Assembly (NCBI GenBank): GCA_021648485.1
Contig: JAKISS010000008.1
Span: forward strand, 1 to 64,000
Length of the DNA: 64,000 bases
From: Gammaproteobacteria bacterium
GTDB lineage: Bacteria; Pseudomonadota; Gammaproteobacteria; SZUA-152
Direction of reading: 5' to 3'
Part shown: positions 1 through 64,000 of the stretch, one piece after another
Numbering within the stretch: position 1 is the first letter of the stretch
Layout of the letters: each line of letters begins with the position of its first letter
Made by a program: the position numbers and the translations under genes
Notes under the pieces: generated by a model
What the model was told of the DNA's origin: nothing
Database searches by the model: none
What the model saw: only the letters and a program-made list of their open reading frames with translations

Positions 1-117
1 CGTGAATTGCCCATTCAGGCCGATGTGGTGGGCAGGCATATCCAACTTAGCGAACACGAACATGTCAAACTCACCGGGCCCGAACCGTTACAACTGGAAG
101 TGGTGGAAACACCGTGA
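1..117 (+). CDS. pyrR: PyrR bifunctional regulator/uracil phosphoribosyltransferase, C-terminal end only (truncated by window edge)
   Basis: Frame 1 reads [38 protein letters not shown], PyrR-like C-terminus, overlapping the start of pyrB. Confidence 0.75.
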
Positions 118-1115
118 AACGACGCAATCTGCAACTGGATGAACACGGTCGTCTGCGCCACCTGTTGACCATTGAAGGCCTCAAGCGCCAACAGATTGTG
201 GACATCCTCGATACTGCCGAGTCTTTCATCATTGGCGGCGACCAACAGATACGCAATGCGCAAGTCCGCAAAGTGCCTTTGCTACGGGGCAAAACCATCG
301 TAAACCTGTTTTTTGAGGCCAGCACCCGAACGCTGACCACCTTCGAGCTGGCCGCAAAACGCCTGTCAGCCGACGTATTAAAGATCAACATCAACACCTC
401 GGCCACGGTGAAGGGCGAAAGTCTGCTGGACATGCTGCAAAACCTGGAGGCCATGCAGTGCGACATGTTTGTAGTACGTCACAGCGACAGCGGTGCTGCG
501 CATTTAATTGCGCAACATGTGGCACCGCACATCAGCGTCATCAATGCCGGGGACGGCCAACATGCGCATCCCACCCAGGCGTTACTGGACATATTTACCA
601 TTCGTCGTCACAAAGGCGAATTTGCACCACTCACTGTCGCCATCGTCGGCGATATTATGCACTCGCGAGTGGCCCGTTCGCAGATTCATGCACTCACCAC
701 GCTGGGCATTTCTGACCTGCGCGTGATTGCACCGAAAACGCTGATTCCCCCTCAGGTGGAAGGGCTGGGTGTGCATGTTTATCACGACATGAAAGAAGGT
801 CTGCACAACGCAGATGTGGTGATCATGCTCCGCCTGCAAAAAGAACGCATGCAGGGTGCTCTGCTACCCAGCGAACAGGAATATTTTCAGGACTATGGCC
901 TGACAGAGGAAAAACTGGCTGTCGCCAAAACCGATGTGATAGTCATGCACCCCGGGCCCATTAACCGTGGAGTGGAAATTGACTCCGAAGTTGCTGACGG
1001 TCCACGCTCAGTGATTCTCGAACAAGTCAGCAACGGCATTGCCGTACGCATGGCGGTAATGTCCATGGTGCTGGGACGACCGCCCATCGACAAAGAAAGT
1101 GAAGGAGTGGCCTAA
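114..1115 (+). CDS. pyrB: Aspartate carbamoyltransferase catalytic subunit
   Basis: 333 aa; FFEASTRT carbamoyl-phosphate motif, [11 protein letters not shown] start overlapping the pyrR stop. Confidence 0.96.
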
Positions 1116-2404
1116 TGAAAATTTCCATTCTGGGTGGCCGCCTTATTGATCCGGCAAACGGGCGGGATCAAACCGTCAACATTCATATTGCCGCCGGTAA
1201 AGTGGTTGCATTAGGCGATGCGCCCGCAGGCTTTGAGGCGGGGCAAAGCATCGATGCAAACGGGCAAATTGTTTGCCCCGGGCTAGTGGATCTGCGCGCC
1301 TGTCTGCGTGAACCCGGCCAGGAATATAAAGCCACCATCGCCAGTGAAACACGCGCCGCTGCAAAATCGGGTATCACCACCTTAGTGTGTCCCCCGGATA
1401 CCGACCCGGTAGCGGATACTCCGGCAGTGGTGGACCTGATTCGGCATCGCTCAATGCAGGCTGGTTTTGCCCGGGTACTGTCGCTAGGCGCATTGACACA
1501 AAACCTGGAGGGCAAGCAACTGGCGGAAATGGGCGCACTCAAAGCCGCAGGCTGTGTCGGTGTCAGCAATGCACACACGGCGATAAAAAGCACCCAAGTG
1601 ATGCGTCGTGCCATGGAATACGCCGCAAGCCAGAACTTGCCCGTATTTTTGCATGCCGAAGACCCATCGCTGGCCGATGGTGGCTGCGCGCATGAAGGTG
1701 CGGTGAGTGTGCGCCTGGGGTTGCCGGGAATTCCAGAGATTGCAGAAAGCATCGCCGTAGCGCGTGAATTGCAGCTTGTTGAGCAAACCGGGGTACGTGC
1801 TCACTTTTGCCAATTATCCAGCGAACGCGCGGTAAAAATGATTGCCCGCGCACAGTATGACGGCCTGTCCGTGACAGCGGATGTGGCTGCACATCAACTG
1901 TTTTTAACAGAAATGGACATTGGTTATTTTGACAGTCAATGTCATGTACGCCCTCCTTTGCGCACCCAACGGGATCGTGATGGCCTGCGCACCGCGTTAA
2001 AGAACGGCACCATCACTGCTATTTGTTCCGATCACCAACCTCATGATACGGATGCCAAGCTCGCACCATTCCCATCCAGTGCGCCGGGTATCAGCGCACT
2101 GGAGACCTTGTTGCCATTGACTCTGCGTCTGGTGGCTGAAGAGGTGCTCAGTTTGTCTGAGGCCATTGCCTGTCTTACCCGTCATCCGGCAAAAATCGCC
2201 GGTATGACCAGCAGGCTTGCCATCGGTGACTGTGCCGACGTGTGTATTTTTGATCCTGAACAGTATTGGGAACTCACCACAGAAAGCATGACCAGCCATG
2301 GGCATAATTCGCCTTTTCTTGGCTGGGAATTCAAAGGCCGGGTAACACATACATTATTAGCCGGACACACCAGCTTTATCCAGAGAGCCTCTGATAATTT
2401 GTGA
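1115..2404 (+). CDS. pyrC': Dihydroorotase-like protein, probably non-catalytic PyrC' (PyrX)
   Basis: 429 aa dihydroorotase fold; the metal-binding HxH of PGLVDxHxHLREPG is replaced by RAC (PGLVDLRACLREPG); directly downstream of pyrB. Confidence 0.88.
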   Translation: MKISILGGRLIDPANGRDQTVNIHIAAGKVVALGDAPAGFEAGQSIDANGQIVCPGLVDLRACLREPGQEYKATIASETRAAAKSGITTLVCPPDTDPVADTPAVVDLIRHRSMQAGFARVLSLGALTQNLEGKQLAEMGALKAAGCVGVSNAHTAIKSTQVMRRAMEYAASQNLPVFLHAEDPSLADGGCAHEGAVSVRLGLPGIPEIAESIAVARELQLVEQTGVRAHFCQLSSERAVKMIARAQYDGLSVTADVAAHQLFLTEMDIGYFDSQCHVRPPLRTQRDRDGLRTALKNGTITAICSDHQPHDTDAKLAPFPSSAPGISALETLLPLTLRLVAEEVLSLSEAIACLTRHPAKIAGMTSRLAIGDCADVCIFDPEQYWELTTESMTSHGHNSPFLGWEFKGRVTHTLLAGHTSFIQRASDNL

Positions 2405-2427
2405 ATTTCAGGAATTAAAAAACCATC

Positions 2428-3309
2428 ATGAGCCAGCCACATCGCGACACCATTTTTATCGAAAACGCCCACATTCTTGAACGCCAGGCACATGCAGGCG
2501 ATCAGGTTGTTTTACGCCTGCATGCACCCGAAATAGCCGCACACGCCCTGCCGGGTCAATTTGCACATATTCAATGTGATCCAGCCCTGCCCATGCGCCG
2601 ACCATTATCGCTGATGCGCGTCAATGCTAAATCAGGCTGGGTGGATATTTTATTCAAGGTTCTAGGGGAGGGTACTCGTCTACTGGCCCAGCGCAAAACA
2701 AACGACCAACTTTCAGTGATGGGCCCCATTGGCAAACCGTTTGTCTCACAGATGAAATATTCACGCCCGTTGCTGATCGGCGGCGGCGTGGGCATACCAC
2801 CCATGGTGTTTTTAGCGGATACTCTGCGGGAAGTAAAAGGTGCCTATCAACCCTTTGTGATTATGGGCTCAGAAGTGCCGTTTCCATTTAAAAGCCAACC
2901 ATCGAAAATAATGGTTCCTGGCGTACCTGCTGAAGTCATCGCTGCCATGCCGCTGATGGACGACTGGGGCATCGCCTCTCGCCTTGCCAGTCAACAAGGC
3001 TATCCCGGTTGTTTTGACGGTTACGTCACCGATCTTGCACGTAACTGGCTGGATACCTTATCAGTAGAACAACGCAAAGAAGTTGCCGTATTCGCCTGCG
3101 GGCCACATCCTATGTTGGAAGCCGTTGCCCAACTGGCACGGGAATATCGTTTACCGTGTCAGGTATCGCTGGAAGAATTTATGGCCTGCGCCGTAGGCGG
3201 CTGCGCCGGTTGTACTGTAGAAGTGAAAACGGCAAATGGCCCAGCCATGAAACGGGTTTGTGTGGATGGGCCGGTGTTTGATGCAAACATAGTGTTTCCA
3301 CCCATGTAA
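2428..3309 (+). CDS. Dihydroorotate dehydrogenase electron transfer subunit-like (PyrK family ferredoxin reductase)
   Basis: FAD/NAD-binding ferredoxin reductase pattern (MRRPLSL, GGGVGIPPM, ACGPHPML) with C-terminal CAVGGCAGC [2Fe-2S] cysteines. Confidence 0.82.
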   Translation: MSQPHRDTIFIENAHILERQAHAGDQVVLRLHAPEIAAHALPGQFAHIQCDPALPMRRPLSLMRVNAKSGWVDILFKVLGEGTRLLAQRKTNDQLSVMGPIGKPFVSQMKYSRPLLIGGGVGIPPMVFLADTLREVKGAYQPFVIMGSEVPFPFKSQPSKIMVPGVPAEVIAAMPLMDDWGIASRLASQQGYPGCFDGYVTDLARNWLDTLSVEQRKEVAVFACGPHPMLEAVAQLAREYRLPCQVSLEEFMACAVGGCAGCTVEVKTANGPAMKRVCVDGPVFDANIVFPPM

Positions 3310-3331
3310 CTTGCCCGGTTTTTTTACTGCA

Positions 3332-3841
3332 CTAAAGCGGTGACTGGGTTCCACTAACGCTGTGACAAACATTACAACTGGCAGATGTGTGGCTAACAAC
3401 GCCTGGCATATCGCGGGTTGCCCCACCCGGCATGACGACAGTGATGTAAGCTCCTGGACTGAGACCGCTATTATCGGGGGTCAGAATATCAATGGCCGTT
3501 ACCGTATAGAAATTCCCATAAGCATCAATTTCCAACCTTGCACGTCGATCTGTGCGAGCCATATCTGCGTAATAGTCTACATAACCCCCAACCCCGCCAA
3601 TGGATGTGCCAGCAGTAACAAAAATCCCGGTACCAGGCCCACTGGTGTGACAGTCCATACAATTTGTGCCCCGTCGGCTGTCGTTGTGGCTATTAGTAGA
3701 ACCATGCTGGCTCAGACCAACAACACCACCATCATTTCCAAGGTTACTGTCTCCGCCACCACCACAGGCTGTCAATAAAAGCGGTAACATGAAGGTGCTC
3801 AACATTAAGAGATAGCGGTAAGTAAAAATTTGAAATAACAT
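3332..3841 (-). CDS. Putative diheme c-type cytochrome lipoprotein
   Basis: Lipobox LLTAC followed by a Gly/Asp linker; CMDCH and CNVCH heme-binding motifs. Confidence 0.65.
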   Translation of the reverse strand: MLFQIFTYRYLLMLSTFMLPLLLTACGGGGDSNLGNDGGVVGLSQHGSTNSHNDSRRGTNCMDCHTSGPGTGIFVTAGTSIGGVGGYVDYYADMARTDRRARLEIDAYGNFYTVTAIDILTPDNSGLSPGAYITVVMPGGATRDMPGVVSHTSASCNVCHSVSGTQSPL

Positions 3842-3985
3842 AAGTATAAAGCTTCTGGATAAAATTTTAGTGAGTACAGCAAGACTATCAGTTTGCGGCT
3901 ACATGAAAAACAGCCTCATAACTCAGCCTTAGCCTGCGGCTTAAATTTTGAAAACTTAAGATGACATTTTCCCGTTACGCAATAA

Positions 3986-5140
3986 TCAACGATCATCAAC
4001 ACCCACCAGAGTTACGCCACTCATGGCATCGCCCATTTTTTTAATACCCGCCTTCTGACCCAGTTTGATCATCAACCGCAATTCATTGGCGGAGTCGGCA
4101 TGATGCAAGGCCGCCTCATAGGATATTTGCTTGGTTTTGTAGAGCTCATAAAGCGCCTGATCGAAGGTATTCATGCCTTGCTGGTTGGATTTACTCATCA
4201 CATCCTTAAGCTCGGTAACATTGCCTTCGCGGATCATTTGGGACACTAATGGCGTATTAATAAGTATCTCAACAGCCACCCGCCGATCCTGTTTATCCGG
4301 GGTGGGAATAAGTTGTTGACCAACAATAGCCCGCAGATTGAGCGATAAATCCAGCAAGGTTTGCTCGCGCCGGTCCTTGGGGAAAAAATTGAGAATACGA
4401 TCCAGCGCTTGATTAGCATTATTGGCATGCAAAGTGGTAAGACACAAATGCCCTGTCTCGGCAAAGGCAATGGCGTGCTCCATGGTTTCACGAGTGCGTA
4501 TTTCGCCAATCAAAATCACATCAGGAGCCTGACGCAAGGTGTTACGCAATGCGGCCTCGAAGCTGATGGTGTCAACTCCTACTTCCCGTTGGGTGATGAT
4601 ACAACCATCGTGCTCATGTATGTATTCAATGGGATCTTCTACAGTAATAATGTGGTCATGACTGTTGCGGTTACGCTGGCCAATCATCGCCGCCAGGGTA
4701 CTCGATTTACCCGTACCCGTGGCACCAACAATAATAATCAGACCCCGTTTGGCCATGGATAAATGAGCCAGCGCGTTTGGCACCTGTAAATCGTCAAAGG
4801 TCGGTATTTCTGTTTTGATACGGCGCAACACAATACCCACATGGTTTTTCTGCTGAAACACATTGACCCGGAAACGTCCGGTTCCGGGTGGGTCAATCGC
4901 AAAATTGCATTCCAGAGTATGTTCAAATTCGCGCTGTTGCGACTCATTCATCAGCGCAAGTGCCAATTTACGCACCTGATCTGCATTCAGCGGTGCATCA
5001 GAAATAGGTGATATTTCACCGTTAATCTTGAAACTGGCCGGAAGTTCCGCCGTAAGAAAAAGGTCAGAGGCCTCTTTGCGGATCATCCTTTTCAGTAAGG
5101 ATTGAAAGTCCTGAATAACATTAAATGGTTTTGCCGCCAT
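3986..5140 (-). CDS. pilU: Type IV pilus retraction ATPase PilU
   Basis: Walker A GATGTGKSSTLA, GEIRTRETMEHAIAFAETGHL; next to pilT. Confidence 0.93.
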   Translation of the reverse strand: MAAKPFNVIQDFQSLLKRMIRKEASDLFLTAELPASFKINGEISPISDAPLNADQVRKLALALMNESQQREFEHTLECNFAIDPPGTGRFRVNVFQQKNHVGIVLRRIKTEIPTFDDLQVPNALAHLSMAKRGLIIIVGATGTGKSSTLAAMIGQRNRNSHDHIITVEDPIEYIHEHDGCIITQREVGVDTISFEAALRNTLRQAPDVILIGEIRTRETMEHAIAFAETGHLCLTTLHANNANQALDRILNFFPKDRREQTLLDLSLNLRAIVGQQLIPTPDKQDRRVAVEILINTPLVSQMIREGNVTELKDVMSKSNQQGMNTFDQALYELYKTKQISYEAALHHADSANELRLMIKLGQKAGIKKMGDAMSGVTLVGVDDR

Positions 5141-5344
5141 GAGTATAAAGATTGCCCCTAAAGTAAGTCTGCGCTAGTTATACGCCTGCGCATAAAAAAA
5201 TGATCCGCACATTTAATAACCATTCCCGGCCTGTATGCGGTTTATATTTCCAACCCGCATAATCGCAAGCACCAAAAAATTTCATCTCACTATACAGATC
5301 AACAACTTATTGCTATGCAAATCCACGCGCTTGTAGGATTTGGA

Positions 5345-6385
5345 TTACATAAAGGTATCTTTATTCATTGCCTTGGAAGCGGCTTCCTGCTTGGTAATGA
5401 CACCTTTTTTCAACAATGACTGCAAATCCTGGTCAAGTGTTTTCATGCCACTGCCTTGCCCGGTCTGGATCGCGGAATACATTTGCGCCACTTTGGCTTC
5501 ACGAATCAGGTTACGAATAGCCGGATTGGCGATCATAATTTCGTGTGCGGCAATACGACCACCACCGACTTTTTTCATCAGCGTCTGCGAGATAACCGCA
5601 CGTAGTGATTCCGATAACATGGAACGTACCATTTCTTTTTCTGCGGCAGGAAAGACATCAATGATACGGTCAATGGTTTTAGCAGCAGAGCTGGTATGCA
5701 GCGTGCCGAACACTAAATGACCAGTTTCTGCGGCAGTCAACGCCAGTCGGATAGTTTCCGGGTCACGCATTTCGCCCACCAGTATCACGTCGGGATCTTC
5801 GCGCAATGCCGAACGCAAAGCCTCATTGAAACCCAGAGTATGACGGTGTACCTCACGCTGGTTAATCAGCGATTTTTTGGACTTATGCACAAACTCAATC
5901 GGGTCTTCGATAGTGAGAATATGACCGTGGTCGGTATCGTTTTTGTAATCTACCATGGCCGCCAGGGTTGTAGACTTACCCGAACCGGTTGGACCCGTAA
6001 CCAACACCAGACCACGCGGAGTTTCAGCAATATCCGCGAAAATAGCCGGACAACCTAATTGTTCAAAATTAAGGATGGTGCTGGGGATTGTACGAAATAC
6101 TGCGCCTGCTCCGCGTTGATGATTAAAAGCATTAACACGAAAACGCGCCAAGTCAGGAATTTCAAACGAAAAATCCACTTCAAGGAATTCTTCATAATCT
6201 TTGCGCTGACGATCATTCATAATATCGTAAATCAACGCATGCACCGTTTTGTGATCCATGGGAGGAACATTAATACGGCGAATTTCACCATCAACACGAA
6301 TCATCGGCGGCTCTCCAGCAGAGAGATGTAAATCAGAGGCGTTGTTTTTGACGCTGAAGGCCAGCAGTTCAGAGATATCCATCAA
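5345..6385 (-). CDS. pilT: Type IV pilus twitching motility ATPase PilT
   Basis: GPTGSGKSTTLAAMVDY, GEMRDPETIRLALTAAETGHLVFGTLHTSSA. Confidence 0.96.
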   Translation of the reverse strand: MMDISELLAFSVKNNASDLHLSAGEPPMIRVDGEIRRINVPPMDHKTVHALIYDIMNDRQRKDYEEFLEVDFSFEIPDLARFRVNAFNHQRGAGAVFRTIPSTILNFEQLGCPAIFADIAETPRGLVLVTGPTGSGKSTTLAAMVDYKNDTDHGHILTIEDPIEFVHKSKKSLINQREVHRHTLGFNEALRSALREDPDVILVGEMRDPETIRLALTAAETGHLVFGTLHTSSAAKTIDRIIDVFPAAEKEMVRSMLSESLRAVISQTLMKKVGGGRIAAHEIMIANPAIRNLIREAKVAQMYSAIQTGQGSGMKTLDQDLQSLLKKGVITKQEAASKAMNKDTFM

Positions 6386-6561
6386 GGCTCCTACAATACG
6401 TTACTGTTTATTTTTAAACGAGGTTTATTGAATATTTATTGTCGGTGGTTAATAGCACCACACTCTATCGCAATTCATAACGACCGGTAGTGTAGAATTC
6501 TTGATATTCTGACACGTTGACGCATGTCGCATAAAATACCGCAAACCAAAGTAAATTGACC

Positions 6562-7317
6562 ATGCCTGAGAATCACCTCTGCGGCAAGACAGACATCGAA
6601 CACCGCTTGCACAAGCTGGTGGCACGGGTACGTCTTGCCGAAAAAATGTACGGACGTGAGCCAGGCTCGGTACAGATTTTACCGGTGAGCAAAACCCGCC
6701 CGGCACATAAACTGGCGGAGCTGGCGGCATTAGCTTTGCCCGAGGCTGGCAACGCCTTTGGTGAAAGTTATTTACAGGAGGCCGAGGACAAAATAACACA
6801 ATTGGCCAAACTGAATGTGCAATGGCACTTCATCGGGCCGATCCAGTCCAATAAAACTCAGGCTATTGCACAGTTATTTCAGTGGGTACACAGTGTGGAA
6901 CGAATAAAAATTGCCCGGCGACTCAATCATCAGCGCCCCGCCGGTTTACCACCACTGAATGTATGTTTGCAGGTAAATATCAGCGGTGAAACCAGTAAGT
7001 CCGGTGTCAGTCTCGACGCACTCCCGGCGTTGGCTTCGCAAGTGGCCACGCTACCAAACTTGCGTTTACGCGGTTTAATGGCTATTCCAGCCGCCAGCAG
7101 AAACATGACCGCACAACGGGCAGCCTTTGCTGCGGTACGTCAGGCCTTTCATTCGCTGAACCTTTCGCAGGCTCCAGGAATGGGGGAGCCGGAATGGGAT
7201 ACGCTGTCCATGGGCATGTCCGCAGATCTTGAGGCCGCAATCGCCGAAGGCGCGACCATCGTGCGCATTGGTACCGATATTTTTGGCCCGCGTGTGGCAC
7301 AAGTTACTGTGGATTAA
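6562..7317 (+). CDS. yggS: YggS family PLP homeostasis protein
   Basis: VSKTRPA, FGESYLQEAEDK, WHFIGPIQSNK, LSMGMSADLEAAI motifs; divergent from pilT and upstream of proC as in many gammaproteobacteria. Confidence 0.93.
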   Translation: MPENHLCGKTDIEHRLHKLVARVRLAEKMYGREPGSVQILPVSKTRPAHKLAELAALALPEAGNAFGESYLQEAEDKITQLAKLNVQWHFIGPIQSNKTQAIAQLFQWVHSVERIKIARRLNHQRPAGLPPLNVCLQVNISGETSKSGVSLDALPALASQVATLPNLRLRGLMAIPAASRNMTAQRAAFAAVRQAFHSLNLSQAPGMGEPEWDTLSMGMSADLEAAIAEGATIVRIGTDIFGPRVAQVTVD

Positions 7318-7354
7318 CTTGTTTTTATTCGTCATCTAGTGAACCATTACCCTT

Positions 7355-8197
7355 ATGAAAAAAATCAAACTGACATTTATCGGCGGCGGCAATATGGCAG
7401 CCAGTCTCATCGGCGGTCTACTGGCAGACAAACTGCCCGCAAAACAAATTACCGTAGCCGACCCTACGGTCGGCACCCGCGATTCTCTCGCCCAGCATTT
7501 TGGCGTGAATACCGAAGCGAATAATGTAACAGCTGCCGCCGGTGCGGACGTGCTAGTGCTGGCAGTCAAGCCTCAGATGCTACAATCAGTGGCCGAAGCA
7601 CTGGCATCTACCGTACAAAAATACCAGCCACTGGTGATCACCATTGCTGCGGGCATTCGCAGCGCCGACCTTAACCGCTGGCTGGGTGGCGAAACGGGTA
7701 ACGAGATTGCTGTGGTGCGCGCCATGCCCAATACGCCGGCATTGTTGCAGACCGGGGCCACGGGCTTGTTCGCTAATGCGCAGGTCAATGAAACACAGCG
7801 AAATCTGGCCGAATCCATTTTACGTGCCGTGGGACTGGCACTCTGGGTGGAAAAAGAGGATCAGATGGATGCCGTCACCGCCTTATCCGGCAGTGGTCCA
7901 GCCTACTTTTTCCGTATCATGGAGGCCATGGAAACAGCTGGCACCCAGCTGGGACTTTCCGCAGAAACTGCGCACCTGCTCACCCTGCAGACCGCGCTGG
8001 GTGCCGCCAAGATGGCGCTGGAAAGCAGTGAGCCCGTAGGTGTGTTGCGAGAACGAGTGACCTCGCCCGGCGGTACCACAGAGCAAGGTCTACGGGTAAT
8101 GGCGGAACAGAATATCGACGGCTTGATGAGTCAGGTACTCAAAGCCGCATCTGATCGCTCCCGGGAACTGGCTAAATCGTTGGGCGAAACAAAATAG
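7355..8197 (+). CDS. proC: Pyrroline-5-carboxylate reductase
   Basis: IGGGNMAASLIGGL Rossmann motif; VTALSGSGPAYFF; TSPGGTTEQGL. Confidence 0.96.
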   Translation: MKKIKLTFIGGGNMAASLIGGLLADKLPAKQITVADPTVGTRDSLAQHFGVNTEANNVTAAAGADVLVLAVKPQMLQSVAEALASTVQKYQPLVITIAAGIRSADLNRWLGGETGNEIAVVRAMPNTPALLQTGATGLFANAQVNETQRNLAESILRAVGLALWVEKEDQMDAVTALSGSGPAYFFRIMEAMETAGTQLGLSAETAHLLTLQTALGAAKMALESSEPVGVLRERVTSPGGTTEQGLRVMAEQNIDGLMSQVLKAASDRSRELAKSLGETK

Positions 8198-8207
8198 TGA
8201 GGGAAAT

Positions 8208-8792
8208 ATGATGGGAGGCTCCTACGCCGGTAATGCCGGGGTATTTTTGGTGCAGACCTTATTTGGACTGTACATGGGTGCAGTGCTGCTGCGTTTTTTG
8301 CTGGCGGTGGTGCGCGCTGATTTTTATAACCCTATCTCTCAGTTTTTAGTAAAAGTGACCAATCCACCATTAGTACCATTACGACGAGTGATCCCCAGCC
8401 TGGGCGGCATTGATATAGCCTCGCTGCTGCTATTATTGGTTTTGCAAATTCTGGAATTGCTAGTGGTAGGACTGATCAGTGGAGTCAGTTTTCAGCCAAT
8501 TGGTCTGGTCATACTGGCCGTGGCGGAATTGCTATCGTTATTATTTCAAATCTACTTTTTCACTATTTTGATTCAGGTAGTCCTCAGCTGGGTAAGTCCA
8601 GGTGGCCATAATCCCGCTGTGGCCTTATTGTATAGCCTCAACGAACCCATACTGGGCCGGGCACGGCGTATCCTGCCTCCCATTCACGGTTTTGATTTGT
8701 CGCCCATTGTCGCCATGATTGTTATTCAGTTACTGACCATTTTGCTAGTAGCCCCCATCAGAGATCTTGGTCGGGGCCTGGCCTTTGGCTGA
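8208..8792 (+). CDS. yggT: YggT family membrane protein
   Basis: Two repeated hydrophobic YggT modules (NPISQFLVKVTNPPLVPLRRVIP; SWVSPGGHNPAVALLYSLNEPILGRARRILPP). Confidence 0.92.
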   Translation: MMGGSYAGNAGVFLVQTLFGLYMGAVLLRFLLAVVRADFYNPISQFLVKVTNPPLVPLRRVIPSLGGIDIASLLLLLVLQILELLVVGLISGVSFQPIGLVILAVAELLSLLFQIYFFTILIQVVLSWVSPGGHNPAVALLYSLNEPILGRARRILPPIHGFDLSPIVAMIVIQLLTILLVAPIRDLGRGLAFG

Positions 8793-9049
8793 AAGCCTCA
8801 CCTAACCCCTACCCACACCTTTCACATACCCTCGCGCCCACATCAACATGTCGAAAAAATCGACAAAAAATAACCGTTTGTGCCGTATTTTAAGCCACGG
8901 GTCGGAACACGGGAAATTCTCGTTTTTCATCAACCACCTGGACTAAACTTCCCCGATCTTTGGCCGTTAATTGATAGCAAGATGTCAGCCGTGTACGGTA
9001 TTTTCCGCCCTGCGCGGACTTTAAATAAGTCAATTTGGGTAACAACGGG

Positions 9050-11017
9050 ATGGCAAAAGACCAGTTTACAGAACAATTAGAAGCCTATAGTCGCTGGAAA
9101 GAAGACATTATCAGCCACATAACGGCCTATCGGGAGTGGCTGTCGGAACACGATATGAGCACCCCGGAAGATGATTTACGCATGTATGAAATTCTTGATG
9201 CGCTGGATTCAGACCGCATTACCATTGGTTTTGCAGCAGAGTTTTCGCGGGGCAAAACCGAACTGATCAACTCAATCTTTTTTGCCAATTATCAACGTCG
9301 TCTACTGCCCTCTTCTGCCGGACGCACCACCATGTGCCCCACCGAACTGTTTTACGATGCCAAAGCAGAAAAGCCCTATATTCGTATGTTACCCATCGAA
9401 ACCCGTCTCGAAGACACCAGCATCAGCGAATATAAACAAGACGCCAATAACTGGATCAACACTGATTTGGATGTGGATTCACCAGAGCACATGGTGGAAG
9501 CCTTCAAGGAAATTATAAAAACCAAATCAGTACCCGTAGAGAGCGCCATTCAGCTTGAATTGTATAGCACGGAAGAATTTAAGCAGTGTGAGATACCCCC
9601 GGTCAGCATTGAAATCCCTGTGTGGCGTCATGTCATGATCAGCTTCCCTCATCCCCTGCTCAAACAGGGCTTGGTGATTCTGGATACCCCGGGATTAAAT
9701 GCCATGGGTTCCGAGCCGGAATTGACCATGGATATGTTACCCAATGCACAAGCCGTAATTTTTGTACTCTCTGCCGACACTGGTGCCACCAAAACCGATA
9801 TGGAAATCTGGCGGCAACACGCCCAGGCATTTCGTGAAAATAAGGAAAACGGTGGCCTCATTGTCGTACTGAACAAGATCGACACCTTATGGGATGAGCT
9901 ACAGGATGAAGCCAGCATCAATGCGAACATTCAAGCGCAGGTGGATAAAACCGCAGAAATGCTCAATATTGAGGCCAGCACAATTTATCCCGTGTCTGCA
10001 CAAAAAGGATTGTTGGCGCGCGTGAAAGGCGACGAAGAATTGCTGAAAAAAAGCGGGTTGCTGGCCCTGGAGGCTACGCTTTCGGACGACGTGTTACCCG
10101 CAAAACAACATCTGGTGCGCGAAAATATCGTTTCACGCATTGGTTCCATGGTAGAAACTACCCGAGGCGTATTAGTGGAGCGCCATGAAGCGGTACAACA
10201 GCAACTGGATGAGCTACGTTCCTTGTCAGGGAAAAGTGCAGATGTCCTCATGGAAACCATGCAAAAACTGCGTACCGAACAAAGTATTTACCAAAAAGAT
10301 GTGGAAAACTTTCAGACCAGCCGCCATGTATTGAAGCGACAGTTAGTGTCACTGATCGAAGCTTTGGGGCTGGATTCCATGGATCACCTGATCACAAAAA
10401 CACGCACCGATATGGTGGACAGTTGGACTACCCATGGGCTGAAAAATAATATGAAACGATTTTTTGAAGGCACACGGGACAACATGACCCAGGTGAATTA
10501 CCAAGTCGAAAAATCCAACGGCATTGTGCAATCAATTTATGACCGTTTCCGCGACGAGCACGGCTTCACCGACCTCAACCCCACACTGTTTACCACCGCG
10601 CGCTACAGCCGTGAACTGAACCAGCTCTACAAAAAAGCCGCCGATTTCAGAGACAGCTCCATGACGGTTATGACTGAACAAAGTTTTGTGGTGAAAAAAT
10701 TCATTGTCTCGCTGGTAAGCCATGCACGGAATATTTTTTTTCGTGCCAATCAAGATGCTGAGGACTGGGCCGGTAGCGTAATGCGCCCTCTGGCGGCACG
10801 CATTAAAGAACGCAAAATTCAACTGGAAAAACGTCTGGCCAATTTGCAAAAAATTAAGAATTCCCGTGAAAAACTTACCGATAATATTACCAGCCTGGAA
10901 AATCAGAGCGAAGAATTAATGGCCCAGCTGGACACTATTAACGGCGTGCTTGAAGCCGTGAATACACCGCTGTCCCCATTACAAGCGATCAGTCAAAAAG
11001 CGGTTGCTGCGTCGTGA
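9050..11017 (+). CDS. Dynamin-family GTPase
   Basis: P-loop AEFSRGKTELIN, G3 LDTPGLNA, G4 LNKIDTL, long C-terminal coiled coil. Confidence 0.85.
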   Translation: MAKDQFTEQLEAYSRWKEDIISHITAYREWLSEHDMSTPEDDLRMYEILDALDSDRITIGFAAEFSRGKTELINSIFFANYQRRLLPSSAGRTTMCPTELFYDAKAEKPYIRMLPIETRLEDTSISEYKQDANNWINTDLDVDSPEHMVEAFKEIIKTKSVPVESAIQLELYSTEEFKQCEIPPVSIEIPVWRHVMISFPHPLLKQGLVILDTPGLNAMGSEPELTMDMLPNAQAVIFVLSADTGATKTDMEIWRQHAQAFRENKENGGLIVVLNKIDTLWDELQDEASINANIQAQVDKTAEMLNIEASTIYPVSAQKGLLARVKGDEELLKKSGLLALEATLSDDVLPAKQHLVRENIVSRIGSMVETTRGVLVERHEAVQQQLDELRSLSGKSADVLMETMQKLRTEQSIYQKDVENFQTSRHVLKRQLVSLIEALGLDSMDHLITKTRTDMVDSWTTHGLKNNMKRFFEGTRDNMTQVNYQVEKSNGIVQSIYDRFRDEHGFTDLNPTLFTTARYSRELNQLYKKAADFRDSSMTVMTEQSFVVKKFIVSLVSHARNIFFRANQDAEDWAGSVMRPLAARIKERKIQLEKRLANLQKIKNSREKLTDNITSLENQSEELMAQLDTINGVLEAVNTPLSPLQAISQKAVAAS

Positions 11018-11101
11018 TTTTCACTTTCCGTCTAAACCCTGCCTTTCGTCAGGTATATTGACTTCCTCATTCCAAACCACGCATAGTGGCCTGATCATAC
11101 A

Positions 11102-11284
11102 TAATCCTAAATTAATCAGTTAAACCTACTGCGAACACCTAATGCACAGAATCCAAAGTGTTTTTCAGAACATGTTGAACTCGCCGTATGGGTGATACGC
11201 TTTCGTCCAAAATAACCTGAAAAACGCTTTATCTTCCGCACCTTAGTCGCTCTCGCTACGGTTTAACTGATTAACTTAGGATAA
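11102..11284. repeat. MITE-like/foldback element with about 25-bp inverted ends
   Basis: TAATCCTAAATTAATCAGTTAAACC (11102-11126) inverted as GGTTTAACTGATTAACTTAGGATAA (11260-11284); nested inverted arms AAAGTGTTTTTCAG / CTGAAAAACGCTTT inside. Confidence 0.7.
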
Positions 11285-11429
11285 TTGAATTAACTTATGT
11301 GCAGATAAAAAATTAAGGGAAAATTAAGATCAGTTTTATTCCTGAGAAAAAAACATGGTTGACATTGATGAGATTATTCACGATGGTTAAATCAGGCTTA
11401 ATAGCCATCAATGCAGTGGGGAAGTCACC

Positions 11430-11894
11430 GTGAATAAAAATCAGATGCACCAAAACCGTTTTTTCAGCAGCCTGCAAATAACCGGCATTTTTCTTTTGAT
11501 GTGTGGCCTCGGCCAAGCGGGTGAACCACAGGTTTTTGGTGACTATACAGTACATTACAACGCATTTAATACCGATACATTGCAACCGAAAATGGCTGCC
11601 GCATACGATATTGTGCGCAGCAAAAACCGTGCAATGCTCACTATTTCTGTACTTAAAAAAACTGATTCGGGTAACAAGCCGGTACACGCAAAGGTTACCA
11701 TCAGCGCAAGCAACCTTACGGGACAACTCCGTACCTTAAAGGTCCGTGAGGTGGACAAAAATAATGCAATCTATTATTTAAGCGAATTTCATGTAGCCCA
11801 TGAAGAAATGCTGAACTTCACACTGAAAATTCTTCCCGAAGGCAGCTCCCAACCCATGACGGTCAGCTTTCGACAAAAATTCTTTACGCAATAA
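11430..11894 (+). CDS. DUF4426-like secreted protein
   Basis: Signal peptide plus FGDYTVHYNAFNTDTLQP pattern; near the yggS-proC-yggT cluster. Confidence 0.7.
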   Translation: MNKNQMHQNRFFSSLQITGIFLLMCGLGQAGEPQVFGDYTVHYNAFNTDTLQPKMAAAYDIVRSKNRAMLTISVLKKTDSGNKPVHAKVTISASNLTGQLRTLKVREVDKNNAIYYLSEFHVAHEEMLNFTLKILPEGSSQPMTVSFRQKFFTQ

Positions 11895-12094
11895 CACCCA
11901 TCAAGCCGTAACCTGTGGTTATGCACGACTACTGGTAAGCGGCAGTAGACTCTCATCAAGCAAGCCTATTTTGGCCCACCTAAGGTTTCAGGCAAAGAGT
12001 CCGCTATCTTTATATTAGAGATCGTTATATTTGGCATACTGCCAATAATAAAGCATTTTCGATACTCGTTGGTTGACTGTGAGCAAATAAAAAA

Positions 12095-14473
12095 ATGCGC
12101 ATAAGATTATCAACCCGACTGATTTTGCTGATTGTAGCACTGCAAATGTTAATGTTGTTTCTATTGGTTTGGAATAGCAGCAGACTAACAACAGACAGTC
12201 ATATAGAAATGTATGAAGATATGCTGCAATCAGAAAGCCACTTGCTATCAAAGGCACTGGTTCCTGGCCTTGTTTATAATGACGCTGCCGTTTTACAAGA
12301 CGTATTTAGTCAGTTTGCAGAATTTGACAAATTGATTTATGCGGAAGTCAAAGGACAACAGGGCTACATCATTGCGCGACTGGGAATACCACCGGCCAAC
12401 AGAAATACTGACAAAAATTACCAATCCGCACTATCAGATGGTGTCTTTGATGTTGAAATGCCACTGCGTTTTGAAGGCAGGATATTGGGCCATTTACGAC
12501 TTGGTTATTCACTCTCCGCAGCAAAAATATTAATCCAAAAAACACGGTTCCAAAATTTATTGACTGCCTTGTTAGGCGTAGCAATAACCCTGTCAGCAAC
12601 GTTATTAATTGCTTTATATTTCACACGAAATCTACGCCAACTGGAAGAAGGTGCAAAAGCCCTGTCTCAGGATCAACTGGATTATAGAATTGTATCCAAC
12701 GGCAAAGGCGGAATAGGGGAGCTGGCCTCTACATTTAATCATCTTGCCCAACACCTCAGCGAAACCAGAGTGGCATTAACAAAAGAACATGATGCTCTGG
12801 AGCGCGAAACCCGCTTCATGCAGGCATTGCTGGATGGCATTGATGCAGTGGTAATGGAAGCTCGCCCACCCGGGTATCAATTTACTTTTGTCAGCCGAGA
12901 GGCACAAAACCTCATGGGTTATCCTGTGTCAGACTGGTTAAAAGCAGACTTTTGGGCAAACCATGTTTTCCCCGCAGATAAAACCTGGCTGGAAGAAACA
13001 ATTGCGGTGCATACAAAAAAGGGCGAATCATTTACGGTTGATTTTCGCATGACACATCGCCAGGGACATGACCTGTGGGTACGGGCTATCAACAGTGTTG
13101 AACTGGATGAAGAAAATAAACCTATTATGCGCGGCCTGATTCTGGATATTACCGAACAAAAAACCGCAGAAGATCGTATTGTCTATTTAGCTGAACATGA
13201 TTCATTAACCGGGCTGATCAATCGCCGTCGATTCCAAAAGGAGCTTGAGCGAGCCACTTCTTATTCACAACGCTACCAGCAACAAGGCGCTGTATTATTT
13301 ATTGATCTCGATCAATTTAAATATGTAAACGACACCTATGGACATCAATACGGTGATGAATATTTGCTGGATGTGTCGCGCAAGCTATCCCAGGTGTTGC
13401 GGCGTACCGATATTCTCGGACGTCTTGGTGGTGATGAATTTGGGGTAGTTATTCCTAAATGCAGTTATGAAGAAGTGTATACCGTAGGCATGGCTTTATT
13501 AGGCGCATTAACACAAGAAAATATGGAGCATGGTGGAAAAATTGTTCCGGTTAGTGCAAGCATTGGTATTGCCCTGTTTCCCTCACAAAGTGCGGTGCCC
13601 AGTGATTTATTGGCAAAAGCCGATGCCGCAATGTACACCGCAAAACGGAAAGGCCGTGGCCAGGTACATGTTTTTAGTGAAGATGATATGGAACTGTGGA
13701 ATATGCAGGCAAAAATCCATTGGGAAGAACGTATTCGCTGGGCATTAAAAGACAAACGTTTTGAGCTTTATTACCAGCCCGTAGTGGAAGTATGTTCGGG
13801 ACTCATCACCCATTACGAAGCTTTACTGCGTATGCGAAGTGAAAGCGGTGAAATGATTACTCCCAGTGCCTTCATGGAAACAGCCGAACGTTTTGGCTTA
13901 ATTCGTGAAATTGATCGATGGGTGGTCAATGAGGCAATAAAAATACAAGCGGACAGCATCAAACAACATAAGCCAATCAGTTTGGCAATCAATTTATCAG
14001 GCAGGCATTTCGGTGATGTCAGTATGCTAAAGTTTATTCAGGAAGCCATTCAAACGTATGGCGCTGACCCTCAAAGTTTGATGTTTGAGGTAACAGAAAC
14101 CGAAGCCGTAGAAAACCTTTCCCGGGCGCGTGAGTTTATTGATGCATTACGAGAGATTGGTTGCAAATTTGCGCTAGACGATTTTGGTATTGGTTTTTCA
14201 TCATTTCACTATTTGCGAAACTTACCCGTGGACTATATAAAAATCGATGGCAGTTTTGTGCGAAATCTCCACATGGATAGCGATGATCGTTTATTTGTTA
14301 AAGCCATTGTAGATTTGGCAAAGGGCTTGCAAATCCCGTGTGTCGCCGAGTTTGTGGAAAATGCTCACATCATTGAAGTTTTATTGGAGCTGGGCGTGGA
14401 GCTGGGACAAGGTTACTATATCTCAAAACCCAAGCCCGAGTTTATTGACGGACAAATTGTTGATCTTTTATAG
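12095..14473 (+). CDS. Membrane sensor with HAMP, PAS, GGDEF and EAL domains
   Basis: N-terminal TM, HAMP-like region, PAS segment, RLGGDEFGV, HYEALLRM and DDFGIGFSSFHYL: both catalytic signatures look intact. Confidence 0.93.
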   Translation: MRIRLSTRLILLIVALQMLMLFLLVWNSSRLTTDSHIEMYEDMLQSESHLLSKALVPGLVYNDAAVLQDVFSQFAEFDKLIYAEVKGQQGYIIARLGIPPANRNTDKNYQSALSDGVFDVEMPLRFEGRILGHLRLGYSLSAAKILIQKTRFQNLLTALLGVAITLSATLLIALYFTRNLRQLEEGAKALSQDQLDYRIVSNGKGGIGELASTFNHLAQHLSETRVALTKEHDALERETRFMQALLDGIDAVVMEARPPGYQFTFVSREAQNLMGYPVSDWLKADFWANHVFPADKTWLEETIAVHTKKGESFTVDFRMTHRQGHDLWVRAINSVELDEENKPIMRGLILDITEQKTAEDRIVYLAEHDSLTGLINRRRFQKELERATSYSQRYQQQGAVLFIDLDQFKYVNDTYGHQYGDEYLLDVSRKLSQVLRRTDILGRLGGDEFGVVIPKCSYEEVYTVGMALLGALTQENMEHGGKIVPVSASIGIALFPSQSAVPSDLLAKADAAMYTAKRKGRGQVHVFSEDDMELWNMQAKIHWEERIRWALKDKRFELYYQPVVEVCSGLITHYEALLRMRSESGEMITPSAFMETAERFGLIREIDRWVVNEAIKIQADSIKQHKPISLAINLSGRHFGDVSMLKFIQEAIQTYGADPQSLMFEVTETEAVENLSRAREFIDALREIGCKFALDDFGIGFSSFHYLRNLPVDYIKIDGSFVRNLHMDSDDRLFVKAIVDLAKGLQIPCVAEFVENAHIIEVLLELGVELGQGYYISKPKPEFIDGQIVDLL

Positions 14474-14511
14474 GCAAGGAGCATTACCCCGCCCAGTGAT
14501 ACACAACACGA

Positions 14512-15297
14512 TCAAGTATAGTCAATAATCAGTGGCGCATGGTCTGAAAACCGCTCATTTTTATAAATACTTGCGCCTTTGATCGTATCACGCAACGCTG
14601 GCGTAACAATCTGATAATCAATCCGCCAGCCAACATTGTTTGCCCAGGCCTGCCCCCGGTTGGACCACCATGTATATTGCCCGGCTTCCTGATTGGCTAC
14701 ACGAAAAGCATCCACGAAACCCATAGAGCCAAAAAGTTTATCGAGCCATGCACGTTCTTCTGGTAAACAACCGGAATTCTTTTGATTGCTTTTCCAGTTT
14801 TTGATATCAATTTCTTTGTGTACGATATTCCAGTCACCACACAGTACAAATTCACGGCGTTGACGACGCATAGCTTTAAGCTTGTCAGTAAATCGATCCA
14901 TAAAACTGAATTTTATCTGTTGACGCTCCTCTTTGGATGAGCCGGACGGTAAATATAACGACACAACACTGAGTTTGCTGCCATCTTCCCGAGTAAAATC
15001 TGCCTGAATAAAGCGTCCTTCGGCATCCATATCTTCAAAGCCTTCGCCCAGGCCTCGAATAATACGATCCGGTTTTTGTCGCGAATAAATGGCAACACCA
15101 CTATAGCCTTTTTTTTCTGCGTCAAAATAATAACAATGATACCCGGCAGGATAAAAGTCATCGGCTTCCAGCTGGTACTCCTGCGCCTTGGTTTCCTGTA
15201 GGCAAACCACATCCGCATCTTGCTTTTTTAGCCAGGTAAAAAAGCCCTTTTTTTCCGCCGCACGGATACCATTAACATTGACAGTAATAACCCTCAT
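14512..15297 (-). CDS. xthA: Exodeoxyribonuclease III (ExoIII/ExoA family)
   Basis: MRVITVNVNGIRAAEKKGF, VCLQETKAQ, CGDWNIVH, SDHAPLIIDY. Confidence 0.92.
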   Translation of the reverse strand: MRVITVNVNGIRAAEKKGFFTWLKKQDADVVCLQETKAQEYQLEADDFYPAGYHCYYFDAEKKGYSGVAIYSRQKPDRIIRGLGEGFEDMDAEGRFIQADFTREDGSKLSVVSLYLPSGSSKEERQQIKFSFMDRFTDKLKAMRRQRREFVLCGDWNIVHKEIDIKNWKSNQKNSGCLPEERAWLDKLFGSMGFVDAFRVANQEAGQYTWWSNRGQAWANNVGWRIDYQIVTPALRDTIKGASIYKNERFSDHAPLIIDYT

Positions 15298-15401
15298 ACA
15301 AACTCCGATCATGTGTTTTGTGCATTATAACCGCAGGCTTGCCGGTATGGGTGGAATATAGGGTATAATTTCGCCCTTTAAATTTCTGTCAGGATCGCGA
15401 C

Positions 15402-16043
15402 ATGCATGCATATCAACAAGAGTTTCTCGATTTTGCCATCGATGTTGGCGTATTACGCTTCGGCGAGTTCACGCTCAAATCAGGACGTGTCAGCCCTTAC
15501 TTTTTTAACAGTGGTCTATTTAATACGGGCGAGAGTCTGGCGCGACTGGGGCGTTATTATGCGCAGGCCATCATTAGTTCAGGCATCAAGTTTGACATGA
15601 TTTACGGTCCCGCCTACAAAGGTATTCCGTTGGCCGCCAGTCTGGCGATTGCCCTGGCTGATAAACATAACCAGGATGTGCCTTACTGCTTTAATCGCAA
15701 AGAGGCAAAAGAGCATGGCGAAGGTGGCGTGATTGTCGGCGCACCTTTGAAGGGCCGGGTGCTGATCATTGATGATGTGATTTCAGCGGGTACTTCGGTA
15801 CGTGAATCTGTAGATATTATCCAGGCTGCGGGTGCCACCCCTGCGGGTGTCGTTATTGCGCTGGATCGTCAGGAGCGAGGTCAGGGTGAAACCTCGGCCA
15901 TTCAGGAAGTGGAAAAAGATTATGGCCTGCAAGTGACCAGTATTGTACGGCTACAGGAGTTAGCAAAATTTCTGAATGCAAAAGGCGACCAAACAAAGGC
16001 ATTGCAGGCCATTGAATCATACCGAACGCAGTACGGCGTTTGA
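15402..16043 (+). CDS. pyrE: Orotate phosphoribosyltransferase
   Basis: [41 protein letters not shown]. Confidence 0.97.
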
Positions 16044-16099
16044 AATAATGAATTATCTTTTACATGAGAGTTGTTAATTTTCACAGGAGAAAAAGAGTT

Positions 16100-16831
16100 A
16101 TGAATAATCGGCATGTATTATCCGGATCAGCATCGTTACTTTTGCTGGCAGTGGTTTCAACAGGAAATGCAGCAGATCCACAGGTTGCTGATGGCAGTTG
16201 GAAGGGTAATGTGGAGCTGGGTATCGTCAATACCACTGGTAACACTGAAACGGAGACCATCAATGCCAAGGCCAAAGCGGTGACTGAACGGGAAAAATGG
16301 CGGCATACTGTTTTTCTTGAGTCACTTAACAGTTCCAATGGGGGCGATACCACCGCAGAGCGTTACGTTGTCAACGGCCAAAGTGATTACAAATTTAGCG
16401 AACATAATTATTTCTTTGCCATGATTAACTATGAAAATGCCCGTTTTAGTGGTTACGATTATCGTGTCAGTGAAGCACTGGGTTATGGTCGCCGGGTAAT
16501 TGGTAAGGCCGCCTTGACCCTGGATCTGGAAATCGGTCCTGGTGCGCGGCAAAGCAAACTAAGCACAGGTGGTAACGAAGATGAACTCACCCTGCGTGGC
16601 GCAGCAAAACTGGCCTGGAAAATCAGTGACACCAGCACGTTCACGACAGACTTAAGTGTGGATGCGGGCGAAGATACTACCGTCACAAAATCAGTGACTG
16701 CATTAACAGCACAGATTAATGGCAGTCTGGCCACAAAAATCACCTACACCATCAAAAATACTTCGGATGTCCCTGATGGGGTTGAAAAAACAGATACTGA
16801 AACAGCCGTGACGCTGGTATATTCTTTCTAG
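16100..16831 (+). CDS. DUF481 (YdiY-like) outer membrane protein
   Basis: Signal peptide; WKGNVELGIVNTTGNTETETINAKAKAVTEREKWRHT; C-terminal aromatic residue (VYSF). Confidence 0.85.
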   Translation: MNNRHVLSGSASLLLLAVVSTGNAADPQVADGSWKGNVELGIVNTTGNTETETINAKAKAVTEREKWRHTVFLESLNSSNGGDTTAERYVVNGQSDYKFSEHNYFFAMINYENARFSGYDYRVSEALGYGRRVIGKAALTLDLEIGPGARQSKLSTGGNEDELTLRGAAKLAWKISDTSTFTTDLSVDAGEDTTVTKSVTALTAQINGSLATKITYTIKNTSDVPDGVEKTDTETAVTLVYSF

Positions 16832-16856
16832 CGCATCTCTGACTGACCGTTAACAA

Positions 16857-16887
16857 CAAAACGGCCAACATGAAGTTGGCCGTTTTG
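16857..16887. terminator. Bidirectional intrinsic terminator between convergent genes
   Basis: CAAAACGGCCAACATGAAGTTGGCCGTTTTG stem-loop. Confidence 0.85.
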
Positions 16888-16915
16888 TGTCTGAATAAAA
16901 ATATTGGCGAAATAT

Positions 16916-17671
16916 TCAACCAATAATCAACTTCAGCCCTACCACAAGTGTAATCACTTCAAACACTCGTTTAATCCACCGGTTACCTTTGGTAATGGCA
17001 AGATGCGCACCGATATAACCCCCTATCAATGAACCCAGCAATAGTGCAGGCAGCCAGTCCCAGCGAATATCACCAATCAAACCCAAAGTAATCGCACCAC
17101 TGCCGTTCCAGAACAACCCCACCAATACCAGCGTGTGAGCAACAGCCGCTTTATAATCCAACCCAAACCATCGTACCAGCCACAGAGTCACAAACAGACC
17201 CGTACCGGAAGTCAGTGAACCATTCAGAATGCCGATGAAAAACAGCACGGCACCACCCAAAAAATAATGCCCGTATGATTGTTTCGTTTGAGTAACTGAC
17301 TGCCCCAAACCCGGCTTGAAAACGGAATACAATCCCAATCCTACCGTTAGCACACCCAGTGCAATTTCTGCACTGCGATCCGGCACAAATAAAATGACGC
17401 TGGCCCCGATCACCACACCGGGGATGCCAAAGCTGACAATAAATAACGTCAATCGACGTTGCAGGCTGCCTTCACGCAAATTACGAAGGGTGGCACCAAT
17501 ACCCAACGCCACGCTGGCAACTTTATGAGTGGCCAATGCCACGCCAAAGGGCAGACCCAAAAAAATCAGCACCGGAAATTGCAACAGACCCGCACCGCCA
17601 CCGGCAAAGGCAGAAAAAATATTGGCGATCAGTGAGATCAATAACAACAGAGATTGGGTGAGCCAGTCCAT
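16916..17671 (-). CDS. TauE/SafE (TSUP) family sulfite exporter-like permease
   Basis: Multi-TM; GGGAGLLQFPVLIFLGLP, VAHTLVLVGLFWN, LLGSLIGGYIGAHLA. Confidence 0.85.
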   Translation of the reverse strand: MDWLTQSLLLLISLIANIFSAFAGGGAGLLQFPVLIFLGLPFGVALATHKVASVALGIGATLRNLREGSLQRRLTLFIVSFGIPGVVIGASVILFVPDRSAEIALGVLTVGLGLYSVFKPGLGQSVTQTKQSYGHYFLGGAVLFFIGILNGSLTSGTGLFVTLWLVRWFGLDYKAAVAHTLVLVGLFWNGSGAITLGLIGDIRWDWLPALLLGSLIGGYIGAHLAITKGNRWIKRVFEVITLVVGLKLIIG

Positions 17672-17688
17672 GTTGTATTACGAAAAGA

Positions 17689-18288
17689 TCACGCCCTGGC
17701 AGGAAACAGGCTGGCCGATAACAAAACCCATTGTTGGTCCCAACGTTCCAGTGGTGATTGTTTGAATCCGCTGCGCACAAATTGATTCATGCGCCCTTCC
17801 GCTGTGGCCAGCAACAAGTTGGCAATAGCCGTGGAAGGATGTCCCACCGGCAATTCATTTTTGCTTTCCGCTTCGCGCAAAATTTGCTTGAGCTGGGTTT
17901 CCAGTCGATCATAAAACTGGGTAATGCGCACCCGTAACCGGTCGTGCTCCCCGGTAAGCGCATCGCCCACCAAAATACGTGACAGGCCCGGGTTTTTTGC
18001 GGAAAAACCCAACAATACAGCCAGCAATTGCTGGCAGCGATCACGAGCATCGGCATGATCTTCAAGAATGCGATTGATCAAACTAAAAACAGTATTTTCG
18101 ATAAACTCAATCAACGCCTCAAACATACGCGCCTTACTGGGGAAGTGACGATACAACGCGGCTTCTGATACGCCCACCTCTTTTGCCAGCGCAGCCGTGG
18201 TAATACGCTGGCCAGGATTATTTTCCAACTGACGTGCCAATGCCTCAAGAATTTGTTGGGCACGTTTTGATAAAGGTTTTTCAGTCAC
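17689..18288 (-). CDS. slmA: Nucleoid occlusion factor SlmA (TetR family)
   Basis: ITTAALAKEVGVSEAALYRHFPSKARMFEALIEFIE; near pyrE. Confidence 0.92.
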   Translation of the reverse strand: MTEKPLSKRAQQILEALARQLENNPGQRITTAALAKEVGVSEAALYRHFPSKARMFEALIEFIENTVFSLINRILEDHADARDRCQQLLAVLLGFSAKNPGLSRILVGDALTGEHDRLRVRITQFYDRLETQLKQILREAESKNELPVGHPSTAIANLLLATAEGRMNQFVRSGFKQSPLERWDQQWVLLSASLFPARA

Positions 18289-18524
18289 AGAATATGCTCA
18301 GTTATAATTTTAATCAGTATGCTGCATCCCACGCTACTGCGTTATTGCCATCAAGTTAAGTTGAATTTCCTGCTGGTGCAGGTTGGTGGTGGGCTTGCGA
18401 ACCTCACCAACCTACGGGATATTACAGTGGCGGATAAAAACACCACGGATACAGCATGAGGTCTCCCGGAAAGCCGTAGGGAGCAGAGTCAATACTGTAT
18501 GGCAAAATTGAGTGTTATTGTATT

Positions 18525-19523
<999 letters not shown>

Positions 19524-19587
19524 CTACGATGAGCATTTGACCTGCGCCCATCTTATCTGCAAACATCGGGAACATTAGCGCATTCAG

Positions 19588-19740
19588 CGAAATGACGTGC
19601 ATTGGGAGGAGGTCAATACAGAGGTGGAAAACGAGACCATGACTCTCCCAATAAAACACCTTTTGTTGCCACTGTATTCGTTGATACACAAGGTCATCCC
19701 ATTGCGATGAAAATGAATTCAGGTATCAATTCTCTTGGCA
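19588..19740 (+). pseudogene. Remnant of an IS1595/ISXO2-like transposase
   Basis: Frame reads ALGGGQYRGGKRDHDSPNKTPFVATVFVDTQGHPIAMKMN, resembling the DDAYLGGE..GGKRGRGS.NKVPFVAAV core; no full ORF. Confidence 0.5.
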
Positions 19741-19876
19741 GGATAGATTACAGATTGCTGATGTCTAATTGCGAAGGCACTGGGAGGATTTGTGGGTGAA
19801 TTCTGTGATGATGGCAATAATACGGCTCCTGTTGCGGACAATCTACCAATCCGGTGCCCGGGGAGTTTTAGTCCTA

Positions 19877-20083
19877 GTGTAGTGTCCTATGTAAAACGCA
19901 TATTTAGACTCGGCAAACTTGAAGTAGTATCCAAAAGCCTTGTCTCGCCCTCCGGGAAGCCCGTCAAGGCGCGATTGCCGCGTTGCAGGCTTTGGAAAGG
20001 GAGTGGTCATTCCCTGCAACCTGCGCCTTGCACTCACACCTTGACGGGCTTTCTAAATACACGTTTTATATAGGACACTACAC
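19877..20083. mobile_element. 207-bp MITE-like element with 32-bp imperfect terminal inverted repeats
   Basis: GTGTAGTGTCCTATGTAAAACGCATATTTAGA at left; right end is the inverse of GTGTAGTGTCCTATATAAAACGTGTATTTAGA; nested inverted AGCCCGTCAAGG...CCTTGACGGGCT. Confidence 0.8.
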
Positions 20084-20163
20084 CAGCAAACACATCACAT
20101 GTTAACAGCCCACCCATTGCGGACAGCTCATCCTGGGCTGAAACTCATAAGGACAACTGAGCT

Positions 20164-21864
20164 ATGACATCGATCTTTGGTGACGTCTTCACGGAAATGG
20201 CGGTGTTGTTGTTGGTGGCTGCGGTTATTGGTGCCATTGGTCTGCGCTTACGACAGCCGCTGATCGTTGCCTTTATCGCGGTCGGCGTAGTAGTTGGACC
20301 CTCTGTGCTCGGTTGGGTGTCCGCAAATGATCAGATTGATCTGCTGGCCAAATTGGGTATCGCACTGTTGTTGTTCGTGGTTGGGCTTAAGCTGGATCTG
20401 CACATCATCCGCTCCATGGGGGCAGTGGCACTGGCCACCGGACTGGGGCAGGTCTTTTTTACTTCTGTCGTTGGTTATTTTATTGCCCTTGCCCTTGGGA
20501 TGACCCCGGTGACAGCGCTTTATGTCGCAGTAGCGTTGACCTTCTCCAGCACTATTATCATTGTCAAATTGTTGTCCGACAAGCGTGAGGTAGACGCACT
20601 GCATGGACGTATCGCCATCGGCTTTCTTATCGTTCAGGATATTGTTGTGGTGTTGGTGATGATTGTTCTGACCGCGCTGGGCGAGGCGGGTGAGACCGCT
20701 GGTCTGGGCAGGGAAGCTCTCGCGGTATTGATTAAGGGCGGGTTGTTTATTGTTGCTATAGGTTTATTAATGCGCTACGTGCTGACGCCGCTATTGCATC
20801 AATTGGCACGTTCACCAGAATTGTTAGTGTTGTTTGCCATTGCCTGGGCGGTGGCTCTGGGAGCAGCGGGGGGTCATTTGGGATTCAGTAAAGAGGTTGG
20901 CGCTTTTCTTGCCGGTGTGTCGCTAGCCTCCACACCCTATCGCGAAGCCATCGGTTCGCGCTTGGTGAGTCTGCGGGATTTTCTATTGCTGTTTTTCTTC
21001 ATTGATCTGGGTTCCGGGCTAAATTTGGCAATGCTCGGCGCACAGGTGATGCCCGCTATTTTGCTATCGCTGTTTGTGCTTATTGGTAATCCATTAATTG
21101 TCATGACCATATTGGGTGTTATGGGTTACCGTAAACGTACCAGCTTTCTGGCAGGTTTGACGGTGGCTCAAATCAGTGAATTTTCCCTGATTTTGGGCGC
21201 TTTAGGTCTGAGCCTGGGGCATATCGATGCTGACACCATGGGGCTCATTACCCTGGTGGGCTTAATCACCATCAGCGCTTCAACCTACATGATTTTGTTC
21301 TCCCATCACCTTTATGAGCGGCTCGCCCCTTGGCTGGGTGTGTTCGAGCGCAAGCGGGCGTACCGGGAAGACGCTCAGAACCGGGATATGGAACAGCACA
21401 GGGTTGATGTCATTTTATTTGGTCTGGGACGGTTCGGCACCAGGATTGCGGAGGAGTTGCAACAACGTGGCTACCGGGTGCTTGGGGTTGATTTTGATCC
21501 CAACCTGATACATGGGCAAGAAGAAAATGATTTTGAGGTGTATTACGGCGATGCTGAAGACCCGGAATTTCTTGCCAGTTTACCGCTTGAGCAAGCGCAT
21601 TGGGTTTTGAGCAGTTTGCGAGAAACGTCTGTTAATTTCGCCTTACTGCACGGTTTGCGTGATCATGGTTACAAAGGACGCGTGGCAGTAACGGCTCACA
21701 CTGCTACTTGTGCCGGACAGTTGAAACAGGCAGGTGCTGACCTGGTATTGATTCCTTACGCTGATGCGGCTGCGGAGGCCGTTGATAATCTGTTTGGCAT
21801 GTGTGACAGGCAGCCCGCCGGGATGGAAGGTAAGGTCAATACTGACACCAGTACCTCTGATTGA
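20164..21864 (+). CDS. CPA2 family cation:proton antiporter with C-terminal TrkA-N domain (KefB/YbaL-like)
   Basis: Multi-TM with VALTFSSTIIIVKLLSDKREVDALHGRIAIGFLIVQDI; VDVILFGLGRFGTRIAEELQQRGYRVLGVDFDP. Confidence 0.92.
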   Translation: MTSIFGDVFTEMAVLLLVAAVIGAIGLRLRQPLIVAFIAVGVVVGPSVLGWVSANDQIDLLAKLGIALLLFVVGLKLDLHIIRSMGAVALATGLGQVFFTSVVGYFIALALGMTPVTALYVAVALTFSSTIIIVKLLSDKREVDALHGRIAIGFLIVQDIVVVLVMIVLTALGEAGETAGLGREALAVLIKGGLFIVAIGLLMRYVLTPLLHQLARSPELLVLFAIAWAVALGAAGGHLGFSKEVGAFLAGVSLASTPYREAIGSRLVSLRDFLLLFFFIDLGSGLNLAMLGAQVMPAILLSLFVLIGNPLIVMTILGVMGYRKRTSFLAGLTVAQISEFSLILGALGLSLGHIDADTMGLITLVGLITISASTYMILFSHHLYERLAPWLGVFERKRAYREDAQNRDMEQHRVDVILFGLGRFGTRIAEELQQRGYRVLGVDFDPNLIHGQEENDFEVYYGDAEDPEFLASLPLEQAHWVLSSLRETSVNFALLHGLRDHGYKGRVAVTAHTATCAGQLKQAGADLVLIPYADAAAEAVDNLFGMCDRQPAGMEGKVNTDTSTSD

Positions 21865-21992
21865 TCGCCGCCTGCATTGTGTGCATATGTTTGATTAACG
21901 GAAGGTTTTTGACCAGGGTTCGAAACGGCAGAGTAAAGAGTCACTGAAATACCCGTTGTTTCTTTGCTTTTATCCAACCGGAGGAGAATGGA

Positions 21993-22982
21993 ATGAAGAG
22001 ATTCAATAATATTCTTTGCGTGGTAACGCCAGAAGCGGGGCGCAAACCCGCGTTGGAACGCGCGGTCACGCTGGCTGAAAATAACCAGGCAAATCTGACG
22101 GTTGTTGATGTGGTTGAGCGCGTGCCCGTTGGCATTGGGATGCCGGGAGGCGGCCCGATTTTTGTAGACTTACAGACAGCAATTGTCGATGCGCGTGAGC
22201 AAGAATTGAATTCTTTGATTAAACCTTACCGCCAGCGAATCAATATGCAGGCCAAGGTGCTGATCGGCACGCCATTTTTGGAAATTATCCGGGAAATATT
22301 AGGCAACGGGCGTGATTTGGTAATCAAAACTGCTGAAACCTGGGAGTGGCAGGATCGGTTATTCAGCAGTGACGATATGCATTTGTTACGTAAATGCCCA
22401 TGTCCGGTATGGATCATGTTGCCGGAGGAAAAACCCAATTACAGCCGAATCATAGCAGCGGTCGATTTTGATGCATGTCAAGAGAGCGCTGAGGGAAATG
22501 ACTTGAATCGGCTTATTCTGGAGCTGGCGAGTTCGATAGCGCTATCGAATTTTGCTGAATTGCATGTCATCCACGCCTGGGAGCCCGTGACGGAGAGTTT
22601 GATAAGGGTATTTAGCAGCGATTTGTCCGCAGAGCAAATCGCTGCCAATGTGGATCGTGAGCGGCGTGACCAGCAGGCTCAGCTTGACCGGCTGACCGGC
22701 AGGTTGCGCGACTGGATCGGCGCAGAGGCTTATGACTACCTGTTACCAAAGCTTGATCTCCGTCAGGGCGACGCGCGCAAAGAAATTCCAGCACAAGCTA
22801 AGAGGATTAATGCAGATCTTATCGTCATGGGCACAGTAGCTCGCACCGGCTTGGCCGGTTTTTTTATGGGGAATACCGCAGAGACGATCCTCAACCAGAT
22901 TGATTGTGCTGTACTTGCGGTCAAACCCCCCGGTTTTGTCACGCCGGTCACATTGGAAAATTGGCAAGATGGGGTTGGTTGA
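21993..22982 (+). CDS. Tandem universal stress protein (UspA family)
   Basis: Two Usp modules; C-terminal DLIVMGTVARTGLAGFFMGNTAETILNQIDCAVLAVKPPGF. Confidence 0.92.
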   Translation: MKRFNNILCVVTPEAGRKPALERAVTLAENNQANLTVVDVVERVPVGIGMPGGGPIFVDLQTAIVDAREQELNSLIKPYRQRINMQAKVLIGTPFLEIIREILGNGRDLVIKTAETWEWQDRLFSSDDMHLLRKCPCPVWIMLPEEKPNYSRIIAAVDFDACQESAEGNDLNRLILELASSIALSNFAELHVIHAWEPVTESLIRVFSSDLSAEQIAANVDRERRDQQAQLDRLTGRLRDWIGAEAYDYLLPKLDLRQGDARKEIPAQAKRINADLIVMGTVARTGLAGFFMGNTAETILNQIDCAVLAVKPPGFVTPVTLENWQDGVG

Positions 22983-23104
22983 GCGCTTACAATGATAGAG
23001 ACACCACATAGGGGAAAATATCGTGGTAAACACCCTTAACTTAGTGTCATTCTGGCCTGCCCCCTATTTTCTTCCTTTTTCCTTTCTCCTGGATTCATTT
23101 GTGC

Positions 23105-23154
23105 TTGACACAACCCATCGATAACCCTATGGTAATACCATATCCTTATCGATG
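23105..23154 (+). promoter_or_regulatory. Putative vapBC promoter with palindromic operator
   Basis: TTGACA (23105-23110), 17 nt, TATGGT (23128-23133) inside CATCGATAACCCTATGGTAATACCATATCCTTATCGATG (23116-23154). Confidence 0.7.
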
Positions 23155-23164
23155 AAATTTTAAT

Positions 23165-23371
23165 ATGCTAGCTGTAACGGTCTCTCCTAAATTTCAAATA
23201 GTGATCCCCAAAGAGGTTAGAGAGTCAATGGGCATCGTGTCTGGGCAAAAAATACAAATGCTTACTTATCGCAACCGTATTGAGCTAATTCCTATAAGAC
23301 CAATGAAAAAACTGAAAGGTTGTCTTAAAGGAATTGATACTGATGTTAAGAGGGATGATGATCGTATATGA
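23165..23371 (+). CDS. vapB: AbrB/MazE-type VapB antitoxin
   Basis: MLAVTVSPKFQIVIPKEVRESMGIVSGQKIQML swapped-hairpin motif; 4-nt overlap with the toxin. Confidence 0.88.
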   Translation: MLAVTVSPKFQIVIPKEVRESMGIVSGQKIQMLTYRNRIELIPIRPMKKLKGCLKGIDTDVKRDDDRI

Positions 23372-23745
23372 ATGTCATAGACTCTTCTGCATGGCTATCC
23401 TATTTTTCTGGTGACGCTAACGCTGAATCATTCTCTCGTCCAATAGAAAATATTGAAAAATTGATTGTTCCAAGCATTACAATCACTGAAGTTTTTAAGT
23501 GTGTTTTGCGTCAACGGGGGGAAGATTTGGCATTGGAATGTGTTGCTCATATGGAGCAAGGCAAGGTTGTGCCACTGGATGGCTCATTGGCCATTAATGC
23601 TGCACATTATGGCATCGAGTATAAGTTGCCGTTAGCAGACAGTATCATCTACGCAACGGCACAAAAATATGACGCGCTGATTTGGACGCAAGATTATGAC
23701 TTTGAACGCCTTGAAAGTGTTAAATATTTCCCCAAGAAAAAATAA
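23368..23745 (+). CDS. vapC: VapC-type PIN domain toxin
   Basis: MNVIDSSAWLSYF, E at ITEVFK, LADSIIYATAQKYDALIWTQDYDF acidic residues. Confidence 0.92.
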   Translation: MNVIDSSAWLSYFSGDANAESFSRPIENIEKLIVPSITITEVFKCVLRQRGEDLALECVAHMEQGKVVPLDGSLAINAAHYGIEYKLPLADSIIYATAQKYDALIWTQDYDFERLESVKYFPKKK

Positions 23746-23916
23746 TATATACGCACATACGCACTCTAACCCTGCCTAATAGGCATGAGCTGTCTGTTTC
23801 GGTTCTTTTCAGAACTAAAAATAAAGCGATTAGCAAGATCGAGTCCTTCGTTTGTTATTGTCGCTGCCACGTCAAGACGCTTACTGGACTCTCAGACATA
23901 TGGGGACGGTCGGTAA

Positions 23917-24645
23917 TTAAATATCCAGATCCAGGCAGCCCTGCGGCGCAGGCAAACCTGCAATACGCGACCCTTGTCGTGACGGCCCTTTGGGAAACAA
24001 GCTGTAAAGGTATTCTTTGCTCGCGCGCTCGGAACCAATATCTTCCGCCATGTATCTCATAAGAATTTTTACCATAGGGCTTACACCGTAGGTAAAATAA
24101 AACTCCCGTAAAAAATTCAGCACTTCCCAATGTTCTTCGGTAAGCTCAATTCCTTCTTGCTTTGCCATATATTCTGCGAGACGTGAATTCCAGCGGTGCA
24201 ACTCTACGAGGTTACCGGTATGCGTGACGGCAAAGGTCTCACCATCAAAATCAAACGAACCCATAAAATGTGCGACATTGGGTGCGGCCTTGGCCTGATA
24301 AGTTTCTCGTTCCAGTTCCACATCCATCATGGGAACAGGTACACCCGCAATTTTTGAACCCTGCACCAGCACACCGCCGGGAAACAAATTCTGAAGTGTG
24401 GCATCGTCAAACACATCAGCCGGGTAACGTTTTTTTAGTTCGCGGATTAACAACTTTTTGATTGGAGGAACATTGAATGCATGATAATAATCACGCATGA
24501 CATCAATCACCTGCCAATGTCTGTCACCCAGTGCAAGACCATCGCGCGTGGCCAAAGTTTGTGCCACTGACTTATTCCATTCACTCAATTTTGCCAGTCG
24601 GCCATCAGCAAGCACTTCAAAACCGGAATCTTCGGTTAATAACAT
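23917..24645 (-). CDS. Tandem-duplicated DsrC/TusE family protein
   Basis: Two TusE/DsrC modules in one 242-aa ORF: LSEWNKSVAQTLATRDGLALGDRHWQVIDVMRDYY...LFPGGVLVQGSKIAG and LHRWNSRLAEYMAKQEGIELTEEHWEVLNFLREFY...LFPKGPSRQGSRIAGLPAPQGC. Confidence 0.88.
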   Translation of the reverse strand: MLLTEDSGFEVLADGRLAKLSEWNKSVAQTLATRDGLALGDRHWQVIDVMRDYYHAFNVPPIKKLLIRELKKRYPADVFDDATLQNLFPGGVLVQGSKIAGVPVPMMDVELERETYQAKAAPNVAHFMGSFDFDGETFAVTHTGNLVELHRWNSRLAEYMAKQEGIELTEEHWEVLNFLREFYFTYGVSPMVKILMRYMAEDIGSERASKEYLYSLFPKGPSRQGSRIAGLPAPQGCLDLDI

Positions 24646-24850
24646 GATTCATTTTCCCTCCAGACTCAAAACGCTGCCACCCACACAGCTCAGTCTAGTT
24701 CGAATCTGATGAAATGGCAGCAGTATTTATCAACCGTTTGTTACACATCACCACCACAGCATAGCCGTGACCTTTGTGTAAAAGTGTGTATCATTCACAA
24801 CCATGAGATCTGTTATATGTATCAACAGTTTGTTTCTACGGCAAAAAAAC

Positions 24851-25267
24851 ATGCCATGGCAATTCGCCATTCCATGGCCCGTAACACATATCGCAAGTGT
24901 ACTGCTCCTGTTATTGCTCAGTGCCTGCACCACCGTTCCAGTTGATAATGATCGACCATCAGCTACAACAAGGCTGGAAATACAACAAAAAATATTCAAA
25001 CAGGCCAAAGCGCTGTTTCTCAACCAACAATATGCGCAAGCTGCCAATGCCTTGTTAATGTTGGCGAAAGAAGGCCATACCGATGCGCAATATACCATTG
25101 GCTACATGTACCACTATGGCTTCGGCGTGCCACGTAACGAAAAGGAATCCATCCGCTGGATTACTACAGCGGCTGCCCGTGGCCATCCGCAGGCAGAAGA
25201 GGCGCTGGCGAGAATCAATGCCGCTTACAACCAACCTGATGTGCTGGTGCTGCCAGCCCAGCCCTGA
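24851..25267 (+). CDS. Sel1-repeat lipoprotein
   Basis: Lipobox LLSAC; AQYTIGYMYHYGFGVPRNEKESIRWITTAAARGHPQAEEALARI Sel1 repeat; ORF can start at 24803. Confidence 0.8.
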   Translation: MPWQFAIPWPVTHIASVLLLLLLSACTTVPVDNDRPSATTRLEIQQKIFKQAKALFLNQQYAQAANALLMLAKEGHTDAQYTIGYMYHYGFGVPRNEKESIRWITTAAARGHPQAEEALARINAAYNQPDVLVLPAQP

Positions 25268-25387
25268 CGTAATAAAAACTGCCATCCCGTATCTCTTTTG
25301 CCGGAACCCAGAAATTTAACCTCCTCTGGGTAAATGTTTCGATACAGTAGGAGGTTATGTGGTAGTGACGCTGAGCAGTAATGTGTT

Positions 25388-25465
25388 GCAAACGCAGAGG
25401 TCGCGGAGACGCAAAGAGCACAGAGAAAAACACCAAAAACTCTGCGTCTTTACGCTCTCTGCGAT
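25388..25465. repeat. Palindromic CTCTGCG-type intergenic repeat
   Basis: AAACGCAGAGGTCGCGGAGACGCAAAGAGCACAGAG ... CTCTGCGTCTTTACGCTCTCTGCG inverted arms. Confidence 0.6.
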
Positions 25466-25792
25466 GAATACTCCACCCGCTAAAACCGGTAGCTTCGAGT
25501 AACGATTAAAAGCCGGATTGAGCGACCCTACGGCCAATTGCCTTCTTTTGTGCCCTGTGGGTACTCCCAAAACTGGGAGAGAATTTATGGATCAGCCTCG
25601 ATGCACGCTCACCCCTCAAGGGCATAACCATCAAGCCAAAAGAGTAAGCCTATAAATATCAGTCTGGTACAGCATTTTCCGTTTGGTGGAACCGCTGCGC
25701 TTGTTCCACCCTACCCAGATACCAGATAGAGAGTGGTGTTGAGGCGTATATCAATTTTTTTAAACAGCGTGTTTTTAACGCTTAATTCACCT

Positions 25793-26953
25793 TTAATCAG
25801 CAACAAACAATGTCAATAAATCATCCAGAAACCGGTGACCCTTTTCCGTCGGCTGGATTCGCTTTAACGTACGTTCAAGTAAACCCGCCTCCTCAGCAGC
25901 ATGCAGAGGGGAGGCAATCACCATAAGTTGTTGACCCGTATGTGCAGGAAACAATGAAGACTCAAAACCTGCGCTCAAACGCAATGCATTCATCATAAAT
26001 TCCAGGCCCACATCCTTGCGTGTCAAAACACGCTCACTTTGAATGCCCTGTGCGGTGCCCGCCGTATCCATAAAGGCCTGCGGCTGACGCTGTTTGGCAA
26101 GACGTGTAATGGTCTGTTGCGCGGCATCGGTGATTTTGCCATGAGCACCTGCACCCAACCCCAGGTAATCACCAAATTGCCAATAATTCAGGTTATGTAC
26201 ACACTGACGCTTTTCCTTGGCATAGGCCGATACTTCATATTGCCCATAACCCGCTTCGGCCAGTTGCTGTTGTCCTGCCTGTTGTATTTGCCAGGCCAGA
26301 TCATTATTCGGCAACACCGGTGGCTGCGCATAAAATGACGTGTTGGGTTCAAGGGTAAGTTGGTAATAAGAAATATGTGTCGGCTCAAGGTCAATGGCAG
26401 TGGCCACATCTTCAGCTGCTTGCGCCTGTGTCTGGTTTGGCAAAGCAAACATCAGATCGAGATTAAAATTATCAAAGCCAGCGGCATGTGCCATTTCTGC
26501 GGCACGAATAGCTTCTCCCCGACCATGAATACGGCCAAGCACCTGTAAAGCATCATCATGAAAACTCTGCACACCGATGGACAGGCGATTAATACCCAGC
26601 GCCCGGTATTCACGAAATTTTTCCTGTTCAACAGTACCGGGATTGGCTTCGAGGGTAATCTCGGCATCGGCATTAATGCTCAACCGCGCACGCAGGCCGG
26701 ATAACAATCGATCCAGTGCCTCGGGAGAAAACAGGCTGGGAGTACCTCCGCCGATAAACACATTCATTACCCGCCGTCCCCAAATGCGCGGCAAATCTTG
26801 TTCGAGATCTGCCAGCAAGGCGTTGATATAAGCCGTTTCGGGTATCCCATCTTTCAACGCATGGGAATTAAAATCACAATACGGGCATTTGCGTACACAC
26901 CACGGCAGGTGAATATACAGGGACAAAGGCGGTAGGGCAGTAAATTGAAACAC
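25793..26953 (-). CDS. hemW: Radical SAM heme chaperone HemW
   Basis: LSLYIHLPWCVRKCPYCDFNSH; GGGTPSLFSPEALDRLL; LGLGAGAHGKI. Confidence 0.94.
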   Translation of the reverse strand: MFQFTALPPLSLYIHLPWCVRKCPYCDFNSHALKDGIPETAYINALLADLEQDLPRIWGRRVMNVFIGGGTPSLFSPEALDRLLSGLRARLSINADAEITLEANPGTVEQEKFREYRALGINRLSIGVQSFHDDALQVLGRIHGRGEAIRAAEMAHAAGFDNFNLDLMFALPNQTQAQAAEDVATAIDLEPTHISYYQLTLEPNTSFYAQPPVLPNNDLAWQIQQAGQQQLAEAGYGQYEVSAYAKEKRQCVHNLNYWQFGDYLGLGAGAHGKITDAAQQTITRLAKQRQPQAFMDTAGTAQGIQSERVLTRKDVGLEFMMNALRLSAGFESSLFPAHTGQQLMVIASPLHAAEEAGLLERTLKRIQPTEKGHRFLDDLLTLFVAD

Positions 26954-27001
26954 AGGTATTAAATTCTCAGCGGTGGGGGCGTGCTATGTTATGGCCTGCT
27001 T

Positions 27002-27289
27002 ATGATAAAAACCATACCTGTGACCCACCGTAACGCCGCCCTCAAAGACCTGCAACGCATCTCCGGCGTGGGGCCGTCCATTGCCAACAATTTGTGCGGG
27101 CCGCGTATTACTGCTGTGCAGGATTTGCGCAACAGTAATCCCAAGGCACTGTATGCAGAATTGTGTGTACAAGCCGGTCAACCGGTGGGTCGCTGCGTAT
27201 TGTCTGTATTTTGCTGTGCGATTTGGTTTGCGGACCATAGCCCGGCCCCGGAAAAACTCACATGGTGGAACTGGAAAGACTCCACATGA
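27002..27289 (+). CDS. Helix-hairpin-helix protein, pathogenicity locus Cdd1-like
   Basis: LKDLQRISGVGPSIANNL HhH; LYAELCVQAGQPVGRCVLSVFCCAIWFA. Confidence 0.7.
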   Translation: MIKTIPVTHRNAALKDLQRISGVGPSIANNLCGPRITAVQDLRNSNPKALYAELCVQAGQPVGRCVLSVFCCAIWFADHSPAPEKLTWWNWKDST

Positions 27290-27885
27290 GCGCTCTGAAT
27301 GTCATTGACTTGCACACTCATGAACGCGGCCCTTATTCCCTGTGTATTGCACCGGGCGAATGTGTCAGCCTGAGGGGTGATTCCGGCAGCGGCAAATCAC
27401 TGTTGTTACGCGCGATTGCCGACCTCGATCCTCATGACGGACAGGTGTTACTGAATGATATATCTTGCACACAATTCACTGCACCACAGTGGCGCAAACA
27501 GGTCGCACTGCTGCCAGCAGAAAGCCAGTGGTGGCAGGATGAAGTAGGCGCTCACTTTCCCATTGAAGAGTGCCCCTGGCTCGAGCCCTTGGGTTTTGAC
27601 ACAGAAACAATGCATTGGCAGGTGAGTCGTCTCTCCAGCGGCGAAAAACAACGTTTGGCACTGGCACGACTACTCATGAACAAGCCTCGGATACTGTTGC
27701 TGGACGAGCCCACCGCCAGTCTTGATAACGACAATGTCGTCGCCGTGGAAAAACTCATCGAAAAATACCGCTGCGATACCGCTGCCGCCGTATTGTGGGT
27801 AAGTCATGACACCCAACAGGCAGCACGAGTCGGCGACCGTCATTTACAACTCACCACCGAAGGCATCCGGGAATACGCAGCATGA
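27286..27885 (+). CDS. fetA: ABC transporter ATP-binding protein, FetA/YbbL-like
   Basis: Walker A GDSGSGKSLLLRAI, signature LSSGEKQRLALARLL, Walker [13 protein letters not shown]; followed by a FetB-like permease. Confidence 0.85.
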   Translation: MSALNVIDLHTHERGPYSLCIAPGECVSLRGDSGSGKSLLLRAIADLDPHDGQVLLNDISCTQFTAPQWRKQVALLPAESQWWQDEVGAHFPIEECPWLEPLGFDTETMHWQVSRLSSGEKQRLALARLLMNKPRILLLDEPTASLDNDNVVAVEKLIEKYRCDTAAAVLWVSHDTQQAARVGDRHLQLTTEGIREYAA

Positions 27886-28679
27886 TCATGCTTAGTGCCG
27901 TGGACCTCTCTCTCGCCGCCGGACTGGTGCTGGCCATGGCTGCACTGAGCTGGCGTATGCAACTGGGACTCAGCGGACAATTACTCATTGCGGGCACACG
28001 TACCGTGGTGCAATTGCTGCTCATCGGGCTGGTACTGAAAGCACTGTTTGCCAATGTGGATTTACTCTGGGTAGCCGGTATCTCGCTGGTCATGCTGCTG
28101 GCCGCCGGGCGCGAGGTAATGGCCCGCCAGCAACGACGCTTCACTGGCTGGTGGGGTTTTGGCATGGGTACCGGTGCGATGTTTATCTCCTCCTTCGCCA
28201 TCACCATACTGGCGCTGACCACCATGGTGGCCACTGATCCCTGGTATGACCCGCAATACGCCGTACCCCTGCTGGGCATGTTACTGGGCAATACCATGAG
28301 CGGCATCGCGCTGGCGCTGGACCGGCTCACCACCACAGCATGGCAACAACGCGCCATCATCGAACAGCGCCTGATGCTGGGTGCCCCACGCCTGGACGCT
28401 ATTGCTGAAATTCGCCGCGAAGCCATGCGCAGCGGCATGATGCCGATTATCAATTCCATGGCCGCCGCCGGACTGGTGAGCCTGCCGGGCATGATGACCG
28501 GGCAGATCCTCGCCGGCACCCCACCACTGGAGGCCGTAAAATATCAAATTCTGATCATGTTTTTGATCAGCGCCGGCACCGGATTCGGAGTAACAGCTGC
28601 ACTGTGGCTGGCTTCAAAACGGTTGTTCGATGACCGACATCGACTCCGGCTGGACAAACTCACCGGACCACGTAATTGA
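27882..28679 (+). CDS. fetB: ABC transporter permease, FetB/YbbM-like
   Basis: Multi-TM; IAGTRTVVQLLLIGLVL, EQRLMLGAPRLDAIAEIRREAMRSGMMPIINSMAAAGLVSLPGMMTGQILAG. Confidence 0.9.
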   Translation: MIMLSAVDLSLAAGLVLAMAALSWRMQLGLSGQLLIAGTRTVVQLLLIGLVLKALFANVDLLWVAGISLVMLLAAGREVMARQQRRFTGWWGFGMGTGAMFISSFAITILALTTMVATDPWYDPQYAVPLLGMLLGNTMSGIALALDRLTTTAWQQRAIIEQRLMLGAPRLDAIAEIRREAMRSGMMPIINSMAAAGLVSLPGMMTGQILAGTPPLEAVKYQILIMFLISAGTGFGVTAALWLASKRLFDDRHRLRLDKLTGPRN

Positions 28680-28826
28680 CGATCATTCCCCGCTACCCTG
28701 TGCGAACAAGCAGCAACCGGTAACATAGAAAACCACTATGGAATAACGGTATGATGTCCGCTACCTGTTTCAGCAAGGATGCGAAAATATGAATTCGTAA
28801 CCAGAATGTAATCAGGAGTATCGTAC

Positions 28827-30251
28827 GTGAATGATGTAAATGACTGGATTGGCCTCGCACGCGAGGAACTGGGAAAACTGAATGTGGACGAAATCCGGCA
28901 ATCCGGTGTACTGCCCGGCGGAGGCAAACAGTTTTTTCCGGTGATCGGCTACCCGCCACTCACCATGTTTTCCGAAATGGACGACACGGCCCTGTTCGAG
29001 AATTTTGCCCAGCGTCCGGCTTCAAAGACCATCGCCTACGGCCACATCCCCTTTTGTCCCTCACGCTGCACCTTTTGTCACTGGATTACCAAAACCAAAA
29101 CCAAAGCCGAAGAGGTCGATATCTATCTCGACCATCTCGAACAGGAAATGGCCCTGTACCGCAGCAAAATGGGTATGGATGCTATCCCCGCCAGCTCGGT
29201 TCTTATCGGCGGCGGCACACCCACCTACTTGTCACCTCAACAAATGGAGCGTTTTCTCGCCGCATTTACCCGACATTTTGACCTCAGCGACTGCACCCAG
29301 TTTTCCATCGAAGCCGAGCCCACCACCCTGCTGGGCAAAGAAGGCATGGAAAAACTGGCTATCATGAAAGACTACGGTGTACATCGCATCAGCCTGGGCG
29401 TGCAGTCATTTGATGACCCAGTGCTGGCCGCCATGGGCCGCACCCATAACAATGCAGATACGCTGGAATCCATCCAGCAAATGCGCCGTGCCGGTATCGA
29501 CAATATTTTTATCGACCTGATATACGCCTATCCTGGCCAAACCGTTGAGCACTGGGTAAAAAACATGCTCACCGCAGTCAATCTGGATATCGAAGGTTAT
29601 CAACTTTACCGGTTACGCATCCGTCCGCACGGAGACCGCGACGGTAACATCCTCAAAGTACACAGCAACACACCGGAAAAATTTCCCGAGCCCGATGACA
29701 TTCAATTGATGAAATATCTCGGCATCATGATGTCAGAACGCCACGGCTATGGTGAACACCAAACCCGCATCTTTGCCCGCAAAGCGGAAGACATTTCCCA
29801 CTACCTGCGCGACTGGGCCTGCGACCTCGCCGACGTAACAGGCGTCGGCGTATCCTCCTGGTCCAATCTGCGCGGTGTATTTTCCATGAACGTCGGTGAC
29901 GCCAACCTGGAGAATTACTACCAGTTAGTACGCCAGGGAAAAGTCTCCGTCAATCGTGGAAAAATTCGCACCGTGGACGACGAACGTCGGCGCTGCTTTA
30001 TTCTGCCGCTGAAAAATGCACGCGTCAGCAAAGCGCTGTTTACCGAACGTACGGGAGAAACCATCGAACAATGCTTTAGTAATACGATAAACGGTTTTAA
30101 AGCACTGGGACTGATGGCAGAAGATAACGAATATATATGGCTCACATCACGAGGCCGTTTTTTTGCCGACGAAATTGCCACCCAGTTTTTTGACCCTGAC
30201 TACCTGCCCTTCCCGGACGTTACGCGCATCGCCGATACAGCTACTGGTTGA
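28827..30251 (+). CDS. HemN-like radical SAM protein (coproporphyrinogen III oxidase-like, function uncertain)
   Basis: CPSRCTFC, IGGGTPTYLSPQQMERFL, HRISLGVQSFDDPVLAAMGRTHN. Confidence 0.85.
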   Translation: MNDVNDWIGLAREELGKLNVDEIRQSGVLPGGGKQFFPVIGYPPLTMFSEMDDTALFENFAQRPASKTIAYGHIPFCPSRCTFCHWITKTKTKAEEVDIYLDHLEQEMALYRSKMGMDAIPASSVLIGGGTPTYLSPQQMERFLAAFTRHFDLSDCTQFSIEAEPTTLLGKEGMEKLAIMKDYGVHRISLGVQSFDDPVLAAMGRTHNNADTLESIQQMRRAGIDNIFIDLIYAYPGQTVEHWVKNMLTAVNLDIEGYQLYRLRIRPHGDRDGNILKVHSNTPEKFPEPDDIQLMKYLGIMMSERHGYGEHQTRIFARKAEDISHYLRDWACDLADVTGVGVSSWSNLRGVFSMNVGDANLENYYQLVRQGKVSVNRGKIRTVDDERRRCFILPLKNARVSKALFTERTGETIEQCFSNTINGFKALGLMAEDNEYIWLTSRGRFFADEIATQFFDPDYLPFPDVTRIADTATG

Positions 30252-30428
30252 ACACAACACCGTAGGGTGGGCTTATACTCCATCTCTCGCACCATGACTG
30301 GTAATTATTTGGCAAAGGATGTTATCGGCATCACACGTATAAACAAGTTTGACGCGCCACCCGAAGGCCGTTAGGTTCATACATAAAATTAACGACAAAC
30401 ATACTTTTAAGATTATTTTGAGGCTGAC

Positions 30429-30848
30429 ATGAAAAAATATAAAGGGAAATGCAGTTGTGGAAATATAGAATATTGCTTTGAGGGAGAACCCATTAATTCA
30501 GCATTTTGCTATTGTAAAGAATGCCAGATACATACCGGTTCTGATAAATGGTTTGGGGTATGGGTGCCTGTCGATAAATTCGAATTTACCAAAGGTACAC
30601 CGACAAATTTTACCCGCCTTGGGGATTCTGGAAAAAACATGAATCATCAATTCTGTGGTGATTGTGGTGCGACACTATGTGTGGAGGTCACCGTCGGTAA
30701 TTTTTATTCTGTCGCAGCATCAACACTAAGCGACAGCAATGAATTCTCTCCCCAGATGGCTATTTATACTTCATCAGCCCCTAAGTGGGCAGTATTCCCA
30801 GCCGACATCCCAAGGTATGAAATTCTTCCTCCGGGGCTGGGGGATTAA
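30429..30848 (+). CDS. GFA (glutathione-dependent formaldehyde-activating enzyme-like) zinc protein
   Basis: GKCSCGNIEYCFEGEP, FCYCKECQIHTGS, FCGDCGATL cysteine pattern. Confidence 0.9.
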   Translation: MKKYKGKCSCGNIEYCFEGEPINSAFCYCKECQIHTGSDKWFGVWVPVDKFEFTKGTPTNFTRLGDSGKNMNHQFCGDCGATLCVEVTVGNFYSVAASTLSDSNEFSPQMAIYTSSAPKWAVFPADIPRYEILPPGLGD

Positions 30849-30938
30849 GAAACATGCATATTCTTTATTAATCCCCCAGTTACCAGTCGGCGGCTTTTTG
30901 TCACCGATAATTCTAGAAAACTCAACTGGGTACAGGTT

Positions 30939-32771
30939 TCATTCCACGGTAACTGATTTCGCAAGGTTACGCGGTTGATCGACATCAGTACCTTTAAGTA
31001 CAGCCACGTAATAAGACAACAATTGCAACGGAATGGTATACACAATAGGCGACATGGCGTCATCCACTGGCGCAACATTTAATACCTGTATGCCTTCGGC
31101 CTGTTGTAACTCAGAATGCATATCAGCAAACACCAACAATTCACCACCACGGGCGCGCACTTCCTGTAAATTGGATTTTAGTTTTTCCAACAATTCATTG
31201 TTGGGTGCCACTGCAATAATAGGCATATTTTCATCCACCAACGCCAGCGGGCCATGTTTCAGTTCACCTGCGGGATAGGCTTCGGCATGAATATAGGAAA
31301 TCTCTTTGAGCTTGAGCGCACCTTCCATCGCCACCGGGTATTGTGCGCCACGCCCTAAAAACAAGGCATTGTGTTTGTCAGCAAATTGTTTGGCAATTTC
31401 CTGAATAGGTCCATCGAGCTTTAATACCCGGTCAATTTCACCGGGTAATTTTTCCAGCTCGCCGACCATGCGGGCCTCATTTTCTGCTGATAAACCATTA
31501 CGCCTACCTAAGGCAATCACTAACAACATCAGCGCCACCAGCTGTGTGGTAAACGCTTTGGTGGAAGCAACACCGATTTCCGGGCCTGCCCGCGTTAGCA
31601 ACACGAGGTCAGACTCCCGTACCAACGAACTTTCTGGCACATTACAGATTGACAGGGAATGACCAAAGCCCAGACGTTTCGCTTCTTGTAACCCGGCCAG
31701 CGTGTCCGCCGTTTCGCCTGATTGTGAGAGGGTGACGATAAGCGAATTATTGCGCACCACCGGTTTGCGATAACGAAATTCGCTGGCAACTTCAACGCTG
31801 CATGGAATACCAACAATGGATTCCAGCCAATAACGACCAATCAACCCTGAATGATAGCTGGTACCACAAGCAATGATGTGTACGCCTTGCACTTTGTCAA
31901 AAATATCCGGCGCTGCTGCTCCGAATGCCTGTTCCAATACCCGGCCACCACTGATACGGCCTTCCAAGGTATCGGCAATGGCTTGGGGTTGTTCATAAAT
32001 TTCTTTGAGCATGTAGTGGCGGTATTCACCACGATCCACTGCATCGGCTGACAATTCACTCTCTTTGATGGGGCGCTGTACTTCGTTGCCCTGAGCATTG
32101 TAAATAACGAGGCTGTCGCGACGAATATCCGCAATATCACCTTCTTCCAAAAAGATAAATCGTTGTGTTACCGGTAACAACGCGGCCACGTCCGAGGCAA
32201 TAAAATATTCGCCAATGCCCACACCAATCACCAACGGACTGCCCCGGCGGGCCGTAATCAGGCGTCCTTCTTCTTTTGCGCTGATCACTCCCAAGGCATA
32301 CGCGCCATCAAAATCACTGACAGCGGCACGCACCGACGCCAGCAGGTCTTTGCCTTGTCCAACGTGATAGTCATAGACTTGATGAGCCACGACTTCTGTG
32401 TCGGTTTCCGAGGTGAAAATGTGTCCTGCCTGCGTTTGCATTTCACGCAGCTGTTCGTGATTTTCAATAATGCCGTTATGCACTACCGATACGATGTCTC
32501 GGCAAATATGCGGGTGGGCATTGTTTTGACTCGGAACCCCGTGGGTGGCCCAGCGGGTATGCGCAATGCCCATTTTACCATTGAGCTTTCCGTCCATTGC
32601 CTCTACCAGCGCGGCAACCTTGCCCATGGAACGCACACGATCCAGTTTGGATGCGCCATCCAATACGGCAACACCTGCGGAGTCATAACCCCGGTATTCA
32701 AGGCGGCGTAAGCCTTCCACCAGAATAGGTACTACGTCTCTGTCTGCTACTGCACCAACAATTCCACACAT
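30939..32771 (-). CDS. glmS: Glutamine--fructose-6-phosphate aminotransferase
   Basis: [36 protein letters not shown]-terminal DQPRNLAKSVTVE. Confidence 0.97.
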   Translation of the reverse strand: MCGIVGAVADRDVVPILVEGLRRLEYRGYDSAGVAVLDGASKLDRVRSMGKVAALVEAMDGKLNGKMGIAHTRWATHGVPSQNNAHPHICRDIVSVVHNGIIENHEQLREMQTQAGHIFTSETDTEVVAHQVYDYHVGQGKDLLASVRAAVSDFDGAYALGVISAKEEGRLITARRGSPLVIGVGIGEYFIASDVAALLPVTQRFIFLEEGDIADIRRDSLVIYNAQGNEVQRPIKESELSADAVDRGEYRHYMLKEIYEQPQAIADTLEGRISGGRVLEQAFGAAAPDIFDKVQGVHIIACGTSYHSGLIGRYWLESIVGIPCSVEVASEFRYRKPVVRNNSLIVTLSQSGETADTLAGLQEAKRLGFGHSLSICNVPESSLVRESDLVLLTRAGPEIGVASTKAFTTQLVALMLLVIALGRRNGLSAENEARMVGELEKLPGEIDRVLKLDGPIQEIAKQFADKHNALFLGRGAQYPVAMEGALKLKEISYIHAEAYPAGELKHGPLALVDENMPIIAVAPNNELLEKLKSNLQEVRARGGELLVFADMHSELQQAEGIQVLNVAPVDDAMSPIVYTIPLQLLSYYVAVLKGTDVDQPRNLAKSVTVE

Positions 32772-32880
32772 GATTGATTCCAGTCTCCAGGTTTGAGTCA
32801 CGAGGTTAGTCCCGCACTCTGTAAAAACCAAATTTTGTCATAAAAGCCTTTATTCAGGCTTAACACCACCGTCATCTTCC

Positions 32881-33356
32881 TTGATTCCAGTCTGCACTGG
32901 AATCACAAACAGGGAGCGACTTTTCCCTTTCAGCTTTCTTTTGTTTTTCCGGGCCTTTTCCAGCTTTATACTGACACCTGTTTTACCCGACTCAGGGTTA
33001 ACGTTTCTGCCGGCGTATCACGAGTGATGGTGGAACCCGCACCGATAGTCGCACCATCAGCAACTACCACCGGCGCAATAAGCTGAGTATCAGCACCACG
33101 TTAGAACCAACCGTAACACCATCGCCCAATTCCACCCAGCCTTCAATTTCACAGATCTCATCCGAGTTCGCGGTGTTAATTGCCACACCATCTGCCACAG
33201 CAAAACCACGATGTCCGTCAGATAATATTCTTTTTGGGCATTATTGTTGTCGAGTCTGGCAATCCATTTTTTGAGCATGTCCGCTTTTACTGCCAACATG
33301 CCGGTGTTGATCTCATCAATGGCCAGCTGTTCTATGCTGGCATCTTTTTGTTCAAC
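32881..33356 (-). pseudogene. Decayed partial duplicate of glmU 3' region (internal deletions)
   Basis: 32881-33091 aligns to 34209-34419, 33091-33137 to 34741-34787, 33140-33356 to 34961-35178, each near-identical. Confidence 0.92.
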
Positions 33357-33362
33357 AATTTC

Positions 33363-33620
33363 CTACTGATAAATCGCCCCTCTTGAGCCAACATCAAGTA
33401 TCCACACTAACAATTTATCATCTTCGATTTCGTATACAATCCTATAACTACCCACTCTCGCTCGATACGCATTGTCGTGGCCAGCTAATTTTTTGGTATC
33501 TTTTCCTCTAGGGGTATTTTTGAGATAGTTCAATTTTTTATCAATCCTCAATCGAATATCCCCTGGTAATTTTTTATATGCCTTCGTTGCTTTTTTGCTA
33601 AATTTTACTTCATATGCCAC
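33363..33620 (-). CDS. RelE/ParE-type toxin
   Basis: VKFSKKATKAYKKLPGDIRLRIDKKLNYLKNTPRGKDTKKLAGHDNAYRARVGSYRIVYEIEDDKLLVWILDVGSRGAIY; GTG start with AAAGGAGA upstream. Confidence 0.92.
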   Translation of the reverse strand: MAYEVKFSKKATKAYKKLPGDIRLRIDKKLNYLKNTPRGKDTKKLAGHDNAYRARVGSYRIVYEIEDDKLLVWILDVGSRGAIYQ

Positions 33621-33756
33621 ACTTTTTATCTCCTTTTTCTTTCACTCCCGTTACAAATTCCCATTCATCCATCTTTTCCTTCCCATTATTTTGTTCCTCT
33701 TTTTGCTTCTCTATGTTTTGTAAATCCTCAAAGTCTTCGGTCAAATCAGTTTTCAT
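33610..33756 (-). CDS. Small charged protein between antitoxin and toxin (unknown)
   Basis: [48 protein letters not shown]; start overlaps antitoxin 3' end and stop overlaps toxin 5' end. Confidence 0.55.
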   Translation of the reverse strand: MKTDLTEDFEDLQNIEKQKEEQNNGKEKMDEWEFVTGVKEKGDKKCGI

Positions 33757-33979
33757 CTTTTTCTCCCGATTCATGAAATTCATTAACAGTTTCACGATCA
33801 ACCCTATCTTCTTCTTCTTCAACTTTTTTTAGAAAAAAACTGTATGCTTCTTTTGTAATAACTATTCCAGAAAGGTTTCCGTTATCGCTAAAAATACCAA
33901 TATCTTCTTCAATGGGGTTTTCCTCATCCAATAGGATTTTTAGCTTTTTTCCAATATCATTTTTATTAATTTTCCTCAT
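33746..33979 (-). CDS. Antitoxin partner of the RelE-type toxin
   Basis: [51 protein letters not shown], acidic antitoxin-like C-terminus; upstream in the same operon. Confidence 0.75.
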
Positions 33980-34040
33980 TTCTTGCTCCTGTATAACGTT
34001 TCACTTAAGTTTTGTAAGTAAATCGTGCTTACGCAACGCA

Positions 34041-34206
34041 CCAACAACTTGCCCATGGAACTGGAACGCACACGATCCAGTTTGGATGTACCATCCAATA
34101 AGGCAACACCCTCGGAGTCATAACCCCGGCATTCAAGGCGGCGTAAGCCTTCCACCAGAATGGGCGCTACGTCTCTGTCTGCTACTGCACCAACAATTCC
34201 ACACAT
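34041..34206 (-). pseudogene. Truncated duplicate of glmS 5' end
   Basis: Reads [55 protein letters not shown], then leaves glmS homology. Confidence 0.93.
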
Positions 34207-34257
34207 GATTGATTCCAGTCTGCACTGGAATCACAAACAGGGAGCGACTTTTCCCTT

Positions 34258-35640
34258 TCAGTTTTCTTTTGTTTTTCCGGGCCTTTTCCAGCTTTTTACT
34301 GACACCTGTTTTACCCGACTCAGGGTTAACGTTTCTGCCGGCGTATCACGGGTGATGGTGGAACCCGCACCGATGGTCGCGCCATCAGCAACTACCACCG
34401 GCGCAATAAGCTGAGTATCGGAGCCGATAAACACATTATCACCAATAATCGTTTGGTACTTGTTTGCTCCGTCATAATTGCAGGTAATCGTACCTGCACC
34501 CACGTTCACATTTGTACCCATGGTCGTGTCACCCATATAACTCAGGTGGTTTATTTTACTGCCCTCTGCAATGTCGGATTTTTTAATTTCGACAAAGTTA
34601 CCCACTTTTACGTTATTGGCCAGGTTAGTCTGCGGTCGTAGCCGGGCAAACGGGCCAATGTCACACTGCGTACCGATAACACTTTCTTCCAGCACACTAT
34701 TGGCGTGTATGTGTGTGTTGGCACCGATACTGACATTTTTCAGCACCACGTTAGAACCAACCGTAACACCATCGCCCAATTCCACCCGGCCTTCGATGAG
34801 CACATTGATATCAATTTCAACATCACGACCGATCATCAGCTCACCGCGCACATCAAAGCGGGCCGGGTCTCGCAAAGTCAGACCATCATCCATCAATTGT
34901 CGCGCCTGGCGCAATTGAAAGGCCCGTTCCAGTTCGGCCAGTTGACGTTTGTTATTTACGCCTTCAATTTCACAAATCTCATCCGGATTCGCGGTGTTAA
35001 TTGCCACACCATCTGCCACAGCAAAGCCAACAATGTCCGTCAGATAATATTCTTTTTGGGCATTATTGTTGTCGAGTCTGGCAATCCATTTTTTGAGCAT
35101 GTCTGCTTTTACTGCCAACATGCCGGTGTTGATCTCATCAATGGCCAGCTGTTCTGTGCTGGCATCTTTTTGTTCAACGATACATTGCACTTTTCCTGCT
35201 GTATCACGCACGATGCGACCGTAGCCGGTAGGGTCAGTCAGCTTCGCCGTTAGCAAGGCCAGAGTATCTCCCGCAGTAGCGGCAACAAGCCGTTGCAAAG
35301 TCTGCACGGTAATCAAAGGTACATCACCGTATAACAGCAATACCAGGTGATCATCCGGGATGGTGGGTAACGCCTGTTCAACAGCATGCCCCGTACCAAG
35401 TCGTTCCGTTTGTTCGGCCCAATTAAGATCATAGGCTGACAAGGCTTTCTGCACCTGTTCACCTTCGTGACCGAATACGATGTGTATATCTGCCGCGCCC
35501 AGTTCCAGCGCATCCGTGATAACATGTTCCACCAATGGACGACCCGCAATGCAGTGCAGCACTTTGGGTAAAATGGATTTCATACGCGTGCCCTGACCGG
35601 CCGCCAGTACTACGACGCTAAGTGGTAAATTAACAAACAT
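34258..35640 (-). CDS. glmU: Bifunctional UDP-N-acetylglucosamine pyrophosphorylase/glucosamine-1-phosphate acetyltransferase
   Basis: VVLAAGQGTRMKSILPKVLH; left-handed beta-helix hexapeptides. Confidence 0.97.
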   Translation of the reverse strand: MFVNLPLSVVVLAAGQGTRMKSILPKVLHCIAGRPLVEHVITDALELGAADIHIVFGHEGEQVQKALSAYDLNWAEQTERLGTGHAVEQALPTIPDDHLVLLLYGDVPLITVQTLQRLVAATAGDTLALLTAKLTDPTGYGRIVRDTAGKVQCIVEQKDASTEQLAIDEINTGMLAVKADMLKKWIARLDNNNAQKEYYLTDIVGFAVADGVAINTANPDEICEIEGVNNKRQLAELERAFQLRQARQLMDDGLTLRDPARFDVRGELMIGRDVEIDINVLIEGRVELGDGVTVGSNVVLKNVSIGANTHIHANSVLEESVIGTQCDIGPFARLRPQTNLANNVKVGNFVEIKKSDIAEGSKINHLSYMGDTTMGTNVNVGAGTITCNYDGANKYQTIIGDNVFIGSDTQLIAPVVVADGATIGAGSTITRDTPAETLTLSRVKQVSVKSWKRPGKTKEN

Positions 35641-35828
35641 AGAAAATTCAAATCCTGTGCAATGAAATATGCGCCAATTTATGGCCTGAACGACTGCCTG
35701 TAATGTAAGGTAATCGCATATAAACTTACTTGTTGGATAATCAATTAAACATTAACTTTTTTGTATCTTATTTGGTTTTCAAAAATGAAGCTATTTAACA
35801 AATTCTACAAAATTATCTGGTTGTAACT

Positions 35829-36275
35829 TTAACAGTATTTTTTCTGGGCCTTAACAAGCGACTTATTATTCGTCAGCGCTTCTTTCGTATACGAATTCAA
35901 CGTAAATTCTATCTCCACATAGTCATATTTGCTTTCTCGAATCCACTGCATTTCTATTACTTCACCAACCATTTTCAACTTGAATACAGTTGACTCTGGA
36001 AATTCATCAAAAGTCGAAACAGCAAGATAGTAATTATTCCGACAAACACCCTGCGTCTCAATAAAACAGCTTTCGCCAAATATCGGGCTCTGATACAACC
36101 TGACGAGAAGATCCTTTTCTATGTCAGAGTCAAGATTATTGAGCTCTTTCATAGCACCGTACGCCATCGTGGCGCTCAGTTCACTAACACTCAAATCTTT
36201 TTTAACGGCGCTTTTAACAACAATATGGCTACACCCGGCGAGCAATATTACCATGAGGAAAAACAGCGTCTTCAT
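35829..36275 (-). CDS. Hypothetical lipoprotein
   Basis: Lipobox ILLAGCS at N-terminus. Confidence 0.6.
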   Translation of the reverse strand: MKTLFFLMVILLAGCSHIVVKSAVKKDLSVSELSATMAYGAMKELNNLDSDIEKDLLVRLYQSPIFGESCFIETQGVCRNNYYLAVSTFDEFPESTVFKLKMVGEVIEMQWIRESKYDYVEIEFTLNSYTKEALTNNKSLVKAQKKYC

Positions 36276-36394
36276 TGGAGCACCTAATTTACTGAAAAAT
36301 GAATATGATCGCCATGCCCTGGTACAGAATGATTGCTACCCAACGTTCTGCATAACCAAACATAGCGGAAAAATGTCCGAGCTTATTGCTTTTG

Positions 36395-36673
36395 TTAGGG
36401 CTTTTTTCTCATATGCTTAATTATTAAATCGGCTGTTTCACCAATTGAAGATAATTGCAACCATTCTTCATGGCTAGGGTTTACTGAAAAATGCTTCTTC
36501 AAATCCATAATCATCAATGTGGCATCATCTGTATTCATTTTAAAATCTTTTATTATATCTGTATTTTCATTTACAGATAATTTTTCACTTTCACTTAAGT
36601 ATCCTATATTATCAATAAAAGTTAAAATAACATGTTCAATCACTGCCTCTCTTGTGAGTTTTTCAGTTACCAT
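36395..36673 (-). CDS. Acyl-carrier-protein-like / DUF1493-like small protein
   Basis: ENTDIIKDFKMNTDDATLMIMDLKKHFSVNPSHEEWLQLSSIGETADLIIKHMRK resembles the ACP-like four-helix pattern. Confidence 0.5.
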   Translation of the reverse strand: MVTEKLTREAVIEHVILTFIDNIGYLSESEKLSVNENTDIIKDFKMNTDDATLMIMDLKKHFSVNPSHEEWLQLSSIGETADLIIKHMRKKP

Positions 36674-36682
36674 ACCCCACCC

Positions 36683-37235
36683 TCATTGTTTTTTATACAC
36701 ACATTGGCCAATACTAATAACATCAAATACAGCCAACCCAATTGCAGCAAAAGGTAATGCACGACCTATAATTCCAAAAATACGGATTGTTCCAAATGTA
36801 CTTTTAGCAACATTTGCGCTTATAGAGCCAGAGCGTAACCTTGCTCTCGGAAAAAATTTTATACCGTAGTGACTGATCAGATTCGTATACTTACTTGCGT
36901 TGCCATAGACTTCATGCCCTAATTTTATTTTTAATAGGGATGCTGGCAGCTCCAATGATCCCTGCCGCCGCTGTTAAGCCATAATGTTCTTTTGTACAAT
37001 CCCACAAATCATCCACTGTTACGCCATTATCTTTAATGTCAGCTACAGAAGAAAAATATTTAACTGTTTCAAACCCACTTTTATTATTTGATGGCAACAT
37101 TATTATCCCGCCATTATGTCTTGAGTGAAGCACCTCAGCTGCCAGTGCTCCAACATTTGGACTGAAGTCGGCACCACAAAATTTTAGATCCATTATTCCT
37201 GTGTGTATCGCGTGATATATATTAGTTTCTCTCAT
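36683..37235 (-). pseudogene. Frameshifted ORF pair (36912-37235 and 36683-36955), one ancestral hypothetical protein
   Basis: ...LTAAAGIIGAASIPIKN / KLGHEVYGNASKYTNLISHYGIKFFP join across an A-rich run (TTAAAAATAAAATTA). Confidence 0.65.
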
Positions 37236-37294
37236 TTCACTTTACCTCGGCGATTGTTTTTAGCCCTAACAGCTTGATAATGTACAGGCATTTC

Positions 37295-37472
37295 TTAATT
37301 TCCTTTTATAACATCATCAAAATCTACAGACTTATTCATTTCTTTTTTAGTATCAATGTTTTTCAATTCCTCGCGATCAATGATTTTTTCTTCAGCTTTC
37401 GCCAAAAGGATATTTTTCCAGTATTTTTAATACTATTTCCTGTGGAAAATAATTTAAGTTTACTTCTCTCAT
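37295..37472 (-). pseudogene. Small frameshifted ORF remnant
   Basis: MREVNLNYFPQEIVLKILEKYPFGES* in one frame; KAEEKIIDREELKNIDTKKEMNKSVDFDDVIKGN* continues one frame over. Confidence 0.4.
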
Positions 37473-37580
37473 CATGTACGCATCTTAATTGTTTGTGACG
37501 CCCAATAAATACCACCCGCCCTGAAACAAAACGTAGCCCAAATTATGGCCGAAATCATGAATTATAGTAAACACTCACGG

Positions 37581-37619
37581 CAATAAAAAAGGGCGGTAAA
37601 AACCGCCCTTTTTTATTGC
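37581..37619. terminator. Intrinsic terminator downstream of atpC
   Basis: CAATAAAAAAGGGCGGTAAAAACCGCCCTTTTTTATTG. Confidence 0.92.
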
Positions 37620-37635
37620 TTGTTTATCAATGAAT

Positions 37636-38064
37636 CTACCGACCGACTTTTTTCCGCAAACGGGAAATAGCCTGCAACTGTGCCATGGCTTCGGCAAGCT
37701 CTGCCGATGCAGCCGCATAGTCGATCTCGCCTTTCTGATCAGCCAACAGTTTTTCAGCACGCTCCTTGGCTTCAAGCGCTGCGGCTTCATCAATGTCGCC
37801 AGCACGTTGAGCGGTATCCGCCAGAATCGTCACAGCTTCGGGCTGAATTTCCAGCATACCGCCGGATACGTATAACACAATTTCATCATCACCCTGTTCG
37901 GTGATAATGCGCACTTCACCGGGTTTAATGCGTGTCATCAGGGGCGCGTGACGGGGCATGATGCCCAGATCACCCATCGCTCCCGGCGCAAACAGCATGG
38001 TCGCTGGCCCGGAAAAAATTTCCTCTTCAGCGCTCACAACGTCTACATGCATAGTCATCGCCAT
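37636..38064 (-). CDS. atpC: F1 ATP synthase epsilon subunit
   Basis: [42 protein letters not shown]. Confidence 0.96.
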
Positions 38065-38102
38065 AACCTCTCTCCTTACTTAACGAACTTTTTTGTGACG
38101 AC

Positions 38103-39527
<1,425 letters not shown>

Positions 39528-39577
39528 TTATTCGCTAAACGTTTTCACTAATAGCCTGCTGCTGGGAATCCCTTGGA

Positions 39578-40438
39578 TCAAACCGCTGCGGCACCACTGA
39601 CGATCTCGGAAATTTCCTGAGTGATCGCTGCCTGACGGGCCTTGTTATAGGCCAGGTTCAATTCATCAATAATATCACCGGCGTTATCCGATGCGGATTT
39701 CATTGCGACCATCCGTGCTGATTGCTCGCAAGCAACATTTTCCACGGCGGCCTGATAGACCAGCGATTCGACGTAACGTGTCAGCAAGTCGGTAATGACT
39801 TCTTTCGCTTCCGGCTCATAGAGATAGTCCCAGTGATGGGCATATTCTTTCTCTTCTTTAGCTTCAATCGGCAGCAGCTGATCAATGGTGGGCGTCTGAC
39901 TCATGGTGCTAACGAATTCGTTATACACCACAAACAAACGGTCAATCGTGCCATTATCATAGGCATCCAGCATCACCTTGATGGTGCCAAACATATCGTT
40001 AATGCGTGGGGCATCACCCAGGTGGCTGGTTTCCGCAGTAATGTTACTGCCCAGCCGTTTGAAAAAAGCGGTGCCCTTGGAGCCCATGGTACAAACATCA
40101 ATGCCCACACCTTTTGCATCCCATTCTCTCAGTGATCTCAGGGTGGTGCGGAACAGGTTGGCGTTCAATCCTCCGCACAGACCTCGATCACTGGAGACGA
40201 TAATAAAACCGACACGCTTCACTTCACGATCCTGCATGTAGGAATGTTTGTACTCCGGATGTGATTGCGCCAGATGATGGATCACATTGCGAATTTTTTT
40301 CGCATAAGGACGCGAGGCCGCCATGCGATCCTGCGCCTTACGCATTTTACTCGCGGCCACCATTTCCATCGCACGCGTGATTTTTTGCGTATTCTGGATA
40401 CTTTTGACCTTTGTGCGTATCTCTTTACCGACTGCCAT
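39578..40438 (-). CDS. atpG: F1 ATP synthase gamma subunit
   Basis: [32 protein letters not shown]. Confidence 0.97.
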
Positions 40439-40499
40439 GCCTATCTCCTAACAGAAAGCTCCTAACGGAAAGCTCCTAACCTTAAATCTCGCGCTTAGC

Positions 40500-42041
40500 T
40501 TAATAGGTGCCGGATGTTTTAAACTTCTCGATAGCCGTCCGCATTTCAGCGGCGATGTCATCGTTAAAGTCCCCGTTCGCATCAATTTTCGCGAGCAGAT
40601 CGGCATTATTGGAACGCAAGAAGGAATGCAGTGCCGCTTCAAAATCTACAACCTTTTTCACGTCAACATCATCGATGAAACCTTCGTTAGCGGCAAACAG
40701 TGAGCATGCCATTTCAGCCACTGACAGCGGCGCATACTGCAACTGTTTCATCAGCTCGGTCACACGTTGTCCACGTTCAATCTGCTTCCGCGTGGTTTCG
40801 TCCAGGTCGGATGCAAACTGCGCAAAGGCCGCCAACTCACGATACTGTGCCAAGTCGAGACGCACGCCACCACCCAGCTTTTTAATGATCTTGGTTTGTG
40901 CAGCACCACCCACACGAGACACCGACAGACCGGCATTAATAGCCGGACGGATACCCGCGTTGAACAAGTCAGCTTCCAGGAAGATCTGGCCATCGGTGAT
41001 GGAGATCACGTTGGTGGGCACGAAGGCGGACACGTCACCAGCCTGAGTTTCGATGATCGGCAGCGCGGTCAAAGAGCCCGTCTTGCCTTTCACTTCGCCC
41101 TTGGTAAGGCGTTCAACTTCCTTTGCATTGATGCGCGACGCACGTTCCAGCAAACGGGAATGTAAATAGAATACGTCACCGGGATAAGCTTCACGACCTG
41201 GCGGACGACGCAGCAACAGGGAGACTTGGCGATAAGCCCACGCCTGTTTAGTCAGATCATCATAAACGATCAAGGCATCTTCGCCACGATCACGATAATA
41301 TTCGCCCATGGTACAACCGGAATAAGGGGCAATATACTGCATGGCCGCAGGATCAGCCGCCGTCGCAGCGACAATAATGGTATGTGCCAACGCTCCGTGC
41401 TCTTCCAGTTTGCGCACCACGGCGGCAACAGAAGAAGCCTTTTGACCAATGGCGACATAGACGCATTTAACGCCGGTACCTTTCTGGTTGATGATGGCAT
41501 CAATGGCGACTGCTGTCTTGCCAGTCTGACGGTCACCGATAATCAGCTCACGCTGACCCCGACCTACAGGCACCATGGCATCGATGGCTTTCAGTCCTGT
41601 TTGCACAGGCTGATCCACTGATTTACGTTCAATAACGCCCGGGGCGACTTTTTCGATAGGCTCCTGACTGGCGGCATCAATCGGGCCTTTGCCGTCGATA
41701 GGGTTACCCAGCGAGTCAACCACCCGACCCAACAAACCCGGGCCCACTGGCACTTCCAGGATACGACCCGTACATTTAACCTTGTCACCTTCGGTAATGT
41801 GCTCATAAGCACCCAGCACCACAGCACCTACAGAGTCTTGCTCCAGGTTCAACGCCATGCCGAAAGTGTTACCGGGGAATTCAATCATCTCACCCAGCAT
41901 CACGTCAGACAGGCCATGCACACGCACAATACCATCAGTAATACTGACGACAGTACCTTCGTTACGCGCCTCGGTGGAGACATCAAAATTTTCGATTCGT
42001 TTTTTAATCAGCTCACTGATTTCAGACGGATTTAATTGCAT
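40500..42041 (-). CDS. atpA: F1 ATP synthase alpha subunit
   Basis: [37 protein letters not shown]. Confidence 0.98.
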
Positions 42042-42094
42042 TTTCTTTATTTCCTCTATTGGCGGTTCGTAACTGTCATTAATCGCAGTCAGCG

Positions 42095-42631
42095 TTATCC
42101 CGCCAGTTCCACGGAAAGCTTGTTTAGTTGGCCGCTCACTGAACCATCAATCACCATATCGCCTGCTTTGATAATGGCACCTCCCATGAGGGATTCGTCC
42201 ACAGTGCATTTGAGCGACACTTCACGCCCCAGCCGTGCTTTGAGTTTTTGAGCGATCATCGTTTGTTGTTTCGCACTGACTTTCTGTGCTGAAACCATTT
42301 CCGCTTCGACGGTTTTTTCCGCTTCCGCTTTCAGGGTTTCAAATTGCACAGTGATTTCAGCGATCACGTCCATACGACGATTTTCTGCCAGCAGCTTGAT
42401 CAGATTACAGCCGGAATCGGTCATCACATCGCCTGCAACATCAATAATCAACTGCGCCAATTGCGCTTTGTTAACACTGGTGTTACCGATAATGCGCCGC
42501 ATGTCTGCATCCGTCGCAATAAGTGCCACAGTTTGCAACGCGGCTGACCATTCCTTCAGCTGGCTTTTGGCATGAGCCAACTGAAAAACCGCTTCGGCAT
42601 AAGGTCGGGCAATGGTGGATTTCTCAGCCAT
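42095..42631 (-). CDS. atpH: F1 ATP synthase delta subunit
   Basis: [13 protein letters not shown]-terminal [24 protein letters not shown]. Confidence 0.96.
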
Positions 42632-42634
42632 GGC

Positions 42635-43105
42635 CTAAATCTCTGCCGCCAGATCGTTCAACAGGGCATCGTGCGACTTGCTGTCGATTTCACGTTTCAG
42701 CACTTTCTCGGCACCTGCAACGGCAAGTACGGCCACCTGGGCACGAAGCGCTTCTTTGGCCTGATTCACTTCACGTTCAACCTCTGCATTAGCCGCAGCC
42801 ACAATACGCTCACCTTCGGTGCGTGCTGTTTCTTTGGCTTCTTCAACGATTTCGGATGCCCGTTTCTGACTTTGCGCCACAACCTCACCCGCCTGATCCT
42901 TGGCTTCTTTGAGAAGCTCAAGCGCTTTCTTTTTGGCAAGCTCTTCTTCATGCTTGCCTTTTTCAGCGGCGGCAAGACCATCAGCGATACGCTTTTGGCG
43001 TGCCTCCATGATCCCGGACAGAGGGCCCCACATAACTCTGTTGACAAACCAGATCAACAAGACGAACGCAATCATTTGCGCAAAAAGGGTTACTGTAATA
43101 TTCAC
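42635..43105 (-). CDS. atpF: F0 ATP synthase b subunit
   Basis: [29 protein letters not shown] then coiled coil. Confidence 0.96.
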
Positions 43106-43189
43106 TGTTTCATTCCTCCCGGTTTATCTCTGCCCACACATGCGGCAGGTCATCACCAAGTTAGTAGCCTTACTTTAATCAAATAAATA

Positions 43190-43477
43190 TTAAAGTGCGC
43201 CGATAGCGGCAGCCAAGGCACCAACGAAGGGGTTAGCAAACAGGAACCACATGGCAAACGCCAGAATGATGAACGGGAAAGATTCCATCAGGCCCGCAAA
43301 GATGAACATGTTAGTCATCAATACAGGACGCATTTCAGGCTGGCGTGCAATACCTTCGAGGGTTTTGGCACAGATCAGGCCCCAACCGATTGCGGAACCC
43401 AGACCGGCAGCGGCCAGAATTACACCCACACCCACGGCAGTGTAAGCATAAATCATCGCGATCATATCAGGTGTCAT
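43190..43477 (-). CDS. atpE: F0 ATP synthase c subunit
   Basis: GLGSAIGWGLICAKTLEGIARQPEMRPVLMTNMFIFAGLMESFPFII; no Na+-type signature evident. Confidence 0.97.
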   Translation of the reverse strand: MTPDMIAMIYAYTAVGVGVILAAAGLGSAIGWGLICAKTLEGIARQPEMRPVLMTNMFIFAGLMESFPFIILAFAMWFLFANPFVGALAAAIGAL

Positions 43478-43620
43478 TGTTACTCTCCTATCAACGTAAA
43501 GTTATAAAAATTTAAAACCGATTAAAAAACTTATTTTTTCAAAACATTAAAACATAACTCTTTTTCAACAAGACACCTTTTGCAAAGCATCCCGCAAAAA
43601 TTCATCTGCAAATCTGTTGA

Positions 43621-44454
<834 letters not shown>

Positions 44455-44463
44455 TTAACGTTT

Positions 44464-44925
44464 TCAATCCGGGCTGCCCGCCGCTTTCCGGTCGCGCACA
44501 CCCATCAAATAACTGGCTTGTGCCAGGGCGAAGCCGGTAAAAACGGCCATCGCGTCGAGCTTCAATAATCCCAGCCCGATACCCAGCAACACAATCACTG
44601 CCGCAAATCGCACCACGGCACCAATATATAAAATCATCATGCTCTGTTTGGGATCACTCAGCGCAATCGCATTTGCGCGCTTAAAGCCCCCGATTGATAT
44701 CAGGGCGAGTACCACGCTGGACAGACCGCCATAACCGGCCGACAACGCCTTCCACAAACTTTCTTCAGCGCTCGCGCCAAAGAACACAACCGCGATAAGC
44801 AACGTCATCGACAGCTGAACCACAACAACCCGTCGCGCTTTTCCCGCAAGCCCTTTATCGATACTGTTCATCGGACTCTTCGCTACGCTGTTCGCTGTGG
44901 AAATATCACTGCATTTTTGGGTCAT
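44464..44925 (-). CDS. atpI: ATP synthase subunit I-like protein
   Basis: Four-TM protein upstream of atpB. Confidence 0.75.
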   Translation of the reverse strand: MTQKCSDISTANSVAKSPMNSIDKGLAGKARRVVVVQLSMTLLIAVVFFGASAEESLWKALSAGYGGLSSVVLALISIGGFKRANAIALSDPKQSMMILYIGAVVRFAAVIVLLGIGLGLLKLDAMAVFTGFALAQASYLMGVRDRKAAGSPD

Positions 44926-45118
44926 TCAACAACCTGTATACTTTCAGAAACCCGCCCACCAGACCCATGCCACCAAACATCAGCATAAAAACCGGCGCAG
45001 TCCCTAACCAGCCATCCAGCCAGTAGCCCAGTAAAAAACCGGCAACAACCATTGAGCTGAGCATGGTGCCAACACTGATCAATAACAGTCCGGGGCCTTT
45101 TGTTTTACTTTTGGCCAT
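44906..45118 (-). CDS. AtpZ/AtpI-like small F0-associated protein
   Basis: LLLISVGTMLSSMVVAGFLLGYWLDGWLGTAPVFMLMFGGMGLVGGFLKVYRLL two-TM pattern, start of atp operon. Confidence 0.7.
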   Translation of the reverse strand: MAKSKTKGPGLLLISVGTMLSSMVVAGFLLGYWLDGWLGTAPVFMLMFGGMGLVGGFLKVYRLLNDPKMQ

Positions 45119-45498
45119 CGACAACCCTGCAAGACCGGAGCACATCTGTACGACTTGAAAGTACCCCAAAATTGGGCACGAAGTATAACCAGCCACCTTG
45201 CTCCCGGCAAGCCGCTATGTGGAGATATTTAGCCCCTCGCCACATTAATTGGATTTTTTCGGCCCCGTACTGGATCGGGCTCACTGTTTACTAATCACCA
45301 TTTTTCGATGCTACGACTGCTGCAAGTGATGTATTGTATCAGCTTGGAAAGCACTGTTTACAACTGGCCATTCCCGGCGTTCGCTCATAGCCGAGTCCTG
45401 TTTGAGTCTGCTGACTGATCCCACCAGCCCTTTCAACAGGGACTTTCAAAGTGTTTGCTGAGATATAGCCAGTGCCGGCTGACGTGGTCCAATAGATT

Positions 45499-46182
45499 TG
45501 TACACCCCAGTTAAGGATAATTATCTTAACTGAGGAAAGTAAAAATGACGCCACGAAAGAAATATTCGAAAGAATTTAAATTGGATGCAGTGAGTCTGGT
45601 AACAGATCAGGGCTATCCACGGACAGAAGCGGCGAGAAGCCTGGATATCAATGCTGGGTCGCTGGGTAAAGGAGCAGCAGGCAGATGATAGTCAGGCGTT
45701 TCGAGGGAATGGCAAGCTGACACCGGAGTTGGAAGAAATCAAGAAACTCAGAGGCCAGGTGAAACGCTTGCAGATGGAGAACGACATCTTAAAAAAAGCG
45801 ACGGTATTCTTTGCAGCAGAAACGAAATGAAATATTCGTTCATCACCCAGCATAAGAATACCTGGCCTGTCAGCCTGCAGTGCAGGGTATTGAGTGTGAA
45901 TCGTAGTGATTACTATCACTATCAGGCAAAAATGCTCAATCGACCGGATGACTCAGAGCATCAGGAAATGATTGACTGGGTAAAAGATATTGCTGAGAGT
46001 TCCAAGTATAGCTGCGGCAGCCGTCGGATGAAAAAGGCCTTGTATGCATCGGGATATCCTGTCAGTCGCAACAAGGCAAGAAAGCTGATGAAAGAAGCCA
46101 ATGTAAAGGCACGACAGCGCAAGAAGTTCAAAGTGACGACCAACAGCAATCACAAGCACCCGGTGTTTGATAATCTACGGTT
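45499..46182 (+). mobile_element. Truncated, inactivated IS3-family insertion sequence
   Basis: Terminal-type TGTACACCCCAGTTAAGGATAATTATCTTAACTG, frameshifted orfA (45545-45830), orfB N-terminus (45827-) lacking the DDE core. Confidence 0.85.
45545..45830 (+). pseudogene. IS3-family transposase orfA, frameshifted
   Basis: MTPRKKYSKEFKLDAVSLVTDQGYPRTEAARSLDIN then -1/+2 shift into LGRWVKEQQADDSQAFRGNGKLTPELEEIKKLRGQVKRLQMENDILKKATVFFA. Confidence 0.85.
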
Positions 46183-46195
46183 TGGGCCAGGGTAA
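45827..46195 (+). pseudogene. IS3-family transposase orfB, truncated before the integrase core
   Basis: SVNRSDYYHYQ...YGSRR-like CGSRRMKKALYASGYPVSRNKARKLMKEANVKARQRKKFKVTTNSNHKHPVFDN then out of homology. Confidence 0.85.
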
Positions 46196-46680
46196 TCTCT
46201 GGCTGTTCAACGACATCGCCCCCGCCCACTGGTTTTACAGCAACCACCCAGAGCATTTTTTCGATGGCATGGATTGTTTGAATGAACGTGACGCCAGTCA
46301 GCTGGAAGAGCGCGTCAAAGCCATCATGGAACACTTGCCCTGGGCCAGCACATCCTTGATGCCGAATCCTTGCATACAATAACGCTGTTTTTATAAAAAT
46401 TGATGCTCGCGTATAATCACTTCCAGCGGAGAAGGCGTTCCGCCCATAAATTGCCGAAAAAAACAGTTAACCTATTGTTTTTTATGAATTTATGCCCGAG
46501 ATACCATTTGGTTCTCTGTCAAAAACGGTGTTAATACCTGCACTGAGACAACTGAGATTTTTTAAATATGCCAGCGCATGCTGTTTTTAGCATTCGCCTA
46601 TTTTCCCCACCGGGCAAACTATTATCGTGTACGGAATCATCTGTATACGTCACTCAATTATTTTTTACAGGAAGAATATC

Positions 46681-48270
46681 GTGTTATCCACTGCAAATAT
46701 TACTATGCAATTTGGTGCCAAGCCATTGTTTGAAGACATTTCCGTTAAGTTTAGTGATGGTAATCGTTATGGGCTGATCGGTGCCAACGGTTGCGGCAAG
46801 TCCACACTAATGAAAATTTTAGGCGGTGACCTGGAGCCTTCTGCAGGCAATATTTCAAAAAATCCCAACGAACGTATTGGCAAGCTGAGGCAGGATCAGT
46901 TCGCGTACGAGGAATTCAGCGTAATTGATACGGTGATTATGGGCCACGAGGAACTGTGGAAGGTGAAATCTGAACGTGATGCCATTTATGCCAATCCGGA
47001 AATGAGTGAGGAGGATGGCATGCGGGCTGCTGATCTTGAACATGATTTTGCCGAGATGGATGGTTATACCGCCGAGGCACGGGCCGGTGAATTACTGCTG
47101 GGTGTGGGCATCCCTGTTGAGCAGCATTTCGGCCCTATGAGTGAAGTAGCGCCGGGTTGGAAGCTGCGGGTATTGCTGACACAGGTTTTGTTTTCAGAGC
47201 CTGATATCATGTTACTGGATGAGCCTACCAATAACCTGGATATCAATACCATTGGCTGGCTGGAAGGGGTGTTAAACGAGCGCAATTGCACGATGATCAT
47301 CATTTCCCATGATCGTCATTTTTTGAACAGTGTGTGTACGCACATGGCCGATCTGGATTACGGTGAACTGCGTATTTATCCCGGTTCCTATGATGAGTAT
47401 ATGACGGCAGCCACACAGGCCAGTGAACAACTGACTTCAGACAATGCCAAGAAGAGCGCGCAGATTGCCGAACTTAAAGCTTTTGTCAGTCGATTTTCCG
47501 CCAATGCGTCAAAATCAAAACAGGCGACATCACGCGCTAAACAAATTGATAAAATTCAATTGGCAGAAGTAAAGCCTTCCAGTCGGCAAAGTCCTTTTAT
47601 TCGTTTTGAGCAGGATAAAAAGCTTCATCGCCTGGCTCTGGAGGTGGAAAACCTTGGAAAACACTTTGATGAAGACCTGTTTTCGGGACTCAATCTTACG
47701 GTGGAAGTGGGTGAGCGTATTGCAATAATCGGCCCCAACGGTATTGGTAAATCAACGTTGTTGAAATGTCTGGTCGGTGATCTGGAACCCTCTACCGGAA
47801 AAGTGAAATGGTCGGAAAATGCGAATATCGGTTATTACGCGCAGGACCATGCTGCTGATTTTGAAGAGCGTAAAAATTTATATGACTGGATGGACCAGTG
47901 GGGAAAAGAGAGTGATGACGAACAGGTTATCCGTGGCACTCTGGGGCGTATGCTGTTTTCACAGAATGATATCAATAAGACAGTTGACATTATTTCCGGC
48001 GGCGAACAGGGACGCATGCTGTTTGGTAAATTAATGCTGCAACGCCCTAATATTTTGTTATTGGATGAGCCGACTAACCACTTGGATATGGAGTCGATTG
48101 AATCACTCAATCTGGCCTTGGAAAACTATCCTGGCACATTGCTTTTTGTCAGTCATGACCGTGAATTTGTCTCTTCCATTGCGACACGTATTATCGAGTT
48201 GACACCTACCGGTATTGTCGATATTCATGGCACTTATGAAGAATACCTGCGTAACAAAAATGCGAATTGA
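46681..48270 (+). CDS. ABC-F family ATPase (YbiT-like)
   Basis: Two ABC cassettes ([44 protein letters not shown]); GTG start at 46681. Confidence 0.93.
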
Positions 48271-48309
48271 GTTTTTGTTGTTTTATTTTTTACATCACAT
48301 CGGTTATTC

Positions 48310-49698
48310 ATGATGAGTCACTCTTGTTTTTCATCTCTCAAGTTGCGTACTGAGCTGCTTGAAAATCTTACGTCGCTGAATTATTTGACGATGACACCCA
48401 TACAGGCAAAAAGTCTGCCACCCATTTTGGCGGGAAACGATGTCATTGCGCAGGGCAAAACCGGTTCAGGAAAAACGGCGGCTTTTGGTCTGGGGCTACT
48501 GGAAAAACTGGTGGTAAAGCGTTTTTGCGTACAATCACTGGTACTTTGCCCGACCCGGGAGCTGGCCGACCAGGTGGCAAAAGAATTGCGTAAGCTGGCG
48601 CGCAAAGTCCATAACATTAAAATACTGACGCTCTGCGGCGGTATGCCTTTTGGTCCGCAAATTGGGTCGCTGGAACATGGAGCCCATATCGTGGTTGGTA
48701 CGCCGGGACGCATTGAAGAACATCTGCGCAAAGGTACTCTGGATTTACAACACCTGACAGTTTTTGTTCTCGATGAGGCTGATCGCATGCTGGACATGGG
48801 TTTTCAGGTAACGCTGGACGCTATCATCACGCATATGCCGCGCAAACGTCAAACGCTGTTGTTCAGCGCCACTTACCCTGAACAAATACAAACCATTGCG
48901 AAGAAAATCATGGTTGATCCCGTGATAATGCAAGTGACTTCGACACATGATGAGACCAGCATTAAGCAACATTTTTATAAATTAAGCGGTGACGAGCAAC
49001 GCATGGATGCCTTGCGTTTGCTGTTATTGGCGCATTCCCCCGAGTCTGCTCTGGTATTTTGTAATACCAGGCGCGAGACACAGAAAGTGGCCGATGAGCT
49101 GGTCCGATATGGTTTTAGTGCGCTGGCACTGCACGGCGACCTGGATCAAAAAGCCCGCGACCAGATACTGGTGCGCTTCAGCAATAAAAGCACATCGATT
49201 CTGGTCGCTACTGATGTCGCATCACGCGGTCTGGATATTGATGCGCTGGATGCGGTCATTAATTATCACCTGTCACACGATACTGAGGTACATGTGCATC
49301 GCATTGGTCGCACAGGTAGAGCTGGCAGCAAGGGCATTGCCTGTACGCTATATACCGATAACGAAAGTTATAAAGTCGCCATGCTGGAAGACTACCTTAA
49401 ACAAAACATCAACAATGAGGCACTACCATCATCAAACCTGTTGAATAAAACACCCTATCAGCCAGCCATGGTTACTTTACAGATTGATGGCGGTAAAAAA
49501 CAAAAAATGCGCCCGGGTGATATTCTTGGTGCTCTTACAGGAGAAAAGGGTATCGCAGGAAAACACGTTGGGAAAATCAGCATTGATGACAACCGGGCCT
49601 ATGTAGCAATTAACTGCGAGGTTGTTAAGCCTGCACTGAAAAAACTGGAAGCAGGGAAATTAAAAGGACGTTCATTTCGGGTCAGGCAAATACGCTAA
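48310..49698 (+). CDS. dbpA: ATP-dependent RNA helicase DbpA
   Basis: AQGKTGSGKTAAFGLGLL, DEADRMLDMGF, SAT, HRIGRTGRAG, C-terminal DbpA RNA-binding domain (KKQKMRPGDILGALTGEKGIAGKHVGKISID). Confidence 0.95.
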   Translation: MMSHSCFSSLKLRTELLENLTSLNYLTMTPIQAKSLPPILAGNDVIAQGKTGSGKTAAFGLGLLEKLVVKRFCVQSLVLCPTRELADQVAKELRKLARKVHNIKILTLCGGMPFGPQIGSLEHGAHIVVGTPGRIEEHLRKGTLDLQHLTVFVLDEADRMLDMGFQVTLDAIITHMPRKRQTLLFSATYPEQIQTIAKKIMVDPVIMQVTSTHDETSIKQHFYKLSGDEQRMDALRLLLLAHSPESALVFCNTRRETQKVADELVRYGFSALALHGDLDQKARDQILVRFSNKSTSILVATDVASRGLDIDALDAVINYHLSHDTEVHVHRIGRTGRAGSKGIACTLYTDNESYKVAMLEDYLKQNINNEALPSSNLLNKTPYQPAMVTLQIDGGKKQKMRPGDILGALTGEKGIAGKHVGKISIDDNRAYVAINCEVVKPALKKLEAGKLKGRSFRVRQIR

Positions 49699-50292
49699 CA
49701 GGTTTTCATGTAGCCTGTTACGTAAAATCCAGCACCAACCTCTACCTTTCTAGTGGGGACAATCAGCTTCAAATAATATTTATTTCAATAAATATCAGAC
49801 ACACAGGCAATACACCGTTGCCATATAAAAATTATAACGGGAATATTTTACTTACTTTTAGCAATGCTTTCCCGTCAGACCACGAGGGAAATTACCTAGG
49901 TTTTTTTGGAAAAAAAAGCTTGTCTTACCTGTGTCTCACACATACTATTTTACCTACCAAAATGATGAGGCTCTGCCAGGGAATATCAAGCTGCAAACAA
50001 GGGATGTGCGAAGGTTGATTACTCAATCATTAGCAAATTCTTAATTGTAGTTATATCTCTCATTCAAGAACCCCTTTCTAGGCTGGCTTGATTCTCAGCG
50101 CAAGAGCTTTACTGTGCCCGCACATTTTTATAGGTATAAAAACAAATTGTTATAAATTTATGCGGCAATTGTAATTATTGAGTGCTGCTTAACTCTTGTC
50201 AGGAGGATAAATAATAACAGGGGTATTTATTTTTGTGTCATGGATATGGGCAAGATTATAAAAATTACGATGGAATTTATAAGGAGAGTTTG

Positions 50293-51453
50293 ATGATGCG
50301 TATACAAACAGGATTAACCTTGAGCATATTGGCTGTCTCGGGCATTACGTTGATGGGAACCGCTCAGGCCATACCGTCATTTGCGGCTAAATACGAAAAA
50401 AATTGTTCATACTGCCATAACGCATGGCCCCAGTTGAATAACAAAGGCCGAAATTTTAAAGAACGAGGTTATCGTCTTAAGGAAGACTTGAAGATAGAAG
50501 GTAAAACCACTCCTTATTATGAAGCAGGTAATTTTCCAATTAGTGGCCTGGTTATCTCACGCCCATATGATAAAGCAGACAGTGGTGACCGTATGGTACG
50601 TGCAATTAACGGGGTAGCGTTGTTTATTGCCGGCAATATGGGTAAAAACGTTTCCGTATTCACTCAAATTGAAGCTGAAGACGAAGCTGATTTTTCACCA
50701 GAAGTGGGTAGCACTGCGTTGTCTTATCGATTCAACAAAGAGGCCGCTCTGCAAATGACCTGGAGTCAGGCCAATTGGGCCGATGGCTATGGCTTCCTGG
50801 GCAATCATTTCCGATTAACCCGTGGCAGTGTGGGCGTGATTGATCAAAATTTTGGTGGCGCTGACAATGGTGGAAAATTACGCTCCAAACGCCAAAATGT
50901 GGCCGTAACAGGCCGTGTTGCCAATGACAAATTATTTTATAACATTGGTCTCGGTGGTGTAGCAGATAATGTTGAAGGTGTATCCGGCAATGACCCCGGA
51001 AACGGTACCAGCATGAATGCCCGTGTTGCCTTTGATATGAAAAAGAACATCATGGTGGGCGGCTATGTCCTCGATGGTAAGTCTGGCAACATGAATTTTA
51101 ATCGCATGGCAATCGATACCCAGGCTGACCTGAAAGATATCCGCATTCAGGCTGCTTATGTCATGGCTGAGGACGATGTAACGGGGGGAACAGATAAAAA
51201 CAATGCATTTTCCATTCAGGCTTATAACGTTATGAAAACCAAAAAAGGCAAGCCTACCTGGGTGCAGTTAGTACGTTTGGACAACTATGAAAGAAATGAT
51301 GGTACCCATGAATACAACGAGCTGACTTTAAACGTTACCCATTATCTGGCACAAAACATTAAAGCCTATATCGAGTACTGGGATCGCTTTGATACACCAA
51401 CGGGTGTGGATAAAGATAATCGTTTAACTCTTCAGCTCTATGTTGGCCTGTAG
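50293..51453 (+). CDS. Cyc2-like fused monoheme cytochrome c / outer-membrane beta-barrel (porin)
   Basis: Signal peptide; IPSFAAKYEKNCSYCHNAWPQLNNKGRNFKERGYRLKED (CxxCH followed by PxLNxxGRxFKxxGY); alternating hydrophobic beta-strand-like sequence to C-terminal LQLYVGL; AAGGAG RBS. Confidence 0.65.
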   Translation: MMRIQTGLTLSILAVSGITLMGTAQAIPSFAAKYEKNCSYCHNAWPQLNNKGRNFKERGYRLKEDLKIEGKTTPYYEAGNFPISGLVISRPYDKADSGDRMVRAINGVALFIAGNMGKNVSVFTQIEAEDEADFSPEVGSTALSYRFNKEAALQMTWSQANWADGYGFLGNHFRLTRGSVGVIDQNFGGADNGGKLRSKRQNVAVTGRVANDKLFYNIGLGGVADNVEGVSGNDPGNGTSMNARVAFDMKKNIMVGGYVLDGKSGNMNFNRMAIDTQADLKDIRIQAAYVMAEDDVTGGTDKNNAFSIQAYNVMKTKKGKPTWVQLVRLDNYERNDGTHEYNELTLNVTHYLAQNIKAYIEYWDRFDTPTGVDKDNRLTLQLYVGL

Positions 51454-51479
51454 TTTCATTTAGGAATATTTAAAACAAT

Positions 51480-51510
51480 GAAAGCCAGATGAATTTTTCG
51501 TCTGGCTTTC
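51480..51510. terminator. Stem-loop between cytochrome-porin gene and downstream cytochrome c
   Basis: GAAAGCCAGATGAATTTTTCGTCTGGCTTTC. Confidence 0.65.
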
Positions 51511-51568
51511 ACTTGTTTTAAACAATATTTTCTAACCGGTAATATTTTGTAACAACAGTGAGCCAATT

Positions 51569-51904
51569 ATGAAACAGAATATATTTATAAAATGGAATGT
51601 ATTACTATATTTTCTGACGATTTTCACTGCTGCATTTCTGCTCCCAATAAATACAGTTATGGCCACAGCACCAAACAAAATAAAAATTATGGCTGATGCC
51701 TGTTTAACATGTCATGGGCCAAACGGATCAGGATCAGGAAAAATCCCCGAACTGAAAGGATTGGAAAAAAGCGATATCACCGAAAGTTTATTTGGCTTTA
51801 AATCAGGTGATGAAAAATCCACCATCATGGGGCGATACGCTAAAGCACTGAGTGATAATGAGATTAATCTGCTGGGTGAATATTTTTCAACTTTAGATAA
51901 ATAA
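51569..51904 (+). CDS. Monoheme class I cytochrome c, FccA-like
   Basis: Signal peptide; MADACLTCHGPNGSGSGKIPELKGL, single CxxCH; upstream of fccB-like gene. Confidence 0.85.
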   Translation: MKQNIFIKWNVLLYFLTIFTAAFLLPINTVMATAPNKIKIMADACLTCHGPNGSGSGKIPELKGLEKSDITESLFGFKSGDEKSTIMGRYAKALSDNEINLLGEYFSTLDK

Positions 51905-51918
51905 TCAGGGGCGATGTA

Positions 51919-53211
51919 ATGAACCAGCTTGATCGCAGAACATTTATCAAACTACTGGGGGCCGCTGGTGTCATTTCCTCAGCCAATAGTCTTGTTTTGC
52001 CAGGCAGCGCCACAGCAGAAGCCAACGCTCGCGTGGTGGTGGTGGGCGGCGGCTTTGGTGGTGCAACCTGTGCCAACTACCTGCGTCAGTATGATTCCAG
52101 CCTGAATGTGACGTTGATTGAGCCAAATGTTCAGTTTGTTACCTGCCCATTCAGCAATACTGTATTGGCAGGGATGAAATCTATAAACTTCATTACTCAC
52201 AATTACGATGGGCTGCGTAAAAATCACGGCGTTAATGTCATGCATGATATGGTGATCTCAATTGATGCCACGGCGAAAAAAATTAAACTAAAAAGCGGTA
52301 AAACACTTGTCTATGATCGTTTGGTCGTCTCTCCAGGAATTTCTTTTAACTGGCATGAAATCGAGGGGGCAAGTGCAGAAAACAGTAAAATAATGCCCCA
52401 TGCATGGAAGGCCGGCACACAAACTATTTTGTTGCGAAAACAATTAGAGGCAATGAAGGATGGCGGCACAGTCATTATTGCATCACCTCGTAAACCTTTT
52501 CGCGCCCCTCCTGCCCCCTATGAGCGCGCCAGCCTGATCGCGTACTATCTTAAAAAAACCAAACCCTCTTCGAAAATTTTACTGATTGATTCCAGTGGTG
52601 ACTCTGAAGAACTGGCCATGTTCCGTAAGGGCTGGGAAAAACTCTACAAGGGTATAATTGAATGGGTCGATGGCTCTGAGCAAGGTGAGATTGTATCCGC
52701 AGATACCAAGGCATTATCACTGACCGGACACACAATAGGCACTCTTAAAGGCGATGTTGTTAATTTGATTCCACCACAACACGCGGGAGAGATTGCACGG
52801 GTTGCTGGCCTGGCGGATGAATCAGGTTGGTGCCCGGTAAACCCGAAAAATTTTGCGTCCACATTACAAAAAAATATTCATGTGATTGGTGATGCTTGCA
52901 TTGCGGAGCCTATGCAAAAAACAGGGCACAGCGCCAATACCCAGGGTAAAATTTGTGCAGCTGCTATCGTGGTTGAATTGAATGGAGGCACCATGCCGGA
53001 TGTCACCTACAGCACCGGCATCTACAGTTTTCTCAATCCCAAATATGCCCTTTCATCTGCGAGAGTGTACCGCTTGAAAAATGGAAAATTGAAACAGGTT
53101 GCGGGTGGTTTGAGTGCTAAAAAGGCATCTCGAAAAACACGACTCAAAGAGGCCAGGTTTGCATCGGGTTGGTATAAGGGGATTACCATGGATACATTTG
53201 GAAAAACCTGA
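51919..53211 (+). CDS. fccB: Flavocytochrome c sulfide dehydrogenase flavoprotein subunit (FccB/SoxF family)
   Basis: Tat motif DRRTFIKLLGAAG; VVVGGGFGGATCANYLR; FVTCPFSNTVLAG; VIGDACIAEPMQKTGHSANTQGKICA. Confidence 0.9.
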   Translation: MNQLDRRTFIKLLGAAGVISSANSLVLPGSATAEANARVVVVGGGFGGATCANYLRQYDSSLNVTLIEPNVQFVTCPFSNTVLAGMKSINFITHNYDGLRKNHGVNVMHDMVISIDATAKKIKLKSGKTLVYDRLVVSPGISFNWHEIEGASAENSKIMPHAWKAGTQTILLRKQLEAMKDGGTVIIASPRKPFRAPPAPYERASLIAYYLKKTKPSSKILLIDSSGDSEELAMFRKGWEKLYKGIIEWVDGSEQGEIVSADTKALSLTGHTIGTLKGDVVNLIPPQHAGEIARVAGLADESGWCPVNPKNFASTLQKNIHVIGDACIAEPMQKTGHSANTQGKICAAAIVVELNGGTMPDVTYSTGIYSFLNPKYALSSARVYRLKNGKLKQVAGGLSAKKASRKTRLKEARFASGWYKGITMDTFGKT

Positions 53212-53249
53212 CTCTGCTATGTTTGACCAAATTACAATTCGGCAATTTT

Positions 53250-53795
53250 ATGCGTAAATGGCTAAAGGGAGTTTCTCTGTTTGTCATTACCGGCACACTA
53301 ATTGCGGGAGTTTTACTCGCTACGGGTTTTCATGGTGCATTAAATGCAACCAATACTGAATCATTTTGTATTTCCTGCCATGAAATGGGTATTGCTTACG
53401 AAGAATATAAAGATACGGTACATTATAGAAACCGTACTGGCGTGCGGACAACTTGTTCGGATTGTCATGTGCCACGGGATTTTGGCCCCAAGATGGTTGC
53501 TAAAATTCGTGCGGCCAAGGATGTCTGGCATCACCTTATTGGCACCATCGACAGTATGGAAAAATATGAAAACTATCGGCTGATAATGGCTAAAACGGTG
53601 TGGCAAAACATGAAAGAAACGGATTCTCGTGAGTGCCGTGTTTGTCATACTGTGGCATCCATGGACTTTGAAGAGCAGCAAGGGCGTGCCGCACGAAAAC
53701 ATAAAAAGATGACAGAAAAAGGTCAGACCTGTATCGATTGCCACAAAGGCGTGGCACACGAATTACCTGAAGATTTTGATGAAGAAGATGAATAG
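53250..53795 (+). CDS. NapC/NirT-family tetraheme cytochrome c
   Basis: N-terminal TM anchor; CISCH, CSDCH, CRVCH, CIDCH; ESFCISCHEMG and CSDCHVPRDFGPKMVAKIRAAKDVWHHLIGT. Confidence 0.92.
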   Translation: MRKWLKGVSLFVITGTLIAGVLLATGFHGALNATNTESFCISCHEMGIAYEEYKDTVHYRNRTGVRTTCSDCHVPRDFGPKMVAKIRAAKDVWHHLIGTIDSMEKYENYRLIMAKTVWQNMKETDSRECRVCHTVASMDFEEQQGRAARKHKKMTEKGQTCIDCHKGVAHELPEDFDEEDE

Positions 53796-53823
53796 GGTTG
53801 TGTTAATTCGAGGCCACCCAATC

Positions 53824-54486
53824 TTAAATCCATTTTCCAATCCAGCGTTTACTTAAACGTTGCCACAGGCTTTCAGAGTCTTTCTCAAAAACAATTTTGG
53901 GATGAGCACGCACCATAATCCAATCACCACGACTGATTTCATTTTGTAGTTGCCCGGCACCCCAACCTGCATAGCCTGCATAGGTACGCGTCGCAGCGTG
54001 CATTTTGGGCCTGAATGAATGTGTAAAAACATTTTTTCCGGTGGAAAAATAAACGTCATCAGCGATGTGGTGCATGGTCTTTCCTGGTTGCTGGGTGCGC
54101 AGCAATACAAAAATAGCATTGGTGCTTACCGGTCCACCAAGATATAACGGGTCAGTACGTTGCTGTAATTGATGAACCCCGGGGAAAGCCTGTTGCAAAG
54201 GGATGCCCGCTGGCCGATTAATGGCAAGCCCGGTGGCACCCTGTTTGCTGTAATGGGTTAACAGAATAACGGTTTGCTGAAAACTGCTGCCATGCAGCTG
54301 TTCTGTGGCGACAAGAAATACGCCTTCACTTTTTTGGGTGGACGGCGAATGGTACGGTGCCGCATCCGCAAAGGTTGCTGAATACCCACCGATAATGATC
54401 AGCAAGCCAAACAAGATATGCCGAACAGTGTGATTGTGCGTTGTAGCACTCAGCTGGTGGTGTTGTAAGGGCATGACCGCCTCCAA
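53824..54486 (-). CDS. YqgE/AlgH (DUF179) family protein with apparent N-terminal signal/anchor
   Basis: GVFLVATEQLHGSSFQQTVILLTHYSKQGATGLAINRPAG; LYLGGPV; AGYAGWGAGQLQNEISRGDWI; hydrophobic N-terminus ILFGLLIIIGGYSATFADA. Confidence 0.85.
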   Translation of the reverse strand: MEAVMPLQHHQLSATTHNHTVRHILFGLLIIIGGYSATFADAAPYHSPSTQKSEGVFLVATEQLHGSSFQQTVILLTHYSKQGATGLAINRPAGIPLQQAFPGVHQLQQRTDPLYLGGPVSTNAIFVLLRTQQPGKTMHHIADDVYFSTGKNVFTHSFRPKMHAATRTYAGYAGWGAGQLQNEISRGDWIMVRAHPKIVFEKDSESLWQRLSKRWIGKWI

Positions 54487-54580
54487 GCCGCACGGACAAT
54501 CGGGCCAGTGCGTATTACGAGATGAATCATGAGTATAGCGGAAACCTTCTGTGAGCGGGGAACCCGCAGAGGATAAAAAA

Positions 54581-55450
54581 TCATGTAATTTCTACGCTAA
54601 AAGCGCCATTTTGACGAGCCGCTTGTGCCGTATCATTAGAACGTGACATTAATAAGCGGGCATCATCACCCTTGACCCAGGCAGTAACACCAAAACAGAC
54701 GGTGGCCTGTATGCCGGTCTGCTCACTAATCATTATCGTGAAGTTTTTGAGTTGTCCCACCAGTTTGTTGGCCAATGCGACAGCAGCATCTTTGTCGGTT
54801 TCCGGCAAAACAAAAATAAATTGACCCGCGCTTAAATGCCCCACCATATCTGCCCAGCGTATTTGGTCACGCAGCATTTGGCTGACAGCGACAATAACTT
54901 TATCTGCGGCCACCTGACCAGCGGACTGGATAATTTCCTCCAGGTTAATAATGTCCATGGTAACCACTGACAATGGGTTCTGGTAACGGCGACTGCGTGA
55001 GATCAATGGCTCCAATCCTCTGTTGATGGCATGTGTATTAAGCAGGCCGCTCAGGGTATCTACCGTATTGTGTTGTGCCAGTTGCTGCGCCAGCTGATTG
55101 CGATCACTGCGTAGCATTTCTTCTTCACTGATATCAAGATAGCAAACTGTGTACTGGCCATTATTCGGAGGCAGAGGGTAGCGCAGCACACGACGCTGGA
55201 TGCCTGGCTGCGTATAACCCAAAGTAAAGGGGCCGTTATTCACCACGCTACTATCATCCTGATTTATCGAGGTGCTTTTTCCCAATAACGCCAGCTCTGT
55301 GCGCCCGATGCAGTGTCCCGGTGGACACTCCAGCCATGTCGTCAACGTTTTGTTGCACCAGAGCACCAGGCCATCATCATCCGTAATGATAATGGCCATA
55401 GGCGCATTGGCAAGAATGTGTCGGCTGATGTCGAGGCTGGGTTCATCCAT
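54581..55450 (-). CDS. PAS plus degenerate GGDEF domain protein
   Basis: DTLSGLLNTHAINR... with SAGQF at the GGDEF position. Confidence 0.8.
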   Translation of the reverse strand: MDEPSLDISRHILANAPMAIIITDDDGLVLWCNKTLTTWLECPPGHCIGRTELALLGKSTSINQDDSSVVNNGPFTLGYTQPGIQRRVLRYPLPPNNGQYTVCYLDISEEEMLRSDRNQLAQQLAQHNTVDTLSGLLNTHAINRGLEPLISRSRRYQNPLSVVTMDIINLEEIIQSAGQVAADKVIVAVSQMLRDQIRWADMVGHLSAGQFIFVLPETDKDAAVALANKLVGQLKNFTIMISEQTGIQATVCFGVTAWVKGDDARLLMSRSNDTAQAARQNGAFSVEIT

Positions 55451-55775
55451 GCGGCGATACTCCTAAAAGGGTGTATGTATCAGTGTGCCAAAAAATTGGC
55501 GTCATGCGGCGTAACCCATTGATTTTACTGTTATCATTTTTTGGTGCGAAAATTATCAACAGGAACATGGGCTTATCAGCGGTCTTAACCGGTAAACCTT
55601 TAGTGCTTGCTGTCACTAATTGTAGTCTGTTTACGCCTCAAACATTAAAGAATGCTGCCGAAGTAATGAGGTGGCGGGGTATTTTTTACCGCCACAATGC
55701 GTATTCCGCACGCGTTAAAAGAAAGTCGAAAACTGAGACAAAGCGGAAAAGCTATAAAGAGAGAGAAGCCTTGGT

Positions 55776-58610
55776 ATGTCGATAGCAAAACGCATAAAAC
55801 ACAGTGATGACCATCTGGATGTACGGGCGATACGTAAGCGTTTTCTGGCGATTAACCGGGAGCGTTTGCGCCGTGCAGAAGGGGTATTGAGTTGGCGCAA
55901 TCGTGATTTCCTGGAATTATTACCCGTACTATTTCATATCAATCACGCCATGTTGCCCGGTTTCGTATCCAAGCAAACACCTGCCGGAATATCAAATTGG
56001 GCACCTGCCAAAAAAGGTCTGGAAGCGGGTAAGCGCATTGCCAAAAGTTTTGATTATAAAAAAAGGGCTTTAAGAACGTTTGATATTCACTCGATTTTTT
56101 TGATGGGCAGTGTTGGTACTATTGCGCATTCAGAAAAAAGTGATTTTGATGTCTGGGTTTGTCATCGCCCTGGGCTGGATAAAGAACAGTTATTTCAACT
56201 TGCTGAAAAATGTGAGTCGATTGAAGAGTGGGGCACTTCTGTGGGCCTGGAAGTCCATTTTTTTATGATGGACGCAGAAAAATTTCGCAGTGGCAATGTG
56301 GTTGAACTAAGCCATGAAAGCAGTGGCAGCACTCAACATCATTTATTACTGGAAGAGTTCTATCGTACAGGTTTGTTGGTAGCCGGGCGTTACCCTGTAT
56401 GGTGGCTGGTGCCTCCGAACGAAGAAAAAAATTACACAAAATATGTGGCACGACTTATCCGCCAACGTTTTATTCCAGAAAATGAAGTTATTGATTTTGG
56501 TGGATTAAGTGAAATTCCTGCGGAGGAGTTTTTTGGCGCGGCGTTATGGCAAGTTTATAAAAGTATTGATTCACCCTATAAATCTGTGTTGAAAATGCTG
56601 CTGATGGAGGCCTATGCCGCAGAATATCCACACAGTGATTTATTAAGCCTGAGATACAAGCGGGCGATTTACGAGGGTATAAAGGACATGGATATGCTCG
56701 ATCCATATACCATTCTTCTGGAAAAACTGGAAAATTATTTGACCAAACAAAAATCCCCTGAACGTTTGGACGTAGTACGTCGCTGCTTTTATTTCAAAGT
56801 AGAAATGGTTTTGAGCCGCCAATCAAGAATGAACCAGAATTGGCGATGGCGGCGAATGCTCGAATTGGCCGAGGCCTGGCATTGGTCGGAAGGACATATC
56901 GAAATGCTGGACAATCGAAAGTCATGGAACGTACATCAGGTATTAAAAGAGCGCCGGGTATTGGTCGATGAAATAACACACAGCTATATGGCATTATCAA
57001 AATTTGCGCGTACACATTCCGAATTGGCACGTATCGAGCAAAAAGACCTCAATATTCTGGGGCGAAAATTGTATGCGGCATTTGAACGCAAGGCCGGTAA
57101 GATTGAAACCATTAATCGCGGCATTTCTGCCAATATTGTTGAAAGCAATATCACCATCATTCAAAGCAAGGGAAAAAACACTGAGGAATCGTGGAGTTTA
57201 TATCCCGGCATTGTCGATGGACATGAGCCGGGAGGCGCATTAAAGCGCGCACGCAGCATTGTTGAATTACTTGCCTGGTGCCATTTTAACCGTTTGGTTG
57301 GGCTGCGCACTATTATCACATTATTGTTAAGTGATAGTATTTTGGGTTTGAAAGAAACGCGGTCGATTCTGGATGCTTTGCAATCATTGTTCCCTGATGG
57401 TCACTTGCAGGAAACTGGAATTGAGAACTTTAATAACCCTCCTTTGATTGAAAAAGGCTGTTTATTTGTCAACGTGGGTATTGATCCGCTACCACGCCAC
57501 TCCCGACGTGGCACTGACCTGATAAGTGACCAGTCTGATGTGATGAATTACAGTGGTTTTTCATTAAACCTGGCATTGACTTTTGATCTGGTGGTAATCA
57601 CCAGCTGGCAGGAAGTTATCACCTACAAATATGTCGGCATCGAAGGTTTGCTGGATTGTTTATCACAATATATGCGCTGGAATACGGCAGACAATGCGGG
57701 GGAGCCTCCCTCATTACGGGCTTTCAGCTATTCTTCCAGTCATAGCCGGGCTATTGCACAACGCATTGAAGAACTCTATAAAGATGTCGCAGCTACATTT
57801 TCTAATTTAAATAATGGAGGAGGGGCGCGTTATATTTTACAAGTGGAAAAATCCTATTTTTTATTGGAATCAGATGCCAGTGCATTTACTTACACACACC
57901 AGTCCACCTACGAAGATCTATTAAAAATGCTGGCAGCACCGCAGGATACTTTCCGCCCCATTCAAGTAGATCGCCATGCTTTGCTGAATACACCACTGCC
58001 CTCTATTTTGTCGAGGAACCGTACCGGATTTATTCAGATGTTTTATTTTTGCCTAAGCAAAGAAGTGGATGTTTTTGTGCTGGATGAAAATGGTTCCTTG
58101 TTTCATCAGCGTGTACCGTACTTTGAAGATGAAGCACTGGTAAACCATTACAGTCGTTTCTTTGATGCTGTACTAAACCGGCAAAGCTTTTTGTTTCAGG
58201 ATAAAAATGCCAGCTTGATGCTGGATGCCCTGGAAATTTATAAAGTTAAAAAACGGCGATTTAATAAATACAGCTTTAGTCGAAAGACACCAAACATTAA
58301 TCGGCCTCCACGTTATTTTGATGTGCAGGTCATCGGCGATATGGTGGACAAAAATGCTGAATTCACTGTGTATTGCAATGATCAGGAATTTTCGTCGCTG
58401 GATTATGGGAGGCATTTATTCCGGGAAGTCGTGCGTTATGTATTAATACAACGCGACAGTGGTCAGCGCTATCCTGTTTATATTACCGACGTGGATTTAT
58501 CACCGACATTATTAGGTACGCGACGTACGGATAAAATACAAGTTATTGATTATCTGAAATACAAAAAACGCATTGAAGAAAAACTGAACAGGGAGCTTGC
58601 CCAATTATAG
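55776..58610 (+). CDS. cyaA: Class I adenylate cyclase
   Basis: FLMGSVGTIAHSEKSDFDVWVCH; WNVHQVLKERRVLVDEITHSYM. Confidence 0.93.
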   Translation: MSIAKRIKHSDDHLDVRAIRKRFLAINRERLRRAEGVLSWRNRDFLELLPVLFHINHAMLPGFVSKQTPAGISNWAPAKKGLEAGKRIAKSFDYKKRALRTFDIHSIFLMGSVGTIAHSEKSDFDVWVCHRPGLDKEQLFQLAEKCESIEEWGTSVGLEVHFFMMDAEKFRSGNVVELSHESSGSTQHHLLLEEFYRTGLLVAGRYPVWWLVPPNEEKNYTKYVARLIRQRFIPENEVIDFGGLSEIPAEEFFGAALWQVYKSIDSPYKSVLKMLLMEAYAAEYPHSDLLSLRYKRAIYEGIKDMDMLDPYTILLEKLENYLTKQKSPERLDVVRRCFYFKVEMVLSRQSRMNQNWRWRRMLELAEAWHWSEGHIEMLDNRKSWNVHQVLKERRVLVDEITHSYMALSKFARTHSELARIEQKDLNILGRKLYAAFERKAGKIETINRGISANIVESNITIIQSKGKNTEESWSLYPGIVDGHEPGGALKRARSIVELLAWCHFNRLVGLRTIITLLLSDSILGLKETRSILDALQSLFPDGHLQETGIENFNNPPLIEKGCLFVNVGIDPLPRHSRRGTDLISDQSDVMNYSGFSLNLALTFDLVVITSWQEVITYKYVGIEGLLDCLSQYMRWNTADNAGEPPSLRAFSYSSSHSRAIAQRIEELYKDVAATFSNLNNGGGARYILQVEKSYFLLESDASAFTYTHQSTYEDLLKMLAAPQDTFRPIQVDRHALLNTPLPSILSRNRTGFIQMFYFCLSKEVDVFVLDENGSLFHQRVPYFEDEALVNHYSRFFDAVLNRQSFLFQDKNASLMLDALEIYKVKKRRFNKYSFSRKTPNINRPPRYFDVQVIGDMVDKNAEFTVYCNDQEFSSLDYGRHLFREVVRYVLIQRDSGQRYPVYITDVDLSPTLLGTRRTDKIQVIDYLKYKKRIEEKLNRELAQL

Positions 58611-58616
58611 TTTTTT

Positions 58617-59840
58617 CTATTGACCTAATGCTTTTGCCATAAAAAAATGCTTGATTGGTGTGGCACGATCAGAAATATCAAGTCCAATATTGCGTAATTT
58701 ACACAGCCCTGGCATGTCATTACTGAACAGGTTTTTAAATACTCCCATAGCTTCCAGCATCAATAAATTATCGCCACGCCGAGTACGTTCAAAGCTCCGT
58801 AACGTTTTGAAGCTGCCTATGGGTTTGTGCGCCGCATATGCTGTGAGCACGGTATCTGCAAGACATTGTGCGTCCGCAAACCCCAGATTAACCCCTTGTC
58901 CGGCCAGCGGGTGGATAGTATGTGCTGCGTCACCAACCAGGGCGAGGTGAGATTTAACATAGTTTTTTGCATGCTGACCCTTGATAGGAAAACATGCACG
59001 CGGCCCGGCGTGCAAAACCTTTCCCAGTTTTTTCTCAAAAGCAACTTCCAGCTCCTGTTTGAAGGCCGTTTCATCCAGCTCACATAAACGTTCTGCTTCT
59101 TCGGCGCAGGTACTCCAGACAATAGAGCTGATATTGTTTTCGCTTACGGGTAAAAAGGCCAATGGCCCGCTGGGTAAAAATCGTTGCCAGGCGGTATGTT
59201 GATGTGCATGCTCTGTGGTGATACTGGCAACCACAGCGGTTTGTTGATAGTCACTGACTGTAACGCTAATGTCAGCCTGCTGTCGCACCCAGGATTGCCC
59301 GCCGTCAGCACCCACCAGAAGTTCAGCCTGGAGCAGGGTGCCATTATCTAATTGTAGTTTGGTGGAGTCATTGTCGAGCTGAAGACTTACAGGGGTGTTC
59401 GGGCAATAAATATCAATATTGTCAAAAATATGAACTTGCTCAATCAGTGCTTTATTGATAATACGATTTTCAATAATGTGGCCAAGATTGGCTTCGCCGA
59501 TTTCGGCGCTGTCGAAGTGAATGCTGCCATTGCCTCCAGCGTCCCATACATGCATGTCAGTATAAGCGGTGACACGCATTTCGTGCATTGCATTCCATAC
59601 ACCCAGTGTTTTAAAAAAGGCTTGTGAGGCAGGGCTAATCGCACTGACGCGCAGGTCAAAAGAATTGTCAGGCCATTGTGCGGGTGGTTTGTGCCCTTCG
59701 ATGAGGGCAATTCTTAATGTGTTATTACTTTCTATGTGATGACTTAAGGCTAAGGCGCAGGCCACTGCGCTGCCTACCATGCCGCCACCAACAATGACAA
59801 TATCGTATTTTTTAGGTGTTGCCTGTACCGCGCCGATCAT
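58617..59840 (-). CDS. ubiI: FAD-dependent ubiquinone biosynthesis hydroxylase, UbiI-like
   Basis: DIVIVGGGMVGSAVACALA; LVGDAAHTIHPLAGQGVNLGFADAQ; operon order pepP-ubiH-ubiI. Confidence 0.88.
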   Translation of the reverse strand: MIGAVQATPKKYDIVIVGGGMVGSAVACALALSHHIESNNTLRIALIEGHKPPAQWPDNSFDLRVSAISPASQAFFKTLGVWNAMHEMRVTAYTDMHVWDAGGNGSIHFDSAEIGEANLGHIIENRIINKALIEQVHIFDNIDIYCPNTPVSLQLDNDSTKLQLDNGTLLQAELLVGADGGQSWVRQQADISVTVSDYQQTAVVASITTEHAHQHTAWQRFLPSGPLAFLPVSENNISSIVWSTCAEEAERLCELDETAFKQELEVAFEKKLGKVLHAGPRACFPIKGQHAKNYVKSHLALVGDAAHTIHPLAGQGVNLGFADAQCLADTVLTAYAAHKPIGSFKTLRSFERTRRGDNLLMLEAMGVFKNLFSNDMPGLCKLRNIGLDISDRATPIKHFFMAKALGQ

Positions 59841-61078
59841 AACGGCAGCCCTCGCGCCAGCCGGGGCAGTTTACCTGCGATGCCCATGGAATGTCGGGCC
59901 AGCAGATGTTTGAGCGGCGGTACAATGTCGGTGGCGAGCAGCCCCAGGTTGCGCGCCAGCACAAGGGGTGGAAAACGGTTGGAAAAAGTATGTACCAGTG
60001 TGTTGGTAAAACCAATAACTTGCCGATGATCCCGTTCCCGCCATTGCGCGTAAGCTTCAAGTACGGACAATGCGCCAATGTCATCACCTGCATGAAAGGT
60101 ATCAACAATGTTTTGTGCGAGAGCAGCAACGTCACGCAGACCGAGGTTAAATCCCTGACCGGCAATAGGATGCAAGGTGTGTGCGGCATTGCCGACAAGC
60201 GCCAGCCGGGCGCGCACCTGTTCCTGCGCTTGAATCAGTTGCAATGGATAGCTATGACGCTTGCCGACTTTGATAAAACGGCCCAGGCGTTTACCGAAAC
60301 AGGGTTGCAGCTCAGCAAGAAAATCTTCATCGTTCAATCGTAAAAGGTGTTGCGCATTTTCCGGTGAGCGTGTCCATACCAGTGAGCAACGATTGTCCGG
60401 CATAGGTAACAACGCCAATGGGCCATTGCGGGTAAAACGCTCATAGGCAATGTGTCGATGTGATTTTTCCGGTGTGATGTTGGCGATGATGGCGGTCTGT
60501 CCGTAATCATGCGCGGTGGTATGAATGCCCAGCTGGTTGCGAACATGAGAGTTACCTCCATCAGCGGCGACCACCAGTTTGCTGGTAAGTGATTCCGTGT
60601 TGCCATTGTTGTTGTCCGGGCCATGTGTAATGACGACAGTGGCATGATCATCACCCAGTTTTAAATCAGTCAATCTGGCCGGACTCATCAGCGTCAGCTT
60701 ATCGCATTGCTGGAGTTGACCCGTCAGCACTGCACCCAGTTGCTGTGCGGTGGCAACGTACCCCAACGCATCAACTTTTTCCTGCGCGGCATCCAGGCGG
60801 GTAAAACCAAAACGCCCCTGATCGGAGACATGAATGCGTTGGATGCTTGTGGTTTGTGGCGCGATTTTTTCCCACAACCCCATGCCATCAAAAATACGCC
60901 GACTGCCAAAAGATAAAGCGATAGCACGGTCGTCGTAACCCGGCGGGGTTGATTTGTAGAGAGGGACTGCTTCGATCAGTGCAACGCGTAATGCCTGTTT
61001 GGCCAGACTAATGGCCAGACTGGCACCCACCATGCCGCCGCCGATAATGATCAGATCGTAGTCGGTAGTGGTATTCAT
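59837..61078 (-). CDS. ubiH: 2-octaprenyl-6-methoxyphenol hydroxylase UbiH-like
   Basis: DLIIIGGGMVGASLAISLA; LVGNAAHTLHPIAGQGFNLGLRDVAAL. Confidence 0.92.
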   Translation of the reverse strand: MNTTTDYDLIIIGGGMVGASLAISLAKQALRVALIEAVPLYKSTPPGYDDRAIALSFGSRRIFDGMGLWEKIAPQTTSIQRIHVSDQGRFGFTRLDAAQEKVDALGYVATAQQLGAVLTGQLQQCDKLTLMSPARLTDLKLGDDHATVVITHGPDNNNGNTESLTSKLVVAADGGNSHVRNQLGIHTTAHDYGQTAIIANITPEKSHRHIAYERFTRNGPLALLPMPDNRCSLVWTRSPENAQHLLRLNDEDFLAELQPCFGKRLGRFIKVGKRHSYPLQLIQAQEQVRARLALVGNAAHTLHPIAGQGFNLGLRDVAALAQNIVDTFHAGDDIGALSVLEAYAQWRERDHRQVIGFTNTLVHTFSNRFPPLVLARNLGLLATDIVPPLKHLLARHSMGIAGKLPRLARGLPL

Positions 61079-62412
61079 GTCTTTGCCATCAATGCCTCGA
61101 TATCGGCAATGGTCTTGGGCACATCTTTGCTCAATACATCACAGCCGTCTTTGGTGACCAGCACATCATCTTCAATACGAATGCCGATGCCCTGCCATTT
61201 TTTTGCGACCTTGCGTTTGCCCACTGTTGTGCCGGGCGCAATGTACAGGCCGGGTTCCACTGTGAGCACCATGCCGGGTTCCAGTTCACGCCAGGCATCA
61301 CCCACTTTGTAATCACCCACATCATGCACATCCATCCCCAGCCAGTGGCCGGTGCGGTGCATGTAAAACGTGCGGTAAGCCTGTTCTTTAATGAGTGTAC
61401 GCAAATTGCCTTTGAGCAGGCCAAGTTTGATCAATCCCTTGGTGAGTATGCGCACAGCGGCTTCGTGAGGGGCATCCCAGTGATTACCGGGGCGTACTTT
61501 ATCAATCGCAGCCAGTTGCGCATCGAGCACAATTTGATACAGCGCTTTTTGCTCAGGACTGAAACGACCATTAACAGGAAAAGTACGGGTAATGTCGGCA
61601 GCATAGAGTTCGTTTTCGGCACCGGCATCGATGAGCAACAAATCACCATCACGCAGCTCGGCGTTGTTTTCAGTGTAATGCAGGATACAGCCGTTTTCAC
61701 CACCACCCACAATGGGGGTGTAAGCATTAACAAAGTTATGTTGTTTGAAATGGTGCTGAAACTCCGCCTCGATCTCGTATTCCATCTTACCCGGCTGACA
61801 CCGTTGCATGGCACGTTTGTGCGCCTGGGCGGAAATTTTCGCGGCTTTGCGCATGGCGCTGATTTCAGCACGGCTTTTGTACAACCGCATGTCATGCAAC
61901 AGGTGGTCGAGAGCAACAAATTCACTGGGAGTATGCGCACCTGCGCGAGATTGCTCCTTAAGCCGGTTGATCCAGCGGGTGACACGTTGATCGAATTGAG
62001 TATCGCAACCCATGGCGTAATACACACGCTCGCTATGCTCCAGCAGGCCGGGCAGAATATCGTCGATGTCACTAATGGGAAAGGCATCATCCGCACCGTA
62101 GTGCGCCATTGCACCCTCCAGACCAGCGCGACGACCGTGCCAGGTTTCCATTTCCGGGTCGCGTTCACGGCAAAACAGAATCACTTCACCGTGTTTGCGC
62201 TTGGGAATCAGCGCCAGCACGGCATCAGGCTCGTTAAAGCCACTCAGGTAATAAAAGTCACTGTCCTGCCGGTAAGGGTAGTCGGCATCACGATTGCGCA
62301 GTCGTATGGGCGCAGCAGGCAGGATGGCGACGCTGGCCTTGCCCATCATTTGCATCAGGCGTTTACGACGACGGGCAAACTCCGCAGGTTTGATGTGTTG
62401 GTTGGCATTCAT
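61075..62412 (-). CDS. pepP: Xaa-Pro aminopeptidase
   Basis: YPYRQDSDFYYLSGF; LLIDAGAENELYAADITRTFPVNG; HRTGHWLGMDVHDVG. Confidence 0.95.
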   Translation of the reverse strand: MNANQHIKPAEFARRRKRLMQMMGKASVAILPAAPIRLRNRDADYPYRQDSDFYYLSGFNEPDAVLALIPKRKHGEVILFCRERDPEMETWHGRRAGLEGAMAHYGADDAFPISDIDDILPGLLEHSERVYYAMGCDTQFDQRVTRWINRLKEQSRAGAHTPSEFVALDHLLHDMRLYKSRAEISAMRKAAKISAQAHKRAMQRCQPGKMEYEIEAEFQHHFKQHNFVNAYTPIVGGGENGCILHYTENNAELRDGDLLLIDAGAENELYAADITRTFPVNGRFSPEQKALYQIVLDAQLAAIDKVRPGNHWDAPHEAAVRILTKGLIKLGLLKGNLRTLIKEQAYRTFYMHRTGHWLGMDVHDVGDYKVGDAWRELEPGMVLTVEPGLYIAPGTTVGKRKVAKKWQGIGIRIEDDVLVTKDGCDVLSKDVPKTIADIEALMAKT

Positions 62413-62495
62413 TCCACGATTGTAGCGGGGAAGCAGGGGCTGACGCCAATAAGCCTGAACGTGAGGGTCCAGAATCTAAAAATCACGCATCCCGT

Positions 62496-63979
62496 TCACC
62501 ATTCAAACCGCAGACCGGCAGCCACATTCCAGACGGTCAAATTATCCTGGGCCACCGTGGTTTCGTACTGAATGTAGGAGGATACGCCATCGGCAAACGT
62601 AGCCGACGTGCCCAGAGCCAGCACATAATAATTGGCGCTGGGCGAATTGGTTTCAAAACTGAATTGCGTGTTCGGGTCGATAAGGAAGTACCCTTCCACT
62701 TTATTGGCATCACCTTGAAACTGGTGAAGCCACGAAACATTGAAGTGAGGCACCAATACCCCCCATGAATAACCGAGAGCGTAACGCAATTGCGCACCCA
62801 GCGTGGACACCAGTTGAGACACCTGTTGTTTATTAATGGCGATATTATAAGAGCCTGCATTGGTTTCCTGGTATCCACCGATGGCGGTTCTCAGGTAGTC
62901 CAGCCGCGCATTCAACGTTGAAGTAAAGCCTTTACGCGCAAAGTCATATCCTCCACCAATGCTGATGGCATAACCCGTACTGTCCGTATCACCTTTAGCC
63001 GTTACGTCCGTGGTACCAAATACCACCCGCCGCTGCATCTCATAATTACTGAGTGTAATAACACCGATGGCATCAATATAGCTGTCATCGGAAGGATAAT
63101 AACTGCCATAAAAAGTACCGTTGTAGTTTCCTACATCCATGCCACCTCTTTGGCGGTCTATATTCATGTTTGTTTGCCCATAACCCAATGCCCAGCCCAT
63201 TAAACCTTTGTGTTCAAAACGGTAATCAGAGCCTATGGTCAGGGCATAGCTGTCAAACCCAAACCCGGTTTCATAAAGGGTTTCATCTTGTGAGCCACCG
63301 CCTATTTTGCCGCTGATAAACCATTCCTGGTTTTTACCAAAACCCGAGCCCGCACTGCCACCGCTGGCATTGTCTTGTAACAACTGATCAAACATGTCAG
63401 CAGTGATACGCTCATTGCCATAATTGAGACTCAAACCACTGAGCAGTGTCAAATTCTGACCACGCCGTAACGCCGTCAAACGGCGACTGATATTGGATAA
63501 TTGCTCTTTGGTCAGCTCATCGTTCAAGGCACCTTGCGCACCCACATTAGTGGGTGACGTGGCATCAATGAATTCACGCAAGTCCTCTGCTACGCCCGAG
63601 CTGGTTGCAATACGAAACTGTTCACACAGATCGTATGTTCTCGCCTGATCCAGACAAATACCGGTTAACGCATTATTCGTAACAACACCAGGCGAGTTAC
63701 CTTGGTCAGAGATTGCCACATTGCCCACATTAACGGTTATTATTGCTGTTTCTGTATACCTTCGTCGTTTTCTACCGCATAATTAAAACTTTCCTGGCCC
63801 TGAAAATTGACCGCAGGCTGATATTCCACACACACCTGAGTTCCGTCAGTACACTCGACGACGGTGGCTATTCCTGAATTGGGCTGGACAGGAATTGTCA
63901 CTATAGGCTCACTGATATTGCTGATACTTTGGGATAAATTGATGACTATTGGCAGATTTATGTCTGTTGAAATCGCCAC
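62496..63979 (-). pseudogene. Autotransporter-domain outer-membrane protein with apparent frameshift near 63740 (5' end beyond 63979)
   Basis: 62496-63728 carries the barrel (ends LRFEW); 63740-63979 carries the upstream repeat-type passenger (FQGQESFNYAVENDEG); TETAIITVNVGNVAISD continues in the other frame. Confidence 0.75.
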
Positions 63980-64000
63980 ATTTTTTAGCGCTGCCTGAGC

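Follow-up and report, generated by a model that had tools for sequence, protein, structure and literature searches.

What does an FccAB-type flavocytochrome do beside a predicted cytochrome-porin of the outer membrane? The question is raised by four neighbouring genes in a 64,000-nucleotide stretch of a gammaproteobacterial genome (contig JAKISS010000008.1, positions 1 to 64,000), hereafter the window. A sequence-only reading of this DNA had described consecutive same-strand genes for a porin, a monoheme cytochrome, a Tat-type FccB and a tetraheme NapC/NirT cytochrome, and the open reading frames, motifs and family matches agree with that description: four reading frames lie at the positions in Table 1, all on the forward strand, with 1, 1, 0 and 4 CxxCH motifs in gene order. 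Our answer, which we put forward tentatively and at somewhat below an even chance, is that they encode an undescribed respiratory module, found in two bacterial classes, in which a sulfide dehydrogenase without its disulfide would act as a flavin/heme converter between a single-heme porin and quinone. If true, this would be a new way to take up extracellular electrons or to use a new small donor.

Table 1 Features of the porin-fccA-fccB-napC locus, in window coordinates.
Feature	Position	Strand	Basis
Cyc2-like cytochrome-porin (386 aa) with signal peptide, one CxxCH and predicted 15-16-strand barrel	50293..51453	+	ORF, relatives, profile matches, models, Foldseek
Heme-binding CSYCH of porin, within AIPSFAAKYEKNCSYCHNAWPQL	50404..50418	+	Sequence; invariant among 12 homologues
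Intergenic hairpin, porin/fccA	51479..51511	+	Folding, covariation; equivalents in L033, L034, L036-L038, L041-L043
FccA-type monoheme cytochrome c, 111 aa	51569..51904	+	Best PDB match 5n1t_B; family alignment
FccB-like flavoprotein (430 aa) with Tat signal; retains the covalent-FAD cysteine, lacks the redox disulfide	51919..53211	+	
FccB Cys76 codon (= A. vinosum FccB Cys42, FAD attachment): kept	52144..52146	+	Alignment
FccB Ala196 codon (= A. vinosum FccB Cys161): catalytic cysteine lost	52504..52506	+	Alignment
FccB Ile368 codon (= A. vinosum FccB Cys337): catalytic cysteine lost	53020..53022	+	Alignment
NapC/NirT tetraheme cytochrome, N-terminal membrane anchor	53250..53795 (ATG); alternative TTG start 53223	+	Family match, hydrophobic N-terminus

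The four-gene block is a real unit. A porin-based scan of genome contigs returned 11 loci (L033-L043), and the order porin-fccA-fccB-napC is retained in ten genomes of Gammaproteobacteria and alphaproteobacterial Emcibacter, a recurrence across two classes that bears out the expected co-occurrence of porin, FccAB and NapC. Order and orientation are as in the window in L033-L038 (Gammaproteobacteria) and in L041 and L043 (Emcibacter); L042 has porin, fccA and fccB without napC on a contig that continues beyond, and L039 and L040 stop at contig edges. A diverged copy (L135) in a different genus of the window's family encodes an FccB that is 62% identical and a porin truncated by the contig end. 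Every cluster genome for which the records give a name is a metagenome assembly. On one side, the window and L033-L037 share an ABC-F protein and a DEAD-box helicase that carries a DbpA domain (seen only where the contig reaches that far), and on the opposite side AlgH and a GGDEF protein; the flanking genes are different in L038, the Emcibacter loci and L042. Upstream of the ABC-F gene, the window also carries a short remnant of an HTH_21-domain transposase (45827-46195) resembling an IS3-type OrfB fragment. Across all four genes dN/dS is 0.08-0.21, indicating purifying selection, and this, together with the retention of the block across two classes, excludes chance grouping.

Spacing within the block is uneven, with gaps, in the nine four-gene loci measured, of 10-19 bp between fccA and fccB, 27-94 bp between fccB and napC, and 88-472 bp between porin and fccA. 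A stem-loop had been thought to separate the porin from the other three genes, and both folding (-19.8 kcal/mol, z=-7.2) and covariation confirm it: among six congeners, 9 of the 17 predicted pairs show a compensated double change. Hairpins also fold at the equivalent site in L041, L042 and L043, and the structure in L035 differs. In all, eight other loci retain this covarying hairpin with altered sequence. Possible roles are weak termination of transcription and protection of the porin mRNA; a promoter scan gave no more sites than shuffled sequences did.

Sequence searches of the porin against PDB, Pfam and NCBIfam returned nothing above cut-off, and we therefore turned to structure models and profile comparison. 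Full-length relatives occur in 9 of the 369 genomes sampled from the class. Profile comparison linked the porin to a group of relatives outside the cluster (L105-L111) at 100% probability and, over its full length (350 columns), to proteins with an AVPSFARQTG-type motif at 99.1%, this Cyc2-like comparison set having been picked by motif; the match to a third group was confined to the heme domain. In a tree of 52 Cyc2-like proteins, whose barrels align poorly and whose deeper branches are not reliable, the cluster porins and L105-L111 form a single clade with support of 100. The published Cyc2 motif is AXPXFAR[Q/K][T/Y] directly before CxxCH (PMC8406198); L105, L106 and L109 in the same clade match it exactly, and the window porin (AIPSFAAKY) differs at one defined position, R to A. 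It also has a single heme site, PXL four residues past CxxCH (CSYCHNAWPQL) and a length above the 365 aa taken as the minimum for such proteins. Two AlphaFold models of the family, built from shallow alignments of the window and related-locus proteins only, have 15-16 strands and leave the heme domain unresolved; the first had a mean pLDDT of 49, and the second, remade with an Emcibacter orthologue placed first, reached 58. Foldseek matched them at the top almost exclusively to 16-strand porins, including OmpC, OmpF, Omp32 and OprP. The outcomes that would have counted against the first proposal did not occur: a barrel is predicted, the profile similarity to Cyc2-like proteins is full-length, and the porin recurs beside fccAB and napC. 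On these comparisons, the window porin is one of a compact group of Cyc2-like cytochrome-porins that form a single clade, and Fe(II) oxidation is a putative function only.

The neighbours of porin relatives outside the cluster are consistent with an electron-transfer role. None of L105-L111 has an adjoining fccB, and five of the seven adjoin a different soluble c-type cytochrome, with three hemes in L105, L106 and L109, two in L107 and one in L108. The triheme cytochromes, which follow the porin (L105:1723-2541, L106:6649-7449, L109:7770-8519), are of one family, a second partner type for the same porin clade in place of fccAB-napC. Within the barrel, an acidic EAEDE stretch (porin residues 127-131, window 50671-50685) is near-invariant among cluster porins, partly retained in the sister group and absent from the other Cyc2-like proteins compared; it could be a cation site, for example for Fe(II). 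The window's genome encodes two further Cyc2-like cytochrome-porins, on its contigs C69 (L002:1456-2727, 424 aa) and C9 (L003:1450-3012, 521 aa), which belong to branches of the Cyc2-like tree other than that of the cluster porins and bring the host total to three.

The chief new finding lies in the flavoprotein. FccB has an N-terminal RR signal of the Tat type, the FCSD_central and FCSD-flav_bind domains, and matches to PDB entries 5n1t, 1fcd and 3vrd at E <= 1e-109; for the family of the 111-aa cytochrome, the best match is chain B of 5n1t, which is that enzyme's heme subunit. An alignment with the A. vinosum and Thioalkalivibrio structures shows that the window FccB keeps Cys42 (covalent FAD), Glu167 and Trp391. 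In these enzymes Cys161 and Cys337 form the flavin-adjacent disulfide that binds and oxidises sulfide (PMC3504083, PMC12010331). Cys161 is replaced by Ala and Cys337 by Ile in all 12 cluster FccB rows (two of them an identical protein) and in none of 31 other FccBs, from a sampling that covered the best matches in 369 genomes of the class; the FAD-binding cysteine is retained in 12 of 12. All 12 cysteine-less rows fall in a single clade (support 99), and one origin therefore suffices.

Other changes accompany the lost cysteines. Among 129 columns conserved in ordinary FccBs, the cluster clade has lost 10, including 161, 164, 335, 336 and 337, whereas a control FccB clade lost 4 of 150, with none at these five positions. 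The substitutions in the active-site loops are uniform (C161A, G164A, T336S/G, C337I), and the pattern looks like a remodelled active site and not decay. Random decay is ruled out by the uniform residues, a dN/dS of about 0.09 and the single clade, and a cysteine-less FccB as the common type is ruled out in these samples by the 31 of 31 others that are intact. The pattern FRAPPA..YER occurred in 1 of 399 genomes of the phylum and 1 of 289 of the Emcibacter class, the single hit being the query genome both times. In the window's order, 8 of 24 genomes had it, chiefly at loci already known. No FccB besides the cluster protein was found in the window's genome, nor in five of the six cluster genomes that were searched. 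In the genome carrying L042, an ordinary FccAB pair with its catalytic cysteines intact (L134) occurs alongside the cluster; its FccB is among the 31 compared, and the two types thus coexist. No report of a disulfide-less FccB came up in the open-access literature.

With covalent FAD and heme partner kept and the sulfide-binding disulfide lost, the cluster FccB is, judged by its residues, not a sulfide dehydrogenase of known type, and the window protein has probably acquired a new role. Of the two options in the sequence-only reading, a repurposed FccB is upheld by the loss of both catalytic cysteines throughout the clade, and oxidation of sulfide or polysulfide by known FCSD chemistry finds no support. 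Metagenome surveys would nonetheless tally the cluster FccB as a sulfide dehydrogenase despite its absent sulfide site, and the Cys161Ala/Cys337Ile signature offers a simple marker of the new type.

The last gene encodes a Cytochrom_NNT protein (PF03264, E=1e-69, full-length family match) with a hydrophobic N-terminus and four CxxCH hemes that are invariant in the family alignment. NapC/NirT proteins are classically quinol dehydrogenases, and quinol/quinone exchange is a putative function here. As for the host, its genome is 86% complete and has genes for RuBisCO, for SoxB (next to one for a cytochrome that we take to be SoxA-like) and for a separate canonical SQR closely related to the crystallised SQR 3sz0; a search of this genome for DsrA gave nothing above cut-off. 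Such a gene complement most likely belongs to a sulfur-oxidising autotroph independent of FccB for sulfide.

We give an even chance to the reading that the four genes form an outer membrane-to-quinone route, with FccAB repurposed as a flavin/heme relay or for another substrate. The heme of the Cyc2-like porin in the outer membrane would exchange electrons with a reductant entering the pore (at best guess Fe(II)), an FccA-FccB flavocytochrome in the periplasm would pass them on, and the NapC-type tetraheme cytochrome of the inner membrane would join the route to the quinone pool. The layout from outer membrane through periplasm to quinone, as first proposed from the sequence, is supported as a reading; we infer the protein locations, the electron transfer between the parts, the donor and the direction. 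A precedent exists in Sideroxydans, in which the monoheme MtoD and the tetraheme NapC-family CymA/ImoA have been proposed to link an outer-membrane iron oxidase to the quinone pool (PMC12442390). Several points count against this reading: a single-heme porin has no need of a flavoprotein as its next carrier, napC is missing in L042, and confidence in the porin models is modest. Because Cyc2PV-1 has a measured potential of +208 mV (PMC8406198), quinone reduction from such a heme would be uphill, and the route would therefore need a lower porin potential, outward flow or drive from the proton gradient.

Outward flow is the alternative that fares best, though we consider it unlikely. NapC would oxidise quinol and pass electrons through FccAB to the porin or a periplasmic acceptor, reducing an external or soluble oxidant. 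The classical activity of the NapC/NirT family favours this direction, and flavocytochromes are able to act as reductases; in Sideroxydans, ImoA oxidises quinol according to Jain et al. 2022, as cited in PMC12442390. Set against this, the relatives of the porin are Cyc2-type proteins that accept electrons, a single heme seems scant for export, and the host, with RuBisCO and SoxB, has genes that lithoautotrophs carry.

It is improbable, in our estimate, that FccAB still oxidises sulfide or polysulfide by a mechanism that needs no disulfide, with sulfide species entering via the porin. Retention of the fold, of the FAD-binding cysteine, of Glu167 in the active site and of the heme subunit would suit such an activity, as would a host that probably oxidises sulfur (SoxB, SQR), but both sulfide-binding cysteines are absent in every member, neighbouring residues are altered too, and single Cys-to-Ser changes abolish activity in the related SQR (PMC3504083). 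The host, moreover, has its normal SQR. Slightly more doubtful still is a different small substrate, admitted by the porin and oxidised or reduced by FccAB, with NapC as quinone partner and the porin heme secondary. Loss of the sulfide site with flavin and heme retained is the pattern that would be expected of relay and new substrate alike; the uniform loop remodelling suits a new pocket, and the tightest spacing in the block is that of the FccAB and NapC genes (gaps of 10-94 bp), but the porin heme is conserved, and porin relatives are found with cytochromes and without FccB. A chance neighbourhood of unrelated genes, or decay of FccB, is very improbable, since the hairpin, the wide gap behind the porin and the napC-less L042 are outweighed by a block kept in two classes despite different flanks, by low dN/dS in every gene and by residue changes that are uniform and not random.

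We found no paper in the open-access literature combining Cyc2, fccB and NapC. The path beyond the outer membrane is little known in neutrophilic Cyc2 users (PMC8406198), and the route proposed for Tenderia electrophaga, which has Cyc2, mentions neither NapC nor a flavocytochrome; the porin-FccAB-NapC block is a compact proposal of a complete chain, testable with four genes. Like Cyc2 of A. ferrooxidans, Cyc2PV-1 of Mariprofundus and Cyt572 of Leptospirillum, the window porin has a signal peptide, a single heme, a predicted 16-strand-type barrel and PXL after CxxCH; the stretch before CxxCH is of AXPXFAR type but for the R-to-A change. It is shorter (386 aa versus mostly at least 400), falls with its relatives in a separate, compact clade when the Cyc2-like proteins are compared, and is partnered by FccAB and NapC. 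The flavocytochrome resembles those of A. vinosum (1fcd), T. tepidum (3vrd) and Thioalkalivibrio paradoxus (5n1t) in the FccA-FccB pairing, Tat export, FAD cysteine, Glu167, Trp391 and all three FCSD domains, and the cluster clade differs from them in having Ala and Ile for the disulfide cysteines. With NapC/NirT proteins, including CymA/ImoA of iron oxidisers, the last gene product shares the N-terminal anchor, four CxxCH and a full-length family match, but its gene adjoins FccAB and a cytochrome-porin and not a nitrate, nitrite or TMAO reductase. The Sideroxydans Mto pathway (MtoAB, MtoD, CymA/ImoA) is similar in design, with an outer-membrane oxidase, a monoheme carrier and a NapC-family protein proposed to lead to the quinone pool; that pathway has no flavocytochrome and uses a multiheme MtoA with a separate MtoB porin.
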